In this document: in pieces, positions 1 through 64,000 of the stretch
Layout: every line of letters begins with the position of its first letter
Numbering within the stretch: the stretch's first letter is position 1
Source: Aliiroseovarius sediminilitoris
Lineage (GTDB): Bacteria; Pseudomonadota; Alphaproteobacteria; Rhodobacterales; Rhodobacteraceae
Assembly: GCF_900109955.1 (NCBI RefSeq)
Contig: NZ_FOJB01000001.1
Coordinates: 1,302,001 to 1,366,000, forward strand
Direction: 5' to 3'
Length of the DNA: 64,000 bases
Translations under genes and position numbers: made by a program
The notes under the pieces: generated by a model
Told to the model about the DNA's origin: nothing
The model's database searches: none
The model's input: the letters and a program-made list of their open reading frames with translations, nothing else

Positions 1-95
1 CCGTGACGCTCGACACCCTGTCGCTTTACCGCTCCGATCTGCGCCCGGACGGCGCGCGATATCAGCGGTTGGCAGACTATCCCCTTCGCGGCTAG
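1..95 (+). CDS. C-terminal end of an unidentified upstream gene (partial)
   Basis: Only the last 30 or so codons are present; the frame runs from the left edge to a TAG stop at 93-95. The tail is rich in Arg, Leu and Asp and ends DYPLRG. I do not recognise the family. It lies 30 bases before ybgC on the same strand, so it may belong to the same transcript. The evidence that it is coding is the open frame and its position only. Confidence 0.4.
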   Translation, partial: VTLDTLSLYRSDLRPDGARYQRLADYPLRG

Positions 96-125
96 GGTCG
101 GAGCGAGCAGAACCAAGAGGCCCTG

Positions 126-509
126 ATGCACCGTTTTCCCATCCGCGTTTATTATGAAGATACCGACATGGCGGGGATCGTCTACTACGCCAATTATCTG
201 CGCTATATCGAACGCGCGCGGTCCGATTGGGTGCGTGATATCGGGATCGACCAGAACGCGATGCGCGAAGACGGTCTGGTGTTTGCGGTGCGCCGGGTCG
301 AAGCGGACTATCTGTCCTCGGCGCGTTTTGACGAAGAGTTGCAGGTTGAAACATCTGTTCAGCAGGTCACAGGCGCGCGACTTGTGATGGAGCAGGTGGT
401 CAAACGCGGCGAACAGCGTTTGTTTGAAGCCCTTGTCACCATCGTCTGCGTGTCGGACACCGGCCAACCTGCCCGGCTTCCGGCAAATATCCGCCGTCTG
501 GTTCACTGA
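126..509 (+). CDS. ybgC: Tol-Pal-associated acyl-CoA thioesterase YbgC
   Basis: A small hotdog-fold thioesterase of 127 residues, the usual family length. The family hydrolyses acyl-CoA thioesters in the cytoplasm and is linked to phospholipid metabolism at the Tol-Pal complex. The active-site segment EDTDMAGIVYYANY lies at residues 11-24, with the catalytic Asp14. Tyr21 stands where enterobacterial YbgC has histidine. It is the first complete gene of the tol cluster, about 110 bases before tolQ, which is the standard position. An AAGAGG-like ribosome site precedes the ATG. Confidence 0.93.
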   Translation: MHRFPIRVYYEDTDMAGIVYYANYLRYIERARSDWVRDIGIDQNAMREDGLVFAVRRVEADYLSSARFDEELQVETSVQQVTGARLVMEQVVKRGEQRLFEALVTIVCVSDTGQPARLPANIRRLVH

Positions 510-619
510 CCCCACGGCTTTCATGCCGATGACGCGGTTTTGATGGCATTCCCCGTGGCAATCCGCTATGAAACGTGCAGATAAGCTGCCCAAAGAGGTG
601 GCGGTACAGAGGCAGACAT

Positions 620-1315
620 ATGGAAACGGAAACGCTTCAGGCGGCGGCGGAGATCGATTTCTCCTTCCTCGCCCTTTTTCTTCGCGCGACATTCACGGTC
701 AAGCTGGTGATGCTGATTTTGATTGCGGCTTCTATCTGGTCGTGGGCGATCATCATCACGAAACACATGGCGTTTCGCCGCGCGCGCGCTGATGCCGCGT
801 CGTTCGACCGCAAGTTCTGGTCGGGCGAACCGCTGGACGAGTTGTTTGACCAGATCGGACCAACGCCCAGTGGATCGGCGGAAAAGGTCTTTTCCTCAGG
901 AATGCTGGAATGGCGGCGCAGCCACAGGGCCGATGGCGGGTTGATCGCCAACGCGCAATCCCGCATCGACCGATCGATGGACGTGGCCATCGCCAAGGAA
1001 GGCGAAGAGCTGAACAAGGGGCTGAGCTTCCTGGCGACTGTAGCTTCGACCGCACCGTTTGTGGGACTGTTCGGCACCGTCTGGGGCATCATGAACGCCT
1101 TTGTCGAAATTGCGCAGCAGCAGAATACCAACCTGGCCGTCGTCGCCCCCGGCATCGCCGAGGCGCTTCTGGCGACCGGTCTGGGCCTTCTGGCCGCCAT
1201 CCCGGCGGCGGTATTTTACAACAAGCTGAGCGTGGACAGCGACAATATCCTGGCAAGCTATGAAGCCTTCGCAGACGAGTTCGCCACCATCCTCAGCCGC
1301 CAGCTGGACAGCTGA
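620..1315 (+). CDS. tolQ: TolQ, proton-channel subunit of the Tol-Pal system
   Basis: Inner-membrane protein of the MotA/TolQ/ExbB family, 231 residues. With TolR it forms the proton-driven motor that powers TolA during outer-membrane constriction at division. Membrane segments are visible at about residues 13-43, 133-160 and 175-205, with the cytoplasmic loop between the first two. The open frame extends upstream to 575, but the ATG at 620 is preferred: AGAGGCAG sits just upstream and the longer N-terminus is arginine-rich and unlike TolQ. The tolR start lies one base beyond its TGA stop, suggesting translational coupling. Confidence 0.96.
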   Translation: METETLQAAAEIDFSFLALFLRATFTVKLVMLILIAASIWSWAIIITKHMAFRRARADAASFDRKFWSGEPLDELFDQIGPTPSGSAEKVFSSGMLEWRRSHRADGGLIANAQSRIDRSMDVAIAKEGEELNKGLSFLATVASTAPFVGLFGTVWGIMNAFVEIAQQQNTNLAVVAPGIAEALLATGLGLLAAIPAAVFYNKLSVDSDNILASYEAFADEFATILSRQLDS

Positions 1316-1316
1316 T

Positions 1317-1799
1317 ATGGGCGCGGGTGTGCAACAAGGTGGGGGCGCGGATCGACGCGCCCGGCGCGGTCGCCGTCGCGGCAAACATCGCCGCGTGATG
1401 GCCGAGATCAACATCACGCCCTTCGTGGACGTGATGCTGGTGTTGCTGATCATCTTCATGGTTGCCGCGCCTTTGATGGTTGTGGGCGTACCGGTGGAAC
1501 TGTCCAAGACGGCCGCCAAATCGCTGGACGCGCCCGAGGAAGAACCGCTGGCGATCACCATCACCGAAGACGGCCAGATCTTCCTGCAAACCACAGAGAT
1601 CGCGCAGGGTGAACTGATCACCAAGCTGCGCGCGGTAGCTGCGGAACGCACAGATAACAAGGTGTTCTTGCGTGCTGATGGGCAGGTGGAATGGGATGCG
1701 ATTGCCAAGGTGATGGGTGCGCTGAATGCGGCCGGGTTTACCTCGATCGGGTTTGTGACCGAAGGTGGCGGGCCAAGTCTGACCGGCACGGACAACTAG
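1317..1799 (+). CDS. tolR: TolR, biopolymer transport subunit
   Basis: ExbD/TolR family, 160 residues. A basic cytoplasmic N-terminus (about residues 12-26, mostly Arg) is followed by one membrane helix, INITPFVDVMLVLLIIFM. Asp38 in that helix matches the conserved aspartate of the proton path. A periplasmic domain follows. The open frame runs back to 1260 inside tolQ; the ATG at 1317 is chosen because it directly follows the tolQ stop and gives the normal family length. Expected partners are TolQ and TolA, encoded on either side. Confidence 0.95.
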   Translation: MGAGVQQGGGADRRARRGRRRGKHRRVMAEINITPFVDVMLVLLIIFMVAAPLMVVGVPVELSKTAAKSLDAPEEEPLAITITEDGQIFLQTTEIAQGELITKLRAVAAERTDNKVFLRADGQVEWDAIAKVMGALNAAGFTSIGFVTEGGGPSLTGTDN

Positions 1800-1808
1800 G
1801 GCAGGCAT

Positions 1809-2912
1809 ATGCGCAGAGGTCTTTACATCTCGGCATCTGTTCACGGGATCCTGATCCTGTGGGTGCTTTTTGGCGGAGTTTTTAACTTCTCGCGCGATGA
1901 TCAGCTTGTGCAGGTGTCCGATGTCTCGATCCTCTCGGAGGACGAATTCGCGGCGTTAAGTGCGCCGCGTGGCGAGACCGCGACCGAGGGGGACACCCCG
2001 CCCGCACCGCGTCCGACGCCTGAGCCTGAGCCTGCGCCAGAACCGGCCCCCGAGCCAGAACCGGCCCCCGAGCCTGCACCAGCACCAGCACCAGAGCCTG
2101 CACCAGCACCAGAGCCGGAACCTGCGCCAGAGCCGGAACCAACTCCCGAACCCGAACCGGAAACGGCCCCTGAGCCTGAAACGGCGCCGCCCGCACCCGC
2201 GCCGCGCGTGGCCCCGACGCCTGCGCCTGAACCGGAAACGCCGGTCGAGGAAGCACCCGAGGTTGTTGAAGCCCCCGAACCCTCACCCGAGCCGACACCG
2301 GAACCCCTGCCCGAAGAGGTAACACCGACCGCGCCGCCGGAAGCCTCGACCGAGATTGTGACAGAGGCCGAGGAGCCGGTGGAAGATCCATCGCTGGCCC
2401 CGGCAACCTCGTCGCGTCCGAAAACACGCCCAAGCCGCCCCGCGCCCGTGGAAACCGCCGAACCGGCAACACCTGTCGAGACGCCCACCGAAGCGCCGAC
2501 GCCCGCCAACAATGCCGCCGCTGTGGCGGCTGCGGTGGCCGATCAGGTGGCCGGTGGGGAAACCGATACACCCGCGCAGGACGTGCCCGAGGGTCCGCCG
2601 CTGACTCGCGGTGAAAAGGACGGGTTGCGCGTGGCGGTCAGTCGCTGCTGGAACCTTGGGTCAAGCTCGACGGACGCGATGTCCACGACAGTGGTCGTCA
2701 TGGTGTCGATGAGCCGCGATGGCAGGCCGGAAGGCATCCGTATGGCGTCCTGGGACGGTCCTTCCGAGGCCGCCGCGAACACCGCCTTCCAGGCCGCACG
2801 GCGCGCGATCATCCGCTGTGGTGCGAACGGGTTCGACCTGCCTGCCGAGAAATATGGCCAGTGGCAGGATATCGAAATGACCTTCAACCCCGAGAATATG
2901 AGGATCAAATGA
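1809..2912 (+). CDS. tolA: TolA, periplasm-spanning Tol protein
   Basis: Links the TolQR motor to TolB/Pal at the outer membrane. The protein has 367 residues: one N-terminal membrane helix (about 5-25), then a long low-complexity region (about 60-250) built of Pro-Glu-Pro-Ala units, then a folded C-terminal domain (about 265-367). The middle is Pro/Glu-rich rather than the Ala/Lys/Glu helix of enterobacterial TolA, a common alphaproteobacterial variant (family knowledge). The DNA of the middle is an imperfect GAGCC(T/G)GAACC-like repeat. The last codons overlap the cutC start (ATGA at 2909-2912). Confidence 0.9.
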
Positions 2913-3625
2913 TGCCTCGGACGCTCGAAATATGTGTCGATACGATCGACGGGGCAATCGCCGCTCAAATTGGTGGTGCGGATCGGATCGAGCTGTGCGC
3001 GGCGCTGTCCGAAGGCGGACTGACCCCCACGGCTGGATTGATGATCGCAGCATCGCAACTGGACGTGCCGTGCTATGCGATGATCCGCCCCCGCTGTGGT
3101 CTGTTCACCTATTCGGAGGCGGATGTGCAGGTGATGCTGGATGACATCGCCGCGGTGAAAGAGGCCGATTTGGCAGGCGTTGTCCTTGGGGCGCAAAAGC
3201 CAGATGGCACATTGGATACTGCCGTGCTTGGCCGCCTGCTGGCCGCTGCCGAAGGGTTGGGCGCGACGCTGCATCGGGTGATTGACGTGGTGCCGGATCC
3301 GATGGTCGCAGTGGATCAGGCCGTCGCTCTGGGGTTCGAGCGCGTTCTGACCTCGGGTGGGGCCGCAACGGCGGTGGAGGGTGCAGCTGGGATTTGTGCT
3401 ATGGTCCGGCGCGCCGCCGGGCGCGTCTCCGTCATGGCCGGCAGTGGGCTGACAGAAGACAATATTTCTGATTTCGTGGCGCAGACAGGTGTTCATGAGG
3501 TTCATGCCTCCTGCGCTGTGGCGGTGACGGGAGAGGAGAGTTTTTCAAATTTCTCCCCTGCCGGTGGCCGCAAGATAACGTGTATGAACCGGGTGAAACA
3601 AATGAAGAGGGAATTGGTCGGATGA
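2909..3625 (+). CDS. cutC: CutC family protein inserted in the tol operon
   Basis: A (beta/alpha)8-barrel protein of 238 residues. Typical CutC segments include [20 protein letters not shown] near the N-terminus, [10 protein letters not shown] and [11 protein letters not shown] in the middle, and [13 protein letters not shown] later. The family was named for copper homeostasis, but its biochemical role is unsettled. The start at 2909 overlaps the tolA stop by four bases, and its stop overlaps the tolB start by four bases (ATGA at 3622-3625). It is therefore locked translationally into the tol operon, between two genes that are usually adjacent. ATG at 2912 is an alternative start. Confidence 0.92.
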
Positions 3626-4986
3626 GCGTGAAACTCAAGAAACTGATCCTCGAACGATCGGTCGGGGCGGTTGTGGCTGTTCTGATCGCGGCAGTCATAG
3701 GTGTTCTGGGGCTGACACGGCCAGCAGAGGCGCAAGGGCCGTTGCGGATCGAAATCACCGATGGTGTGATCGAACCCTTGCCCTTCGCCGTGCCTGATTT
3801 TCAGGCCGAGAATGGTGCGGCAGGCGAATATGCACGATCCATCGCGCGGGTGGTAGCGGCGGATCTGTCCGGCACCGGGCTGTTTCGTGAAATTCCCGCA
3901 GACGCGTTCGTGTCAGGCATCACGAGTTTTGCCAGCCCGGTCGCTTATGCGGACTGGAAGGCGATCAACGCACAGGCGTTGATCACCGGGGCCGTTTCGG
4001 CCTCGGGTGACAGCCTGAATGTGAAATTCCGGGTCTATGACGTGTTTTCCGGCCAACCGCTGGGCGAAGGGCTTCAGTTCTCGGGCGCGATCAGTTCCTG
4101 GCGCCGGGTGGCCCATAAGGTCGCTGACATCGTTTACAGCCGTATCACCGGTGAAAGCGGCTATTTCGACAGCCGCGTTGTATTCGTTGCGGAAACCGGC
4201 CCGAAGAACGCCAAGCGCAAGCGGTTGGCGGTCATGGATTACGACGGGGCAAATGTTCAGTATCTGACCGACAGCTCGGCCCTGGTTCTGGCACCGCGTT
4301 TCTCGCCCACCGGCGACAGGGTGCTTTACACCAGCTACGAAACGGGCTTCCCGCAAGTGTATATTCTTGATGTGGCCACCGTTGGACGTCAGGCACTGTC
4401 GCAGCAGCAAGGCACGATGACCTTTGCGCCGCGCTTCTCGCCCGATGGCGGCACGATTGTCTATTCACTGTCAACGGGGGGCAACACGGACATCTATGCG
4501 ATGGACATCAATGGCGGTAATCCACGTCGGCTGACCTCGACCCCGTCGATCGAAACCGCGCCAAGCTATTCGCCCGATGGCAGCCAGATCGTCTTTGAAA
4601 GCGACCGGTCCGGCACGCCGCAACTTTATGTCATGCCCGCCGGTGGCGGCGAGGCGACACGGATCAGCTTCGGGCAGGGGCGCTATGGCACACCGGTCTG
4701 GTCGCCGCGTGGCGATCTGATCGCCTTCACCAAGCAAAACGCGGGCCGGTTCCATATCGGCGTCATGCGCACCGACGGATCCGAAGAACGTCTGTTGACC
4801 GCCTCCTTCCTGGATGAAGGCCCCACTTGGGCACCGAACGGGCGCGTGATCATGTTCACCCGCGAAAGCCAGGGCGCGTCGGGAGCACCGTCGCTGTATT
4901 CTGTTGATATCTCTGGCCGCAACCTGCGGCGCGTGGTGACGGAAGGGGCGGCGTCCGACCCGGCATGGTCGCCGCTTTTGAAATAA
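3622..4986 (+). CDS. tolB: TolB, periplasmic beta-propeller of Tol-Pal
   Basis: Periplasmic protein of 454 residues that binds Pal, TolA and the colicin-type Tol partners. A signal peptide ends near residue 37 ([13 protein letters not shown]). An N-terminal alpha/beta domain follows, then a six-bladed propeller made of PD40 repeats, seen as repeated SPDG/SPTG turns ([44 protein letters not shown]). The frame is open back to 3580, but ATG at 3622 overlaps the cutC stop and gives a proper signal peptide. pal follows after about 150 bases. Confidence 0.96.
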
Positions 4987-5134
4987 GCGCATTATTGCGC
5001 AGCGATCGGCGCGGACCAGCAGGCATGCGCCGATCCGTTTCCAAACGGGATTTTTGCTGCTAGGATTGCGCCAACGAGCAACAATTTGCCTGCCCACGAC
5101 AGGGGCACGCGAGAAAATGGACACAGGAACGATC

Positions 5135-5641
5135 ATGAAACGTATTGCAATTGCTACGCTGGTTGTGGGCGCGCTGACGCTTTCGGCCTGCTCTAAGAAC
5201 CGCCTTGGTGATCAGTATGGCGCAAACGGCGCGTCTGGCGATTTTGTCGCGGGTAGCCCGTCTGACCCCCGGTCGCCGGCATATTTCCAGCAGACCATCG
5301 GGGACCGTGTGCTGTTCGCGGTGGACCAGTCCTCGATCAATCCGGAAGGCATTGACCTTTTGACCAAACAGGCGGCGTGGCTGATGGAAAACACCGCCTA
5401 TACCGCCGTGATCGAAGGTCATGCGGATGAGCAGGGCACACGGGAATACAACCTTGCACTGGGTGCGCGTCGCGCGTCTGCCGTGCAGAACTTCCTGATC
5501 GAACGCGGCGTAGCCCCGAACCGACTTCAGACCGTCAGCTATGGCAAGGAACGCCCGCTTGAAATCTGCTCGGACGAGCTTTGCTATGCCAAGAACCGTC
5601 GCGCGGTGACCGTTCTGGCCGCCGGCGCCGCCACAAGCTGA
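5135..5641 (+). CDS. pal: Peptidoglycan-associated lipoprotein Pal
   Basis: Outer-membrane lipoprotein of 168 residues. The signal peptide ends in the lipobox LSAC with acylated Cys19. The C-terminal OmpA-like domain carries the peptidoglycan-binding motif HADEQGTREYNLALGARRA. The ATG at 5135 has AGGAACG upstream; the open frame back to 5054 is rejected because it would bury the signal peptide. This is the usual gene order, tolB-pal-cpoB. Confidence 0.96.
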   Translation: MKRIAIATLVVGALTLSACSKNRLGDQYGANGASGDFVAGSPSDPRSPAYFQQTIGDRVLFAVDQSSINPEGIDLLTKQAAWLMENTAYTAVIEGHADEQGTREYNLALGARRASAVQNFLIERGVAPNRLQTVSYGKERPLEICSDELCYAKNRRAVTVLAAGAATS

Positions 5642-5667
5642 ACCTAGATCGTTTGAAGGAGGGTCAG

Positions 5668-6501
5668 ATGTCGCCTTTCCCCCGGCTGTCCGCCATTGCC
5701 CTGTCCGTATCCATCGCGCTGGTGTCCCCAGCCTTGGCACAGGACCGGGCGCAGTCACTTGCCGATATCCGGCAAGAGCTGTCGATGCTTTATGTCGAAG
5801 TTCAAAAGCTTAAGACCGAGCTGTCCACCACGGGCGCGGGCAGCATTGCGACGGGCTCTGGCAGTCTGACCGAACGCGTCGCGACCATCGAAAGCGAATT
5901 GTCGCGGCTGACCGGGCAGACCGAACAGCTTCAGTTCCGCATCGACTCGATTGTCAAGGACGGCACCAATCGCATTGGCGATCTGGAGTTCCGTCTGGTC
6001 GAGTTGGAAGGTGGCGATGTCTCGAAGCTTGGCGAAACCTCGACCTTGGGCGGCGGCGAAGTTCCGGCCGCCCCGGCCACGGCCCCTGCACCAGCCCAGC
6101 CGTTGACGACGGAGATGGCGGTGGGTGAAAAGCAGGATTTCGAAGCGGCAGGAGCGGCGCTGGAGGCTGGCGACTTCGATCAAGCCGCCGCACTTTATGA
6201 AACCTTCATCGAAACTTACCCCGGTGGTCCCTTGACCGCCGAGGCGCATTTCCAGCGTGGCGAGGCGCTGACTGGCAAAGGCGACATCAAATCGGCCGCG
6301 CGGTCTTATCTGAACGCTTTTTCCGGTGCGCCCAACAGCGATCGCGCGCCTGACGCGCTGTTCCGTCTGGGCAATGCGCTGGGTGCGCTGGGCCAAACCT
6401 CGGAAGCCTGTGCAACGCTGGCCGAAGTCGGCAAACGCTTCCCCGGCACACCGGCGGTAGAGGATGCAGCGGCCGCACGTGCAAGCCTTGGGTGCCAATG
6501 A
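5668..6501 (+). CDS. cpoB: CpoB (YbgF), Tol-Pal and cell-wall coordinator
   Basis: Periplasmic protein of 277 residues. It has a signal peptide (cleavage after about residue 24, PALAQ), an N-terminal coiled coil (about 30-110), a Pro/Ala linker, and C-terminal TPR repeats (about 160-277; motifs FDQAAALYETFIETYPGGP and SDRAPDALFRLGNAL). In E. coli CpoB coordinates outer-membrane constriction with peptidoglycan synthesis. AAGGAGGGTC precedes the start at 5668. Its TGA stop overlaps the tilS ATG (6498-6501), so the two are coupled. Confidence 0.93.
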   Translation: MSPFPRLSAIALSVSIALVSPALAQDRAQSLADIRQELSMLYVEVQKLKTELSTTGAGSIATGSGSLTERVATIESELSRLTGQTEQLQFRIDSIVKDGTNRIGDLEFRLVELEGGDVSKLGETSTLGGGEVPAAPATAPAPAQPLTTEMAVGEKQDFEAAGAALEAGDFDQAAALYETFIETYPGGPLTAEAHFQRGEALTGKGDIKSAARSYLNAFSGAPNSDRAPDALFRLGNALGALGQTSEACATLAEVGKRFPGTPAVEDAAAARASLGCQ

Positions 6502-7751
6502 CGCCTGAAGGATGCATCGCTGATGCCCTCGACCGGGTCCGCGCAGGCGGGCCCGTTTTGCGTTTGGGTGTGGCCGTATCAGGCGGTGGGGACAGCATGG
6601 CGCTGCTTTTGCTGGCGCGGGACTGGTGCGCGAAACATGGTGCCGGGCTTTACGCGGCGACGGTCGATCACGGTCTGCGCGCGGACGCGGCGCAGGAGGC
6701 GCGGTTCGTGCAGGGCAGTTGTGCGGAGATGAACCTGCCGCACCGGATATTGGCATGGAACGCGACGCCCGAGGGCAATGTGCAGGATGCGGCCCGCCGG
6801 GCGCGATATGACCTGTTGGCCGACTGGGCGCGGACCGAACGGCTTGATGCGGTGCTGTTGGGGCATACTGCCGATGATCAGGCAGAAACCTTTCTGATGC
6901 GATTGGCGCGCGGGTCGGGTGTCGACGGGCTTTCCGCCATGCGTGACGATTGGCGCGACCGGGGCGTGCGCTGGATGAGACCCCTGTTGCCGGTCGCGCG
7001 GGCGGCGTTGCAAGAGGTTCTGACCATGCGCGGGCAGGGCTGGGTGGACGACCCGTCCAATGACGACCCAAGCTATGACCGTGTTAAAATGCGCCGAGCG
7101 TTGCAGGACCTGCCGCAGATCGGGTTGACACGCGGGCGGCTGACAGACACCGCGCATCGCATGTCGCTGGCGCGGGATGCCCTGTCCTGGCTGGCCCATG
7201 ATGCCGCCCGCAGGCTGGCAGAAGTGAAGGGCGGGGATGTGAAATTTGCTCTGCCGGGGTTCTCTGAATTGCCCGATGAAACCCGCCACCGTCTGCTGGC
7301 TCATGCGATTAACTATGTCTCATCGACCCCGTATCGCCCGCGTTATGACGCTTTGCGGAGTCTGGAGGCCGAAGTGATGGCGGGGCAGACCCGCACCTTG
7401 CAGGGCTGTCTTGTGTCGCGCGGGCCCGACAGGTTTGTGATCGGGCGCGAGTTGCGCGCGGTCGAGAGCGTCGCATCCCGGCCCGGTGCGCTGTGGGATC
7501 ACCGCTGGATCATGGACGCGCCACGTCACTCCGATGTGGCGGGATTGCAGGTCAGGGCCTTGGGCGACGGCATTCATTTCTGCAAGGATTGGCGGTCGTC
7601 GGGTCTGGCCCGAAACACTCTGATGACAACGCCCGCGTTATGGCAGGATGACAGGCTGATCGCCGCCCCGTTGGCCGGTTTTGGCGATATTTATCTGTTA
7701 ATCCGCGCGCCAGTCGTAGAAGATTTCCTATCAACCATTTTATCGCATTGA
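6498..7751 (+). CDS. tilS: tRNA(Ile)-lysidine synthase TilS
   Basis: ATP-dependent enzyme that attaches lysine to C34 of the CAU-anticodon isoleucine tRNA, changing its codon reading to AUA. The PP-loop ATP-binding motif SGGGDS is at residues 28-33, followed by [10 protein letters not shown] and the [21 protein letters not shown] signature split across the catalytic domain. The length of 417 residues suits the alphaproteobacterial form. ATG at 6498 overlaps the cpoB stop; a GTG two codons upstream (6492) is the alternative. ftsH follows after 88 bases, a common tilS-ftsH pairing. Confidence 0.94.
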
Positions 7752-7839
7752 ACATACTGCATTCATCCCTATTTTAGAGTGGCAGCGTGCGGACCGGTGG
7801 TTCTGCGCTCTGTCGCCATGGCATTCAAAGGAGATACCC

Positions 7840-9756
7840 TTGGGCAACGCGAGAAATTTCGCCTTCTGGATCGTTTTGTTCCTGCTGATCCTGGCTTTGT
7901 TCAACCTGTTTTCGAACGGGCAGGCAGGGCTGGCAGCATCGCAGGTCAGCTATTCGGAATTTGTGACCTCTGTCGAAGGGGACGAGGTCAAGACCGCGAC
8001 CATCGACGGTGAAAAAGTTATCTATCAATCCGCAGATGGGAAGATGTATCAGACCATCGTGCCGCGCGACGCCGAAGTGTCGAACTTGCTGCTGGACAAT
8101 GGGGTCGAACTGAAGGCTGAACCGCAACAGCAATCGGGCTTCATGAGCCTTATGACATTGCTTCTGCCGGTGATCCTGCTGATCGGGTTCTGGTTCTTCA
8201 TGATGAACCGGATGCAAGGTCGCGGGGGCGGTGGAGCCATGGGGTTTGGCAAATCCAAGGCCAAGATGCTGACCGAACGTGAAGGTCGTGTGACCTTTGA
8301 CGACGTGGCCGGCATTGATGAAGCCAAAGAAGAGCTGGAAGAGATCGTGGAGTTCCTGCGCAACCCGCAGAAATTCAGCCGCCTTGGCGGCCAGATTCCT
8401 AAAGGGGCGCTGCTTGTTGGCCCTCCGGGAACCGGTAAAACGCTGCTGGCCCGCGCAATTGCCGGCGAGGCAGGGGTGCCATTCTTCACCATCTCAGGTT
8501 CCGATTTTGTAGAGATGTTCGTGGGCGTCGGCGCAAGCCGTGTGCGTGACATGTTCGAGCAGGCCAAGAAAAACGCGCCCTGCATTGTCTTTATTGACGA
8601 GATTGACGCCGTGGGTCGGTCGCGTGGCGCAGGCTATGGCGGCGGAAATGACGAGCGCGAACAGACGTTGAACCAGCTTCTGGTCGAGATGGACGGATTC
8701 GAGGCCAACGAGGGTGTGATCATCCTTGCCGCGACCAACCGTCGCGATGTGCTGGACCCTGCGCTTCTGCGTCCGGGCCGTTTTGACCGTCAGGTCACTG
8801 TGCCCAATCCCGACATCAAAGGTCGCGAGAAAATTCTGGGCGTTCACGCCCGCAAGGTGCCTTTGGGTCCCGACGCCGACATGCGCATCATCGCGCGTGG
8901 CACACCGGGCATGTCGGGCGCTGATCTGGCGAACCTGGTGAACGAAGCTGCCTTGATGGCCGCCCGTGTGGGCCGCCGATTTGTCACTATGGAAGATTTC
9001 GAGAACGCGAAAGACAAGGTGATGATGGGGGCGGAGCGTCGCTCCATGGTTCTGACCGACGACCAGAAGGAAAAAACCGCTTATCACGAGGCCGGTCACG
9101 CCGTGGTTGGGATGTCGCTTCCGCAATGTGATCCGGTCTATAAAGCCACGATTATCCCGCGCGGTGGTGCGTTGGGTATGGTTGTGTCGCTGCCCGAAAT
9201 TGACCGGTTGAACTGGCATAAGTCGGAATGCGAAGAAAAGCTGGCCATGACTATGGCAGGCAAGGCCGCCGAGATCATCAAATATGGTGAAGAGAATGTC
9301 TCGAACGGGCCAGCAGGTGATATCCAGCAGGCATCGGGTCTGGCGCGCGCGATGGTGATGCGCTGGGGCATGTCCGAGAAGGTCGGCAATATCGACTATG
9401 CCGAAGCGGCCGAAGGCTACTCTGGCAACACGGCGGGCTTCTCGGTTTCGGCACATACCAAAGAGCTGATCGAGGAAGAGGTAAAGCGCTTCATCCAACA
9501 AGGCTATGAGACCGCCCATAAAATCCTGACAGAGAAAAAGGATGAATGGGAAAATCTGGCGCAAGGTCTTCTGGAGTATGAAACCCTGACCGGCGAGGAA
9601 ATCAAACGCGTGATGCGGGGCGAGCCGCCCACGAAAAGCGAGGATGACGACACGCCCGACGAAGGCAGCGCGCCGTCGGTCACGGCGATACCTAAAACCA
9701 AACCGCGGGCGAAACCAGCAGGCGAGGGCGACTTGGAGCCTGAACCCACCACCTGA
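7840..9756 (+). CDS. ftsH: FtsH, membrane AAA+ zinc protease
   Basis: Membrane-anchored protease of 638 residues that degrades misfolded membrane proteins and regulators. Two membrane helices (about 7-24 and 103-121) flank a periplasmic domain. The AAA module has Walker A GPPGTGKT at 194-201, and the zinc protease motif HEAGH is at 416-420. The start is a TTG at 7840, supported by a strong AAAGGAGA site 5-12 bases upstream and by the normal N-terminus [14 protein letters not shown]. An intrinsic terminator follows the gene. Confidence 0.97.
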
Positions 9757-9776
9757 ACGCGGATCATTACAGGCCA

Positions 9777-9811
9777 AGCCCCCGAACGGATCACTCCTTC
9801 GGGGGCTTTTT
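9777..9811 (+). terminator. Intrinsic terminator after ftsH
   Basis: A ten-base-pair stem (9777-9786 with 9798-9807, core GCCCCCGA/TCGGGGGC) with an 11-base loop runs into TTTTT. It lies 21 bases after the ftsH stop. Confidence 0.8.
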
Positions 9812-9890
9812 CGTGGTTTTGAGTTTGCGCAGGAAACGGGTCGATATGATCACGACACATGCTCACCTTCAGGGAAAGGAGGGCGCGATC

Positions 9891-10502
9891 ATGCTTCCGA
9901 CAACTCTGGCATTGCTTCTGTTTCTGGCACCGCTGGCCTACAGCCCTGGGCCCGGCAACATGGTTTTCGCGGCCATGGGCGCGCGGTTCGGTCTGCGTGC
10001 CACCTTGCCCGCCAACCTCGGCTATCACGTTGCGACATGGATCGTGACTTTCGGCCTTGGGCTGGGGTTCTCGACTTTGGTCGCCACGGCGCCGGCCTTG
10101 TTTGAGGTGCTCAGGTGGGCGGGGGCTGCCTATGTGGCGTGGCTGGCGTGGACCTTCCTTCGCGCCGGTCTTTCCGGGGCGGGCCGAGACTTGGGGGTTA
10201 TCGGCGTTCTGGACGGTGCCTTGCTGCTGGTTCTGAACCCGAAAGCCTATGTGATCATCGCCCTGATGTTCAGCCAGTTCCTGACCGCGTTTCCGATCCC
10301 ACATCTTGCCGCCGTGTTGTGGATCACGACCATATTCACGCTGAACAACCTTTTGGCGTTCCTGTTCTGGACAATTGTCGGTGATGGTCTCTTGGCCCGG
10401 TTCAGACACCGCGATCATGCGCGCCTGCTGAACGGGGCATTCGCCGTGATACTGGGTCTTGTCGCGGTCTGGCTGTTTGTGGCAGGCCGCGCGGCGGTCT
10501 AG
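9891..10502 (+). CDS. LysE/RhtB family amino-acid exporter
   Basis: An integral membrane protein of 203 residues with five or six predicted helices. The N-terminal signature LAYSPGPGNMVFAAMGARFG matches the LysE superfamily, which exports amino acids or related small molecules. AAAGGAGG lies eight bases before the ATG at 9891; the open frame from 9813 starts inside the ftsH terminator and is rejected. The substrate cannot be read from sequence. The next gene, on the opposite strand, is an ornithine/lysine-type decarboxylase, so a basic amino acid is possible but unproven. Confidence 0.85.
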   Translation: MLPTTLALLLFLAPLAYSPGPGNMVFAAMGARFGLRATLPANLGYHVATWIVTFGLGLGFSTLVATAPALFEVLRWAGAAYVAWLAWTFLRAGLSGAGRDLGVIGVLDGALLLVLNPKAYVIIALMFSQFLTAFPIPHLAAVLWITTIFTLNNLLAFLFWTIVGDGLLARFRHRDHARLLNGAFAVILGLVAVWLFVAGRAAV

Positions 10503-10509
10503 CAATTGC

Positions 10510-10533
10510 CGCCCCGACTTGGAGTTCGGGGCG
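10510..10533. terminator. Stem-loop between convergent genes
   Basis: A perfect eight-base-pair stem (CGCCCCGA/TCGGGGCG) with an eight-base loop sits between the ends of the LysE gene and the decarboxylase gene. There is no T run on either side, so it may act with Rho or as a 3'-end stabiliser. Confidence 0.4.
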
Positions 10534-10578
10534 ACAGGTGTTCCAGAAAATCAGAAACATTCCATAGCGATTTTCAGG

Positions 10579-11748
10579 TCAGATCACGACCACATCCAGC
10601 GGCGGGAACCCGTTGAAGCACACGCTGGAATAGGTCGAGGTATAGGCACCGGTGTTGCGGATCAACACTCGATCCCCCGCTTTCAGGGTCATCGGCAGAT
10701 GAACCGGGCGCTTTTCATAGAGCACGTCTGCGCTGTCGCAGCTTGGCCCGGCCATGACGCATGGCCCCATCGGCTCGCCATCGCGCGGGGTTTCGAACTG
10801 ATAGCGGATCGCCTCGCCTTCGGTTTCGGCAAGGCCCGAGAACCGCCCGATGTCGAGATACACCCAACGGTGCATGTCACGGTCGGATTTGCGGCTGACC
10901 AGCATGACTTCGGCCACGATCACGCCAGCCTCGGCCACCATACCGCGCCCCGGCTCGGCCATCACCTGCACCTTGTCGCCAAAGCGCTCGGTCACAAGGT
11001 CGATAACCTGACGGGCATAGATTTCGGGCGCGTCAATCGCTTCGCCATAGAAGGCTGGGAAGCCACCGCCGATGTTCAGAACGGACACGGCATGGCCCGC
11101 TGCGTGGGCTGCACGCCAGATCTCGGCCATCACGTTCAGCATCGGCACCCACATCTTGGCGCGGCGGGTCTGTGATCCGACATGGAACGAGAATCCGACG
11201 GGGTTTAGCCCAAGTTCTTTGGCATAGCCCAGAAGCGCCATGGCGGTGTCGCGGTCACAGCCAAATTTGCGCGTCAGCGGCCAGTCGGCCTGGGAAGCTT
11301 CGACGATCAGACGAATATAGACCGACGCGCCCGGTGCGTTCTCAGCGATCTTCTCAAGCTCCTCCTGCGCGTCTGCGGCGAACAGGGTGATGCCTTGCTG
11401 GTGTGCCCACGCGACATCCGATGCCCGTTTGACTGTGTTTCCGAAGGAAATATCCTGCGGCCGCGCACCTTCTTCAAGGCATAGCGAAATCTCACCTTTC
11501 GAGGCGGCGTCGAAATGGCTGCCAAGTTCGACAAGACGGGCAATGATTTCGCGCGCCGGGTTTGCTTTCACGGCATAATGGATACGGGCGTGGCCCAGAC
11601 CGGATTGCAGCGCGTTGTATTGTTGTTCGACCCGGTCGAGGTCCATGACCAATGTGGGACGGTCAAATTGCTGGCTGGCGACAAAAGCGTCCAGTCGGGA
11701 CGGGACAGCAACAGGGGAAGGCGCACCAGCGCCAACGAAATGCATCAT
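10579..11748 (-). CDS. Ornithine (or lysine/ornithine) decarboxylase, fold type III
   Basis: PLP-dependent decarboxylase of the eukaryotic-like alanine-racemase fold, 389 residues. It makes putrescine from ornithine, and in some members cadaverine from lysine. The PLP lysine is Lys61 in HYAVKANP; the phosphate-binding glycine loop is LNIGGGFPAFYG; the catalytic cysteine is Cys337 in AGPSCDSAD; AEPGRGMVAEAG is also typical. The frame is open upstream to 11979, but the ATG at 11748 has GGAG six bases upstream and gives the family length. Alternatives are ATG 11754 and 11745. A leader of more than 200 bases precedes it. Confidence 0.92.
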   Translation of the reverse strand: MMHFVGAGAPSPVAVPSRLDAFVASQQFDRPTLVMDLDRVEQQYNALQSGLGHARIHYAVKANPAREIIARLVELGSHFDAASKGEISLCLEEGARPQDISFGNTVKRASDVAWAHQQGITLFAADAQEELEKIAENAPGASVYIRLIVEASQADWPLTRKFGCDRDTAMALLGYAKELGLNPVGFSFHVGSQTRRAKMWVPMLNVMAEIWRAAHAAGHAVSVLNIGGGFPAFYGEAIDAPEIYARQVIDLVTERFGDKVQVMAEPGRGMVAEAGVIVAEVMLVSRKSDRDMHRWVYLDIGRFSGLAETEGEAIRYQFETPRDGEPMGPCVMAGPSCDSADVLYEKRPVHLPMTLKAGDRVLIRNTGAYTSTYSSVCFNGFPPLDVVVI

Positions 11749-12083
11749 GGTCATCTCCAAAAGACCCGGCCATAACGAAAATCGTCGAAGACCGCTCAGT
11801 TCCAAGGGAGACGTTACCGTCGCTACGTAAACACGTGGGCGTAGATGCTTCCGGCCAGAGGCGCGTGCGTTGGCGTCTATGTCGCGCAAATGTCCTGAAA
11901 AAAGATTCGATGCAAGACCAAAAAATCGCGGCACGAGATTTTTTTTGCCACCCGGCGCAACAGCGTGTCCGGGCGACACAGGTTCTGCCAGACAATCCGT
12001 GGTTCGAGCCGTATCTTTGGACCTGTCGCCTTGAGCTAGCGGCCGCTCTGCGTCACTCTGCTGTTGATTGGAAGGAGGCTTTC
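11749..12083. promoter_or_regulatory. Divergent intergenic region with candidate decarboxylase leader
   Basis: About 335 bases separate the divergent decarboxylase and MOSC genes. On the minus strand, the presumed decarboxylase leader holds an inverted repeat AAAAAATC/GATTTTTT (11920-11927 with 11937-11944, nine-base loop) that ends in T runs on both strands. Next to it is a CCCGG/CCGGG stem (about 11951-11973). Alphaproteobacterial ornithine decarboxylase genes often carry a structured leader, the speF RNA; I can see structure here but cannot confirm a match. An in-frame open stretch to 11979 shows no recognisable protein features. Confidence 0.45.
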
Positions 12084-12668
12084 ATGCCCGCGCTTATCCC
12101 AACAGACTACCACGGTCAGATTACATGGCTGGGAAAGACCATCGACCGGGACCAGACATTGGCATCGGTCGCCTGCGATGCGGTCCAGCTCACCTATGCG
12201 GGTGTAACGGGCGAGGCGCGGTCTGGCCTGACGCGCAAGTCATGCGCCAGGATGCGCGCGCAATATCCGGTGAACACCGAAATTCGGAATGTCCGCCAAT
12301 TGTCGATCCTCTGCGCAGAGGAGCTCGCGTTGATTGCACAAGCGATGGAGATCGACGAGATAAACCCCGAATGGCTGGGCGCGTCCATGATCATTTCCGG
12401 TCTGCCGGACTTCACCCATACCCCGCCGTCTTCCCGTCTTGTCGCGGAAAACGGCACCTCGCTGACCATCGATATGGAAAACAGGCCCTGCAATTTCCCG
12501 GGTCAGGAGATCGAGCGCCATCTGCCGGGAAAAGGGCACGCCTTCAAGGCGGCAGCAGCGGATCGTCGCGGCGTCACGGCCTGGGTCGAGCGCGAAGGCG
12601 ATCTTCGCACAGGCGATGCATTGCGTCTTCACGTCCCATTCCAACGCACATGGCAACCTGACCGTTAA
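12084..12668 (+). CDS. MOSC domain protein
   Basis: A stand-alone MOSC (molybdenum cofactor sulfurase C-terminal-like) protein of 194 residues. The conserved cysteine is Cys136 in the segment MENRPCNFPGQEIE, and the C-terminal GDLRTGDALRLHVP matches the MOSC barrel end. Such proteins are thought to handle sulfur or molybdenum-cofactor ligands, as in YiiM and mARC relatives; the substrate is unknown here. The ATG at 12084 follows GAAGGAGGC, an excellent ribosome site. The open frame beginning at 11652 is rejected because it runs into the opposite gene. Confidence 0.82.
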   Translation: MPALIPTDYHGQITWLGKTIDRDQTLASVACDAVQLTYAGVTGEARSGLTRKSCARMRAQYPVNTEIRNVRQLSILCAEELALIAQAMEIDEINPEWLGASMIISGLPDFTHTPPSSRLVAENGTSLTIDMENRPCNFPGQEIERHLPGKGHAFKAAAADRRGVTAWVEREGDLRTGDALRLHVPFQRTWQPDR

Positions 12669-12881
12669 GCCGTGCCGTTGAAGAAAGAGTGTCGCTGTCG
12701 AGATCTGGCTGCCCGATTGAAAACGACGAACTGGATTTCGACGAATTCCACGGCAAACATGTCGGATTCCACCCTATGAGATGATATCGGGGCAGATAAG
12801 TATCGGGAAGAAAAATGGTCGCAGGATCAACAGGGCTGCGATCTGACCTGAACAACAGCGCACGAATCTGAAGGATCTGCC

Positions 12882-14558
12882 ATGAGCTATAAATCCGACA
12901 TCGAAATTGCCCGCGAAGCCAAGAAACGCCCGATTCAGGAAATCGGCGACAAATTGGGCATTCCGACCGAACACTTGCTGCCCTTTGGCCATGACAAGGC
13001 GAAGGTCAGTCAGAATTTCATCAATTCAGTTCAGTCCAACGATGATGGCAAGCTGATCCTTGTGACCGCGATCAACCCAACACCGGCCGGTGAGGGTAAG
13101 ACAACCACCACCGTGGGTCTGGGCGATGGTCTGAACCGCATCGGCAAGAAAGCGATGGTCTGCATTCGCGAAGCGTCGCTTGGGCCGAACTTCGGCATGA
13201 AGGGCGGGGCTGCGGGTGGCGGTTACGCGCAGATCGTGCCGATGGAGGATATGAACCTGCACTTCACCGGCGACTTCCACGCCATCACCTCGGCCCATTC
13301 GCTGCTGTCGGCGATGATCGACAACCACATCTATTGGGGCAATGAGCTTCAGATTGATGAACGCCGCGTGGCCTGGCGCCGTGTGGTCGACATGAACGAC
13401 CGCGCGCTGCGCGATATCGTGTGTTCGCTGGGCGGCGTCTCGAACGGTTTTCCACGTCAGACCGGATACGACATCACCGTCGCTTCGGAAGTGATGGCAA
13501 TCCTGTGTCTGTCGAACAATCTTGAAGATCTGCAAAGACGTCTGGGCGATATCATCGTGGCTTATACGCGCGAACGCACGCCGATCTATTGCCGCGATAT
13601 TGGTGCCGATGGCGCGATGACTGTGCTGCTCAAGGACGCGATGCAACCCAATCTGGTGCAGACGCTGGAGAACAACCCCGCCTTCGTGCATGGTGGCCCT
13701 TTCGCCAACATCGCGCATGGCTGTAACTCGGTCATCGCGACGAAAACCGCGATGAAACTGGTGGATTATGTCGTGACCGAAGCCGGTTTCGGCGCCGATC
13801 TGGGTGCCGAGAAGTTCATGAACATCAAGTGTCGTAAAGCAGGCATCGCCCCCAGCGTTGTGGTTCTGGTTGCCACCGTGCGCGCGATGAAGATGAACGG
13901 CGGCGTGGCCAAGGCCGATCTGGGCGAAGAAAACGTCTCAGCGGTCGAGGCAGGGTGCCCCAACCTTGGCCGTCACATCGAGAACCTGAAATCTTTCGGC
14001 GTGCCGGTTGTCGTCGCGATCAACCACTTTGTCACAGATACGGATGCAGAAGTGCAGGCGGTGAAGGATTATGTCGGCGAACACGGTTCGGAAGCCATCG
14101 TCTCACGCCATTGGGAACTTGGTTCGGAAGGGTCCGAGGCGCTGGCCCGCCGCGTGGCCGAAGTGGCCGATGCGGATGTGGCCAGCTTTGCGCCGATCTA
14201 TCCAGACGAAATGCCCTTGTTCGAAAAGATCGAAACGATCGCCAAACGGATCTATCGCGCCGATGAAGTTCTGGCTGACAAGAAAATTCGTCAGCAATTA
14301 CGCGATTGGGAAGAGGCCGGGTATGGCAACCTGCCGGTCTGCATGGCGAAAACGCAATACAGCTTCTCGACCGATCCCAACCTGCGCGGCGCGCCCACTG
14401 GCCATTCGGTGCCGGTGCGCGAGGTGCGTCTGTCTGCGGGCGCCGGCTTCATCGTCGTCGTGTGCGGCGAGATCATGACCATGCCCGGCCTGCCGCGCCA
14501 ACCCGCCGCGCTGACCATCGGGTTGAACGCTGACGGCGAAATCGAGGGGCTGTTCTGA
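12882..14558 (+). CDS. fhs: Formate-tetrahydrofolate ligase
   Basis: Makes 10-formyl-tetrahydrofolate from formate, ATP and tetrahydrofolate. Length is 558 residues, as expected. The nucleotide-binding motif [10 protein letters not shown] is at about 67-76, followed by [19 protein letters not shown] and the substrate-region segments [30 protein letters not shown] precedes the ATG. folD follows about 100 bases downstream, so this pair supplies or oxidises one-carbon units in the cytosol; in marine roseobacters it commonly serves oxidation of C1 groups from methylated compounds (context inference). Confidence 0.97.
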
Positions 14559-14659
14559 TCAAGGAAGCGGCGCGGCGCGGGGCTTGCCTGTTGCTGCGCC
14601 CCGACCTGTTCTGATACCGGTCTGCCAAAGACCAAATTACACCACAAAAGGAGAGGGCG

Positions 14660-15562
14660 ATGTCAGCTCAGATCATTGACGGCAAGGCTTTTGCTGCAAC
14701 CGTGCGCGAAAAGGTCGCTGCCCATGTGACGCGTATCAAAGACGAAAATGGCATCACGCCCGGTCTGGCTGTCGTTTTGGTGGGTGAAGACCCCGCCAGC
14801 CAGGTCTATGTCCGCTCGAAAGGCAAGCAGACCATCGAAGTCGGCATGAACAGCTACGAGCACAAGCTGGATGCAGACACGTCCGAGGCAACATTGCTGG
14901 CCCTGATCGACAAGCTGAACAATGACCCGGAAGTGCATGGTATCCTTGTGCAATTGCCACTACCTGGCCACCTGAACGAAGACCTTGTGATCAATTCGAT
15001 AGATCCAGCCAAAGATGTGGACGGGTTCCATATTTCAAATGTCGGGCTGTTGGGGACGGGTCAGAAATCCATGGTGCCTTGCACGCCGCTGGGCTGTCTG
15101 ATGATGCTGCGCGGCCACCTGGGGTCGCTGTCCGGGTTGGACGCGGTGGTGATCGGTCGCTCGAACATCGTCGGCAAGCCCATGGCCCAACTGCTGCTGG
15201 GCGACAGCTGCACCGTGACCATCGCGCATAGCCGCACCAAAGATTTGCCGGACGTGGTGCGTCGCGCCGATATCGTGGTGGCCGCCGTCGGGCGTGCCGA
15301 GATGGTTCCGGGCGATTGGATCAAACCCGGTGCCACCGTGATCGACGTGGGCATCAACCGCATCGACGCGCCCGAAAAGGGAGAGGGTAAGACCCGGCTG
15401 GTGGGCGATGTACATTTTGACAGCGCCGCCAAAGTAGCCGGTGCCATAACGCCGGTGCCGGGCGGGGTTGGCCCGATGACGATTGCCTGCCTTCTGGCCA
15501 ACACGTTGACAGCCTGTTGTCGGGCCAATGGACTGGTTGAGCCTGAGGGTTTGACCGCCTGA
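14660..15562 (+). CDS. folD: FolD, methylene-THF dehydrogenase/cyclohydrolase
   Basis: Bifunctional enzyme, 300 residues, that interconverts 5,10-methylene-, methenyl- and 10-formyl-tetrahydrofolate with NADP. The catalytic Tyr50/Lys54 pair lies in [16 protein letters not shown]. The signature PLPGHLNE and the NADP-site segments [16 protein letters not shown] and [17 protein letters not shown] are intact. AAAGGAGAGGG precedes the ATG. It follows fhs on the same strand, and the two products act in sequence. Confidence 0.97.
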
Positions 15563-15587
15563 GGCGGAGGTTATTCACAGCATCTTG

Positions 15588-15613
15588 GGGGCGGGTTCTG
15601 ATCTGCCCCTTTC
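15588..15613 (+). terminator. Weak candidate terminator after folD
   Basis: GGGGC (15588-15592) can pair with GCCCC (15605-15609) across a 12-base loop, followed by TTTCT. The stem is short, so this is tentative. The rest of 15563-15805 is AT-richer sequence that probably holds the promoter of the next gene; no clear -35/-10 pair stood out. Confidence 0.3.
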
Positions 15614-15805
15614 TACATGCGCAGACCCGTGTGTTGCAGACTTGGCACTCTATTTTCGCAGCCCAATAAAATCGATTCGCACTAGCAAATATTCTGTTAA
15701 CCTTTTCAGCGCTAACGCGACGCCAAAAGTCGCGGGCAATTGAGCAGTTCATCGTGGCCAACGCGTCACGAAAACAGGGCGTCAAAAGAGCGCCGCAGGT
15801 AGAGC

Positions 15806-16858
15806 ATGTCTATTTCCATATACGGGGCATTTCGCTCCGACACGACGATGTCCAACGATACGGCGACCTATGCCACGATCGGGTCACGGTTCCGGATCAG
15901 TTCCTACAGCAAAATCTCCATCTCGGATGGGGCTGATGGCACGATCATTTCAGGCGATAACGTCATCAATGAATCCCCCAACGATCCAAGCCAGACGTAT
16001 AACGGAGAAGTCTTCATCTGGGATTACACGATCCAGGTGACAGACGGGTCAAACATCTATGAAGTCGGGGTCATGGATTGGGATGCGAACGGCAACGGCT
16101 CGTTCCAGTGGCCCGGTGCTGAACAGGGCTACTTCATCGCTTTTCTGAATGGTGATATTCCGCCGTTGAACACAAACCTGCGGGTCGTCGCGGTCACGGA
16201 TAACGGCCCGTCGATCCCTGCCAGTTCTGTGGTGCCCTGTTTTGTCGTTGGCACGATGATCGACACACCGCATGGTCCCCGCCAGATCGAGACACTTGGT
16301 GTCGGCGACGAGGTGTTGACGCTGGACAATGGGCCGCAGAAAATTCGCTGGATCGGCAAGCGTGAACTCAGCCTTCGGGAGCTTTTGAAGAAACCCAAGC
16401 TGACACCGATCCGCATCACCGCAGGTGCATTGGGGGCCAACTTGCCCTTGCGCGATCTCTGCGTGTCACCACAGCACCGTGTGCTGGTCCGTTCACCCAT
16501 TGCGAAACGGATGTTTGGCGGGGAAGAGGCATTGATCCCGGCCCATAAGCTGATCGAAATCCCCGGCATCTTTATCGACACGGTGGATGCGCCGGTCACA
16601 TATATGCATATGCTTTTCGACAGCCACGAGATCGTGTTGTCGGAAGGGGCACCGACAGAAAGCCTGTTTACCGGCAAGGAGGCCCTGAAAAGCGTGGGCG
16701 ATGCAGCCTATGACGAGATTATGACCTTGTTTCCCGAACTGGCAGCGGCGGATTATGTGCCCAGAATGGCGCGGTTCTGTCCGCCCAAGGGCAAGCATAT
16801 GAAAACGCTCGTGCGCCGTCATGTCAGCAATCAAAAGCCGCTTCTGGCGATGCAGTAA
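15806..16858 (+). CDS. Hint (hedgehog/intein) domain protein, copy 1
   Basis: Protein of 350 residues. The first 140 residues form a Gly/Asn/Asp-rich, beta-rich region without signal peptide. A Hint_2-type self-processing domain begins at Cys145 (VPCFVVGTMIDTPHGPRQIE) and includes the GDEVLTLDNGPQKIRWIG segment and the conserved SPQHRVLV with His224. In characterised Hint domains the first Cys carries out an N-S acyl shift and the His assists cleavage. The function in roseobacters, where such proteins are common, is not established. A second member lies at 41567-42583. The start has AGGTAGAGC upstream. Confidence 0.8.
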   Translation: MSISIYGAFRSDTTMSNDTATYATIGSRFRISSYSKISISDGADGTIISGDNVINESPNDPSQTYNGEVFIWDYTIQVTDGSNIYEVGVMDWDANGNGSFQWPGAEQGYFIAFLNGDIPPLNTNLRVVAVTDNGPSIPASSVVPCFVVGTMIDTPHGPRQIETLGVGDEVLTLDNGPQKIRWIGKRELSLRELLKKPKLTPIRITAGALGANLPLRDLCVSPQHRVLVRSPIAKRMFGGEEALIPAHKLIEIPGIFIDTVDAPVTYMHMLFDSHEIVLSEGAPTESLFTGKEALKSVGDAAYDEIMTLFPELAAADYVPRMARFCPPKGKHMKTLVRRHVSNQKPLLAMQ

Positions 16859-16882
16859 CCGCTCCGTGGCCTGTGGTTTGAC

Positions 16883-17677
16883 CTAATCAGTGAATTTAGG
16901 TGCGCGTTTTTGCATTCCGGCCACCACAGCTTCCATCTGATTGGGTTTGCCCATCAGCCCCTCCTGCACGCGGCTTTCCGCGATCAACGTGTCCTTGACC
17001 CCCGTCAGCTCCGTATCCCGGATCAGGGCCTTGGCGGCCCGGATGGCGTCGGGGGATTTCTGCGCAATCTCGGCGGCAAGCGCTTGCGCCCGCTTCAGTG
17101 GTGTATCTGACAGTTCCGTCACAAACCCCCAGTCCAGCGCCTGTTGAGCCTCGAATTGCTCGGCGGAATAGGTCAGCTTGCGGATCACATCGCCCCGTGC
17201 CAGCCGCCGCATCAGAACCATACCGCCCATGTCGGGAATGATGCCCCAGCGGCCTTCCATGATGGAAAAGCGCGTATCGGGCGCGGCGATGCGCAGGTCG
17301 GCGCCCAGCATGATCTGGAACGCGCCGCCAAAGGCATAGCCATGCACAGCGGCGATCACCGGTTGTGGCATCTCGGCCCAGACCATGGAGGCGGCTTGAA
17401 ACAGGTTTGAATTGCCATGCGTGCGCTCAAGGAACACGTCGCCCTGCATCGCGAACTGCGCGATTTCGGGCATTGCAGCCAGATCAAGCCCGGCCGAAAA
17501 GGCAGGCCCGTCGCCTGCCAGCACCACGGCGCGGATATCCTTGCGCGCGGCAAGGATTTCGCCAGCCTCCACGATGGCGCGGATCATCGCAAGGTCCAAC
17601 GCATTGCGCTTGTCGGCCCGTGTCAACGTGACCGTGGCGACTTGGTTTTCTTCCGTGATGCGAACGCGGTCTGACAT
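16883..17677 (-). CDS. Crotonase (enoyl-CoA hydratase/isomerase family)
   Basis: A 264-residue crotonase. The oxyanion-hole segments are FSAGLDLAAMP and YAFGGAFQIMLGADLRIA. At the place of the first hydratase glutamate (rat Glu144) there is Gln, in GGAFQIM. The second is kept as Glu in FSIMEGRWGIIPDMGG, and the Asp eight residues after it matches the dienoyl-CoA isomerase pattern. The exact reaction is therefore uncertain: isomerase or atypical hydratase. CAGGAGAGCC precedes the ATG at 17677; the longer open frame to 18211 overlaps the thioesterase gene and is rejected. Thioesterase lies just upstream. Confidence 0.88.
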   Translation of the reverse strand: MSDRVRITEENQVATVTLTRADKRNALDLAMIRAIVEAGEILAARKDIRAVVLAGDGPAFSAGLDLAAMPEIAQFAMQGDVFLERTHGNSNLFQAASMVWAEMPQPVIAAVHGYAFGGAFQIMLGADLRIAAPDTRFSIMEGRWGIIPDMGGMVLMRRLARGDVIRKLTYSAEQFEAQQALDWGFVTELSDTPLKRAQALAAEIAQKSPDAIRAAKALIRDTELTGVKDTLIAESRVQEGLMGKPNQMEAVVAGMQKRAPKFTD

Positions 17678-17736
17678 TTGGCTCTCCTGTTTCGGGTTGG
17701 AAAGAATGTGCAGTTTTGCCACGTGAAGGCCAACCG

Positions 17737-18180
17737 TCACGTTGCGGCAGGTCGGATCGGAACCGGCACCATGGTGCCCAAAAGCCGGGCGATCAGCGTG
17801 CGCTGGCCGTCCTGTTCGGCCCAGACATCGGCTTCGACAGGTATCAGCCGGCGGCCCGTTCGCAGCACGCGCCCCTCGGCGATCAGCCGATCGCCCGAAG
17901 CAGGGGCCAGCAAGTTGATCTTGATCTCGGAGGTCAGGACTTCGTGTCCCTCGGGCATGACAGACAACGCGGCATAGCCCGCAGCGGTGTCGCCCAGCCC
18001 GAAGGTCAGCGCGGCATGACCATACCCGTGGTGTTGGCGCATATTGTCCGGGATTGGCGCGCTGATCTGGCACGACCCGTGCGCCAAATCGGTCATTTCC
18101 GCCCCGATCAACGTCATCAGACTCTGCGCTGCAAAGCTTTGCCGGGCTTTGGCAATGGTGTCTGGGGAAAGCTCTGTCAT
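17737..18180 (-). CDS. PaaI-type hotdog thioesterase
   Basis: A 147-residue hotdog-fold protein. The segment RQHHGYGHAALTFGLGDTAAGYAAL has the HGG/hydrophobic-helix layout of PaaI/YigI thioesterases that hydrolyse acyl-CoA. Asp in GDTAAG is a candidate catalytic residue. The ATG at 18180 follows GAGAGGACGCC. It stands directly upstream of the crotonase on the same strand (59 bases apart), so the two probably act together on acyl-CoA intermediates. The substrate is unknown. Confidence 0.85.
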   Translation of the reverse strand: MTELSPDTIAKARQSFAAQSLMTLIGAEMTDLAHGSCQISAPIPDNMRQHHGYGHAALTFGLGDTAAGYAALSVMPEGHEVLTSEIKINLLAPASGDRLIAEGRVLRTGRRLIPVEADVWAEQDGQRTLIARLLGTMVPVPIRPAAT

Positions 18181-18253
18181 GTGGCGTCCTCTCGTTGGGA
18201 AAGGGTAGCACATTTGCCGACCACGCAATGAAAACGCCACGTCACAAGCGGGG

Positions 18254-18916
18254 TCAGCGCGGCATCGGGATGGGTTGTGGTGGCTCGCCCAGCAGGACAG
18301 CGATCGCTTCGCGTCGCATCAAACGCGACAAAACCGAATTGTCCGTGCGCAGCCCGCCAGTATAAGTGCCATAGGACGGCATGATCACCCGATCCCCATC
18401 GAAGAGCATGCAGCGCCGACTGACTGTGCGACCTTTGAAATGAAGCTGCGCTTTGGGGTGGAAATGCCCGGTGATCTCGCCTGACGCGCCGACCCGCGCG
18501 ATATGGCGGAAGTGCAGCGGGGGTTGCAAAAGCTCTGCCAGATGGGTGCCGGCAAACTCGATCGGGCCGGGGTCGTGGTTGCCCTCGATCCAGACCCAGC
18601 GGCGGCCAGCCATCAGGCGGGTCAGCCACAAGGCTTCATCCTCGGGCAGGTTTGCCGACGCCTCAAGATCATCAAAACTGTCGCCCAGACAGACAATGGT
18701 GCGCGCACCCGTCGCTTCGATGTCGGTTTCCAATTTGTGCAGAGTGTCACGGGTTTCATAGGGCGGCAGGATTGCACCACCGCTGCGCGCCATCCGTTCG
18801 GATTTGCCCAAATGAAGGTCCGAGACACACAGGATTTTTACCTCGGGCCACCAAAGCGCACCCGATGACAACAAGGTCAGCTTCACCCCCGTGAAAATAA
18901 ACTCGTACCCCTTCAT
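18254..18916 (-). CDS. pdeM: PdeM-like metallophosphoesterase of the ligase-associated repair set
   Basis: A 220-residue calcineurin-type phosphoesterase. Metal ligands are visible in VSDLHLGK (Asp33, His35), LGDSFDD, GNHDPGP and TGHFHPK. The family is named 'ligase-associated DNA damage response endonuclease PdeM' because it usually lies with an Lhr-like helicase, an exonuclease and an ATP-dependent ligase. Here the helicase is directly upstream (56 bases). ATG at 18916 with GGAAG six bases upstream is chosen over the TTG at 18928. No ligase or exonuclease partner lies in the window. Confidence 0.88.
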   Translation of the reverse strand: MKGYEFIFTGVKLTLLSSGALWWPEVKILCVSDLHLGKSERMARSGGAILPPYETRDTLHKLETDIEATGARTIVCLGDSFDDLEASANLPEDEALWLTRLMAGRRWVWIEGNHDPGPIEFAGTHLAELLQPPLHFRHIARVGASGEITGHFHPKAQLHFKGRTVSRRCMLFDGDRVIMPSYGTYTGGLRTDNSVLSRLMRREAIAVLLGEPPQPIPMPR

Positions 18917-18972
18917 ATAATCTTCCAAGTCGATTTTCGGCGCTATTGCAAGATTTTACTGCGGTTTCGGGG

Positions 18973-21387
18973 TTAGATCAGTCCGGCCTCTATCATAAGG
19001 CGATCTGCCTCAGCGCGCATCAACGTCTCTTGCCCCGCGCCATTGACCGGCACCTTGCCGACTTCAAGGAACAGTGGGGCGGCGAAGGGCGTCACACGGC
19101 CCGGATGGACGTGGTCGATCATACCCCCGGTGCGCTCCAGCATCCCGTCAATCCGGTCAAAGCCGATCAGGCCGCGCATCGCTTCGTCGCGGGTGATGGA
19201 TAACAGCAAGTGGTCGGGATCGTATTTGCGAAGCGTGTCGTAAAGGATGTCCGCCGAAAAGGTCGCCTGCCGCCCCGAAGATCGCTTGCCGGGCAGGTTG
19301 CGGGTGATCAGACCGGCAATGGTGGCCGCGCCTTTGAAGCTTCGTTTCATCAGGGCGTTTTCCGCAAGCCATCCGTCCAGCCCGTCACGCAGGCCCGTGG
19401 CGTCGAGCGCTTGAGCGGGGTTGTCCAGATGCGACAAGGACCAAATCAGCGTGGCATAGTCGGTGGCGACGAAGCCCAGCGGGCCAAGCCCCAACTCCTC
19501 CATCCGGCGTGTGACCATCAGGCCCAGCGTCTGCTGCGCGTTTTTGCCGGCAAAGCCATAGATGCAGGTATGCGGGCGGTCTTCGTGGTCGAAACTTTCA
19601 ACAAGGATGCGGCCTGCGCGCGGTAATTGGCTGACCTCGCGCTGCAATTCGATCCAGTCAAGCGTGTGGCGGGGCAGGTCGGGCAGGGGCGTGCGGTGCA
19701 ATAGATCAAGGATACGGCTGGACAGTTGCGTCGAGGTGGAGAACTTGGTGCCGGAAAACACCGCGAGTTTTGGTTTGCGACCTCGATCGCGGCTGACCTG
19801 CACCTCCATCTCTCGCAGGCTTTCAAACCGCACGATCTTGCCGCCCATAAGGAAGGTGTCGCCGGGCACCAGCGAGGCGGCGAAGCGTTCCTCGACCTCG
19901 CCCAATGGCTTGCCACCCGAGGCACCAGACCGTCCCTTCATCCGCACCTTCAGCTTGTCGGTGTCAACGATCGTGCCCACATTCATCCGCACCTGTTGGG
20001 CCAGACGCGGATCGCGCAGCTGCCACAGCCCATCGGCACGCTGCATCAGACGTTGCCACCGATCATAGGCGCGCAGGGCGTAGCCTCCGGTCGCCACGAA
20101 ATCGAGGCAGGCGTCGAAATCCCTGCGTGTCAGGTCGGCATATGGGCCAGCGGTCGTAACCTCGGCAAATACTTCATCGGCGTCAAAAGGGGCCGCAGAG
20201 GCGGTGATCAGGATGTGCTGGCACAGCACGTCACGCGGGCCGGGGCCGCGCGGGTCGCCGTCAAGGTCATGGGCCAGCACCGCCTCGATCGCAGCGTGAC
20301 ATTCGATGACTTCCCACCGGTTTGCGGGCAGGATCAGCGCCTTGGAGGGTGCATTGTAACGGTGATTGGCCCGCCCGATCCGCTGCACCAGCCGTTTTAC
20401 GTTCTTGGGCGCGCCCACTTGAATGACCAGATCGACATCGCCCCAATCCAGCCCGAGGTCCAGCGACCCGGTGCAGACCACGGCGCGCAATTGGCCCGCA
20501 ACCATCGCGGCTTCGACCTTTTTGCGTTGTTCCAGCGCCAGCGAACCATGGTGGATGCCGACGGGCAGGCCCGCGTCATTGGCCAGCCACAACTCGTGAA
20601 AGAAGACCTCGGCCTGCGCGCGGGTGTTGTGGAAGATCAGCGTGGTCTTGTGTTTTGCAACCTCTTCAAGAACCTCGCGGATTGCATATCGCCCGCCACC
20701 ACCGGACCACGGGGGTGGGTTGTCGGTGGTCAACATGGCGATATCAGGATCAGGACCGGGGTCAGCTTCGATGATCGCGCAGGCGGTTGGATGCGGGGCA
20801 AGGAACCGGGCCAGCGCGGGCGGGTCTTCGACCGTGGCCGACAGTCCAACGCGCCGCAGATCAGGGCAGAGCGCTTGCAACCGCGACAGACACAGCATCA
20901 GCTGATCGCCGCGTTTGCTTTCCGCCAGCGCGTGCAGCTCGTCCACGACGACACGTTTCAGACCCGCGAATATGCGTGGTGCGTCTTCATAACTGAGCAG
21001 CAAGGCAAGGCTCTCCGGCGTGGTCAGCAGGATGTGCGGCGGGTCGGCGCGCTGCGCTTTCTTACGGGTCTGGGTGGTGTCGCCGGATCGATCCTCGACC
21101 CGGATTGCCAGCCCCATCTCGTCAATCGGGGCGGTCAGGTTGCGCCGCATATCTGCCGCCAACGCCTTCAAAGGCGAAATATAGAGCGTATGTAGACCCG
21201 GACCGGGGGCCGCGCCCAGTTCGACCAGCGTCGGCAAGAACCCCGCGAGGGTTTTGCCGCCCCCGGTGGGTGCGATCAGCATCAAGGCCGGGGCATCGGA
21301 CCGCGCCAGCATCCTGACCTGATGCGGATGCGGCGACCAACCGCGCTGGGTGAACCAGTGGTCGAATTGGGGGGGCAGGGTGATCAT
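18973..21387 (-). CDS. Lhr-like ligase-associated DEXH helicase
   Basis: Superfamily 2 helicase of 804 residues. Walker A-type motif I APTGGGKT is at about 39-46, motif II is DELH, and the motif VI region is QRIGRANHR. The C-terminal half holds the Lhr winged-helix/beta-barrel and core domains. The family unwinds DNA:RNA and DNA duplexes and is tied to DNA damage response by its gene neighbourhood. ATG at 21387 starts the typical N-terminus LPPQFDHWFTQRGW; the upstream open extension is Arg-rich and unlikely. pdeM follows immediately, probably as one transcript. Confidence 0.92.
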   Translation of the reverse strand: MITLPPQFDHWFTQRGWSPHPHQVRMLARSDAPALMLIAPTGGGKTLAGFLPTLVELGAAPGPGLHTLYISPLKALAADMRRNLTAPIDEMGLAIRVEDRSGDTTQTRKKAQRADPPHILLTTPESLALLLSYEDAPRIFAGLKRVVVDELHALAESKRGDQLMLCLSRLQALCPDLRRVGLSATVEDPPALARFLAPHPTACAIIEADPGPDPDIAMLTTDNPPPWSGGGGRYAIREVLEEVAKHKTTLIFHNTRAQAEVFFHELWLANDAGLPVGIHHGSLALEQRKKVEAAMVAGQLRAVVCTGSLDLGLDWGDVDLVIQVGAPKNVKRLVQRIGRANHRYNAPSKALILPANRWEVIECHAAIEAVLAHDLDGDPRGPGPRDVLCQHILITASAAPFDADEVFAEVTTAGPYADLTRRDFDACLDFVATGGYALRAYDRWQRLMQRADGLWQLRDPRLAQQVRMNVGTIVDTDKLKVRMKGRSGASGGKPLGEVEERFAASLVPGDTFLMGGKIVRFESLREMEVQVSRDRGRKPKLAVFSGTKFSTSTQLSSRILDLLHRTPLPDLPRHTLDWIELQREVSQLPRAGRILVESFDHEDRPHTCIYGFAGKNAQQTLGLMVTRRMEELGLGPLGFVATDYATLIWSLSHLDNPAQALDATGLRDGLDGWLAENALMKRSFKGAATIAGLITRNLPGKRSSGRQATFSADILYDTLRKYDPDHLLLSITRDEAMRGLIGFDRIDGMLERTGGMIDHVHPGRVTPFAAPLFLEVGKVPVNGAGQETLMRAEADRLMIEAGLI

Positions 21388-21442
21388 GCGGTCAGGATAG
21401 CAAAGCGCTGTGCCAAGAACATGCCGCAAATGCATCCGGCCA

Positions 21443-21481
21443 CGAAAAAGGGCGGTCCGAGGTGCACGACAGACCGCCCTT
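21443..21481 (-). terminator. Intrinsic terminator after the AAA ATPase gene
   Basis: A ten-base-pair stem (AAGGGCGGTC/GACCGCCCTT, 21448-21457 with 21472-21481) is followed by T residues in the minus-strand direction. It separates the AAA ATPase gene from the helicase gene downstream. Confidence 0.85.
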
Positions 21482-21500
21482 GCTGCTCGTCTTGATCGTG

Positions 21501-22820
21501 TTAGTGCACGATCTCCTCTTCTTTTACGAACATGTTCTCCCATGCCCGGTCGATCAGTTCGGGGGTCATCTGTGGGGGGATCCCCTCGAAATCGCAGATC
21601 GACAGCATCTGGTCGATCAGGAACACCGGCTGATAGTTGGCATAGATGTTGTCGATGGTCGGATATTTGGTTTTCAGAAGATGGACCAACGCCTCCTGGT
21701 TCAGGGGCATGCCCTTCTTCTTCGCGACCATGGCAAAGATTTTCAGGAAGCCTTCCTGATCCGGCCCGTCGATCTTGATCTTGTAAAAGATCCGGCGCAG
21801 AGCCGCCTTGTCGAAGATTTTGTTTGGGTGGAAGTTGGTCGAGAAGATGACCAAGGTGTCAAATGGCACCTCGAACTTTTCGCCGGATTGCAGGGCCAGA
21901 ATATCCTTGCTTTCTTCCAGCGGCACAATCCAGCGGTTGATCAGCGCCTGGGGCGGATCGGCTTGACGACCAAGGTCGTCGACGATGAACACGCCGCCGG
22001 TCGATTTCAACTGAAGCGAGGCCGTATAGGTCCGCGCGGTCGGGTTATAGACCAGATCCAGCATGTCCAGCGTCAGTTCGCCCCCGGTGATCACCGTGGG
22101 ACGTTCGCACAGCACATAGCGGCGGTCGTATTTCTTGGACACCCGGCGCAGGGCGTTGGGGTCGCCTTCTTCTTCCTCGGCCAGCGTGTGGACGATGGGG
22201 TCATAGACAGTGATCACCTGCCCTGAATACTCGATGGCACGCGGCACAAAGATCTTGTCGCCCAACGCGTCACGAATCCCGTTCGAGATCGAAGATTTCC
22301 CGTTGCCCGGTGGGCCATACATCAGGATCGACCGGCCCGAGCCGACCGCAGGCCCCAACTGGTCCAAAAGATCAGGTGGCAAGATCAGATGTCCCATGGC
22401 ACCGGTCAGTTGTTCGCGTGACATGTGGATGTTGCGAATTGACTGACGCTTGACCTGTTTGGCATAGACCGACATTGGCACCGGCATGGCGCCGAAATAC
22501 TCGGATTGCGACAGCGCATCCAGCGCGCGTGCCTTGCCGGTGTCGGACAGGCGATAGCCCATCTCGGACGACTTGGAACCCGCGTGCAGCGTGCCCATCG
22601 CCTCGACCAATCCGCCATCGCGGCACATATCCACCAATTCTTGCACCACGCGGGCCGGCAGGCACAAAACCCGCTCAAGATCCGAGATCAATTCCAGATT
22701 GGTGCGAAACATGGTTTTCAGCAGGATGTCCCGCATCATCACCAAGGACAGCCCGGTTTCGGACAGGGTCATCGCCACCGGTGGCGCCATCATGTCCGTG
22801 CTATGTACATTCATTGTCAT
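21501..22820 (-). CDS. AAA ATPase with N-terminal winged-helix region
   Basis: A 439-residue cytoplasmic protein. Residues 35-105 look like a winged-helix module (LELISDLERVLCLPARVVQELVDM, then MGYRLSDTGKARALDAL). The ATPase core has Walker A GPPGNGKS at 169-176 and Walker B GVFIVDDLGRQ. It is often annotated only as an ATPase with chaperone activity, and I recall it beside Tad pilus genes in roseobacters. Here it lies at the distal end of the Tad locus, on the same strand. A role in pilus assembly or regulation is inference. Alternative start: ATG at 22814. It is followed by a clear terminator. Confidence 0.8.
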   Translation of the reverse strand: MTMNVHSTDMMAPPVAMTLSETGLSLVMMRDILLKTMFRTNLELISDLERVLCLPARVVQELVDMCRDGGLVEAMGTLHAGSKSSEMGYRLSDTGKARALDALSQSEYFGAMPVPMSVYAKQVKRQSIRNIHMSREQLTGAMGHLILPPDLLDQLGPAVGSGRSILMYGPPGNGKSSISNGIRDALGDKIFVPRAIEYSGQVITVYDPIVHTLAEEEEGDPNALRRVSKKYDRRYVLCERPTVITGGELTLDMLDLVYNPTARTYTASLQLKSTGGVFIVDDLGRQADPPQALINRWIVPLEESKDILALQSGEKFEVPFDTLVIFSTNFHPNKIFDKAALRRIFYKIKIDGPDQEGFLKIFAMVAKKKGMPLNQEALVHLLKTKYPTIDNIYANYQPVFLIDQMLSICDFEGIPPQMTPELIDRAWENMFVKEEEIVH

Positions 22821-22935
22821 GCCCGATCTTATGTTGCGGTTTTGTCTGCCAAGTCAATAAATTGACCAAACAATTACAAACCTTTGCGAAGCGCGCTATT
22901 GGCGCTATTTTAGCTACAAAAGAATGAGGGCAGGT

Positions 22936-24627
22936 ATGAGCACAAATAAAGGCAAGTTTTTGGCAGCCTTCATGGCGGGCCTGATGGGGCTGTATGCCTT
23001 TGTTCTGCTAAACAAAGGTGGTCTATACATCTCAAAGCATGAAGGTGACACACTGCATTTGTTGCAAATGCTTCTGCGCATGGGGCAGGGGGACTGGCCG
23101 CATCTGGATTTCGTGACACCCATCGGTGTGCTGGCCTTCGCGCCAATTTCGGCGTTTCTAAAGGCAGGTTGGGGCATTGGGCTTGCGATCCAAGCGGGTC
23201 AACTGCTTGTGGCTGCTGTTCTTTTTCTTCCGACATGGTGGGTGGCCAAGACGCGGTTTGACAGCGGTTGGGCCTATCTATTTGCGGCAACCATCCTGAT
23301 TTTCACAACCGCTCTGGTCTATGGCGAGGTGGATGACAGTGTCTCGATCTCGATGCACTACAACCGATGGGCCTGGGCACTGTCGTTTCTGGCGATCACG
23401 ACCGCAATCTTGCCAGCGCGCGACGCGCCTTCGCAGCGTATGGACGGGTTTGTGATCGGGCTGGCAATCGCGGCCATGGCGATGATCAAGATCACCTATT
23501 TCGCGGCCTTCTTCATCCCGGTGCTCATAGGGTTGTTTGCACGCGGGGCCGGGCGCACGGCGCTATACGCCTTGCTGACGGGCCTTGTGACCGTGGCGCT
23601 TGTTACGCTCTGGATCGGTACGCCGGTGATCTGGCTGGCCTATCTGCGAGATCTTCTGAACGTCGCCACCTCGGACGTGCGACCGCAACCGGGGCGCGAT
23701 TTCAGCTATGTGGTCAGCGCGCCCGCCTATCTGGGTGGATCACTGATCGCGCTGCTTGCGGTGATCTTCCTGCGTCAATCCGGGCGGATGACCGAGGGGC
23801 TGGTGCTTCTTCTGCTCCTGCCCGGTTTCTTTTATGTGACGTTCCAGAATTTCGGCAATGATCCGCAATGGTTGTGGCTTCTGGGGCTGCTTTTGATCGC
23901 GCTGCGCCCGTCAGGCCCATTGTTCAACGGCTTCGGTTGGGATTTGCAAAAGGCGATAACCTATTCGGCTATCGCCGCTTTCGTCTTCGCCACCCCCAGC
24001 TTCATGAATCTTGCCGCCAGCCCGTTTCGACACTTTGCCACGGATGTGGAGAAATATGCCCCGCTGATGCCGGGAAGCGGCGTGAATGAAGACTTGCAGA
24101 CCTATGCGCCGCGCGCGTCACGGGTGGATGTGCGCCGTGCCCTGGACGGGCCGGAGACGTTGTTCGCCGATCTTTATGACGATGAGGCGCGCGAGGATAC
24201 GAATGTCACCTTCAAGGGCCGTGATCTGGAGTATTGCAGCTTGGAACTTGGCATGGTCGTATGGTTCCGCGCCGTGTCGCAGGACATTGCAGACTGGTCT
24301 GGTGGTGGCAAGGCGCTGTTTTCCGCAGACCTATTGTCCAGCTATTGGCTCTATGCCGATTTGGCCCCGCTGAAGGGCGGCGCGCCTTGGTATTACGGCG
24401 ATCTTAGCGGGATCGAGAATGCGGATTACCTGCTGGTGCCGACCTGCCCCCTGTCTGCCGACACCCGCAAGAAGATTTTGGACGAGGTATCGGGACAGGA
24501 CTGGATCGACGACGTGGAAGAGGTGCGGCGGACGCCCTACTACACGCTCTACAGCTTGCCGGGGAAAGCGCCAAAACCGGTAGAACCACCTGTTGAAACC
24601 GAGAAGGAGGATGGGCGGTCGGAATAA
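22936..24627 (+). CDS. Multi-pass membrane protein, GT-C glycosyltransferase-like
   Basis: A protein of 563 residues with about nine to eleven membrane helices over the first 370 residues and a soluble C-terminal part (about 375-563). The first extramembrane loop carries an acidic motif (KHEGDTLHLLQMLLRMGQGD then LDFVTPIGV) that resembles the Asp/Glu-containing loop of lipid-phosphate-sugar-dependent GT-C enzymes such as ArnT/PMT. That resemblance is by eye only. It is divergent from the AAA ATPase and convergent with the prepilin peptidase, so it is nested at the edge of the Tad locus. ATG at 22936 with GAGGGCAGG is chosen over 22924. Confidence 0.6.
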   Translation: MSTNKGKFLAAFMAGLMGLYAFVLLNKGGLYISKHEGDTLHLLQMLLRMGQGDWPHLDFVTPIGVLAFAPISAFLKAGWGIGLAIQAGQLLVAAVLFLPTWWVAKTRFDSGWAYLFAATILIFTTALVYGEVDDSVSISMHYNRWAWALSFLAITTAILPARDAPSQRMDGFVIGLAIAAMAMIKITYFAAFFIPVLIGLFARGAGRTALYALLTGLVTVALVTLWIGTPVIWLAYLRDLLNVATSDVRPQPGRDFSYVVSAPAYLGGSLIALLAVIFLRQSGRMTEGLVLLLLLPGFFYVTFQNFGNDPQWLWLLGLLLIALRPSGPLFNGFGWDLQKAITYSAIAAFVFATPSFMNLAASPFRHFATDVEKYAPLMPGSGVNEDLQTYAPRASRVDVRRALDGPETLFADLYDDEAREDTNVTFKGRDLEYCSLELGMVVWFRAVSQDIADWSGGGKALFSADLLSSYWLYADLAPLKGGAPWYYGDLSGIENADYLLVPTCPLSADTRKKILDEVSGQDWIDDVEEVRRTPYYTLYSLPGKAPKPVEPPVETEKEDGRSE

Positions 24628-24683
24628 TTCCGTGCCGTATCGCCCCTGAAAAACGAAGGTCTGTTCGGTGATCGGCGGATTGA

Positions 24684-25184
24684 TCAGGCGCCGGTGAGCG
24701 CCGCCAGCAGGAAATATGTGATCAGCGTGGTCCCAAGGCTCAACCCCATGGGATAGTCGCGGCGGGTCCAGCTTTCCCAGTTCGGCGTTGTGGCGCGCAC
24801 CCAATCCATACTGCGTGCCAACCGATGCAGGATGAAGCCGGCTACGGTCATTACGGCAAGGATTGTCAGCACCAGAAAGGCGTCGGGCAGCGCAACCAAC
24901 GGTGCCATCGCCGCGGCGAACTTGGCGTCGCCCGCGCCCAGCATCCGGCCAAGGTTCATCACAAAGCCGATCACCAGGACCACGACCAGATGGATCCATC
25001 GCAAGAGGTAATCGTTCAGTTCAAAGGCAAACAGCCCGACCACCGCAAACACGATGATCAGCGCCATAACCGCCTTGTTGGGGATTTTCATCCGGGACAA
25101 ATCAGACCAGACCACCCAAAGGGCAATCGGCACCACGAAGGGCAGAAACAGCATCGCTGCCCAGCTTGTCATTGCGGTGCTCAT
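24684..25184 (-). CDS. cpaA: Short prepilin peptidase, CpaA/TadV type
   Basis: An A24 family aspartic peptidase of 166 residues without the N-methylation domain of PilD. The two active-site aspartates are Asp28 in WSDLSRMKIPN and Asp86 in GAGDAK. It cleaves Flp prepilins after the conserved Gly in the inner membrane. About five helices are visible. ATG at 25184 gives the compact family form; the longer frame to 25304 overlaps the upstream TPR gene. It is the last gene of the tad run, 7 bases after the TPR lipoprotein gene. Confidence 0.92.
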   Translation of the reverse strand: MSTAMTSWAAMLFLPFVVPIALWVVWSDLSRMKIPNKAVMALIIVFAVVGLFAFELNDYLLRWIHLVVVLVIGFVMNLGRMLGAGDAKFAAAMAPLVALPDAFLVLTILAVMTVAGFILHRLARSMDWVRATTPNWESWTRRDYPMGLSLGTTLITYFLLAALTGA

Positions 25185-25191
25185 GCGCGGG

Positions 25192-26058
25192 TCATCCGTT
25201 CGAGACGTTGTTTTCCAACGCTTCCAACGCGCGGGTCGCAGCCTCGAAATGCTGCGGATGGGTGTCGATTGCTTCTTGCAGCAGACCTTTTCCAGTCGTG
25301 ACATCGCCCTGCTTGATCGCCGACAAGGCCAGCGTGTGCAAAAGCTGCGCGCGTTCGACCTGGTTCATCGGGATCACGGGCAGGTCATATTTCCGCTGCG
25401 CGCCACGGGCCAGAACCAGGTTGTTCTTCGCTGTGAACATCTTGCTGTCATAGCTCAACGCCTGCGAGAACAGCTTCTCGGCGCCCTGGTAATCGGCCCG
25501 CGTCAGTTTGGAATAACCCCAGTTGTTCAGGACTGAACCGGGGTTGGTGGTCAACCCCACAGCCGTTTCATAGAAACTGTCGGCCTTCTTCCATTCCTTG
25601 TTACTGTCTGCAATCATCGCTTCCAGCCGGTAACGGCGATAGGTTTCGTGGGTCGGGGGCACTTTATCCAACACCGCTTCGGCTTCGTCCCAGTCACCGG
25701 CGCGGATCAGCGCGTCGGCAAGACTGACACGATCAACCGATGTGCCTTCGGAACTGGCCACGATGGCCTTCCAGACCGGCACGGCCTCGGCCGGGCGCTT
25801 GGCGCGGATCAGCGACTGCGCCAAGCCGCGTTTCAGGTCGATGCGGTTTGGCTGACTTTCAGCCGTGCGTTTGAAATAGGCGACGGCTTCGTCCGGATCG
25901 CCCACAGTCAACATGATGTCGTTAAGATTGCTTTCGTCGATGACGTTCACATCTGCGATGGCACGTTCGACCTCTTCACTGCCCGATTTCGGCTTGCCAC
26001 AAGCTGACAGGGCGACCGCGCTGCCAAGGCAGAGCGTCAGAAAGATAGAGTGGCGCAT
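25192..26058 (-). CDS. TPR lipoprotein of the Tad locus (TadD-like)
   Basis: A 288-residue lipoprotein. The signal peptide ends at the lipobox LSAC with Cys20. TPR repeats follow (about 50-280; motifs PDEAVAYFKRTAESQPN, RPAEAVPVWKAIV, WKKADSFYETAVGLTTNPGS). TadD-type TPR lipoproteins (PilF-like) help secretin assembly at the outer membrane. It lies between a second TPR protein and the prepilin peptidase, all on the minus strand. The gene symbol tadD is plausible for this or for its neighbour; I leave it open. Confidence 0.85.
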   Translation of the reverse strand: MRHSIFLTLCLGSAVALSACGKPKSGSEEVERAIADVNVIDESNLNDIMLTVGDPDEAVAYFKRTAESQPNRIDLKRGLAQSLIRAKRPAEAVPVWKAIVASSEGTSVDRVSLADALIRAGDWDEAEAVLDKVPPTHETYRRYRLEAMIADSNKEWKKADSFYETAVGLTTNPGSVLNNWGYSKLTRADYQGAEKLFSQALSYDSKMFTAKNNLVLARGAQRKYDLPVIPMNQVERAQLLHTLALSAIKQGDVTTGKGLLQEAIDTHPQHFEAATRALEALENNVSNG

Positions 26059-26089
26059 TTTTGCGTCCTTTTACTGCTCGTGTCTTCGC

Positions 26090-26725
26090 TTAGATTTGCG
26101 ACAGAAGCAGGTAATCCCCCGTCCCCCGCCGAACCAGCGCGAATGCATCATTATGGGTCTGATCATAATCCGGATTTTCCGATTTTGCGAGCGCCAAGCG
26201 CAAATTGTCGCGAATTTGGGCAGATTGGCCACGATCCAGGCCAAATGCGATCTGGAAGACACGGGCGGCCTCGGCTGTTTGGCCGGTTTCCATCAGGACA
26301 ACGCCCAAATTGTTCCATGCCGGAACGAAGCTGCCATCCATTTCGGTGGCTTTTCTGAGGATGCGCTCGGCCTGACCCAGACGGCCGAGTTGCAGATTGG
26401 TCGATCCGATGGCCGACAGCACATCGACGGTGATGCCCTGCTCGCTGGCCGCACGCAGATAGGCTTTCAGGGCCAGTTCATGTTCGCCGGCGGCGGTCAG
26501 GCGGTGGCCGACAGTCAACCCATCCACAGCTTCTTCGCCACGTTTCAGTGCGGTTGGCGCATAGGGGCCTGTGTGCTTGGCAAATGGTCCCGTTCCAGAC
26601 GCACAGGCCGTCAGAAGGACGCTGGCGGCTGTTCCGACAGCAAGAAAACGCGCGCGCGCATGACGGGCGCGACGATCACGGACCAGATAATGGGGGACAA
26701 GGTGGGGCGGGCGGCGCGTCGTCAA
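26090..26725 (-). CDS. Second TPR protein of the Tad locus
   Basis: A 211-residue protein with a basic N-terminus, a hydrophobic segment (about 27-40) and a lipobox-like LLTAC ending at Cys41, then TPR repeats (HELALKAYLRAASEQGI, GRLGQAERILRKATEMDGS, TAEAARVFQIAFGL). It probably sits at the inner face of the outer membrane. The start is a TTG at 26725 with AAGGAGCCACC upstream. Together with the following TPR lipoprotein it forms the TadD-like pair found in alphaproteobacterial tad loci. The long basic stretch before the lipobox is unusual for a lipoprotein. Confidence 0.8.
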   Translation of the reverse strand: MTTRRPPHLVPHYLVRDRRARHARARFLAVGTAASVLLTACASGTGPFAKHTGPYAPTALKRGEEAVDGLTVGHRLTAAGEHELALKAYLRAASEQGITVDVLSAIGSTNLQLGRLGQAERILRKATEMDGSFVPAWNNLGVVLMETGQTAEAARVFQIAFGLDRGQSAQIRDNLRLALAKSENPDYDQTHNDAFALVRRGTGDYLLLSQI

Positions 26726-26758
26726 AGGTGGCTCCTTCGCGCGGCCCGTTCAGTTGCG

Positions 26759-27733
26759 TCAGAAGCGGACCGATTTAAGGGTCAGATAGATGTCATAGAC
26801 CGATGGTCCGATCAGAATGATCAATAGCGGCGGAACGGTCAGCATCATAGTGGCAAGTGTCATCTTGGTGGGCAAGGTGTTTGCCTTTTCTTCCGCGCGC
26901 ATGACGCGTTTATCACGCATCTCGCCAGCATAGACCCGCAGCGCATCGGCAATGGATGTGCCGAATGTGGCCGATTGGATCATCACGGTGACAAAGCTTG
27001 CCACGTCCGGCACGCCCGAACGTTCAGACAGATCGCGCAGCACTTGAACCCGGTCTTTACCGGCCTTCATCTCGTTCGACACGATCGAAAACTCGTCGGC
27101 CAGCGCCGGGTATGAGGCCCGGATTTCCTTGGACACCCGCAGGATGGATTGGTCCAGCGATTGACCCGCTTCGACGCAGGTCAGCATCATGTCGAGCGCG
27201 TCAGGGAAACCGTTGGTGATCTCTTCTTTGCGGGTTTCGACCCGGCGCGTGACCCAGTATTTCGGCAGCATATACCCGGCGACGCCGGGGATCAGGATCC
27301 ACAGCATGCGCGCTGTCGTGGTCAGCTCTTGCCCGTTTGCGGTTTTCAGGATGGTCAGGAAGATCCCGAAGATCAGCAGACCGATGCCAAGCGCAAACTG
27401 CGCAAAGTGAAAGGTCCGAACCGCGTTCTTGCCCGGATAGCCCGCTTGCAGCAGCTTCAGTTGAACGGCCGAATATTCGTCAGCGTCCTGCGGTTCCAGA
27501 AAGGCGGAGTATCTTTCGAGCTTATCCGAACCCGAGGCGACCCGCAGATCGACCTTCTGCCCGCTCTTACTTCCACTCTCACGCGCCTTGCGGAGCTTTT
27601 CAATTGGATCTTCGGTCTTGCGAAGCAGGAACGGCACCGTGACGACGATCAGCACGATCCCCAGCGCGCCCACTGCCAGAAGGGGACCAGCGGGACCAAG
27701 AAGGTCGGTCAGAATTGTGTTGATCTGTTCCAT
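26759..27733 (-). CDS. tadC: TadC, inner-membrane platform protein
   Basis: A type II secretion GspF-domain protein of 324 residues with an N-terminal helix (about 13-38) and helices near 110-155 and the C-terminus. The core motif is ITNGFPDALDMMLTCVEAGQ with SLDQSILRVSKEI. With TadB it forms the platform on which the TadA ATPase drives Flp assembly. ATG at 27733 (MEQINT) is chosen; the open extension to 27820 overlaps tadB. It follows tadB by 14 bases. Confidence 0.95.
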   Translation of the reverse strand: MEQINTILTDLLGPAGPLLAVGALGIVLIVVTVPFLLRKTEDPIEKLRKARESGSKSGQKVDLRVASGSDKLERYSAFLEPQDADEYSAVQLKLLQAGYPGKNAVRTFHFAQFALGIGLLIFGIFLTILKTANGQELTTTARMLWILIPGVAGYMLPKYWVTRRVETRKEEITNGFPDALDMMLTCVEAGQSLDQSILRVSKEIRASYPALADEFSIVSNEMKAGKDRVQVLRDLSERSGVPDVASFVTVMIQSATFGTSIADALRVYAGEMRDKRVMRAEEKANTLPTKMTLATMMLTVPPLLIILIGPSVYDIYLTLKSVRF

Positions 27734-27747
27734 CTCTTGTACCTCTG

Positions 27748-28716
27748 TCAGACCTTGATGTTCACCAGCATCCGCATGACGAAGACGTTCGCCACAAGGA
27801 AGCCGGCAACGATCAGGCAAGCGGGGATGAAATAAGGCGTGTCACGCACCTTGTCGTAATAATTGGGCTGGATCAGGTTGATCATGACCAGCGCCAGAAC
27901 CGGAAAGCCGGACAGGAAGTTGCCAGACCATTTCGCCTCGGCGGTGATGGCGCGCACGCGGCGGAACAATTTGAAGCGCGATCGGATCACCTTGGCCAGA
28001 CCGTCAAGGATTTCGGCCAGATTGCCGCCTGACGTTTGCTGAATGATGACGGCCACGGCCAGAAAGCGCATGTCCTGATTGTCCAGACGCTCGGCCATGG
28101 CGGCCAAGGCTTCGCCCACGTCGCGACCATAGGCGCTTTCGTCGGCAATCAAGCCCATTTCAGTGCCAAGCGGATCGGGCACTTCCTTGGCGACGATCTG
28201 AACGGCGGATGAGAATGGGTGCCCCACCCGAAGGCTGCGCACCATCAGTTCAACCGCATCGGGCAGTTGTTCTTCGATCATCGAAGTGCGTTTTTTTGCT
28301 TTGTTGTTCACCCAGATGTAAACACCACCGACGCCCATGACGACAGCAATACCAGCCCGAATGGGCAAGGACGCTGCGGTGGCGACACCCAGCCCGACAA
28401 AGGCAAACATCGACAAAAGCACCATCATCAGCACTAGTTGGCCCGGTGTAAACGCGATGGCGGCTTTCTGTGCCTTGGTCGCCAGAAGTGAATAGAACGG
28501 GATACCCTGCGCACGGACGTGTTGGCTCATCTCCTTGCGGAGCTTTTCCAGAACCTCTTCGCGTGCCGCACCCTTTTCCAGCATATCCAGCCGGCGGTTG
28601 ATACGGTTGTTCAGGCTGATCGACTTGCCAAAGACAGTCAGATAGATACCTTCAACCAGCAGAAGGACCGCCAGGAAAATCAGGCCGTAGAGGATTGGCT
28701 CGATGGAAATGGTCAT
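27748..28716 (-). CDS. tadB: TadB, inner-membrane platform protein
   Basis: A GspF-domain protein of 322 residues with helices near 7-28, 93-135 and two at the C-terminus. The core motif IEEQLPDAVELMVRSLRVGH is followed by PFSSAVQIVAKEVPDP. It is the partner of TadC in the pilus platform. The stop of tadA lies two bases before this ATG, so translation is probably coupled. Confidence 0.95.
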   Translation of the reverse strand: MTISIEPILYGLIFLAVLLLVEGIYLTVFGKSISLNNRINRRLDMLEKGAAREEVLEKLRKEMSQHVRAQGIPFYSLLATKAQKAAIAFTPGQLVLMMVLLSMFAFVGLGVATAASLPIRAGIAVVMGVGGVYIWVNNKAKKRTSMIEEQLPDAVELMVRSLRVGHPFSSAVQIVAKEVPDPLGTEMGLIADESAYGRDVGEALAAMAERLDNQDMRFLAVAVIIQQTSGGNLAEILDGLAKVIRSRFKLFRRVRAITAEAKWSGNFLSGFPVLALVMINLIQPNYYDKVRDTPYFIPACLIVAGFLVANVFVMRMLVNIKV

Positions 28717-28718
28717 TC

Positions 28719-30188
28719 TCAGTCGCTCCAGGGTTCATAGATGGATGCGGGCAGGTCATAACCCCACTGGCGGAAGCGGTCGGAATAGTGTGACCGCACG
28801 CCGGTGGCGTTGAACCGTCCAATGATCTTGCCATCGGGTGCCAGACCCAGACGTTCATAGCGGAACACCTCTTGCATCGAGATGACGTCGCCTTCCATGC
28901 CGGTGATTTCCGTGATCGAGACCATGCGCCGCGAACCGTCTTGCAGGCGGCTGGCCTGCACGATCAGGTTCACCGCCGATGCAATCTGGCTGCGCACGGC
29001 CTTGATCGGCATTTCAATCCCTGCCATGGCGATCATGTTTTCCAGACGCGAAACCGCATCGCGGGCCGAGTTCGCGTGGATTGTCGTCATCGACCCGTCG
29101 TGGCCGGTGTTCATGGCCTGCAACATGTCGATAACCTCTTCGCCGCGCGTCTCGCCGACGATGATCCGGTCAGGACGCATCCGAAGGGCGTTTTTCAAAC
29201 AGTCGCGCTGGCTGACCGCGCCCTTGCCTTCGACATTGGCCGGGCGGCTTTCCATTCGGCCCACATGGGTCTGTTGCAGTTGAAGTTCGGCCGTATCCTC
29301 AATCGTCAGGATCCGTTCCGAGTTGTCGATGAAAGACGACAACGCGTTCAGCGTGGTCGTCTTACCAGACCCCGTCCCGCCCGATACGATCACGTTCAGG
29401 CGCGTCGCGACGGCGGCCTGAAGGTAAACGGCCATTTCTTCCGAGAAGGCGCCGAAACCGACCAACTCATCAATGCCAAGCTTGTCTTTCTTGAACTTAC
29501 GGATCGACACGAGCGATCCATCCACCGCAATCGGCGGCACCATCGCGTTGAAGCGCGAGCCATCGGCCAAACGGGCGTCAACATGGGGGTTCGATTCATC
29601 GACCCGACGGCCCACGGCGGACACGATCTTGTCGATGATCCGCAGAAGGTGGCGTTCATCCTTGAAGCTCACATCGGTCAGTTGCAGTTTGCCCGCACGT
29701 TCGACGAATACCTGTTGGGGTCCGTTGACCAGAATATCGTTGACCGTGTCGTCCTGCAAAAGCGGCTCCAGCGGGCCAAGGCCACGGACTTCGTCATACA
29801 ATTCCTGGTTCAGCAGCAGGCGTTCATCGCGGGTGAGCACGACATCGCGCGTGCTCAGGAATTCGGACGTGATATCAGTTATTTCCGCGCGAAGGTCTTT
29901 TTCTGCGGCGCTTTCCAATGCGCCAAGGTTCAGGTTGTCCAGAAGCTCTTTGTGAAGCTCGGTCTTGATCTCGGACAGCCGTTCCTTGCGCTTGCGTTCC
30001 TTGTCGGCCTGAGGTGCGCGGGCTTCCTGCAACGGCGCTTGCCGACGCGACACAGGCGCGCGGGACGCCGCCGCCGCGTCAGGCTTTGACGTGCTGGGGG
30101 CAGGGGCATCTGCCCGCCCACCGTCCACTGCCTTCAGTTCGGGCGCTGCCGCGGCTGGTTTCGTAGGCTTTTTATAGCGGGAAAACAT
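28719..30188 (-). CDS. tadA: TadA/CpaF, pilus assembly ATPase
   Basis: Hexameric secretion ATPase of 489 residues that powers extension and retraction of the Flp pilus. A basic, Ala/Pro-rich N-terminus (1-70) is followed by the N-terminal domain and the ATPase core. Walker A is [10 protein letters not shown] at about 270-279, the Asp box and Walker B region are [12 protein letters not shown] and [20 protein letters not shown], and the His box is [15 protein letters not shown]. Start at 30188 (MFSRYKKP). It lies between cpaE and tadB. Confidence 0.97.
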
Positions 30189-30201
30189 GGCGCCTCCGGG
30201 G

Positions 30202-31476
30202 TCAGTTGGCTGTGGCTTCGGCCTGGTTCAGATCGTGAACCGACTGCGCCAATTTCTGGATTTCTTTACGCAGCGGGTTCTTGGTTGCCGCGCTGGACAG
30301 GGGAATCCCGTGATCGCAGGCCTGCGTGACCGGCTTGCCGCCGTCAGGCAAATGAAGTTCGATCGAGATATCAAGACTTTCCGCCAGGCGCTTGGCGCGT
30401 GACTTGCCCGACATGTCGGTGAATTTCGGTGCGCGGTTCAGGACATAGCGCAGCTTTTCAACCGGCAGTTCCTCGGACTTCAGCGCCTTGATCATACGCA
30501 GCGCATTCTGAGCCGAGCGCAAGTCAAGCTCCAGCGTTGCAAAATACACATGCGCTGCGTGCAAAACGGTTTCGGTCCATTGTGCAACGGTGTTGGGCAT
30601 GTCGATGACGACATAGTCAAAATTTCGACGGGCCATTTCGATAATGCGATCAATGTCTTCCGCGTTGACGATATCCAGTGGCAGCATGTCGGGCGGCGCG
30701 GTAAGGACGTGCAGTTCCTCGTCAAATGTCACAAGCGCCTGCGAGAAGATTTCGTGATCCATAACTTCGGTATCGGACAACAGTTCATAGACCGCATCAC
30801 GGCGGGGCAGATCCAGATATGTCGCGACCGAGCCAAATTGCAGGCCAAAATCCAAAAGGCAGACGCGCGGCGGGTTTTTTCCTGCCTTTTTGTCCTTTTT
30901 GCTGCGATCCATCTGGCAGAGTTCCCAGGCCAGGTTCACCGCCAGCGTGGTCGCCCCGGTGCCGCCCGCCATGGGTTGCACTGCCAGAATCACCGCTTCG
31001 CGATCCCCGCCGGCTTTCAACTGGGTCGCCTGGTTGGCGGGATCGACAAGGGCAGGGGCTTCCGGTTCGGGTGCGCGCAGACGCTCGATCGCGTCATGAA
31101 GAGCACCTTCGGGCAGCGGGTAGGGAACGAATTCTTCTGCCCCCATTTTCAGAAGTTGGTGCAGCGCGATCGGGCTGACCTCTTCCGCGATTACGATGAC
31201 TTTGATGCCTTTTTCGACGGCAGTGCGGATAACACCGGCCACCTTTGACAGGTCTGCCTCGTCCTGGTCGTCCATCGCAATCGCGACAAACTCCAGCGCG
31301 TCAGCGTCGGGTTGAGCAAAAAACGCAAGTGCGTCTTCAAGCGACAGGTCGCCCCACGCCTCGCCAAGTTCGGCTTCCATGTCTTCGATCAACAGATCGA
31401 AGTTCTGTACGTCCCGTGCGATCGTGCAAGCTACGATCGGTTCGGGGTCGGCGTGTAGCGCAACACTGCTACTCAT
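30202..31476 (-). CDS. cpaE: CpaE/TadZ, ParA/MinD-like pilus localisation protein
   Basis: A 424-residue protein: an N-terminal receiver-like domain (about 15-145) and a C-terminal MinD-type ATPase domain. The nucleotide site is QPMAGGTGATTLAVNL, a deviant Walker A in which the signature lysine position is changed, as is usual in many CpaE/TadZ. The later segment is RRNFDYVVIDMPN. It positions the pilus machine in the cell. The ATG at 31476 follows GGAGGGATTTTACG; the open frame to 31587 has no such site. A 413-base gap with a terminator separates it from the OmpA gene. Confidence 0.93.
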   Translation of the reverse strand: MSSSVALHADPEPIVACTIARDVQNFDLLIEDMEAELGEAWGDLSLEDALAFFAQPDADALEFVAIAMDDQDEADLSKVAGVIRTAVEKGIKVIVIAEEVSPIALHQLLKMGAEEFVPYPLPEGALHDAIERLRAPEPEAPALVDPANQATQLKAGGDREAVILAVQPMAGGTGATTLAVNLAWELCQMDRSKKDKKAGKNPPRVCLLDFGLQFGSVATYLDLPRRDAVYELLSDTEVMDHEIFSQALVTFDEELHVLTAPPDMLPLDIVNAEDIDRIIEMARRNFDYVVIDMPNTVAQWTETVLHAAHVYFATLELDLRSAQNALRMIKALKSEELPVEKLRYVLNRAPKFTDMSGKSRAKRLAESLDISIELHLPDGGKPVTQACDHGIPLSSAATKNPLRKEIQKLAQSVHDLNQAEATAN

Positions 31477-31889
31477 CGTAAAATCCCTCCAGTTAGAGCC
31501 CGCTCCCAGGCATTCTGCCATCGGTCCTTTGCCCGCAAAGGCGTGCGCGAGTCGGAAATTGCACGCGGACTGCTCCCAATGGTTCAAGAAATGCCAGTCA
31601 ATCTGGGCAACATTGCGGCTGAAACCGCCAAATTATTCGTTCATTTGGGACGATCACGGGTGAAACGGCGCATCTGTTTCCCAGAGAGGAACGGCAAAAG
31701 GTTTCACCTTTAACGGGATATCATGTCCCAATCCCGCACGGAAACCTCATGAAATGAATATGTTCACAGCGAGAGCTTTCCTGCGGTGTCCCAGCTTCTC
31801 GGCCCAGAATGCGGCGAAAATGTGGCGATCCGGGGCAGGTTGCATGAAAAAGGCGCGAGCGAGCCGCGCCTTTTCGTCGTCTGTGCAGG
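31477..31889. other. Gene-free interval inside the Tad locus
   Basis: About 410 bases without a convincing gene. The left part (near cpaE) presumably carries a promoter for cpaE-tadABC, though I could not pick a reliable -35/-10 pair. The right part holds the terminator of the upstream transcript at 31846-31875. A small inverted repeat AAAGG-TTTCA-CCTTT lies near 31697-31711. Confidence 0.5.
31846..31875 (-). terminator. Intrinsic terminator after the OmpA-like gene
   Basis: A ten-base-pair stem AAAAGGCGCG/CGCGCCTTTT (31848-31857 with 31865-31874, seven-base loop) ends in T residues on the minus strand. It lies 15 bases beyond the OmpA-like gene stop. Confidence 0.8.
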
Positions 31890-32567
31890 TTAGGTGCCTT
31901 CGCCGATTGATCCCGCGGTCCCGGCCGAGATGATCGGCAGGGGCACCGCGCTGCCAATATATTCGCGATATACGACCTGAGCATACTTGCCGTCCAGAAC
32001 CGTGGGTTTGCGACCACCCACGAAACCGGTGACTTCCGTCACCGTGCGACGGTTGCGCACTTCAGGCGCACGCGTCACGATCAGCGGGCGGGTCTCGCCA
32101 TAGCTGACGACGGCTTCCAGTCGTGACCGGCTGATCCCGCTGGCGACCAGATAATTCACCACCGCATTGGCCCGGCGCAAGCCAAGACGCTTGTTATAGG
32201 CGTTCGATCCAACCAGATCGGTATGGCCATAGACGCGGAAGCGCAGTTCGGGGAACTGGCCGATCCAATGGGCCTGCTGGCTTAGAATGGCGCGCGCCGT
32301 GTTGTCCAGCGCGGCGCTGTTGAAAGCAAAGTTGACGGTGTCCTGCGATTCTTGGTTGAACCGGTTGGCCAGCGCAACAGTCGGATTGATCTGGCCGTTC
32401 TGGACGCCTGTGTTATAGGCCGTGGGTTGCCCCAGCCCGCCTTCGTCCAGTTGTGCACCTGCTTCGACGAACCAGGATTTCGACGCCACATCCGCACCGG
32501 AACATGCCGTCAGAATGGCAATCGCCGAGGTGGCAGCGAGCACTGGTTTGATACGTTCAATGGGCAT
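31890..32567 (-). CDS. OmpA-domain lipoprotein in the CpaD position
   Basis: A 225-residue lipoprotein with lipobox LTAC (Cys22). The OmpA-like peptidoglycan-binding domain covers about residues 75-185 (VNFAFNSAALD, then YGHTDLVGSNAYNKRLGLRR and VSYGETRPL). In many tad loci the outer-membrane partner CpaD/RcpB is encoded directly after the secretin; here that place is taken by this OmpA-type protein. It may anchor the secretin to peptidoglycan (inference). The ATG lies two bases before the secretin stop, so the genes are coupled. Confidence 0.85.
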   Translation of the reverse strand: MPIERIKPVLAATSAIAILTACSGADVASKSWFVEAGAQLDEGGLGQPTAYNTGVQNGQINPTVALANRFNQESQDTVNFAFNSAALDNTARAILSQQAHWIGQFPELRFRVYGHTDLVGSNAYNKRLGLRRANAVVNYLVASGISRSRLEAVVSYGETRPLIVTRAPEVRNRRTVTEVTGFVGGRKPTVLDGKYAQVVYREYIGSAVPLPIISAGTAGSIGEGT

Positions 32568-32568
32568 C

Positions 32569-33987
32569 TCAGTCCTCCATCACATAGCCATAGGACCCGG
32601 AGAAGTCCTGTTGCGCCACTTCGCCCGCCGCCCCGGTTTTGGGTCGGTTCGAGGCTGTCGTATTGCCGAACAGGAACAAATCCTGCTCAGACGGTGGGCG
32701 GATCCGGTCAGTCGGAACCGCCAGCGCTTCGCCGCGCGTCGGGGTAACAAGATGCGCGGTGATGATGATCACCAGTTCAGACTGCGACCGTTGGTATTCG
32801 GTTGATCGGAACAGCGCGCCAAGCACCGGGATGTCGCCCAGCCATGGGACCGCCCCGATATTGTCCTGAAAATCGTCCTCGATCAGACCAGCAATGGCGA
32901 AGCTTTCGCCGTCCCGCATCTCGACCGTGGTCGAAGTTTCGCGGCGGCGGAACGCGTTGATGCTGAAGCCGCCATTGTTATAGCTGACGGATTCATCCAG
33001 ACCCGACACGGCGGCGTTCAGTTGCAGGTTGATCACGTCATCAGCCAGCACTGTCGGGGTGAATGTCAGTTCAACACCGAAGGGCTTGTAAGTCACGGCA
33101 ATCTCGTTGTTGCCGTTTGAGACGGGCAGGGGGTATTCACCGCCTGCAAGGAACGATGCCTCCTGGCCTGACAGTGCAGTCAGGTTCGGTTCAGCCAAGG
33201 TGCGCACAACCCCCTTTGTTTCAAGGGCTTCGAGCAGAACATTCATTCTGAGGCCGCCCGCGTTAAAGCCAAGGATCATACCGCCTTGCGTCCCAGAAGC
33301 TACGTTGATCGGATCGCCGGGACTACGGCTGGCATTTGCCGGGCTCAACAAAGTGCCCGATGCTCCAAGCGCGTCAACATTACCGATGGTGCCGCCAAGC
33401 TGCAACGAGCTGGACAACGATTTGCGAACCGACCGGCCCATCTCGGCAAAGCGCACTTTCAGCATGACTTGCTGGGTGCCACCGACGGTCATCAGGTTCG
33501 ACACCCGTTCGGGCGCATATCGCTGGGCCAGATCCAAGGCGCGATCCAGTCGCTGGATCGAACTGACCATGCCTGACAGCACGATCCCGTCATTGGCGGT
33601 GCGCACCTCGATTTGCTCGCCTGGCAGGATTTGCCGCAGGCGTTCCTTGAACTCTGCGATATCCGGCGCGACATGCACCTCGACATTGGTGATAAGCTTC
33701 CCATCAGCCCCAAGCAGGGTCAGTGTCGTGCGCCCTGGTGTCTTGCCCAGCACATAAATCGTGCGGTCCGACAGGGTCGAGATGTCCGCGATGCCGGGGT
33801 TGGCGATGGAAAGCTCGGCGAAGGGGACGTCGCTTTCGACGACCACAGCCCGGTTCATGGGGACTTTCAACGCACCGGATGGTGCGCCGCTCATGACGCG
33901 CAGCGTTTCAGCGGAAGATGCCGCTGGCACGCCGATCCCGAGCGTCAGACCCAATAGGGCTGCCTTGATAAATCGATCAACTTTCAT
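32569..33987 (-). CDS. cpaC: CpaC/RcpA, Tad pilus secretin
   Basis: The outer-membrane channel for the pilus, 472 residues. It has a signal peptide (cleavage near residue 26, SSAET), an N-terminal pilus-secretin domain and a BON-like segment (VRTANDGIVLSGMVSS), and the secretin core (TEP-like LAEPNLTALSGQEASFLAGGE split in the middle; EVTLTFTP-like GVELTFTPTVLADDVINL; VPWLGDIPVLGALFRS near the end). ATG at 33987 with AGGCAGGATC upstream is chosen over 34035. It lies about 215 bases after cpaB. Confidence 0.95.
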   Translation of the reverse strand: MKVDRFIKAALLGLTLGIGVPAASSAETLRVMSGAPSGALKVPMNRAVVVESDVPFAELSIANPGIADISTLSDRTIYVLGKTPGRTTLTLLGADGKLITNVEVHVAPDIAEFKERLRQILPGEQIEVRTANDGIVLSGMVSSIQRLDRALDLAQRYAPERVSNLMTVGGTQQVMLKVRFAEMGRSVRKSLSSSLQLGGTIGNVDALGASGTLLSPANASRSPGDPINVASGTQGGMILGFNAGGLRMNVLLEALETKGVVRTLAEPNLTALSGQEASFLAGGEYPLPVSNGNNEIAVTYKPFGVELTFTPTVLADDVINLQLNAAVSGLDESVSYNNGGFSINAFRRRETSTTVEMRDGESFAIAGLIEDDFQDNIGAVPWLGDIPVLGALFRSTEYQRSQSELVIIITAHLVTPTRGEALAVPTDRIRPPSEQDLFLFGNTTASNRPKTGAAGEVAQQDFSGSYGYVMED

Positions 33988-34154
33988 GTGATCCTGCCTC
34001 TCTGACCACGTGTGGATAGCGTGGGTGTTGCCCACTTGACTGCTCCGGGTCTTGTGCCCGATTTGGTGGGTTTTTTACCCGATTGCGTGGCAGACTGCGT
34101 CAGAAATCGAAATAATGCAAGAATCAATACCTTGCTGGGTAGGCTTCATGTGGA

Positions 34155-34185
34155 CATGTCGCAACAGTCCTGTTGTCGCGACATG
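34155..34185. other. Strong hairpin between cpaB and the secretin gene
   Basis: CATGTCG (34155-34161) pairs with CGACATG (34179-34185), and inside it CAACAG pairs with CTGTTG. There is no T run, so it is not a standard terminator; it could be an RNA-processing or stability element that sets different expression for cpaB and the secretin. Confidence 0.4.
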
Positions 34186-34203
34186 ACTGCGCTGATCGTG
34201 AAA

Positions 34204-35040
34204 TCACTCTGGGCAGGCGATTTGCGTCTCGATAATCTCGCCGCCACGACGGGTGCGAATGGTGCACACCTCTTCTTGTACACCAACCACTTCGCCCATG
34301 ATTTCGCCTTGTCCCACCTCGACAGAAGAGGTGACAGTTTCGTCCTGCGTGCCCACAAGCGCCAGCGACAAGCGCCCGCTGGACTGGGCTTGAGCAAGGG
34401 CGGCCACTTGCCGGGGGGTCACTTCAACAGTGATGGTCCGTGCGATGGTCGGACCTGTGCGATCCGTGTCCGCAATCTGGTCGACGGCGATGATATGAAC
34501 ATTCGCCAGGATAAGTTTGGTGACTGCCTGGCCTTCACCCAACTCGTCAAAGCCGCGCCCGGACCAATAGACATCGATGCGGTCTTCTGGTCGCAGAAAG
34601 CCGGACACGCCTGAGCTGACATCCACATTGATGGCATAGGCGCGCATCCCCGTCGCCAGACGCGAAGACACGCCGGCATCCGCACCAGGTTTTGTTACCT
34701 TGACCTCTAGCAGGGCTTCGTCCTTTTCCATCGCGCGCAGCACGGTGCGGAATTTCTTTTCGCCGTCAGGGAAAATGTCTTCAATCTTGCCGAACGTGCC
34801 TTCTGGGATTGCGTTCTCGGGCCATTTCACAGCCCTGATATCGTCGGCCGTCATTTGTTCGCCATAGCGTAGTGGGCGGTTCACGACGAACACATCAACC
34901 GTCGGAACGATGGCAGCGCGCGCGGCGCGTTCAGCATCAAGCTGGGTCTGGAAATCGCCGATGTAGTCCTTGGCCATATAGACCGCGAACCCCGCCAGGC
35001 CGACACCAATGATCAGAACGAGTCCGAAGAGCAAACGCAT
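34204..35040 (-). CDS. cpaB: CpaB/RcpC pilus assembly protein
   Basis: A 278-residue protein with an N-terminal membrane helix (about 3-22) and a periplasmic SAF domain (about 47-115: VDVFVVNRPLRYGEQMTADD). A second domain (VNVDVSSGVSGFLRPEDRID) and the C-terminal RcpC-type region (RTITVEVTPRQVAALAQAQS) follow. It works with the secretin in the periplasm. It is the first gene after the flp terminator, so it may need its own promoter or readthrough. Confidence 0.93.
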   Translation of the reverse strand: MRLLFGLVLIIGVGLAGFAVYMAKDYIGDFQTQLDAERAARAAIVPTVDVFVVNRPLRYGEQMTADDIRAVKWPENAIPEGTFGKIEDIFPDGEKKFRTVLRAMEKDEALLEVKVTKPGADAGVSSRLATGMRAYAINVDVSSGVSGFLRPEDRIDVYWSGRGFDELGEGQAVTKLILANVHIIAVDQIADTDRTGPTIARTITVEVTPRQVAALAQAQSSGRLSLALVGTQDETVTSSVEVGQGEIMGEVVGVQEEVCTIRTRRGGEIIETQIACPE

Positions 35041-35220
35041 TTAAGTTCCTTTCCCACTACAAGACGCCAGAGGCATCACACACCAACTCCCCCATCTACA
35101 TGTCAACACGAATTGAGGCAATTTGAAGTATAAAGCGTGAATTTAGGGTGAACTTCACAGGAAACGTCAACAATTTCCAGTGCCATTCATAAAGTATTTA
35201 TCATAGCACCTTGGGCGCGA

Positions 35221-35250
35221 GAAAAAACCGCGCCGGAATGGCGCGGTTTT
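35221..35250 (-). terminator. Intrinsic terminator after the flp genes
   Basis: A perfect 11-base-pair stem AAAACCGCGCC/GGCGCGGTTTT (35224-35234 with 35240-35250, five-base loop) ends in a T run on the minus strand. It closes the flp transcript and can make the pilin mRNA far more abundant than the assembly-gene mRNA. Confidence 0.88.
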
Positions 35251-35278
35251 GCTAACTATCAAACAATCAGGCGACTGT

Positions 35279-35470
35279 TTAGTAGCTCATGATCGACATG
35301 TTGGACAGCGAGGACGAGATCTTGTCTGCCAGCGACGTTGTGCCGCCCGAGACCGATGTCAGAACCGCGATGCCGAGGCCCACGATGGCTGCGGTCAGCA
35401 CGACCCAGTCCACGGTGACAGCGCCGTCTTCGTCGGCTTGGAAAGTCTTGATCAGGTTATACAGTTTCAT
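35279..35470 (-). CDS. flp: Flp-type pilin, copy 2
   Basis: A 63-residue Flp prepilin. The leader MKLYNLIKTFQADEDG ends at the cleavage Gly16; the mature part starts AVTVDWVVLTAAIVGLGIAV. Asp-Trp stands where most Flp pilins have Glu-Tyr. The Ser/Met-rich C-terminus is SSSLSNMSIMSY. The protein is identical to that of the gene 27 bases upstream, and the DNA differs at two silent positions (35432 and 35435). GGAG precedes the start. Confidence 0.95.
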   Translation of the reverse strand: MKLYNLIKTFQADEDGAVTVDWVVLTAAIVGLGIAVLTSVSGGTTSLADKISSSLSNMSIMSY

Positions 35471-35497
35471 ATTCTTTACTCCAGTTACTTGTCTAAA

Positions 35498-35689
35498 TTA
35501 GTAGCTCATGATCGACATGTTGGACAGCGAGGACGAGATCTTGTCTGCCAGCGACGTTGTGCCGCCCGAGACCGATGTCAGAACCGCGATGCCGAGGCCC
35601 ACGATGGCTGCGGTCAGCACGACCCAGTCCACGGTGACAGCGCCGTCTTCATCAGCTTGGAAAGTCTTGATCAGGTTATACAGTTTCAT
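35498..35689 (-). CDS. flp: Flp-type pilin, copy 1
   Basis: A 63-residue Flp prepilin, the first gene of the Tad run. The cleavage site is Gly16 followed by AVTVDW. ATG at 35689 has GGAG about ten bases upstream; the longer frame to 35770 is rejected because the second copy has exactly the same N-terminus without it. The near-perfect DNA identity with copy 2 (190 of 192 bases) points to a recent duplication or continuing gene conversion. Confidence 0.95.
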   Translation of the reverse strand: MKLYNLIKTFQADEDGAVTVDWVVLTAAIVGLGIAVLTSVSGGTTSLADKISSSLSNMSIMSY

Positions 35690-36025
35690 TTGTCTCACTC
35701 CGAAAGGTGTTGTTTCGTTTCGTTCACCTTGGCGCCTGAACTTGTTGCCGTCCGCAGCGCTGCTTGGCATGAAACCTAATTAGCCCTTTGATTGGGGCGA
35801 GAGTTGGGCAGGTTTCGTACCTTTTCTGGCTTAACCAATTTTTAAGGTTTTGTTGGGTTAAGATATTGAAAGTAATAAAAAATAAAATTCATAAAAATCT
35901 ATGGTCTGTGATAATCCTGCGCGGTTGCCCGCAAAACTTGTGAACAATATCAGGTAAATCTGGCCCTGACAGGCGAAATCTGCAACAAACAACAAAACAA
36001 TTCGAGGCAGAGCAGTGAACCGCAA
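35690..36025. promoter_or_regulatory. AT-rich divergent control region between flp and the transglycosylase gene
   Basis: About 335 bases, clearly more AT-rich than its surroundings between 35820 and 35930. An inverted repeat CTTAACC/GGTTAAG (35830-35836 with 35856-35862) could be an operator. It should hold the promoter for the flp genes to the left and one for the transglycosylase gene to the right. I cannot assign exact -35/-10 boxes with confidence. Confidence 0.5.
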
Positions 36026-36853
36026 ATGCGGCGCTTCGTGAGCATAAGCATATTCCTGACCTTCGCGATGGGGGTTCAGGCGCAGGCGGACAACACGCCA
36101 GCGCCCTTTCCCGACTTTACCTTCAAGCGCGTATCGGTGCCGCAAGCCGGGGCCAGGCGCATCACCATTCAGATTGACCCCGTTGCCCAGGCAGCGGCAC
36201 TCGCGCCAAAATTTCCAAAGCAGGATATGGTCGAGGAAGTTGCAGCCGCTGTCGCCACGCCTCTGCCCACCGAATGGGATTGGTTCTGGACCACCGTATC
36301 GCCGCGTTTGGACAAGGCTGGTCCCGCAAACGTGCGTGTCGCCCTTGATTTGCTTGATACGCAAGAGGGGTTGGTGCAGCCGCGCCTGCAACATCTGCAA
36401 TCCATCGCACAGGCGCATGGCACCGACATATTGAAGGCGACGATCGGCACTCCCGTGTCCCCCGCGTTGGTGCTGGCCTTGATTTCGGTGGAAAGCGGCG
36501 GGCGCGTGAATGTGGAAAGCCAAGCAGGCGCGCAGGGGTTGATGCAACTGATCCCAGATACCGCCGCCCGGTTCGGTGTCGTGGACAGCCACAACCCCGC
36601 CCAGAACATCAAGGGCGGTGTCGCCTACCTGAACTGGTTGATCAACCACTTCAATGGTGATCCCATATTGGCCCTGGCCGGTTATAACGCAGGCGAGAAT
36701 GCGGTGAAGGACAGTGGCGGCGTTCCGCCCTATGCCGAGACCCGTGCCTATGTGCCGAAGGTTCTGGCCGCTTGGAAGGTTGCGCGCGGGCTGTGTCTGA
36801 CCCCGCCAGAGCTGTTGTCGGACGGATGTGTATTTGCAGTGAATGGATCGTAA
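36026..36853 (+). CDS. Lytic murein transglycosylase (SLT domain)
   Basis: A periplasmic protein of 275 residues with signal peptide (cleavage after about residue 21, VQAQA). The SLT domain covers about 145-255: catalytic Glu156 in ALISVESGGRVNVES, then AQGLMQLIPDTAARFGV and LALAGYNAGENAV. It cuts peptidoglycan. Its place beside the Tad locus suggests it opens the wall for the pilus machine, but it is divergent from flp and translationally overlaps the HAD-UbiA gene, so this is inference. Confidence 0.9.
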   Translation: MRRFVSISIFLTFAMGVQAQADNTPAPFPDFTFKRVSVPQAGARRITIQIDPVAQAAALAPKFPKQDMVEEVAAAVATPLPTEWDWFWTTVSPRLDKAGPANVRVALDLLDTQEGLVQPRLQHLQSIAQAHGTDILKATIGTPVSPALVLALISVESGGRVNVESQAGAQGLMQLIPDTAARFGVVDSHNPAQNIKGGVAYLNWLINHFNGDPILALAGYNAGENAVKDSGGVPPYAETRAYVPKVLAAWKVARGLCLTPPELLSDGCVFAVNGS

Positions 36854-38303
36854 CGAGATGGCCGAAGAGTTGACCAAGAAACCGTTCGTATTGGACGTGG
36901 ACGGAACATTCCTGCGGACTGATATCTTGTTCGAATGTTTTTGGGCGGGCCTTGGCCGCGACCCGATCCGCACGCTGAAAACCAGCCTTGCGCATTTCCG
37001 CGATCCCGCGCGCCTGAAAGCGGAACTTGCCCGCATCGCAGCGCTGCGCACCGATTTACTTCCCGTCAAAGCGGATGTGCTTGAGGTTGCCCGCGCCGCG
37101 CAGGCCGAAGGGCGCGAGGTCGTGCTGGCGTCGGCATCGGATCATAGTGTCGTGGCGCAACTGGCGGCACAGCATGGTCTGTCAGAGCATGTCTTTGCCT
37201 CGGACGGGCGCACCAACCTGAAAGGCGTGCGCAAAGCCGAAGTGCTGGTGCAAGCCTATGGTGAGGGCGGGTTCCACTATGCGGGCAATGCCCCGGTGGA
37301 TCGCGCGGTGTGGGATCATGCCGATGCCGCCCTTGTTGTGGGCGATCCGCGTTCCGCCAAGGCTTTGGAGGCGCAAGGCAAGCCCGTCACCCAGATCGAC
37401 GGTGGCTGGCGCATGAAAGACGTGCTGAAAAGCTTCCGCCCCCATCAATGGGTCAAGAACGTGCTTTTGTTCGTGCCGATGATTGCCGGTCACGCTTTTG
37501 ACCTGAACACGTTCATCCTGGCCATTCTGGGCGTAATCAGTTTCTCGGCGGCGGCGTCCTCGATCTATCTGGTCAATGACCTTCTGGATCTTGAGGCCGA
37601 CCGGCTACACGTCAAGAAATGCAAGCGTCCCTTTGCCTCGGGTGCGGTTCCGATTCAGGTGGGGATGGTGTCCTTCTTTGTCCTGGCTGCCATCGCGCTG
37701 GGTATCGCGGCCTATCTGGGCGGGGCGTTTTTCGGGGTGGTCAGCTTCTATATGGCCCTGTCGCTGGCTTATTCGCTGAAGCTGAAACGAATGCGCTGGG
37801 TGGATATCGCGGTGCTGGCATCGCTTTATACACTTCGTGTCGTGGCGGGCGCTGCGGCGACAGGTATTCCGGTGTCGGGCTATCTGCTTGTGTTCATCTT
37901 CCCGGTTTTCCTGGCTCTTGGCTGTGTGAAGCGCCTGACCGAGTTGACCCTTGCCACATCGGACGAGCGTTTGCCGGGGCGGGGGTATGGGCGCCCGGAC
38001 CGGCCCGATCTGCTGAACGTCGCCTCGCTGGGTGTGGTGGCGTCGCTGGTGGCTTTTTTCCTGTATTCATTCACCGAACAGGCGTTGTCGCTTTACAAGA
38101 CGCAATGGCTGATGTGGGTGGCAGGTCTGCCGCTGGCCTGGTGGATGATCCGTATGGTGCGCCTTGGCTGGTATGGCAAGCAGGACTATGACCCGATTGT
38201 CTTTGCGATGAAGGACAAGCGGGGTATTGGGCTGATGCTGATGACCATCTCGATCATGTTCTATGCCGCAGGTCTTTGGCAGGAGTGGTTCGGAGTTGGC
38301 TGA
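36843..38303 (+). CDS. HAD phosphatase-UbiA prenyltransferase fusion (decaprenyl-phosphate phosphoribosyltransferase-like)
   Basis: A 486-residue fusion. Residues 1-190 are a HAD-type phosphatase: motif I FVLDVDGTF (Asp18, Asp20), motif II LASASD, and YAGNAPVDRAVWDHADAAL. Residues from about 195 on are a UbiA-family enzyme: FRPHQWVKN, the Mg/diphosphate motif NDLLDLEAD (Asn245, Asp246, Asp249, Asp253), YSLKLKRMRWVD, and about nine helices. This layout resembles Rv3806c-type enzymes that join PRPP to polyprenyl phosphate; the fused phosphatase could remove the 5-phosphate (inference). It converges with DprE2/DprE1-like genes. It overlaps the previous gene by 11 bases; ATG 36858 is the alternative start. 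Confidence 0.85.
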   Translation: MDRNEMAEELTKKPFVLDVDGTFLRTDILFECFWAGLGRDPIRTLKTSLAHFRDPARLKAELARIAALRTDLLPVKADVLEVARAAQAEGREVVLASASDHSVVAQLAAQHGLSEHVFASDGRTNLKGVRKAEVLVQAYGEGGFHYAGNAPVDRAVWDHADAALVVGDPRSAKALEAQGKPVTQIDGGWRMKDVLKSFRPHQWVKNVLLFVPMIAGHAFDLNTFILAILGVISFSAAASSIYLVNDLLDLEADRLHVKKCKRPFASGAVPIQVGMVSFFVLAAIALGIAAYLGGAFFGVVSFYMALSLAYSLKLKRMRWVDIAVLASLYTLRVVAGAAATGIPVSGYLLVFIFPVFLALGCVKRLTELTLATSDERLPGRGYGRPDRPDLLNVASLGVVASLVAFFLYSFTEQALSLYKTQWLMWVAGLPLAWWMIRMVRLGWYGKQDYDPIVFAMKDKRGIGLMLMTISIMFYAAGLWQEWFGVG

Positions 38304-38312
38304 CGCCGCTGA

Positions 38313-39062
38313 TCAGATCGACATCTTCTTGAAAATGAACTCCGGGATGTGCCGGATGATCAGCATGATATAGCGCCAGAAGAACGGCGTGTAGATCACG
38401 TTGCGCTGTTTTTCGACGGCTTTCAGGATGTCGGCGGCGACCTTTTTCGGGGGGGCGACAAGAAACATTCCTTCGATCCCCCATGTCATCGCGGTATCCA
38501 CGAAACCGGGTTTCACCGTCACAACATGGCCACCCGCGCTTGTCAGGCGGTTGCGCAGACCGGACAGATATGTGGCAAATCCCGCCTTGGCAGAGCCATA
38601 CACATAGTTGCCGATCCGCCCCCGGTCGCCCGCAACCGATCCGACACCCACGATCGTGCCCGCGCCCCGGTCTTCGATGATCGGGGCCAGCATGGTCAGG
38701 AACGCGGCTGGTCCGGTATGGCTGTCTTTCACCACGCCTTCGATCAGGGACGGGTCCGCGTCGATATCTTCTTGCGCGGGCATCGAGCCGACGAAGACCG
38801 CAGCGTTGATTACACCATCCTCAGACGCCGCCCGGTCGATGATGGGTTGAAATGTCGAGATGTCGCGCGCATCGAATTTGACCGCCGCGGCATTGACCCC
38901 ACGGGCGGTCAGGTCAGAGGCCGAGCGTTTCAGATCGTCCATATCGCGGCCTGCCAGAATGACGCTGGCCCCTTGATCGGCCACGGCCTGCGCAAAAGCG
39001 CGCGCCATTGAGGAGGTTGCGCCAAGGATGATCCAGCACTGGTTCTGTTTGGTCTTTGTCAT
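38313..39062 (-). CDS. DprE2-like short-chain dehydrogenase
   Basis: An SDR of 249 residues. The nucleotide loop is ILGATSSMARAFA and the catalytic residues are Ser142, Tyr155 and Lys159 (GNYVYGSAKAGF). The C-terminus has a hydrophobic stretch (FFWRYIMLIIRHIPEF) that could touch the membrane, as in mycobacterial DprE2. DprE2 reduces decaprenylphosphoryl-2-keto-ribose to the arabinose form. The neighbour directly upstream is DprE1-like (5 bases apart), which supports this call over a generic SDR. Confidence 0.85.
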   Translation of the reverse strand: MTKTKQNQCWIILGATSSMARAFAQAVADQGASVILAGRDMDDLKRSASDLTARGVNAAAVKFDARDISTFQPIIDRAASEDGVINAAVFVGSMPAQEDIDADPSLIEGVVKDSHTGPAAFLTMLAPIIEDRGAGTIVGVGSVAGDRGRIGNYVYGSAKAGFATYLSGLRNRLTSAGGHVVTVKPGFVDTAMTWGIEGMFLVAPPKKVAADILKAVEKQRNVIYTPFFWRYIMLIIRHIPEFIFKKMSI

Positions 39063-39067
39063 ATCTC

Positions 39068-40381
39068 TTACCCTGCCTCGCGAAGGTTCAGGCGGCGCAC
39101 CATATCGGTTTCCAGCGCGTGGTCCGGGTCGGCCTTGTTGACCTGTTTCACCCAGTCGCCATGTTCGGGATACATCGCCTTGATCGCGGGCCCGGTGGCC
39201 AACGCGTCCTTGGCAAGATAAAGCCGCCCGCCTGCGTCCATGGTCATATCCTCAAGCATCGCGATCAGGTCCACAGCCGCGTCACGGGCGGGAAAGTCGA
39301 CGGCGAGCGTGTAGCCTTCCATCGGGAAACTCATATGCCCCGCGCGACCTGACCCCATGCGTTTCAGCACGGCCAGCGGCGAGGACAAACCAGCGCCTGC
39401 GATCAGCTCCAGCATCGCTTTCAAGGCATCTGCCTGATCCAGCGGCACGACGTTCTGGAACTGGTAAAACCCGCGTTTGCCATACAGGCGGTTCCAGTCG
39501 TGGATCTTGTCCAGCGGGAAGAAAAAGTCGTCGATCCGCTTGACGGACGAACGGCCCGAGCCTGGCACCCGCCGATAATAGGCGTTGTTGAAGGCCCGGA
39601 CGACGGGATTGGACAGGGCGAATTTAGGTGCATCCAGCGGGATTTTCTTCGACGGTTTCGCTTTGGGCAGCAGGCCCGCCGCCAATTCGGCCTCTTCTAT
39701 GACCCCGCGCCCCAAGGCTGCGCCTTTGGCGGTGGTGTCGATCCAGCCCACACAATAGGTCGCCTGACTGCCGTCCAGCAGGGCGATATGGTCATCCCAA
39801 TCCTCGGCCCGGCGTTCTGTGACCATCATCACATCGCCGGGGCAGGGTTTGAGTTGCAATTTCGCCTCGGCAATCACACCGGTTTGGCCGATCCCGCCCA
39901 TCGTGGCGCGAAACAGGCTCGCATTACGGGAGGGGGTGGCGACGGTGCGCTTGTCACCAGTCAGCAGGGTGACGGACAGAACATGCTGGCCGAAGCTGCC
40001 TTCGTTATGGTGGTTCTTGCCGTGCACGTCCTGCGCGATGCAGCCGCCAACGGTGGCAAACCCGGTGCCGGGCATGACGGCGGGCAGCCATCCGCGCGGG
40101 GCGAAGACATGGGCCAGATCACCGATGGTGATGCCAGCCTCGACCGTCACAACACCACTGCCGGCGTCAAAGTCGATAATGCGGTTCATGCGTGTCATGT
40201 CGATGGCGCGCCCGCCGTCGTTCAGCGCCGCATCACCATAGGACCGGCAATTGCCTATCGCCGGGCAGGGGTGGGTTTCCACAACTGCTTTCAGGCTGCG
40301 GGCGCGCTCTGGACGCGCCAATTCGGCGGTTGCATGCTGAACCCGGCCCCAGCCGGAATACTTAGTCTTTTTCCAAACCAT
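39068..40381 (-). CDS. DprE1-like FAD-dependent 2-oxidase
   Basis: A vanillyl-alcohol-oxidase type FAD enzyme of 437 residues. The FAD segment IGNCRSYGDAALN and the strongly diagnostic DVHGKNHHNEGSFGQHV (Asp118, His120) match mycobacterial DprE1, which oxidises decaprenylphosphoryl-ribose at C2. Lys391 aligns with DprE1 Lys418. The residue aligned with Cys387, the target of benzothiazinones, is Ala360 (GYTLAVDFP). The spacing of 31 between those two residues is kept, which supports the alignment. The start overlaps the end of the flippase-like gene by 20 bases. Confidence 0.88.
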   Translation of the reverse strand: MVWKKTKYSGWGRVQHATAELARPERARSLKAVVETHPCPAIGNCRSYGDAALNDGGRAIDMTRMNRIIDFDAGSGVVTVEAGITIGDLAHVFAPRGWLPAVMPGTGFATVGGCIAQDVHGKNHHNEGSFGQHVLSVTLLTGDKRTVATPSRNASLFRATMGGIGQTGVIAEAKLQLKPCPGDVMMVTERRAEDWDDHIALLDGSQATYCVGWIDTTAKGAALGRGVIEEAELAAGLLPKAKPSKKIPLDAPKFALSNPVVRAFNNAYYRRVPGSGRSSVKRIDDFFFPLDKIHDWNRLYGKRGFYQFQNVVPLDQADALKAMLELIAGAGLSSPLAVLKRMGSGRAGHMSFPMEGYTLAVDFPARDAAVDLIAMLEDMTMDAGGRLYLAKDALATGPAIKAMYPEHGDWVKQVNKADPDHALETDMVRRLNLREAG

Positions 40382-41396
40382 GTGTATGTCTCAAAGAGTT
40401 GCGCTCAGCGACGGGAAAGACCAGAAGGCCAATCCCGATGGCGAACCAAAGGGTTGTTACGCGGATGATGGCGGTGGCAGGCACGCTGACCTCAAGCGGC
40501 ACACCTTCCATCGCAAGCAGGGCAATCATGGCGGCTTCGGCGCCGCCAACGCCGCCCGGTGCACCGGTCAGGCCACCGGCAAGTGTCGAGAAAACGAAGA
40601 TCGCAACGGCCTTGGCAAAACCGATATCGGCCCCCATCCACATCAAAAGAAGGTGAAAGGCATAGCCTTCGGCGATCCAGCCAATGACCCCGATCATCGC
40701 GGCGAGAGCCATCAAAGTAGGTGAGGTAAACGCCGACAGCGACAGCGAAGCGCGCCGGACCTTGGCCCAAAGCCGCGCAAACCGGCCAGTGATCTTGTGA
40801 CCCATTGTGGCAAACCAGCCCAGCAGGCGTGGGCGGGTGGCTGCAAAGGCAGCGATCAGGGCGAGCACGGTTACAGGCAAGCCCCCCGCGATGCCCGTGG
40901 TTGAAAAAGCAAGCGCCAGGCCAAGGATCAACGCCATCGCCGACAGGTCAGATGCGCGATCTACAAGCACCAGTGGTGCGGTTCGCTCAAATGCCCAGCC
41001 TGTTTCGCGCTTCAGCCAGCGCATCCGCACCAGCTCGCCCACGCGACCGGGGGTCACGGACATGGCAAAGCCACCAAGGAAGTGGCGGAGGTCTTGGATA
41101 AGACCCGTGGGCAGGCCCAGTTTGCGCGCAAAGATATGCCAGCGCAGACCTCGAAAAAGGTAATTCACAAGGCTGAGGGCCAGCAGAGCGGCGAATTGCA
41201 CGGCAGTCAGCTTGGCCAACTGGGCGCGGGTCTCTTCCCATCCGGTTGCAGCCGCCAGACCGATCAATCCGACCAGCACCAAACCAAACAATCCCAGAAG
41301 CACAAGCGTATCGCGCAGCCGCCGGGTGGGGCTGGCATCAGGGGCAGATTGTTTCCCTGATGTGGAAGATATGGGGTTTGTGCTGCTCATTGTCAT
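40362..41396 (-). CDS. Flippase-like membrane protein (lysylphosphatidylglycerol synthase TM/AglD family)
   Basis: A 344-residue membrane protein with about eight helices. Typical segments are LVNYLFRGLRWHIF, FAMSVTPGRVGELVR and TGAPGGVGGAEAAMIALL. Members are suspected to move lipid-linked sugars or to act as accessory glycosylation proteins; the biochemistry is unproven. It is first in the minus-strand set flippase-DprE1-DprE2, with a 20-base overlap into DprE1, so a role in handling polyprenyl-phosphoryl-pentose is a reasonable inference. Start at 41396 or 41390. Confidence 0.8.
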   Translation of the reverse strand: MTMSSTNPISSTSGKQSAPDASPTRRLRDTLVLLGLFGLVLVGLIGLAAATGWEETRAQLAKLTAVQFAALLALSLVNYLFRGLRWHIFARKLGLPTGLIQDLRHFLGGFAMSVTPGRVGELVRMRWLKRETGWAFERTAPLVLVDRASDLSAMALILGLALAFSTTGIAGGLPVTVLALIAAFAATRPRLLGWFATMGHKITGRFARLWAKVRRASLSLSAFTSPTLMALAAMIGVIGWIAEGYAFHLLLMWMGADIGFAKAVAIFVFSTLAGGLTGAPGGVGGAEAAMIALLAMEGVPLEVSVPATAIIRVTTLWFAIGIGLLVFPVAERNSLRHTHGLEKD

Positions 41397-41566
41397 TGCC
41401 CGGCTTATGGCGGGGGATTGCGGCGAGAATATGAAAGCATCGTTGCAAAAGCGAGAGCGAATAAGGCGCGTATGCTTTGCCGGTTGCAGCGGCACAAGCG
41501 ACAGCGCGGTTCAACCGCTACACCAGGACATACCCGGGGACGTGCCGGGTCAACGATATGTCCAGA

Positions 41567-42583
41567 TCAGACCGCGCGATCTTCGGGTGTCGCCGGTGTC
41601 GGCTTCAGGGCGCGCGACAAGACCTGCCCTTCAAACCCGCGCATCTCGGCATGCGCCAGATCGCCTTGTCGTTTGGTCAGGTCGGGGAAGATGGCGTCAA
41701 GCTCTTCCATCTGCGCTTTGGTCAGGGTCGACAAGGCCACGTCGCCGAAATGAAGTGTCTCGGCAGGGCAGCCATTGGCAAAAACGATCTCGTGCTGATC
41801 GAGCACGATGTGCCAGTATTCCAGATCCGCGACTTCGGCGCCGCATTCATAGATGCTGTCGCCATTCACAAGGCTTTTCGCGCTGGCAAGGGCGGCATCT
41901 TGTGCCAATAAAAGATTGACTTGCGGACCTTCCATCAGCAATCGGTGCTGAGGTGACACGCGCAGGGTTTTGTTTGGCACGCCGGGCGCAAAGGCGTCGG
42001 GTGCAATGGCAACCGGATCCAGCTGTGAATTACCGCGCCGTCGGTCCTGCGAGACTTTTGAGGCGGAAATCCAGCGCAGCGGTTGCAAACCATTGTCACG
42101 CGTCAAGACCAGATCACCAACGCGCAATGTCTCGATCCGACGCGGGCCGAGATCGGTCAGGATTTCGGTGCCGCGGGCAAAGCACACCTCGGTCTCGCCA
42201 AAGATGGTGATCGTCACCTGATGGGTGTCAACGACGGCAGATCCGTTCACTGTTGAAGCATAGCCATTTGCGTTGTTGAACGATGTGTCGCGGACCCTGA
42301 TATTGAAGGTAATATCCAGACTTTGACCTGCGTCCAACCCATCTAAAGCAGGATCGTCGCTGTCCACAACGAATGACCAGGTATAGCCGCCTTCGTCATT
42401 GGCGGTGTTCTGGGTGATGGTCAGCGTCCCGAACGAGGGGGCGGACAGGATATCGTATCCCCCCGCAATCCAGCTATAGGTGCCGGGTTCGGTGTTGATC
42501 ACGGAACCGCTGGCGCTGACATTGCCTGTTCCGGGCAGGCCCTCGTTGATCGAGGCGGTCGTCGCACCTGATAGGCTGACCAT
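41567..42583 (-). CDS. Hint domain protein, copy 2
   Basis: A 338-residue protein. The N-terminal 130 residues are a beta-rich, cadherin/VCBS-like repeat region (TLTITQNTANDEGGYTWSF). The Hint_2 domain starts at Cys134 (EVCFARGTEILTDLGPRRIE), with VGDLVLTRDNGLQPLRWI and the conserved SPQHRLL. AAGGAGAAGC precedes the ATG at 42583; a GTG at 42607 is the alternative. It shares the domain plan of 15806-16858 but the N-terminal region is different. It is close to a HlyC-like gene on the same strand. Confidence 0.82.
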   Translation of the reverse strand: MVSLSGATTASINEGLPGTGNVSASGSVINTEPGTYSWIAGGYDILSAPSFGTLTITQNTANDEGGYTWSFVVDSDDPALDGLDAGQSLDITFNIRVRDTSFNNANGYASTVNGSAVVDTHQVTITIFGETEVCFARGTEILTDLGPRRIETLRVGDLVLTRDNGLQPLRWISASKVSQDRRRGNSQLDPVAIAPDAFAPGVPNKTLRVSPQHRLLMEGPQVNLLLAQDAALASAKSLVNGDSIYECGAEVADLEYWHIVLDQHEIVFANGCPAETLHFGDVALSTLTKAQMEELDAIFPDLTKRQGDLAHAEMRGFEGQVLSRALKPTPATPEDRAV

Positions 42584-42745
42584 GATTGCTTCTCCTTCAC
42601 GCGGCACAATATGGACCGAGGGCGCTTAAGGCCCGAACTCTTGCTGTCCGTCGTCTGGTGGCATCCGCGCTTTTGTTAATACTTCAACTATATTCTGGCA
42701 ATTTGTTGAAGCAGAAAAGGGGAATTCTTGGAAATCGGCGGCAAA

Positions 42746-43240
42746 TCACGCGACCACAGTCGATCGGATCTTCCATTTCGAACTGCCGGGCGCGCGGTGC
42801 CATTCCAGAATTTTCTTCTGGCCCTTGTGAATGCGCAGGGTCTTTACGCTGTCTTCCTGAATGGTTGACTTGATGTTTTCGATGATCTCGGCCCCATGGC
42901 CCCACGGTGCCATGATGTCCATGATCCAAAGCTGATCGCCCGACCGCCATTCGTCGAATTCGTCCAGCCCACTGCCGGACAGGTGTTTTTTCTCGGCGGC
43001 TGCATCCAGCTTGGCCCAGGTGACAAGGCCGCGCGGCACGTCACGCGCCCGGTAAATGTTGAACTGTTTCAGATAGATCGGAGGTTCAAACGCTTTCGCT
43101 AACGCGCGCGCGGACCAGTTGCCATAGACGTTGGAATAGAAGGCGAGAAAGGCCAGTTCGCCGAACACTCGCAGGACATCGTCATTGGGATAGAGCGGTG
43201 ATACCTCGATCAGGCCGCCCGTGTCGTCATCTTTTGTCAT
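42746..43240 (-). CDS. HlyC-like toxin-activating acyltransferase family, catalytic His absent
   Basis: A 164-residue protein of the RTX-toxin lysine-acyltransferase family. FGELAFLAFYSNVYGNW aligns without gaps to the HlyC segment ending SPLHRNW; YLKQFNIYRARDVPRGLVTW and SGDQLWIMDIMAPWG also match, keeping the conserved Asp. The catalytic His23 of HlyC is Tyr39 here. Either catalysis differs or the protein is a non-catalytic relative. No RTX toxin gene is in the window; the Hint protein just downstream is a conceivable partner. The C-terminus is KIRSTVVA. Confidence 0.75.
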   Translation of the reverse strand: MTKDDDTGGLIEVSPLYPNDDVLRVFGELAFLAFYSNVYGNWSARALAKAFEPPIYLKQFNIYRARDVPRGLVTWAKLDAAAEKKHLSGSGLDEFDEWRSGDQLWIMDIMAPWGHGAEIIENIKSTIQEDSVKTLRIHKGQKKILEWHRAPGSSKWKIRSTVVA

Positions 43241-43340
43241 GCGTTTACCCCTTACCTGAACCGGACCAGCTTATTTTCCCCTCGACTGCACCCGCTCTGG
43301 ATAACAGTATCGGCCTGCCAAACTGGACACGGAGCAAAAA

Positions 43341-44459
43341 GTGACGGACGCAGCCGAAGATGACAACACCAAAGTGGACCTGAATTTTCCAAAGCCCCCT
43401 GCGCTGACCAAGGGCAGTGTGCGTTTGCAACCCAGCGACGGGTTTCGTGGTTGGTTGACGCAAAACCGAATCTCTTTGGTGTTCAACACCTACCATATCG
43501 GCAAATTGTTCATGATCGGCGTGAACGAGGCGGGCCAGTTCGTTTTATCGGATGCCAATTTCCCCCGATCAATGGGATTGAGTCTACACAGGGGCACATT
43601 GTGGATGGCCAGCCAAAAGCAAATCTGGCGGTTCGAAAACTTCTTGGACAAGGGCCAGATGTCGCAGGGCAATGACGCCGTCTTTGCCCCCATTGGGGCA
43701 ACCACGACGGGCTATATCAACCTGCATGATCTGCGTGTCAGTGACCATGGTGTGTATTTCATCGCCTGTCAGTTCAATTGCATCGGGCGGTTGCACGAGA
43801 AATGGAGCTTCGAGCCGATTTGGAAACCGCCCTTCATCAGCGAGTTTGCCTATGGCGATCGGTGTCATTTGAACTGTCTGGCGCTTGAAGACGGTGTGCC
43901 AAAATATGTCACCTGCTTTGCAGAAACGAATGTGCCAGAGGGCTGGCGCGCGCTTCCGAAAGATCAAAGCGCCGGGTTGGTGATAGATGTGCAGAGCAAC
44001 GATATTCTGTGTGACAGTCTGCACATGCCGCATTCGCCGCAGCTTCATAACGGGCGACTTTATGTTGCCAATAGCGGGCAGGGCGAGTTTGGCGAAGTTG
44101 ACCGTTCAACGGGCGAGTACAGGCCAATCTGTTTCGTTCCGGGGTTCACCCGTGGCATTGCATTTTGGAAAAACTACGCATTGGTGGGTGCATCTCGACC
44201 CAGACAGAGCGGTGTGTTCGAAGGCAATGACGCCACTCCGCTGAACCAGCGCCTTCAGGATATGGGGGTTGAGCCGGAATGCTCGATTTCGGTGATCAAT
44301 CTGGACACGGGTGACATTGAACATCAGATCGTGCTGGATGGCGTTGCAACCGAGATCTATGACCTTTGCGTATTACCCGCGATCCGAAAACCGCGTGTTC
44401 TGGATGTCGAAAGCGATGCGATGAACACGATGTTCCGGCCTTCCAAGCTGCACATTTAG
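43341..44459 (+). CDS. TIGR03032-type conserved protein
   Basis: A 372-residue cytoplasmic protein with a probable beta-propeller fold. The diagnostic segment MPHSPQLHNGRLYVANSGQG with FGEVDRSTGEY, then VPGFTRGIAFWKNYALVGAS, matches the TIGR03032 (DUF4915) family of unknown function as I remember it. The start is a GTG at 43341 with GGAGC upstream. It is divergent from the HlyC-like gene with 100 bases between them, so they may share a control region. No catalytic residues can be named. Confidence 0.75.
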   Translation: MTDAAEDDNTKVDLNFPKPPALTKGSVRLQPSDGFRGWLTQNRISLVFNTYHIGKLFMIGVNEAGQFVLSDANFPRSMGLSLHRGTLWMASQKQIWRFENFLDKGQMSQGNDAVFAPIGATTTGYINLHDLRVSDHGVYFIACQFNCIGRLHEKWSFEPIWKPPFISEFAYGDRCHLNCLALEDGVPKYVTCFAETNVPEGWRALPKDQSAGLVIDVQSNDILCDSLHMPHSPQLHNGRLYVANSGQGEFGEVDRSTGEYRPICFVPGFTRGIAFWKNYALVGASRPRQSGVFEGNDATPLNQRLQDMGVEPECSISVINLDTGDIEHQIVLDGVATEIYDLCVLPAIRKPRVLDVESDAMNTMFRPSKLHI

Positions 44460-44471
44460 GCTGGGCCACAA

Positions 44472-44500
44472 AAAAGGCCCCGCGAACGGAGCCTTTTCTT
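44472..44500. terminator. Bidirectional terminator between TIGR03032-type gene and scoB
   Basis: AAAAGGC (44472-44478) pairs with GCCTTTT (44491-44497), extended by CC/GG pairs inside. A runs on the left and T runs on the right let it work in both directions for the converging genes. Confidence 0.7.
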
Positions 44501-44515
44501 CGTTGTTAATCCCGC

Positions 44516-45145
44516 TTAGTTGACAATGGTCGCTTCGGTCGCGGCGCGCAGTTCGTCTTCGGTCACGCCATCGGCGGTTTCAACGATCTTCAAGCCACCT
44601 TCGACCACGTCCAGAACACCAAGGTTGGTGATGATACGGTCCACCACGGCCTTGCCGGTCAGCGGCAGGGTGCATTCTTTCAACACCTTAGAATCGCCGT
44701 GCTTGTTGGTGTGATCCATCACGACCACCACGCGGCCAACACCAGCCACAAGGTCCATTGCGCCGCCCATGCCTTTGACCAGCTTGCCGGGGATCATCCA
44801 GTTCGCCAGATCACCGTTTTCTGCCACTTCCATCGCGCCAAGGATCGCCATCGCGATCTTGCCGCCCCGGATCATCCCGAAGCTCATCGCACTGTCGAAA
44901 TACGAGGTCTGGGGCAGTTCGGTGATGGTTTGCTTGCCAGCGTTGATCAGATCGGCGTCAATCTCGGCTTCGGTCGGGAAGGGGCCCATGCCCAGCATGC
45001 CGTTTTCCGATTGCAGTGTAACTTCAACCCCTTCGGGGATGAAGTTGGACACCAGCGTCGGAATACCGATGCCAAGGTTCACATACCAGCCGTCTTGCAG
45101 TTCCTGTGCCGCGCGGGCGGCCATTTGGTTGCGGTTCCAAGCCAT
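44516..45145 (-). CDS. scoB: 3-oxoacid CoA-transferase subunit B
   Basis: Small subunit (209 residues) of succinyl-CoA:3-ketoacid CoA-transferase, which activates acetoacetate. The catalytic glutamate is Glu47 in [25 protein letters not shown] and [16 protein letters not shown] are typical. It follows scoA with three bases between stop and start. The pair takes part in ketone-body or polyhydroxybutyrate-linked carbon use. Confidence 0.94.
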
Positions 45146-45148
45146 ATC

Positions 45149-45844
45149 TTATGCCTCCCGAATGGTGCGTTGTTCGATACGCTTTTCGTGATCGCCCTGA
45201 ATGATGCGATGCACATAGATGCCCGGCAGGTGGATCGCATCCGGGTCCAGCGAGCCGGTCGGCACGATTTCCTCGACCTCGGCTACGCAAACCTTGCCGC
45301 ACATCGCGGCGGGCGGGTTGAAGTTGCGGGCGGTCTTGCGGAACACAAGGTTGCCGGTTTCATCGGCCTTCCAGGCTTTCACGATGGACAGGTCGGCAAA
45401 AATGCCTTCTTCAAGGATGTATTCTTCGCCGTTGAAGACCTTTACGTCCTTGCCTTCCGCGATCACGGTGCCGACGCCGGTCTTGGTATAGAAACCGGGG
45501 ATGCCGTGACCGGCGGCGCGCATGCGCTCGGCCAGGGTGCCTTGGGGGTTGAACTCAAGCTCAAGCTCGCCCGACAGGTATTGGCGCATGAACTCGGCGT
45601 TTTCGCCCACATAGGACGACATCATTTTCTTGATCTGCTTCGTGTCCAGCAATTTGCCAAGCCCGAAGCCGTCAACACCGCAGTTATTCGATGCGATTGT
45701 GATGTCCTTGACGCCGCTTTCGACCAGCGCGTCGATCAGCAATTCTGGAATGCCGCACAGGCCAAAGCCCCCGGCGGCAATCAGCATCCCGTCGCTCAAA
45801 AGCCCATCAAGGGCGTCGGCGGCGCTGCCATATACCTTTTTCAT
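45149..45844 (-). CDS. scoA: 3-oxoacid CoA-transferase subunit A
   Basis: Large-domain subunit of 231 residues. [16 protein letters not shown] (CoA-binding region), [15 protein letters not shown] and [21 protein letters not shown] match the family. GAGAGGTAAC-like sequence precedes the ATG at 45844. Downstream scoB completes the heterodimer. Transcript ends at the terminator near 44472-44500. Confidence 0.95.
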
Positions 45845-46058
45845 GAAAGTTACCTCTCGTCAGTTTCGCGTCTGTTCTGGCGTGGGGGCATTGCAAAGTC
45901 AACGAAACCCGTGCGTGGAAGGGCGGTCTGCGTATTTCTACCTGATTGGGCGTCTATAACTTTGGTTGGTTGCGCCCTGGATGATCCAAAGTCCAGTATC
46001 GCAGCAACGGAATGTGCCAATAGCTTGTTGCATCAACTGAAAAGCAACGGAGACCACC

Positions 46059-46544
46059 ATGACCAAGATGAATACGTCAAATGCCTTTGTCACCGCAATT
46101 GTGTTGGCGATGCTCGCCGCCCCGGCCAGCGCCCAGACCACGCGTGACGAGGTCATCGAAATGTTGAGCGCCGAGGGGTTTACTGAAATCAAAATCAAGC
46201 GCAGCCTGTTTGGCAATCTGCGGATTGAAGCCGAAGGTCCGAAGGGCGAGCGTGAAATCGTGCTGGGCAAGAATGGCGAGGTTCTACGCGACAAGTTTGA
46301 GCCCGAAGATGATCGCGACGACGACCGGACTGACCGGGATGACGACGACTATGGCGACCGGGATGACGACCGGGACGATGACCGGAATGACGACAGGGAT
46401 GATGACAGGGATGATGACCGCGACGACGACCGGGACGATGACCGGGATGACGACAGGGATAGCGACCGGGATAACGACCGGGACGACGACCGGGATAACG
46501 ACCGGGACGACGATCGCAACGATGACCGGGACGATGATGACTGA
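46059..46544 (+). CDS. Secreted PepSY-like protein with Asp/Arg repeat tail
   Basis: A 161-residue protein. The signal peptide ends near residue 25 (APASAQ). Residues 27-82 form a PepSY-like domain (TRDEVIEMLSAEGFTEIKIK, then IEAEGPKGEREIVLGKNGEV). From about residue 84 to the end it is made of DDRDDDRD-type repeats, strongly charged and probably disordered. Such a tail could bind metal ions (calcium) or polyamines; this is inference. CGGAGACCACC precedes the ATG. A membrane-anchored regulator gene follows after 38 bases. Confidence 0.78.
   Translation: MTKMNTSNAFVTAIVLAMLAAPASAQTTRDEVIEMLSAEGFTEIKIKRSLFGNLRIEAEGPKGEREIVLGKNGEVLRDKFEPEDDRDDDRTDRDDDDYGDRDDDRDDDRNDDRDDDRDDDRDDDRDDDRDDDRDSDRDNDRDDDRDNDRDDDRNDDRDDDD
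46311..46541 (+). repeat. Tandem GACGACCGGGAT-like repeat coding for Asp/Arg tail
   Basis: About 19 imperfect units of nine to twelve bases (GAYGACCGGGAY type) in the 3' half of the PepSY gene. Unit number is likely to vary by slippage. The reverse strand is open over this stretch and gives a false hydrophobic protein. Confidence 0.85.
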
Positions 46545-46582
46545 TCCGTCGTGATCCGCACAGACCAACATCCGAGGCCGAC

Positions 46583-47107
46583 ATGAAACCAAAAACGATT
46601 ACCCGAATTGGCGTTGCGATATACATTCTGTCGGCCTTGGCTTTTCTGGAGGAGCTGGTGGGTGAAATCACCGGCTTCTACCTGCTGAATTCCGGCTGGA
46701 TCGTTCACGAGATGGTCGAGCTTGCCACCTTGGTCGGCTTCATCATCGGTGGCTTGCTTCTGTGGTACAGTCACCGCGTCCTTCACGCGCGCAACGCCGA
46801 GGTTGAAAGACTTCTGCGCGCGGCGAAAGGCGAGTTTACTGCGATGCTGCAAGCCCTGTTTGCGCAATGGTCGTTGACCGAGGCCGAACAGGATATTGCG
46901 CTTTTGACTGTCAGGGGTATGACGGTCGCCGAGATCGCTGAAGCGCGAAACACCAGCCAAGGCACCGTCAAGTCGCAAAATAATGCAATCTATCGCAAGG
47001 CTGGAGTGAAGAACCGGACCCAATTGGTGGGGGCGGTGGTCGAAGAGCTTCTGGTTGGCCCAGACGACCAGCATGACCATCCACCGGGACACGAGGACGC
47101 GGCTTAG
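46583..47107 (+). CDS. Membrane-anchored LuxR-type HTH regulator
   Basis: A 174-residue protein. Two membrane helices (about 8-30 and 39-62) are followed by a short coiled stretch and a LuxR/GerE-type DNA-binding domain (about 92-155: LTEAEQDIALLTVRGMTVAE, then IAEARNTSQGTVKSQNNAIY and KAGVKNRTQLV). There is no receiver or ligand domain, so it may sense the membrane or periplasm directly. It is 38 bases downstream of the PepSY gene and may control it. The C-terminus is His/Asp-rich (DDQHDHPPGHED). Confidence 0.82.
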   Translation: MKPKTITRIGVAIYILSALAFLEELVGEITGFYLLNSGWIVHEMVELATLVGFIIGGLLLWYSHRVLHARNAEVERLLRAAKGEFTAMLQALFAQWSLTEAEQDIALLTVRGMTVAEIAEARNTSQGTVKSQNNAIYRKAGVKNRTQLVGAVVEELLVGPDDQHDHPPGHEDAA

Positions 47108-47684
47108 TCACGCCGCGTCGATTCCAGATCAGACATCCGAACCTGACCGCCGACCGGCGTATCGGGAACAGCTCGACGATGGGGCTGTTGTTAAAACCGG
47201 TGCACCTGTCCAAGCCGCGCTGCCCGGTTTTGCGCGTAACGTGCGCGCCGTCGATCAAATGGGCGGGCCAATCCAGTTATATCGCCTGCGCGTCCAGCGG
47301 ATTGCCGGAGCCGGACGGGGGGATTTCAGTTTCGGGTTGCGCTCAAGCACGCGGGGGAATGGGGTCCAGTCGGGGACCACACGCTTGCGCACGATCCTGG
47401 TGTATCCGGTCGTGGTCAACTCGTCCGTCATCGGCATCGAGGTCGGATAGATGCGATAAGCGCTGCCGTCCGCGCTCCAGAAATGCTAAGCGCGCAAAAC
47501 GGTGTCGCAGTCAATCGTTACACGATCCAGCTTTTCGAAATGGTCCTGTCATTCCTGGTTGGCAAAGCTGGACGCAGTGCGCTTGGCGGTTTCGATGGGG
47601 GGGGGTGGCAAAGCCAGATCCAGGCAGCGCGAACGATGTTGTGGCACCCTTGATCACCGCGCGGCGCGATGGAATGGGTGACAT
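47104..47684 (-). pseudogene. Decayed L,D-transpeptidase (YkuD/ErfK) gene
   Basis: Pieces in three frames reconstruct one gene. A Tat/lipoprotein-like start (MSPIPSRRAVIKGATTSFAL) begins at 47684. A run of nine C near 47596 breaks the frame. Then come WSADGSAYRIYPTSMPMTDE and LTTTGYTRIVRKRVVPDW (with TGA and TAG stops before them), another shift, a TAA, and LDWPAHLIDGAHVTRKTGQ with DRCTGFNNSPIVELFP. The last matches the YkuD catalytic motif HGTxxxxxIG...SxGCIRLxN, with His changed to Asp and several other losses. A final shift gives PVGGQVRMSD before a TAA at 47104. At least three stops and three frameshifts make it non-functional. Confidence 0.8.
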
Positions 47685-47824
47685 GATAAAGCCCACCGTT
47701 CGATTGCGTCCGGCCGCATTCGATCTGACACATGCGTGTGTTTCAACTCACGAATTCGCCGGTTGGCATGTGATGCGGGGCTCTGACAAATTTTCTGACC
47801 TGAGCCGAGGCACTCAGCCCGCCG

Positions 47825-50404
47825 TCAGCCCTTGCCGGCAGCGGGCTTTTTCTTCGCGACGGGTTTCTTCTTTGCCGCCGCTTTCTTCTTCGGCGCGGCT
47901 TTCTTTTTCGCTGGCTTTTTCTTGCCGGCTTTTTCCGCAATCAGCGCGACCGCCATCTCAATCGTCATGTCCGCCGCGTCAACATCCTTGGGAATTGTCG
48001 CATTAATCTTTTCCCACTTCACATATGGCCCATAGCGCCCGTCCATCACATTCACCGGACCGCCACTTTCGGGGTGCTCACCCAGCTCTTTCAGGGGCTT
48101 GGCCGCCGCACGACCGCGCCCACCAGGGTTGGCGCGCTTTTCCGCCAGCATCTCGACCGCGCGGTTCATGCCAATCTCGAACACATCATCGGGGTCTTTC
48201 AGATTGGCATAAGTCGGTTTGGCGTCGTCGGGCAGCTTGTGCATGACGTAAGGGCCAAAGCGCCCGAAATTCGCGCTGATCATACCGCCTTCGGGATGTT
48301 CGCCGATTTCGCGCGGCAGGGACAGCAGCACCAGCGCTTTTTCAAGATCCATCGCGTCCTTGTCCCACCCTTTGGGCAGGCTGGCGCGTGGAGGTTTCTT
48401 GTTCTCAGGCGTCGGTTCGCCGCGCTGAACATAGGGGCCGAAACGACCGGATTTCAGCCAAATCTCGTCGCCTTGATCTTCACCCAGCATCCGTTCATCG
48501 CCCTCGGCACCTTCGCCTGCGATGGGGCGGGTATAGGTGCATTCGGGGTAGTTGCCACAACCGACAAACCCGCCGGTGCGCGAGGTTTTCAGATGCAGTT
48601 TGCCCTGACCACATTTCGGGCAGATGCGCGGGTCGGAGCCATCTTCACGTGGCGGATAAAGCTGAGGAGCCAAAGCGGCATCCAGCTTGTCCAGCACTTC
48701 CGAGATTCGCAATTCGGACGTTTCGGCAATCGCTGCCGAGAAATCGCGCCAGAAGCGCGCCAGCACTTCTTTATAATCCGCATCGCCCGCCGAGATTTCA
48801 TCCAGTTCTTCTTCCAGGTTGGCAGTGAACTCATACCCCACATATTTGCGGAAGAAGTTCATCAGGAAGATGGTGACGATGCGGCCTTTGTCCTCGGGAA
48901 ACAGGCGGTTCTTGTCCTTGCGAACGTACTCGCGATCCTGGATCGTGGTGATCACCGACGCGTAGGTCGAAGGGCGGCCGATGCCCAGTTCTTCCATCCG
49001 CTTCACCAACGTGGCCTCGGTATAGCGGGGCGGGGGCTGGGTGAAATGCTGTTCGGGCGTGACGCCCTTCTTCTCGGCCTTTTCGCCTTCCATGATCTGG
49101 GGCAGGCGCTTGTCGTCATCATCCACCACCTGATCGTCGCGACCTTCTTCATAAACCTTCAAAAAGCCTTCGAACACGACAACCTGACCGGTGGCGCGCA
49201 GCACGACCTGACCGTCGGATGAGCCCACATCGACGGTGGTCCGCTCGAACTTCGCGCTTTCCATCTGGCTGGCCAGCGTGCGTTTCCAGATCAGGTCGTA
49301 AAGTTTGCGCTGATCGGGTTCCAACCGCGCCAGATCGCTCGCGGAAACGGTCATGTCCGTCGGGCGGATACATTCGTGCGCTTCCTGTGCGTTCTTGGCC
49401 TTGTTCTTATAGATGCGCGGCTTGGCCGGGATGAATTCCCTGCCATAGCGATCCGAAATCGCATCCCGCGCAGCGGCCACGGCCTCGGGTGCCATGTCGA
49501 TCCCGTCTGTCCGCATATAAGTGATATAGCCCGCTTCATAGAGGCGCTGGGCCGTCGACATGGTCTGACGCGCGCCGAAGCCGAACTTGCGGCTGGCGTC
49601 CTGTTGCAGGGTCGAGGTCATGAAGGGTGGTGAGGGGTTGCGGGTGGCAGGTTTGGCCTCCACCGATTGCACCGACAAGTCGCGGGATGAAATCGCCTGC
49701 ACCGCCATTTCAGCTGCGGTCTCGTTCTCAAGGTCATACCGGTCCAGCTTCTGGCCGCCCAGAACCGTCAGACGCGCCTCAAACTCTTGTCCACGTGGTG
49801 TTGAAAGCAGCGCTTTCACAGACCAATACTCGCGTGCGTTGAACGCCTCAATCTCTTCCTCACGCTCAACGATCAGGCGCAGGCAGACAGACTGCACGCG
49901 ACCGGCAGACCGCGCGCCGGGCAGTTTGCGCCAGAGGACAGGCGACAGGTTGAACCCTACAAGATAATCCAGCGCACGGCGGGCCAGATAGGCCTCGACC
50001 AGATCGGTGTCGACGTCGCGGGGATGCTCCATCGCCTCGGTCACGGCGGATTTGGTGATTGCGTTGAACACAACGCGGCTGACCGGTGTGTCCTGCTTGA
50101 TCGCACGCCGCTTGCGCAGGGCTTCTTCAAGGTGCCACGAAATCGCTTCGCCTTCACGGTCGGGGTCGGTGGCGAGGATCAGGTTGTTGTCGTTCTTCAA
50201 CGCATCCGCAATGGCGCGCACATGTTTGGCGCTGTCGCGACCAATTTCCCATTTCATCGCGAAATCGGCGTTGGTATCGACGGACCCATCCTTGGGCGGC
50301 AAATCGCGCACGTGACCGTAAGAGGCAAGAACGGTGTAGTCCGACCCAAGATACTTGTTGATGGTCTTGGCTTTGGCCGGGCTTTCTACGACGACAACGG
50401 GCAT
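47825..50404 (-). CDS. topA: DNA topoisomerase I
   Basis: Type IA topoisomerase of 859 residues that relaxes negative supercoils. The N-terminal TOPRIM domain has VVVESPAKAKTINKYLG and DPDREGEAISWHLEE. The catalytic tyrosine is Tyr296 in ITYMRTDGIDM. One tetracysteine zinc motif is seen (CPKCGQGKLHL, then GCGNYPEC), followed by several topoisomerase C-terminal repeats (GRFGPYVQRGE, GRFGPYVMHKLP, GRYGPYVKWEK). The last 30 residues are Lys/Ala-rich, a histone-H1-like tail. It is divergent from uvrD. Confidence 0.96.
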   Translation of the reverse strand: MPVVVVESPAKAKTINKYLGSDYTVLASYGHVRDLPPKDGSVDTNADFAMKWEIGRDSAKHVRAIADALKNDNNLILATDPDREGEAISWHLEEALRKRRAIKQDTPVSRVVFNAITKSAVTEAMEHPRDVDTDLVEAYLARRALDYLVGFNLSPVLWRKLPGARSAGRVQSVCLRLIVEREEEIEAFNAREYWSVKALLSTPRGQEFEARLTVLGGQKLDRYDLENETAAEMAVQAISSRDLSVQSVEAKPATRNPSPPFMTSTLQQDASRKFGFGARQTMSTAQRLYEAGYITYMRTDGIDMAPEAVAAARDAISDRYGREFIPAKPRIYKNKAKNAQEAHECIRPTDMTVSASDLARLEPDQRKLYDLIWKRTLASQMESAKFERTTVDVGSSDGQVVLRATGQVVVFEGFLKVYEEGRDDQVVDDDDKRLPQIMEGEKAEKKGVTPEQHFTQPPPRYTEATLVKRMEELGIGRPSTYASVITTIQDREYVRKDKNRLFPEDKGRIVTIFLMNFFRKYVGYEFTANLEEELDEISAGDADYKEVLARFWRDFSAAIAETSELRISEVLDKLDAALAPQLYPPREDGSDPRICPKCGQGKLHLKTSRTGGFVGCGNYPECTYTRPIAGEGAEGDERMLGEDQGDEIWLKSGRFGPYVQRGEPTPENKKPPRASLPKGWDKDAMDLEKALVLLSLPREIGEHPEGGMISANFGRFGPYVMHKLPDDAKPTYANLKDPDDVFEIGMNRAVEMLAEKRANPGGRGRAAAKPLKELGEHPESGGPVNVMDGRYGPYVKWEKINATIPKDVDAADMTIEMAVALIAEKAGKKKPAKKKAAPKKKAAAKKKPVAKKKPAAGKG

Positions 50405-50483
50405 GAACTTCCTCTCGACTCAAACGCGCCATGGAATAATGGCAGTCTTTCTGGAGGCGTTAGATGGGTCGGGAAGGGGCAGG

Positions 50484-50543
50484 TTGTCAATGGCGTGTCA
50501 TTATATATAGGGGCAGGGTGCGCCACGCCCCCTTAAGGGGGCG
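50484..50543 (+). promoter_or_regulatory. Candidate uvrD promoter and palindrome
   Basis: TTGTCA (50484-50489) and TATAGG (50506-50511) are spaced by 16 bases, within the AT-rich TTATATATAG. Fifteen bases downstream is an 18-base perfect palindrome CGCCCCCTTAAGGGGGCG (50526-50543). It would be a strong hairpin in the uvrD 5' leader or a protein-binding site. Confidence 0.45.
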
Positions 50544-50638
50544 GAGAATTTCGGCCCGCAGGCGACAATCGGTTTGCGCGCAAAGAACATTCGTGGAACA
50601 CTCTTCCCACCCGCATCCCCCGTTGATAAAGAGCGACC

Positions 50639-53011
50639 ATGAGTGATTTCAGCGAAGACGACGCCTTTGGGGCCGCCGCCCGCCCCAGCCTGTCGCAACA
50701 GGCGATGGCAGCGCGTCCGATGCCTTACCTTGACGGGCTGAACCCGGCGCAGCGCGAAGCGGTCGAGGCGTTGAACGGTCCGGTGTTGATGCTGGCGGGG
50801 GCGGGCACCGGCAAGACGAAAGCTCTGACCACGCGGATTGCGCATCTTCTGAACACCGGGCAGGCGCGGACGAACGAGATCCTCGCCGTGACCTTTACCA
50901 ACAAGGCTGCGCGCGAGATGAAAGAGCGTGTCGCCGGCCTGTTGGGCCAGACGGTCGAAGGGATGCCATGGATGGGCACGTTCCATTCGATTTGCGTGAA
51001 GTTGTTGCGTCGTCATGCCGAGCTTGTGGGGCTGAAAACAAACTTCACCATTCTGGACACGGATGACCAGATCAGGCTGATGAAACAGCTGATTGCCGCC
51101 AACAATATCGACGAAAAACGCTGGCCCGCGCGGCTGCTCGCGGGCGTGATCGACAACTGGAAAAACCGCGCATGGACGCCCGAGGTGCTGCCCGCGAGTG
51201 AGGCCAACGCGTTCAACGGTCGCGGCCCTGAGCTTTATGCGCAATATCAGGCGCGGCTGAAAACCCTCAACGCCTGCGACTTCGGCGACCTGCTGTTGCA
51301 CATGGTCACGATATTCCAGAAACACGACGACATATTAACCAAGTACCAAAGCTGGTTTCGCTACATCCTCGTCGACGAATACCAAGATACCAACGTCGCC
51401 CAATATCTCTGGCTGCGCCTGCTGGCGGCGGGGCATAAAAACATCTGCTGTGTGGGCGATGATGACCAGTCGATTTATGGCTGGCGCGGGGCCGAAGTGG
51501 GCAATATCCTGCGGTTTGAAAAGGACTTTCCCGGCGCGAAGGTGGTCCGGCTGGAACAAAACTACCGCTCGACCGCGCACATCCTTGCCGCTGCGTCCGG
51601 TGTGATCGCGGGCAACCAAGATCGGTTGGGAAAAGAGCTTTGGACGGACGCCGAGGGCGGCGAGAAGGTCCGCCTGATCGGCCATTGGGACGGCGACGAA
51701 GAAGCGCGCTGGGTCGGGGAAGAAATCGAGGCGCTGCAATCGGGCACGCGGGGCAGGGCACCCATGTCGCTGGACGATATGGCCATCCTCGTCCGTGCCT
51801 CCCACCAGATGCGCGCGTTCGAGGATCGGTTCCTGACCATCGGTCTGCCCTACCGCGTCATCGGCGGCCCTCGGTTCTACGAACGCTTGGAAATCCGCGA
51901 CGCGATGGCCTATTTCCGGCTGGCGGTATCCCAAGACGACGATCTGGCGTTTGAACGCATCGTCAACACGCCACGCCGGGGGCTGGGGGATAAAGCGGTG
52001 CAGACCATTCAGGGTTTGGCGCGGCAAAACGGCGTGTCACTGGTCGAAGGCGCGCGGATTGCGGTCGAAAGCGGCGCGATCAAGGGCAAGGGCGGCAAGG
52101 GTTTGGCCGAACTGGTCGCGGGCCTTGATCGTTGGTATGCTCAGTTGCGCGCCGAGGAAGACACCCATGTCGAAATGGCCGAGGTGATCTTGGAAGAATC
52201 CGGCTATACCGAGATGTGGCTGAACGACAAAACGCCCGAGGCACCGGGGCGACTGGAAAACCTCAAGGAACTGGTCAAGGCGTTGGAAAGCTTCGAAAAC
52301 CTGCAAGGGTTCTTGGAGCATATCAGCCTGATCATGGACAATGACACCGACGACGCCGAAGAAAAAGTGACCATCATGACCCTGCACGGCGCGAAGGGGC
52401 TGGAGTTTCCTGCCGTCTTCCTGCCGGGGTGGGAGGATGGGCTGTTCCCGTCCCAACGCTCGATGGATGAAAGCGGGCTGAAGGGCCTCGAAGAAGAACG
52501 CCGTCTGGCCTATGTGGGCATCACACGGGCCGAGGAGATTTGCACAATCTCGTTTGCCGCCAATCGCCGCGTTTACGGCCAGTGGCAGTCTCAACTCCCC
52601 TCGCGCTTTGTTGATGAACTGCCCGCGGATCATGTCGAGGTGCTGACGGCGCCAGGCCTTTACGGCGGCGGTTATGGTGGCATGGCCGGGGATTTCGGCG
52701 GCAATTCACCGTTGGAAGACCGCGCCAGCCGGGCGGACGCTTATAACTCGCCGGGGTGGAAGCGGATGCAGGCGCAGGGCGCGCTGCGTGCCAAGCCAAG
52801 CCCCAACGAATCGCGCGGGCTGGTGATTGATGCAACGGCCGTCTCGTCCTTCACGCAGGGTGATCGGGTGTTTCACACCAAGTTCGGCTATGGCACGGTG
52901 ATGGGCATTGAAGGCGACAAGCTGGATATCGAATTTGACAAGGCGGGCGCGAAAAAGGTCGTGTCGAAGTTCATCGTGCCGGCGGCGCAAGCGGGCGACG
53001 TGCCGTTTTAA
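50639..53011 (+). CDS. uvrD: UvrD/PcrA-type DNA helicase
   Basis: Superfamily 1A 3'-5' helicase of 790 residues for nucleotide excision and mismatch repair. Walker A is AGAGTGKT at 53-60, then VTFTNKAAREMKERV (motif Ia), VDEYQDTN (motif II), DDDQSIYGWRGAE (motif III), and LMTLHGAKGLEFPAVFLPG-like MTLHGAKGLEFPAVF (motif V) with YVGITRAEE (motif VI). The C-terminus has a Tudor-like segment (GDRVFHTKFGYGTVMGIEGD). The ATG at 50639 follows GAGCGACC. It converges with the SulP gene, nine bases apart. Confidence 0.95.
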   Translation: MSDFSEDDAFGAAARPSLSQQAMAARPMPYLDGLNPAQREAVEALNGPVLMLAGAGTGKTKALTTRIAHLLNTGQARTNEILAVTFTNKAAREMKERVAGLLGQTVEGMPWMGTFHSICVKLLRRHAELVGLKTNFTILDTDDQIRLMKQLIAANNIDEKRWPARLLAGVIDNWKNRAWTPEVLPASEANAFNGRGPELYAQYQARLKTLNACDFGDLLLHMVTIFQKHDDILTKYQSWFRYILVDEYQDTNVAQYLWLRLLAAGHKNICCVGDDDQSIYGWRGAEVGNILRFEKDFPGAKVVRLEQNYRSTAHILAAASGVIAGNQDRLGKELWTDAEGGEKVRLIGHWDGDEEARWVGEEIEALQSGTRGRAPMSLDDMAILVRASHQMRAFEDRFLTIGLPYRVIGGPRFYERLEIRDAMAYFRLAVSQDDDLAFERIVNTPRRGLGDKAVQTIQGLARQNGVSLVEGARIAVESGAIKGKGGKGLAELVAGLDRWYAQLRAEEDTHVEMAEVILEESGYTEMWLNDKTPEAPGRLENLKELVKALESFENLQGFLEHISLIMDNDTDDAEEKVTIMTLHGAKGLEFPAVFLPGWEDGLFPSQRSMDESGLKGLEEERRLAYVGITRAEEICTISFAANRRVYGQWQSQLPSRFVDELPADHVEVLTAPGLYGGGYGGMAGDFGGNSPLEDRASRADAYNSPGWKRMQAQGALRAKPSPNESRGLVIDATAVSSFTQGDRVFHTKFGYGTVMGIEGDKLDIEFDKAGAKKVVSKFIVPAAQAGDVPF

Positions 53012-53020
53012 GGCGGCGCG

Positions 53021-54286
53021 TCAACGGTCCGGCGGGGTCCAGTCCTTCCCGGGTTCGGCGCCATGGCGGCGCAGGCGCAGCGCCAACCCGACCGAGACAC
53101 CGACGCCGATGGCGATCGTCAGGTCCGCAAACACCGTCAGCACCAGTGTCAGCAAAAGCAGCACACGGTCCGACACCCGCCCCTGCATGTAGCCGCGCCA
53201 TTTCTGCGGCTCGCTCATGTTCCAGGCGGTCAGGATCAACAGCCCCGCCAAGGCAGGCATCGCAAGATATCCGGCAAGTGGGGCTGCCAGCAGCATGACC
53301 AAAAGAATGGTCAGTGCGTGTATGATCCCCGCAACTGGTGTCTTGCCGCCCGCGCGCACATTGGTTGCCGTGCGCGCAATCGCCCCGGTGGCGGGTAGAC
53401 CGGCAAACAGGGCAGACCCAATATTGGCAAAGCCTTGTGCCAGGATCTCGGCGTTAGGGCGATGTTTTCCGCCGATCATGCGATCCGCGACCATTGCTGA
53501 CAGAAGCGATTCGATGCTTGCCAAAAAGGCGATGACGATAGCCGAAGGCAGCAGTTCAGTGATCCGCGCAAGGTTGATTTGGGGCAAGGATGGAAGTGGT
53601 AAAGTGCCGGGTAACGGACCAAACCGCGAAAAGATCGTGTCGACAGGCAACGCGGCAAATGCGACGGCAGCCGACGTTAATCCCACCGCAACAATCAGAC
53701 CTGGAAATCTGGGGGCCAGTCGCCGCAGAAAGACGATCAAAGCCATCGTCACCAGTCCGATCGTGAGTGCATGGAAGCTTAGCGTGTCGCGAGCGGTCCA
53801 AAGCGTGCTGATCTTCGCGAAGAACTCAGCCGGCACCTCGGCGATAGACAGGCCGAACAGGTCTTTGATTTGACTGGTGGCGATGATGATACCGATGCCA
53901 ATCGTGAAGCCGTTGATGACGGGTTCGGGCACATAGGCTGCCAGACTGCCCGCTCGCAGATAGCCTGCGACTACCATAATCGCTCCGGCCATAAGTGTCG
54001 CCAGAACCAGCCCGTCATATCCGTGATCGGCGATGATGCTATAGACAACGACGATGAACGCACCGGTTGGGCCGCCAATCTGAACCCGACTACCTCCGAG
54101 AAGCGAAATCAGAAACCCCGCAACAATTGCGGTGACAAGCCCTTTCTCCGGCCCTGCGCCGGACGCGATCGCAATGGCAAGGCTTAGCGGCAAGGCGACC
54201 ATGGCAACGGTTACACCTGCAATCAGGTCGCTTGCGAATTGGTCGCGATCATAGTCGCGCAGCGTCGTTAGGATTTTGGGTTTCAT
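53021..54286 (-). CDS. SulP family anion transporter without STAS domain
   Basis: A 421-residue membrane protein with about 11-12 helices. VTVAMVALPLSLAIAIASG, GGSRVQIGGPTGAFIV, FTIGIGIIIATSQIKDLFG and LPATGAIARTATNVRAGGKTP are SulP signatures. The family carries sulfate, bicarbonate or other anions. The usual C-terminal STAS domain is absent: the protein ends about 25 residues after the last helix. ATG at 54286 (MKPKILTTLRDYD) is chosen over 54388. Substrate unknown. Confidence 0.88.
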   Translation of the reverse strand: MKPKILTTLRDYDRDQFASDLIAGVTVAMVALPLSLAIAIASGAGPEKGLVTAIVAGFLISLLGGSRVQIGGPTGAFIVVVYSIIADHGYDGLVLATLMAGAIMVVAGYLRAGSLAAYVPEPVINGFTIGIGIIIATSQIKDLFGLSIAEVPAEFFAKISTLWTARDTLSFHALTIGLVTMALIVFLRRLAPRFPGLIVAVGLTSAAVAFAALPVDTIFSRFGPLPGTLPLPSLPQINLARITELLPSAIVIAFLASIESLLSAMVADRMIGGKHRPNAEILAQGFANIGSALFAGLPATGAIARTATNVRAGGKTPVAGIIHALTILLVMLLAAPLAGYLAMPALAGLLILTAWNMSEPQKWRGYMQGRVSDRVLLLLTLVLTVFADLTIAIGVGVSVGLALRLRRHGAEPGKDWTPPDR

Positions 54287-54386
54287 GGAACGAGCTATCC
54301 CGTCTTGCGCCCGAAAATCAATCGACAAAATTGCAGGCCCGGTATGCCGGGCAGGCGTCTGCGGATCGTGCGAAGTACGGTGTGCC

Positions 54387-54430
54387 AAAAAAAAACGGTG
54401 ACGCCCGGGAGGAGGTGGGCGCCACCGTTT
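54387..54430 (-). terminator. Last hairpin of the sRNA array, also an intrinsic terminator
   Basis: A stem of 13 pairs and one mismatch (54393-54406 with 54417-54430) has a CCUCCUCCC loop on the minus strand and is followed by nine T residues (54387-54395 as A on the plus strand). The final sRNA hairpin therefore doubles as the transcript end. Confidence 0.85.
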
Positions 54431-54471
54431 CTATGTGAAGCGGGGCTCTGGGAGGAGGTAGAGACCCGACG
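54387..54471 (-). ncRNA. CcsR/cuckoo-like sRNA 4 (two CCUCCUCCC hairpins)
   Basis: Hairpin 7 pairs 54441-54449 with 54460-54468 (one mismatch). Hairpin 8 is 54393-54430. Both show ACCTCCTCCC in the loop on the minus strand. Ends are estimates from the hairpins. The pairing of hairpins into four RNAs follows the Rhodobacter CcsR precedent and is inference. Confidence 0.7.
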
Positions 54472-54479
54472 TCATGTGG

Positions 54480-54550
54480 TTCAGGGTCTGGGAGGAGGTA
54501 GACCCGTCACCGTATCGGCTTAACCCCGGGAGGAGGTGGGGCAAACCGGA
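54480..54550 (-). ncRNA. CcsR/cuckoo-like sRNA 3 (two CCUCCUCCC hairpins)
   Basis: Hairpin 5 pairs CCCC (54524-54527) with GGGG (54538-54541), with weaker outer pairs to 54517/54547. Hairpin 6 pairs GGGTCT (54484-54489) with AGACCC (54500-54505). Both loops are ACCTCCTCCC on the minus strand. Ends are estimates. Confidence 0.68.
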
Positions 54551-54557
54551 TCTTGGG

Positions 54558-54634
54558 GGTGCGGTGGTGCCAGGGAGGAGGACGGCGCCACCGCGACCCG
54601 CGGACCTTCAAGGGAGGAGGAAGAAGGTCCGAAA
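54558..54634 (-). ncRNA. CcsR/cuckoo-like sRNA 2 (two CCUCCUCCC hairpins)
   Basis: Hairpin 3 pairs GGACCTTC (54602-54609) with GAAGGTCC (54623-54630), loop TTCCTCCTCCCTT on the minus strand. Hairpin 4 pairs 54561-54571 with 54584-54594 (11 positions, one mismatch). The six-base gap between them (54595-54600) makes them one compact unit. Ends are estimates. Confidence 0.72.
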
Positions 54635-54645
54635 CTTTTTTGATT

Positions 54646-54722
54646 GTGCGGCGGAACCGGGGAGGAGGTCGGTCCCGCCGCCAATCGAAGCCACTACCTG
54701 GGAGGAGGTAGGCGGTGGCCAG
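54646..54722 (-). ncRNA. CcsR/cuckoo-like sRNA 1 (two CCUCCUCCC hairpins)
   Basis: Hairpin 1 pairs 54690-54699 with 54710-54719 (two inner mismatches). Hairpin 2 pairs 54649-54659 with 54670-54680 (one mismatch). Both loops read ACCTCCTCCC on the minus strand. It starts only a few bases after the DUF1127 stop, so it must be cut out of that mRNA or share its transcript. Confidence 0.72.
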
Positions 54723-54727
54723 GAAAC

Positions 54728-54943
54728 CTATTGGTCGTTAACCGCCATGCGGGCCAGGAAGCGGATCGACGCACGGCTAATGCCCAGGTCGTTCAGTTCG
54801 CGGTCGCTCAGAGCGTTCAGTTCGCGCACAGTTTCACGATATTGGGCGCGCTGATGCATTTGCTCTTTCCAAACGGCGATCCGGGCTGCCAGACGATCAG
54901 CGATGCTGACAGGGGCAGAAAGAATTTCAGTTGCGTATGTCAT
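54728..54943 (-). CDS. DUF1127 small protein (CcaF1-like)
   Basis: A 71-residue protein. The N-terminal half is amphipathic (VSIADRLAARIAVWKEQMHQ) and the C-terminal DUF1127 motif is RETVRELNALSDRELNDLG then ISRASIRFLAR. In Rhodobacter sphaeroides such a gene (RSP_6037, CcaF1, an RNA-binding protein) lies directly upstream of the CcsR1-4 sRNAs and shares their stress-induced transcript; the same order is seen here. ATG at 54943 is chosen; an in-frame GTG at 54955 with GGAAAAG upstream is equally possible. Confidence 0.9.
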   Translation of the reverse strand: MTYATEILSAPVSIADRLAARIAVWKEQMHQRAQYRETVRELNALSDRELNDLGISRASIRFLARMAVNDQ

Positions 54944-54955
54944 ATTCTCACTCAC

Positions 54956-55408
54956 TTACATCTTTTCCGCAGAACCCTGCGGTGCGGGGCGGCAATGCCG
55001 CTGTTGTCTCTGTTGGCGCTCACATTGTCGCCTTGACCCCAAGATGGGCACAATGCTGCAGATGCACAATACCCCGCGTTCGCAAACCCGATATGCGGCG
55101 AGTGCATACATAAAAATGACATAATATTAATCGGTTGCTGACATTTTGTGCGCTGACGCAGGGTAAATTGCTGCGGCGCAGAAGGCGGGGGTTGATGTTA
55201 ACTTAAGGTCAATTTGTGTGGTGCATATTTATTGCCCGATATGCTCAGATCCAAGGCTTGATGACTGCGGCAAGTATGACGACGCACCCAGTGCATGAGA
55301 CGACTCACCGCAGGTCTGCGGCCACGTGACCGCCCGCTTTCAGTAGGTATGCCCCTTGCACCTGCCCACAAAGCTGCCAAGTAATGTGCGAAGCTGAAGG
55401 AGGCACGA
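54956..55408. promoter_or_regulatory. Divergent control region of DUF1127-sRNA array and apbC
   Basis: About 450 bases without a gene. On the minus strand a possible heat-shock-sigma (RpoH-type) promoter is TTGTGC (55064-55069) and CCCATCT (55042-55048) with 15 bases between. That fits the RpoHI/RpoHII control known for the Rhodobacter CcsR locus, but the match is by eye. An AT-rich patch lies at 55108-55135. GAAGGAGGC at about 55397 is the apbC ribosome site. Confidence 0.45.
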
Positions 55409-56485
55409 ATGTCGGATATGCGCGAAAAGATCATGGGCACCTTGTCCACCGTTGCTCTGCCGGATGGTGGGGATCTGGCATCGCGTGACATGGTGCGTGC
55501 GCTGAGCGTTGATGGCGGGGCGGTCAGTTTCGTCATTGAAGCGCCGACCCCTGAACAGGCCGCCGGTATGGAAGCCCAGCGACGCGCTGCCGAAACCGCC
55601 GTTGCGGCCTTGGATGGGGTCGAGCGGGTCTCGGTTATCCTGACAGCGCATGGCCCGGCCAAAGCCGCCCCGCAGCCGCCCAATCTGAAGATCGGCGGCC
55701 ATCCGAAGCCGCAGGCCGGGCCGCTGCCTGTGCCGGGCGTGGCCAACATAATCGCCATCGCGTCTGGTAAGGGGGGGGTCGGAAAATCGACGCTCAGTTC
55801 GAACCTTGCCGTGGCGTTGGCGCGTCAGGGCCGCAAGGTCGGGCTGCTGGATGCTGACATTCTGGGACCAAGCCAGCCGCGCATGATGGGCACCAACCAA
55901 CGTCCGTCATCGCCTGATGGCGAGTTGTTGATCCCGGTCGAGGCGCACGGCGTCAAGATGATGTCCATCGGCCTGATGCTGAAATCCGACCGCGAAGCCG
56001 TGGTCTGGCGCGGTCCCATGCTGATGGGTGCGCTGCAACAGTTGATGTTTCAGGTCGATTGGGCGCCGTTGGATGTGCTGATCATCGACCTGCCACCGGG
56101 AACGGGCGATGTGCAACTGACGCTTGCGCAGAAATCGCAGTTGACCGGCGCGATCATCGTGTCGACCCCGCAGGACGTGGCGCTTCTGGATGCGCGCAAG
56201 GCGATTGACATGTTTGACAAGGTCAAGGTTCCAATCCTGGGGCTGGTCGAAAACATGTCCACCTATGTCTGCCCCAATTGCGGGCACGAGGCGCATCTGT
56301 TTGGCCATGGTGGCGTCCGCGACGAAGCCGCCGAACTGGGCGCGCCGTTCCTTGGTGAAATCCCCTTGTCCCTGGATGTGCGTCTTGCAGGCGACAGCGG
56401 CACACCTGCTGCGGCCGGGGCGGGGCCGGTGGCCGAAGCCTATGCCACGCTGGCCCGTGATTTGGTGGCGCGCGGGATCGCGTAA
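55409..56485 (+). CDS. apbC: ApbC/Mrp-type iron-sulfur cluster carrier
   Basis: A P-loop ATPase of 358 residues that carries and delivers [4Fe-4S] clusters. An N-terminal MIP18/DUF59-like domain (about 1-80) is followed by the deviant Walker [11 protein letters not shown] (119-128), [14 protein letters not shown], and the cluster-binding CPNC motif (Cys288, Cys291). [16 protein letters not shown] is also typical. GAAGGAGGCACGA precedes the ATG. Between two regulatory RNA loci it seems to be a single-gene unit. Confidence 0.95.
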
Positions 56486-56503
56486 GCGTTTTGACCTCTC
56501 GGG

Positions 56504-56580
56504 AACGGCCTGTGGGAAACCATGGGCCGTTATGATTCCGGCGCGCCGCGCGCTGCATGGGAAACCATGGGTAAGCGGCG
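56504..56580. repeat. Two GAAA-capped hairpins sharing TGGGAAACCATGGG
   Basis: First hairpin: AACGGCC (56504-56510) pairs with GGCCGTT (56525-56531), inner TGG/CCA, loop GAAA. Second: CGCCGC (56544-56549) pairs with GCGGCG (56575-56580), inner CATGG/CCATG, loop GAAA. The shared core GGGAAACCATGGG is a direct repeat 45 bases apart. It lies just after the apbC stop. The same core also gives TGGGN pairs with 10-base spacing, so it can be read as MraZ-box-like DNA as well. Confidence 0.5.
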
Positions 56581-56683
56581 AAAAACTGCCGAATCAACGC
56601 GGATCACCCCCCGACTTTATCACTCAGGCGTGGACCCGCAGTGGTTGGTTTGTCAGGGCAGCGCCATCATTTGAATGATTTTC

Positions 56684-56698
56684 CGGGAAATTGTGGGA
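56684..56698 (+). promoter_or_regulatory. MraZ-box-like pair CGGGA-N5-TGGGA
   Basis: CGGGA (56684-56688) and TGGGA (56694-56698) have the 10-base period of MraZ operators. With the pairs at 56513/56523 and 56558/56568 they form a spaced series of possible boxes upstream of mraZ. Weaker than the array at 56836-56880. Confidence 0.35.
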
Positions 56699-56835
56699 TT
56701 TTTTTATGCTGCGCATGCAGCACCAGATTTAGTGGTCTTATATCCGTTACATCACTAGGTGTCGCGCTAAATGCTCAAGAATACACGCTACATATTGTTT
56801 TTTGCACCTTCGGAAAACAACATCTGGCCCGTTCT

Positions 56836-56880
56836 TCCCATAAAAACCTGTTGCGTCCCACGATTTCCCAAGCTATCCCT
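56836..56880 (-). promoter_or_regulatory. mraZ operator: MraZ-box array overlapping a candidate dcw promoter
   Basis: TCCCA at 56856 and 56866 and TCCCT at 56876 are spaced exactly 10 bases apart, with one more TCCCA at 56836 in the same register. On the minus strand they read (A/T)GGGA with five-base spacers, the form known for E. coli MraZ operators (TGGGN direct repeats with five-base spacers). A plus-strand promoter candidate, TTGCGT (56851-56856) and TATCCC (56874-56879) with 17 bases between, lies within the array. Binding there would repress the mraZ leader. Confidence 0.65.
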
Positions 56881-56886
56881 AAATAC

Positions 56887-57090
56887 AAGATGAGGACGGG
56901 ACATAAGAGGCAGCAAGACCTCGTGACACTCCCAAGTCAGGTTTCATACAGGCACCCGCTTCATCGTAACGAAAGAGATCCGGCGCGATCGCGAGCAGAC
57001 ATCCCCCCAGGTGGCGCGCGCAGCTGGACACCCGGAAACGGGACAGGCGGCGGATTGGGCAGTGGCAGCAGCTCAATCCGCCGTTTCTAT
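56887..57090 (+). ncRNA. upsM: UpsM-like sRNA in the mraZ leader
   Basis: The mraZ start is some 260 bases from the candidate promoter, and a strong terminator (57048-57083) sits in between. A transcript from about 56887 to 57090 would be about 204 bases. In Rhodobacter sphaeroides the abundant sRNA UpsM (206 bases) is made in the same way, by termination in the 5' leader of the dcw cluster. A GAAA-loop hairpin CCCG/CGGG (57031-57042) precedes the terminator. The 5' end is an estimate. Confidence 0.65.
57048..57090 (+). terminator. Intrinsic terminator in the mraZ leader
   Basis: A perfect ten-base-pair stem CGGCGGATTG/CAATCCGCCG (57048-57057 with 57074-57083) is followed by TTTCTATT. It lies 57 bases before the mraZ start, so dcw expression depends on readthrough. 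Confidence 0.8.
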
Positions 57091-57146
57091 TCCAGCCCTA
57101 CATTTTCAGGGCGCAGCGATGCTGGGACAGTGAAGGAGCCGCGCAA

Positions 57147-57662
57147 GTGGCACGCAGGTTCAGAGGTGAAAGCCACCACAAGGTGGACGCGAAGGGCAGG
57201 GTTTCGATCCCGGCCCTGTTTCGCCGTGTACTTGAAGCTGGCGACCCGGACTGGACCGAAGGTCTGAACCCCAATCTTGTTATTGTCTATGGCGACAAGC
57301 GCCGTAATTTCCTTGAATGCTATACAATCGAAGCGATTGACGACGTCGACCGGCAGATCGCTGATCTGCCGCGCGGCTCGGTCGAACGCCGCGCGCTTGA
57401 GCGCATGTTCAACGGCCAATCGCTGCCGACAACGGTCGATGAGACCGGCCGACTGGTGCTGCCCGCAAAGCTGCGCGCGAAAATCGGTCTTGAGAACGAA
57501 GCATTTTTCATCGCCACCGGCGACACGTTCCAGATCTGGAAGCCCGAGACATACGAAAACGTTGAAATGGCCAAGGCCGAAGCGTGGCTGGACAGCCAGC
57601 CCGAGGATTTCGACCCGCTTACCTTGCTCAGCAGCGGATCCGCGTCAGGCAGGGATGGATGA
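57147..57662 (+). CDS. mraZ: MraZ, transcriptional regulator of the dcw cluster
   Basis: A 171-residue AbrB-fold DNA-binding protein with two tandem MraZ domains: [20 protein letters not shown] near the N-terminus and the [19 protein letters not shown] segment later. It represses the division and cell-wall cluster by binding repeats upstream of itself. The start is a GTG at 57147 with GAAGGAGCC upstream. The stop overlaps the rsmH start region, showing coupling. Confidence 0.94.
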
Positions 57663-58662
57663 TATGATCGATCCGGCTGCCACCGAGAAACGTCCCCACA
57701 TTCCAGTCTTGTTGCGGCCGCTTTTAGATGCGGTCGCACCTGTTTCTGGCGATTGGGCAGACGGCACGTTCGGGGCGGGGGGCTATACCCGTGGATTGTT
57801 GGATGCCGGGGCCGATTGGGTTTGTGGCATCGACCGCGATCCGATGGTGTTTGACATGGCTGCCGATTGGGCCGCTGACTATGGTGGCAGGCTGGCGCTG
57901 CGCGAAGGCACATTCTCGGACATGGACGAACTGGCGGGCCGCCCCTTGGACGGCGTCGTTCTGGACCTTGGCGTCAGCTCGATGCAACTGGATCTGGCGG
58001 ATCGCGGGTTTTCCTTCATGCGCGACGGACCGTTGGACATGCGGATGAGCCAATCCGGCCCCACTGCCGCCGATATCGTCAATCAGGCCGACGAAGAGGC
58101 GCTGGCTGATATCCTGTATCATTACGGCGAAGAACGCGCCTCGCGTCGGATTGCGCGGGCCATTGTCAGAGCACGCACCGAGGCACGGTTCGAAACCACT
58201 CTGCAATTGGCCAGCGTGGTGGAAAAATGTCTGCCCCGCTCGAAACCTGGCCAAAGCCACCCGGCCACAAGGTCGTTTCAGGCGATCCGCATCGCGGTGA
58301 ATGATGAGTTCGGGCAACTGATCGAGGGCTTGGAAGCCGCCGAGCGCGCGTTGAAGCCCGGTGGCAAGCTGGCGGTCGTCACCTTCCATTCGATGGAGGA
58401 CCGCGTTGTGAAGCGGTTTTTGCAGGCGCGCGCGTCCGAAGGGGGCGGCGGATCACGTTATGCCCCGCAAGAGGTCGCAGAAACGCCACGCTTCAAGCTG
58501 ACCCCGCGCAAAGCCATAGCGCCGGATGCCGACGAGCTCGCCGTAAACCCTCGCGCCCGGTCGTCACGCCTGCGCGTGGCCACCCGTACCGACGCCCCTG
58601 CCGGTCCGTCCGACCGGCGCAAACTTGGCCTTCCACCCCTTGTTTTCAAGGATAGATCATAA
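57655..58662 (+). CDS. rsmH: 16S rRNA C1402 N4-methyltransferase RsmH
   Basis: SAM-dependent methyltransferase of 335 residues that methylates C1402 of 16S r[16 protein letters not shown], the SAM loop [29 protein letters not shown] and [17 protein letters not shown] are family signatures. ATG at 57655 overlaps the mraZ stop by eight bases; ATG 57664 is the alternative. The long open extension to 57277 lies over mraZ and is rejected. The ftsL ATG begins on the last base of its TAA. Confidence 0.95.
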
Positions 58663-59003
58663 TGCGCAGCTTGCTTTACATCACATCCGCCCTGGTCGTC
58701 ATGGCGCTGGCCTATTGGGCCTATTCGGAAAACTACAAGACGCAAGCGTCGCTTGACCGGGTCGAAGAGTTGCAGCACGAAATCGGGCAGATGCAGGAAC
58801 AATTGGCGGTGTTGCGCGCTGAATGGGCCTATCTGAACCGTCCCGACCGGTTGCGTGATCTGGCCGAACTGAATTATGACCGTCTCGGTTTGTTGCCACT
58901 GGCACCTGAGCAGTTTGGCCGGGTCGACCAGGTGGTCTATCCCGATGAGGATTTGCCGGAAATCACCGAAACCTTCGATGTCTTTGGGGAGATCGAACAA
59001 TGA
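58662..59003 (+). CDS. ftsL: Cell division protein FtsL
   Basis: A 113-residue bitopic protein: one membrane helix (about 2-19), then a coiled coil (about 27-55) with the conserved EWAYLNRPDRLRDLAE segment of alphaproteobacterial FtsL. It is part of the FtsQLB complex that activates FtsWI. It overlaps rsmH by one base and ftsI by four (ATGA at 59000-59003). Confidence 0.93.
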   Translation: MRSLLYITSALVVMALAYWAYSENYKTQASLDRVEELQHEIGQMQEQLAVLRAEWAYLNRPDRLRDLAELNYDRLGLLPLAPEQFGRVDQVVYPDEDLPEITETFDVFGEIEQ

Positions 59004-60796
59004 CCCGTGTCCCCCTGCGACCGCTCGCCCGTATTCTTGACGCCCGTGCCAAGGGCGAAAATCCGGATGCAATCGAACACGAGAATCTGCGCCACCGGCA
59101 TGAAGAAATCCGCGACCGATCGCGTTTGCGTTCGGAAGGGCGGCTCTTGGTTCTGGCGGGGCTGTTTCTGTGTGCGTTTTTGGTTGTCGGCGGGCGGATG
59201 GCGGTGCTGTCTTCGACCGAACCGCGCGAGCCGCGCGCCCAGGCGCCGGGGTCTGCGATTGCGACCGCTCGTGCCGATATTGTTGACCGGCAGGGTCGTA
59301 TTCTGGCCACCAACCTTGTGACCCATGCGCTGTATGCCCAGCCGCCCTTGATGGTTGATCCGTTGCGCGCGGCGGACGAACTGGTGAAAATATTCCCCGA
59401 TCTGAAACGCGAACGTCTGATAAAAGATTTTACCGGCGCGCGTAAGTTCCTGTGGATCAAGAAAAAACTTAGCCCTGAACAGAAGCAGGCTGTGTTCGAT
59501 ATCGGCGAGCCAGGCCTGTTGTTCGGTCCACGCGAGATGCGCCTCTATCCCAATGGCAAGCTGGCAGCGCATGTGTTAGGCGGGGCCAGCTTCGGGCGCG
59601 AAGGTGTCAGCGCCGCCGAGGTGATCGGTGTGGCGGGCGTGGAAAAGCAATTCGACGACTATCTGCGCGACCCTGCCAATGGCGACAAGCCGCTGGAACT
59701 GGCGATTGATCTGACCATCCAAAGCGCCGTTGAGCGTGTTCTCTATGGTGGCATGAAGCTGATGAATGCCAAGGGCGCGGCCGCGATCCTGATGGATGTG
59801 CATACGGGCGAAGTGGTGTCCGTGGTCTCATTGCCCGATTTCGATCCCAACAAGCGGCCACGTGTTCTGACCAAGGGCGATCAGTCCGACAGCCCGCTGT
59901 TCAACCGCGCCGTGCAGGGGGTCTATGAACTTGGGTCAACGTTCAAGATTTTTACCGCGATTCAGGCGATGGACCTAGGGCTGGTGAACGCCAACACCAT
60001 CATCGATACCGACATCCCGATGAAGATCGCAGGCTACCGGATCGGCGAGTTCAGAAACAAGAACTATGGCAAACTAAGCGTGTCGGACATCATCGTAAAA
60101 TCTTCCAACCGGGGCACCGGGCGGATGGCGCTGGAGATCGGCCCGGAGCGTCAGCAGGAGTTCCTGCGCACCCTTGGCATGTTCGACCGCACCCCGTTCG
60201 AGATTGTCGAGGCGCATGGCTCGAAGCCGCTTGTGCCAAAGAACTGGGGCAAGCTCAGCTCGGTCACGATTTCCTATGGGCACGGGTTGTCCTCGACCCC
60301 GATGCATTTGGCAGCGGGCTACGCAGCGATTGCCAATGGCGGGTTCGCGGTGAAACCCACAGTGCTGAAACAAGATCGCATCGCGCGGGGACCACGGATC
60401 ATATCGGCAGCGTCTGCCGCAGCGGCGCGTGACATGTTGCGCAAGGTTGTCACCGAAGGCACCGCCACGTTCGGGGAAGTGCAGGGTTACAAGGTGGCAG
60501 GCAAGACCGGCACCGCCGACAAACCGCGCCCACAAGGTGGCTATTATGACGACAAGGTGATCAACACTTTTGCCAGCATGTTCCCGGCGGACAATCCGAA
60601 ATATGTTCTGGTGGTCACATTGGACGAACCGGTTGAAACGTCGGGGCCGAAACCGCGCCGCACGGCAGGATGGACCTCGGTGCCGGTGGCATCCGAGATC
60701 ATCCGCAGGATCGCCCCGCTTCTGGGTTTGAAGCCTGAACCGGAACCCATCGTTGAATCCCTTGCGGCAGCTGGGGTAACACTCACCTCGAACTGA
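59000..60796 (+). CDS. ftsI: FtsI/PBP3, septal peptidoglycan transpeptidase
   Basis: Class B penicillin-binding protein of 598 residues. A cytoplasmic N-terminus with a membrane helix (about 48-66) is followed by the pedestal domain and the transpeptidase domain. The active-site motifs are STFK (Ser313), SSN (368-370) and KTGTA. It cross-links septal wall during division. The coupled overlap with ftsL fits the standard dcw order. Confidence 0.96.
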   Translation: MTRVPLRPLARILDARAKGENPDAIEHENLRHRHEEIRDRSRLRSEGRLLVLAGLFLCAFLVVGGRMAVLSSTEPREPRAQAPGSAIATARADIVDRQGRILATNLVTHALYAQPPLMVDPLRAADELVKIFPDLKRERLIKDFTGARKFLWIKKKLSPEQKQAVFDIGEPGLLFGPREMRLYPNGKLAAHVLGGASFGREGVSAAEVIGVAGVEKQFDDYLRDPANGDKPLELAIDLTIQSAVERVLYGGMKLMNAKGAAAILMDVHTGEVVSVVSLPDFDPNKRPRVLTKGDQSDSPLFNRAVQGVYELGSTFKIFTAIQAMDLGLVNANTIIDTDIPMKIAGYRIGEFRNKNYGKLSVSDIIVKSSNRGTGRMALEIGPERQQEFLRTLGMFDRTPFEIVEAHGSKPLVPKNWGKLSSVTISYGHGLSSTPMHLAAGYAAIANGGFAVKPTVLKQDRIARGPRIISAASAAAARDMLRKVVTEGTATFGEVQGYKVAGKTGTADKPRPQGGYYDDKVINTFASMFPADNPKYVLVVTLDEPVETSGPKPRRTAGWTSVPVASEIIRRIAPLLGLKPEPEPIVESLAAAGVTLTSN

Positions 60797-60801
60797 TCTG
60801 G

Positions 60802-62307
60802 ATGGGCAGAACACATATGGGCGCTGAAACAAAGACCAAATCCCTTGCGGAACTGGGGCTGAGCGCCCGAGGCGGCATCGAGGCGCAGATCACCGGCCTG
60901 TCGGTGGACAGCCGCGAAGTTAAGCCCGGACATCTGTTTGCCGCCCTGCCCGGGACGAAAGTCCATGGGGGTGAGTTCATTCAATATGCCCTGCGGATGA
61001 AAGCCGCCGCCATCCTGACCGATCCGGAAGGCGCGCGGATCGCCAAAGCCGAACTGGAGGCCTCTGACGCGGCCCTGGTCGTCACCGAAGACCCGCGTAT
61101 GGCGCTGGCCTATGCTGCTGCACTTTGGTTCGGAGCACAGCCCGAATACATGGTCGCGGCCACCGGCACCAACGGCAAGACCTCGGTCGCCAACTTCACG
61201 CGGCAAATCTGGACCCTGCTGGGGATCAGGGCCGCCAATCTGGGCACCACCGGGGTCGAGGGCGCCTTTGCCGCCCCGCTGGCCCACACCACGCCCGAGC
61301 CAATCACCCTGCACAAGGTGCTGGCCGAGATGGCTGGCGCAGGCGTGACCCATGCTGCGATGGAGGCGTCCAGCCACGGATTGGCGCAACGGCGGCTGGA
61401 TGGGGTGCGCCTGACCGCGGCGGCATTCACGAATTTCACACAAGACCATCTGGATTACCACGAAACCTTCGAAGAATACTTTGCCGCAAAGGCTGGACTG
61501 TTCGCCCGCGTGCTGCCCGAAGGCGGAACGGCGGTGGTCAATATGGATGATCCCAAGGGGGAACAGATTGCCACCATCGCCGAAGCGCGCGGCCAACACC
61601 TGATCCGCGTGGGGCAGGGCGATGACAACGATCTGCGCATCAAGGCGCGCCGATTCGATGCCACCGGGCAAGAGGTGATGTTCATCTGGAACGGCGCGGC
61701 CCGCACGGAGCGGTTGAAACTGATCGGCGGGTTTCAGGCGGAAAACGTGCTGGCTGCCGCCGGGCTGGCCATCGGTTGCGGGGCCGAGCCCACCCATGTG
61801 TTCGACACGCTCAGCGAACTGGAAACCGTGCGCGGGCGGATGCAATTGGCTGCCACTCGTGACAATGGTGCCGCCGTGTTCGTGGATTACGCCCACACGC
61901 CCGATGCCCTGAAAACCGCACTGCGCGCCATGCGCCCGCATGTGTTGGGACGGCTGGTGGTGGTGTTCGGAGCGGGCGGCGACCGCGACACCTCGAAACG
62001 CGTCTTGATGGGGCAGGCAGCGGCAGAAAACGCCGATGTGGTGTTCGTGACCGATGACAATCCCCGCAGCGAAGACCCCTCCGCGATCCGCGCCATGGTG
62101 ATGGGGGGCTGCCCCGAGGCCGTGAATGTCGGCGACCGGGCCGAAGCAATCCTGCGCGGTGTCGATGCGCTTGGCCCCGGTGATGCGCTGTTGATTGCGG
62201 GCAAAGGGCATGAGACCGGCCAGACGATTGGTGATGACGTGTTGCCGTTTGACGATGCCGAACAGGCCTCGGTCGCGGTGGCTGCGCTTGACGGGCACAT
62301 GGCATGA
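60802..62307 (+). CDS. murE: UDP-MurNAc-L-Ala-D-Glu:meso-DAP ligase MurE
   Basis: Mur ligase of 501 residues that adds meso-diaminopimelate to the wall precursor. The Mur N-domain (SVDSREVKPGHLFAALPG), the ATP site TGTNGKTSV, HTTPEPITLHKVLAEM and DYAHTPDALKTAL are present, and the DNPRSEDP motif marks the DAP-specific form. Starts at 60802 or 60817; the second has the more usual N-terminus. The stop overlaps murF by four bases. Confidence 0.96.
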   Translation: MGRTHMGAETKTKSLAELGLSARGGIEAQITGLSVDSREVKPGHLFAALPGTKVHGGEFIQYALRMKAAAILTDPEGARIAKAELEASDAALVVTEDPRMALAYAAALWFGAQPEYMVAATGTNGKTSVANFTRQIWTLLGIRAANLGTTGVEGAFAAPLAHTTPEPITLHKVLAEMAGAGVTHAAMEASSHGLAQRRLDGVRLTAAAFTNFTQDHLDYHETFEEYFAAKAGLFARVLPEGGTAVVNMDDPKGEQIATIAEARGQHLIRVGQGDDNDLRIKARRFDATGQEVMFIWNGAARTERLKLIGGFQAENVLAAAGLAIGCGAEPTHVFDTLSELETVRGRMQLAATRDNGAAVFVDYAHTPDALKTALRAMRPHVLGRLVVVFGAGGDRDTSKRVLMGQAAAENADVVFVTDDNPRSEDPSAIRAMVMGGCPEAVNVGDRAEAILRGVDALGPGDALLIAGKGHETGQTIGDDVLPFDDAEQASVAVAALDGHMA

Positions 62308-63719
62308 CCCTGTGGCGTGCGGAAGATGCCGCGAATGCGACAGGCGGGAAGGCGCGGGGAAACTGGTTGGTCGATGGCGTGTCGATTGACACGCGCACCC
62401 TTCAGCCGGGCGACCTGTTCGTTGCGCTGAAAGACGTGCGTGACGGGCATGACTTCGTGGCGCAGGCCCTGGAAAAAGGCGCAGGCGCAGCCATGATCAG
62501 CCGCATCCCCGATGGTGTTGCCCCAGACGCGCCCTTGTTGATCGTCCACGACGTGCTGGCCGCGTTGGTGGCGCTGGGCCGTGCCGGTCGCGCACGAACA
62601 GATGCGCGCGTGGTGGCGGTGACTGGATCGGTTGGCAAGACCTCGACCAAGGAAATGCTGCGTGCGGTCTTGTCCGCACAGGGTCGCACTCATGCTGCCG
62701 AAGCAAGCTATAACAACCATTGGGGTGTGCCGTTGACCTTGGCGCGGATGCCCAAGGATACCGAGTTCGCGGTGATTGAAATCGGCATGAACCATCCCGG
62801 CGAAATCGGCCCGTTGTCGCGCTTGACACGGCCCCATGTGGCCATGGTCACAACCGTTGCCGCAGCCCATCTTGAAGCCTTCGACGACCTGCCCGGCATC
62901 GCGCGCGAAAAAGGCGCGATCTTCGAGGGGTTGGAGCCGGGCGGTATCGCTGTCATAAACGGCGATCTCGATACCACGCCGGTTCTGGCAAAGGCCGCAA
63001 AGGGATTTCAGACCGAGAGTTTCGGCGAGGGCGCAGCGAACGGCCACCGGCTGACCCATGTCTCGCTGACCCCGGACGCCACGATTTGCAAAGCGTTGAT
63101 CGCGGGCGAGGAGCAGGTGTTCAAAATCGCCTCACCCGGGCGGCATTTCGCGATGAATGCGCTGGGCGCGCTCGTCGCGGCGCGGGCTTTAAGGGCAGAT
63201 ACGACGCTGGCAGCGCGGGCGATGATCCAATGGCAGCCCCCCACTGGGCGCGGCACGCGGGAAGAGATCACGCTGGATGCCCCAGAGGGGCTGACCGTGA
63301 CGCTGATCGACGACGCGTTCAACGCCAACCCCACTTCGATGGCAGCGGCACTGGAGGTGTTGGGCGCGATGCAACCCCTAGATGGCGTGGGGCGCATCCA
63401 GAAAGGCCGCCGGATCGCCATTCTGGGCGACATGCTGGAACTCGGCCCGGACGAGGTTGCCTTGCACGCAGACCTGGCCGATCTGCCCTTTATGTCGGCC
63501 ATCGATCAGGTGCATTGCGTGGGACCGCGGATGCGGGCGCTTTGGGCGCGGCTGGACGGTGATCAGCAGGGGCTTTGGGTCGACACCGCCGCCGAGATGT
63601 CAACACAGGTGCGCCGGTTGATCGACGCGGGTGATGTTGTGCTGGTGAAAGGATCGAAAGGCTCTTTGGTGTCTCAAACTGTTGACGCGATCCGCAAAAT
63701 GGGTCAATCGCTTCGTTAA
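62304..63719 (+). CDS. murF: UDP-MurNAc-tripeptide:D-Ala-D-Ala ligase MurF
   Basis: Mur ligase of 471 residues that adds D-Ala-D-Ala. VSIDTRTLQPGDLFVALKD (N-domain), the ATP site TGSVGKTSTKEMLR, SYNNHWGVPLTLARMP and DDAFNANPTSMAAAL are typical. ATG at 62304 overlaps the murE stop (ATGA). mraY starts 21 bases after its stop. Confidence 0.96.
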   Translation: MTLWRAEDAANATGGKARGNWLVDGVSIDTRTLQPGDLFVALKDVRDGHDFVAQALEKGAGAAMISRIPDGVAPDAPLLIVHDVLAALVALGRAGRARTDARVVAVTGSVGKTSTKEMLRAVLSAQGRTHAAEASYNNHWGVPLTLARMPKDTEFAVIEIGMNHPGEIGPLSRLTRPHVAMVTTVAAAHLEAFDDLPGIAREKGAIFEGLEPGGIAVINGDLDTTPVLAKAAKGFQTESFGEGAANGHRLTHVSLTPDATICKALIAGEEQVFKIASPGRHFAMNALGALVAARALRADTTLAARAMIQWQPPTGRGTREEITLDAPEGLTVTLIDDAFNANPTSMAAALEVLGAMQPLDGVGRIQKGRRIAILGDMLELGPDEVALHADLADLPFMSAIDQVHCVGPRMRALWARLDGDQQGLWVDTAAEMSTQVRRLIDAGDVVLVKGSKGSLVSQTVDAIRKMGQSLR

Positions 63720-63740
63720 TTCCAGAAAAGGGACCGCTAT

Positions 63741-64000
63741 ATGTTGTATTGGTTGACCGAGTTTTCGGACGGCGGCGATGTTTTCAACCTGTTTCGCTAT
63801 ATCACCTTCCGATCCGGCGGGGCCTTCTTCACAGCCCTGATCTTCGGGTTCATTTTTGGCCAGCCGCTGATCAATATCCTGCGCCGTAAGCAAGGCAAGG
63901 GGCAACCGATCCGCGACGATGGCCCTGAAAGCCACAAGGAAAAACAAGGGACGCCGACGATGGGTGGGCTGTTGATCCTGTCGGCGCTTCTTGTGTCCAC
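63741..64000 (+). CDS. mraY: Phospho-MurNAc-pentapeptide transferase MraY (N-terminal part)
   Basis: The first 86 codons are present; the gene runs off the right edge. [20 protein letters not shown] is the standard N-terminus, followed by the first membrane helix and the conserved [20 protein letters not shown] and GGLL segment. The enzyme makes lipid I in the inner membrane. AAAAGGGACC precedes the ATG. Confidence 0.95.

Follow-up and report, generated by a model that had tools for sequence, protein, structure and literature searches.

A DUF1127 gene followed by an array of eight cuckoo-type hairpins in Aliiroseovarius sediminilitoris

The DUF1127 gene and its eight hairpins

The window, as we call the whole 64-kb stretch of Aliiroseovarius sediminilitoris DNA that was analyzed (64,000 nucleotides), contains on its minus strand a small DUF1127 gene (54943-54728) that is followed by eight hairpins (54720-54392) and a T-run. 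The preliminary description of this DNA had placed a DUF1127 gene before the array, and this assignment was borne out, as the gene product matched PF06568 with an E value of 7.7e-13. The end coordinate of 54955 given in that description implies a GTG start, and here we deviate from it: we take the ATG at 54943 as the start, which all 21 genus genomes have at the same position. The stop codon of the gene is separated from the first hairpin by 7 nt. The features of the gene and the array are listed below, together with the number of stem pairs that showed a both-side (compensatory) change in the genus alignment.

54728..54943, minus strand: DUF1127 gene, ccaF1-like, 71 aa and stop, ATG at 54943 (PF06568 match)
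54689..54720, minus strand: hairpin 1, motif 54700-54708 (fold; both-side change in 7 of 10 pairs)
54642..54686, minus strand: hairpin 2 (17 bp), motif 54660-54668 (fold; both-side change in 3 of 17 pairs)
54601..54631, minus strand: hairpin 3, motif 54612-54620 (fold; both-side change in 6 of 9 pairs)
54557..54599, minus strand: hairpin 4 (15 bp), motif 54573-54581 (fold; both-side change in 8 of 15 pairs)
54516..54548, minus strand: hairpin 5, motif 54528-54536 (fold; both-side change in 9 of 11 pairs)
54484..54505, minus strand: hairpin 6 (6 bp), motif 54490-54498 (fold; both-side change in 4 of 6 pairs)
54436..54474, minus strand: hairpin 7, motif 54450-54458 (fold; both-side change in 4 of 12 pairs)
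54387..54431, minus strand: hairpin 8 (54392-54431, motif 54407-54415) and T-run (fold; both-side change in 5 of 15 pairs)
54391..54517, minus strand: hairpins 6-8, matched by the Rfam model ar14 (RF02344) with 62.8 bits (cut-off 58.8)

The motif CCUCCUCCC is present in the loops of all eight hairpins on the minus strand between 54392 and 54720. Its complement GGGAGGAGG is found at eight places in the 64-kb window, always on the plus strand between 54407 and 54708 (corresponding to CCTCCTCCC on the minus strand), whereas 100 dinucleotide shuffles of the window contained it 0.42 times on average and never more than twice. The whole genome (3.41 Mb) contains 18 copies of the nine-base motif, eight of them in the array. 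On folding the minus-strand RNA from 54742 to 54387, each of the eight motifs was found in the loop of its own hairpin, exactly as had been described from the sequence before, and none of 100 shuffles was as stable as this RNA (MFE -159.6 kcal/mol, z -9.85). The spacing between the motifs is nearly even (40, 48, 39, 45, 38, 40, and 43), and an A-rich linker (AAAAAAGTTT) precedes hairpin 3. Hairpin 8 and the minus-strand T-run together are an intrinsic terminator that itself bears the loop motif, confirming the terminator that had been noted at the end of the array.

To describe the conservation of the locus, we used the corresponding region from 21 Aliiroseovarius genomes. The DUF1127 gene with motifs downstream was present in 21 of 21 genomes, with a length of 71 codons in each case. 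The loop number within this genus is nearly constant: 16 of the 21 genomes have exactly eight perfect motifs, four loci (L092, L097, L106, and L107) reach eight when motifs altered at their first base, or in L106 ending in an N, are included, and L109 has seven when imperfect copies are counted. Altogether, 154 of 156 perfect motifs from the 21 genomes were located wholly in a local hairpin loop, compared with 22 of 156 when the flanks were shuffled.

The stems have diverged in a compensatory manner, as the preliminary description had proposed. In an alignment of 20 of the 21 genomes (L106 was left out because of the N in its last motif, and the rows L107-L109 are poorly aligned in places), 46 of 95 stem pairs showed both-side changes, and these were spread over all eight helices. 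Shuffles of the stem alignment had a mean of 28.2 both-side-changed pairs, and none of 500 reached 46. Relatedness alone may let sequences exceed such shuffles in the absence of any structure; slid structures, which preserve relatedness, gave 11-18 both-side-changed pairs. Paired cells amounted to 91.9%, compared with 34-48% in the slid controls, a percentage that is favored by the use of the MFE helices from the window's own fold as the covariation structure. RNAalifold recovered only some of the hairpins from the alignment. As G-U cells (146) outnumber A-C cells (35) when the array is read as minus-strand RNA, and as the T-run is at the minus-strand end, the functional RNA is placed on the minus strand.

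These data also bear on two other readings of the array. CsrB-type sponges present GGA in their loops, and plus-strand hairpins would present GGA in every loop, so that a functional plus-strand RNA with GGGAGGAGG loops could be a CsrB/RsmZ-like sponge for CsrA. However, the ratio of G-U to A-C cells and the position of the T-run both speak for the opposite strand, and a search for CsrA (PF02599) at an E value of 0.001 gave no match in the host genome, with 3 of 14 control genomes being positive, including E. coli and B. subtilis. Because of the absence of CsrA and the cell counts, we rejected the plus-strand sponge, which has hardly any probability left. The motifs could also be sites in the DNA or belong to a coding sequence, and several mechanical ORFs do overlap the array on either strand, but the stem covariation fits RNA, and the spacings between the motifs vary by 1-2 nt between species, which likewise fits RNA and not a reading frame. 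A coding array was rejected on these grounds, and we regard this reading in general as extremely improbable.

Family assignment and loop number among relatives

The locus is of a known kind, namely a DUF1127-cuckoo locus of the ccaF1-CcsR/CIN1 type. The relation to the ccaF1-CcsR1-4/cuckoo locus had been suggested in the preliminary description, and covariance-model searches supported it, with ar14 scoring above its cut-off and CcsR1 (RF02791) below. The CcsR1 model matched three hairpin pairs with 48.6 bits (hairpins 1+2), 41.7 bits (7+8), and 35.0 bits (3+4), all below the cut-off of 65.3 bits, and with E values of 1.2e-10, 1.3e-8, and 1.2e-6 in a search of 1,001 bases. Further matches below the respective cut-offs were a second ar14 match with 40.6 bits, Scr3202 with 38 bits (cut-off 52), and ar7 with 26.3 and 19.7 bits (cut-off 60). 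When the CcsR1 model was applied to 198 genomes of the family (one per genus), 163 matched at an E value of 0.001 and 9 passed the cut-off; among 14 control genomes, one (Thermus composti) matched and none was above the cut-off. Because so many family genomes match and so few pass, the sub-cut-off score of the window is typical of the family, and for the same reason we file the array under the locus type and not as a curated CcsR1 member.

The Cuckoo RNA family of Reinkensmeier and Giegerich (2015) reportedly has a stated size of two to four hairpins. We found no defining difference from this family; longer arrays are readable as runs of cuckoo units, and the CCUCCUCCC loops on variable stems beside DUF1127 genes are a shared property, according to passages of the published descriptions (PMC10253847, PMC10746234). 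The ccaF1-CcsR1-4 locus of Rhodobacter sphaeroides likewise has a 71-aa DUF1127 gene directly before CCUCCUCCC hairpins and an intrinsic terminator, the length of CcaF1 being given as 71 aa (PMC12501420, PMC10253847), and it has an RpoHI/RpoHII promoter (PMC10253847), the RpoH-like counterpart of which is putative in our case. It differs from the locus analyzed here with respect to the CcsR1 score, the best of which is 48.6 bits in the window, and the hairpin pairs of the window lack gaps of about 65 nt, such as are seen between the pairs of L143 (see below). Alpha-r14/NfeR1 of Sinorhizobium meliloti (RF02344) resembles the window in its three adjacent anti-Shine-Dalgarno (aSD) hairpins and in the LsrB box TGCA-N6-GCAT upstream. 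However, NfeR1 is described as a transcript of its own, 123 nt long and driven by a sigma-70 promoter (PMC10746234), whereas the triple in the window forms the 3' end of an array with eight hairpins.

The array had originally been regarded as a four-unit, eight-loop version of the Rhodobacter locus. The eight loops stand, but their number is no enlargement, because L143, a locus with four CcsR1 matches (104.1, 65.6, 65.3, and 64.3 bits) in the genome G131, which we suppose to be near R. sphaeroides, also has eight. There, the loops follow a DUF1127-like ORF in four pairs, with spacings of 39/65/38/66/38/64/37. What distinguishes the array of the window from L143 is thus the even spacing and not the loop number. 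Four units are not evident, because the spacing is nearly even and because CcsR1 takes the hairpins 1+2, 3+4, and 7+8, whereas ar14 takes the triple 6-8.

In the family, 143 of the 198 genomes have two motifs in tandem that are separated by 25-55 nt, compared with 29 genomes that match the reversed-pattern control, many of them with long arrays. At 41 DUF1127 loci outside the genus, 23 of which had been chosen for carrying the motif pair, the number of perfect downstream loops ranged from 0 to 26, with possible undercounts at L019, L021, and L131 due to short flanks. The distribution was as follows (perfect loops: loci): 0: 5, 2: 8, 3: 3, 4: 5, 5: 5, 6: 2, 7: 1, 8: 5, 10: 2, 12: 3, 14: 1, and 26: 1. 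The array with 26 loops (L118, genome G185:C1) lies behind a DUF1127 gene, has 24 of its 26 motifs in local loops, and contains a 140-bp tandem repeat with 6.5 copies; as these copies are 97% identical, a part of the array looks recently grown. From 156 loci found, 80 had been kept, of which 8 of the Aliiroseovarius type gave way to the genus set and 18 were used in the comparisons, and the remaining 54, mostly from Rhizobiales, were scanned for motifs only. In many rhizobial loci (among L023-L087), CCTCCTCCC motifs were found a few hundred bases before the DUF1127 gene and not behind it, and in several of them as two groups of three.

Some side aspects concern other regions of the window's genome. 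Outside the window, tblastn detected a second small DUF1127 locus of the same kind (L111, G000:C1:1056170-1056740), with a second ORF that resembles DUF1127 by eye; behind these lie GCTCCTCCC and CCTCCTCCC hairpins (-26.8 kcal/mol for the CCTCCTCCC hairpin), and TGCTGCAGTGCAGCA is present upstream. A third DUF1127-related match is at G000:C1:418416-418538. Within the window, about 660 nt (56486-57146) lie between an mrp/ApbC gene and mraZ, at the place where the dcw leader of R. sphaeroides is described to contain the sRNA UpsM (PMC5089854, PMC8625941).

The upstream control region

When the 330 nt preceding the gene were aligned for the 21 genus genomes, one conserved block became apparent. 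We assigned the following putative elements to the upstream region:

55092..55108, minus strand: upstream box 1, TATGC-N7-GCATA including TGCA-N6-GCAT, putative LysR/LsrB-type site (alignment, pattern search)
55053..55069, minus strand: upstream box 2, TTGTGCATCTGCAGCAT, second TGCA-N6-GCAT, overlapping the RpoH-like -35 (TTG), putative (alignment, pattern search)
55039..55048, minus strand: putative RpoH-like -10 region CCCATCTTGG, starting 15 nt after TTGTGC (read from the sequence; C/T-rich-AT block in the alignments)

The putative RpoH-like promoter was read from the sequence on the basis of a conserved TTG that is followed by CCCAT 18 nt later; CCCATCTT lies 15 nt downstream of TTGTGC, and box 2 overlaps the TTG. 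RpoH promoters of R. sphaeroides are described to have a conserved TTG at -35 and to resemble E. coli sigma-32 promoters (PMC3441632). In a set of 61 DUF1127 loci (21 from the genus, 18, and 22 others), TTGTGCANNNGCAGCA was found 56 times with up to 2 mismatches, and the TTGTGCA element was present in all of the 10 best CcsR1 loci. Four of the five loci without TTGTGCANNNGCAGCA also had no perfect downstream motif (L020, L021 with its 46-nt flank, L024, and L121), yet the fifth, L133, has two perfect motifs.

The pattern TATGC-N7-GCAT was found in 37 of the 61 loci, at a distance of 38 or 39 nt before the TTG in 36 of these 37. A looser box, ATGC-N6/7-GCA, occurred at the same place in 50 of 56 loci, compared with 0.17% of shuffled stretches; at L118, which is among the six misses, sequence was lacking there. 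The region 54944-55408 of the window holds two copies of TGCA-N6-GCAT, the sequence published as the LsrB site in the NfeR1 promoter of S. meliloti (PMC10746234). The twin-box pattern (55054-55106 in the window) was detected at the DUF1127-cuckoo locus in 14 of 21 genus genomes; the search gave 44 matches, these 14 and 30 elsewhere, and the reversed pattern had no match in the same search. We also considered the VtlR form of a LysR box (GCAT-N3-TG-N3-T) and rejected it, as it was absent from both strands of 54944-55408; it occurs in 4 of 21 genus upstream regions when either strand is counted. For abcR1 promoters, tandem T-N11-A motifs have been described (PMC8844928).

Judged from their sequences, the promoter-like elements would fit an induction by stress, and we infer a possible dual control by a LysR-type regulator and RpoH. 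Among the matches listed, no report on LsrB-type control of CcsR was found; the listed papers naming CcaF1 or CcsR1 do not mention LsrB, apart from one in which it occurs in the reference list only (PMC12501420).

Candidate targets and mode of action

We consider it highly probable that the locus is a CIN1-type operon that combines a DUF1127 protein with a 3' array of eight cuckoo hairpins, giving rise to stress-induced RNAs whose anti-SD loops block translation initiation at putative targets. The small CcaF1-like protein and the eight-hairpin array would be encoded on one minus-strand transcript, and stress would switch on the locus via the RpoH-like promoter, probably together with an activator of the LysR type. 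The array would then be cut into short stable RNAs by RNase E, with the DUF1127 protein as a modulator. Each loop would present CCUCCUCCC as a mimic of the 16S anti-Shine-Dalgarno tail and could pair with G-rich ribosome-binding sites of target mRNAs, thereby blocking translation, and the copies would add up in dose. The presumed resemblance of the loop motif to the 16S anti-SD tail agrees with the literature's own term 'anti-Shine-Dalgarno'; a pattern search for the 16S rRNA tail in the window's genome found nothing.

Several of these steps have counterparts in published passages on related systems. RNase E cuts CcsR1-4 from the ccaF1 co-transcript, and flhR mRNA is a target (PMC8307010, PMC7866481), with CcsR levels being shaped by RNase E and PNPase (PMC7866481). 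The loops of NfeR1 are described as anti-Shine-Dalgarno motifs, three of which are used redundantly to silence mRNAs (PMC10746234, PMC3927594), and ntrB is silenced by their pairing at its start region, an effect that is lost when all three loops are mutated (PMC10746234). The preliminary description had proposed that the loops titrate Shine-Dalgarno-like sequences or proteins. On the basis of the published NfeR1 mechanism, we recast the first part of this proposal as an antisense masking of target start regions (PMC10746234); the second part is weighed below.

In the 21 genus genomes, GGGAGGAGG was found 3-10 nt before an ATG in 36 cases, compared with 9 cases for the reversed pattern, with the caveats that strong Shine-Dalgarno sequences are G-rich anyway and that 3 of the 36 sites are antisense to the array. 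The recurrent candidate was the gene for the small subunit of a sodium/substrate symporter (TIGR03647), the start of which has GGGAGGAGG in 10 of the 18 genus genomes that contain the gene and GGGAGGTGG in the other 8, including the window's own genome, which thus has one mismatch before the symporter ATG. Outside the genus (29 loci of 87 genomes with the gene), 1 perfect site and 3 sites with one mismatch were found, even though the best of up to three starts was taken, and G040, the genome with the sole perfect site, has no array. The symporter was therefore rejected as a family-wide target, and it may be regarded as a weak candidate target. The window's genome has ten motif sites outside the array; at nine of them, there is an overlap with a mechanical ORF on the would-be target strand, which says little. 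The motif site L249, found also in G015, is located 5 nt before the ATG of a frame that resembles an IclR regulator by eye, the start of this frame being uncertain because the frame is open further upstream.

As the mRNA targets are putative, the array might instead mainly titrate a protein, such as Hfq, the DUF1127 protein, or another RNA binder, with the loops serving as protein sites. Identical repeated loops on divergent stems would also suit this function, CcaF1 is described to bind RNA, and CcsR1-4 were reported to be Hfq-dependent (PMC12501420, PMC7866481). A point against the operon reading given above is that DUF1127 proteins need not act on RNA: Salmonella YjiS is presented as a case without RNA binding, and CcaF1 complements an Agrobacterium phosphate defect that works via protein contacts (PMC12501420). 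The anti-SD-like character of the conserved loop speaks against protein titration, as does the relative NfeR1, which is described as Hfq-independent and which lost reporter silencing when its three motifs were mutated (PMC10746234). We therefore regard a mainly protein-titrating array as unlikely and prefer the masking of translation starts.

This preferred reading can be extended to a doubly gated dosage device, which we put forward tentatively, as a possibility somewhat short of an even chance. A redox LysR regulator of the LsrB/VtlR type would act on two TGCA-N6-GCAT-type boxes, the second of which overlaps the RpoH-like -35, and evolution would have adjusted the strength of the output through the number of anti-SD loops (0 to 26 perfect loops at the 41 loci). 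The genus would have settled on a compact version of about eight loops that may repress carbon-uptake genes, such as that of the sodium/substrate symporter. In the literature passages, we did not meet paired boxes of the LysR type at a DUF1127-CcsR locus, nor the even spacing or this span of loop numbers.

Taken together, the studied stress-sRNA locus of Rhodobacter is extended to Aliiroseovarius, where covariation supports it strongly, and arrays of cuckoo loops occur widely and differ in the number of their loops. Should the paired boxes of the LysR type be real, they would join a Rhizobiales half (LsrB/VtlR, AbcR, and NfeR1) with a Rhodobacter half (RpoH and CcsR), and the differing loop numbers offer a naturally graded set in which to ask whether the dosage of anti-SD sRNAs tunes translation.
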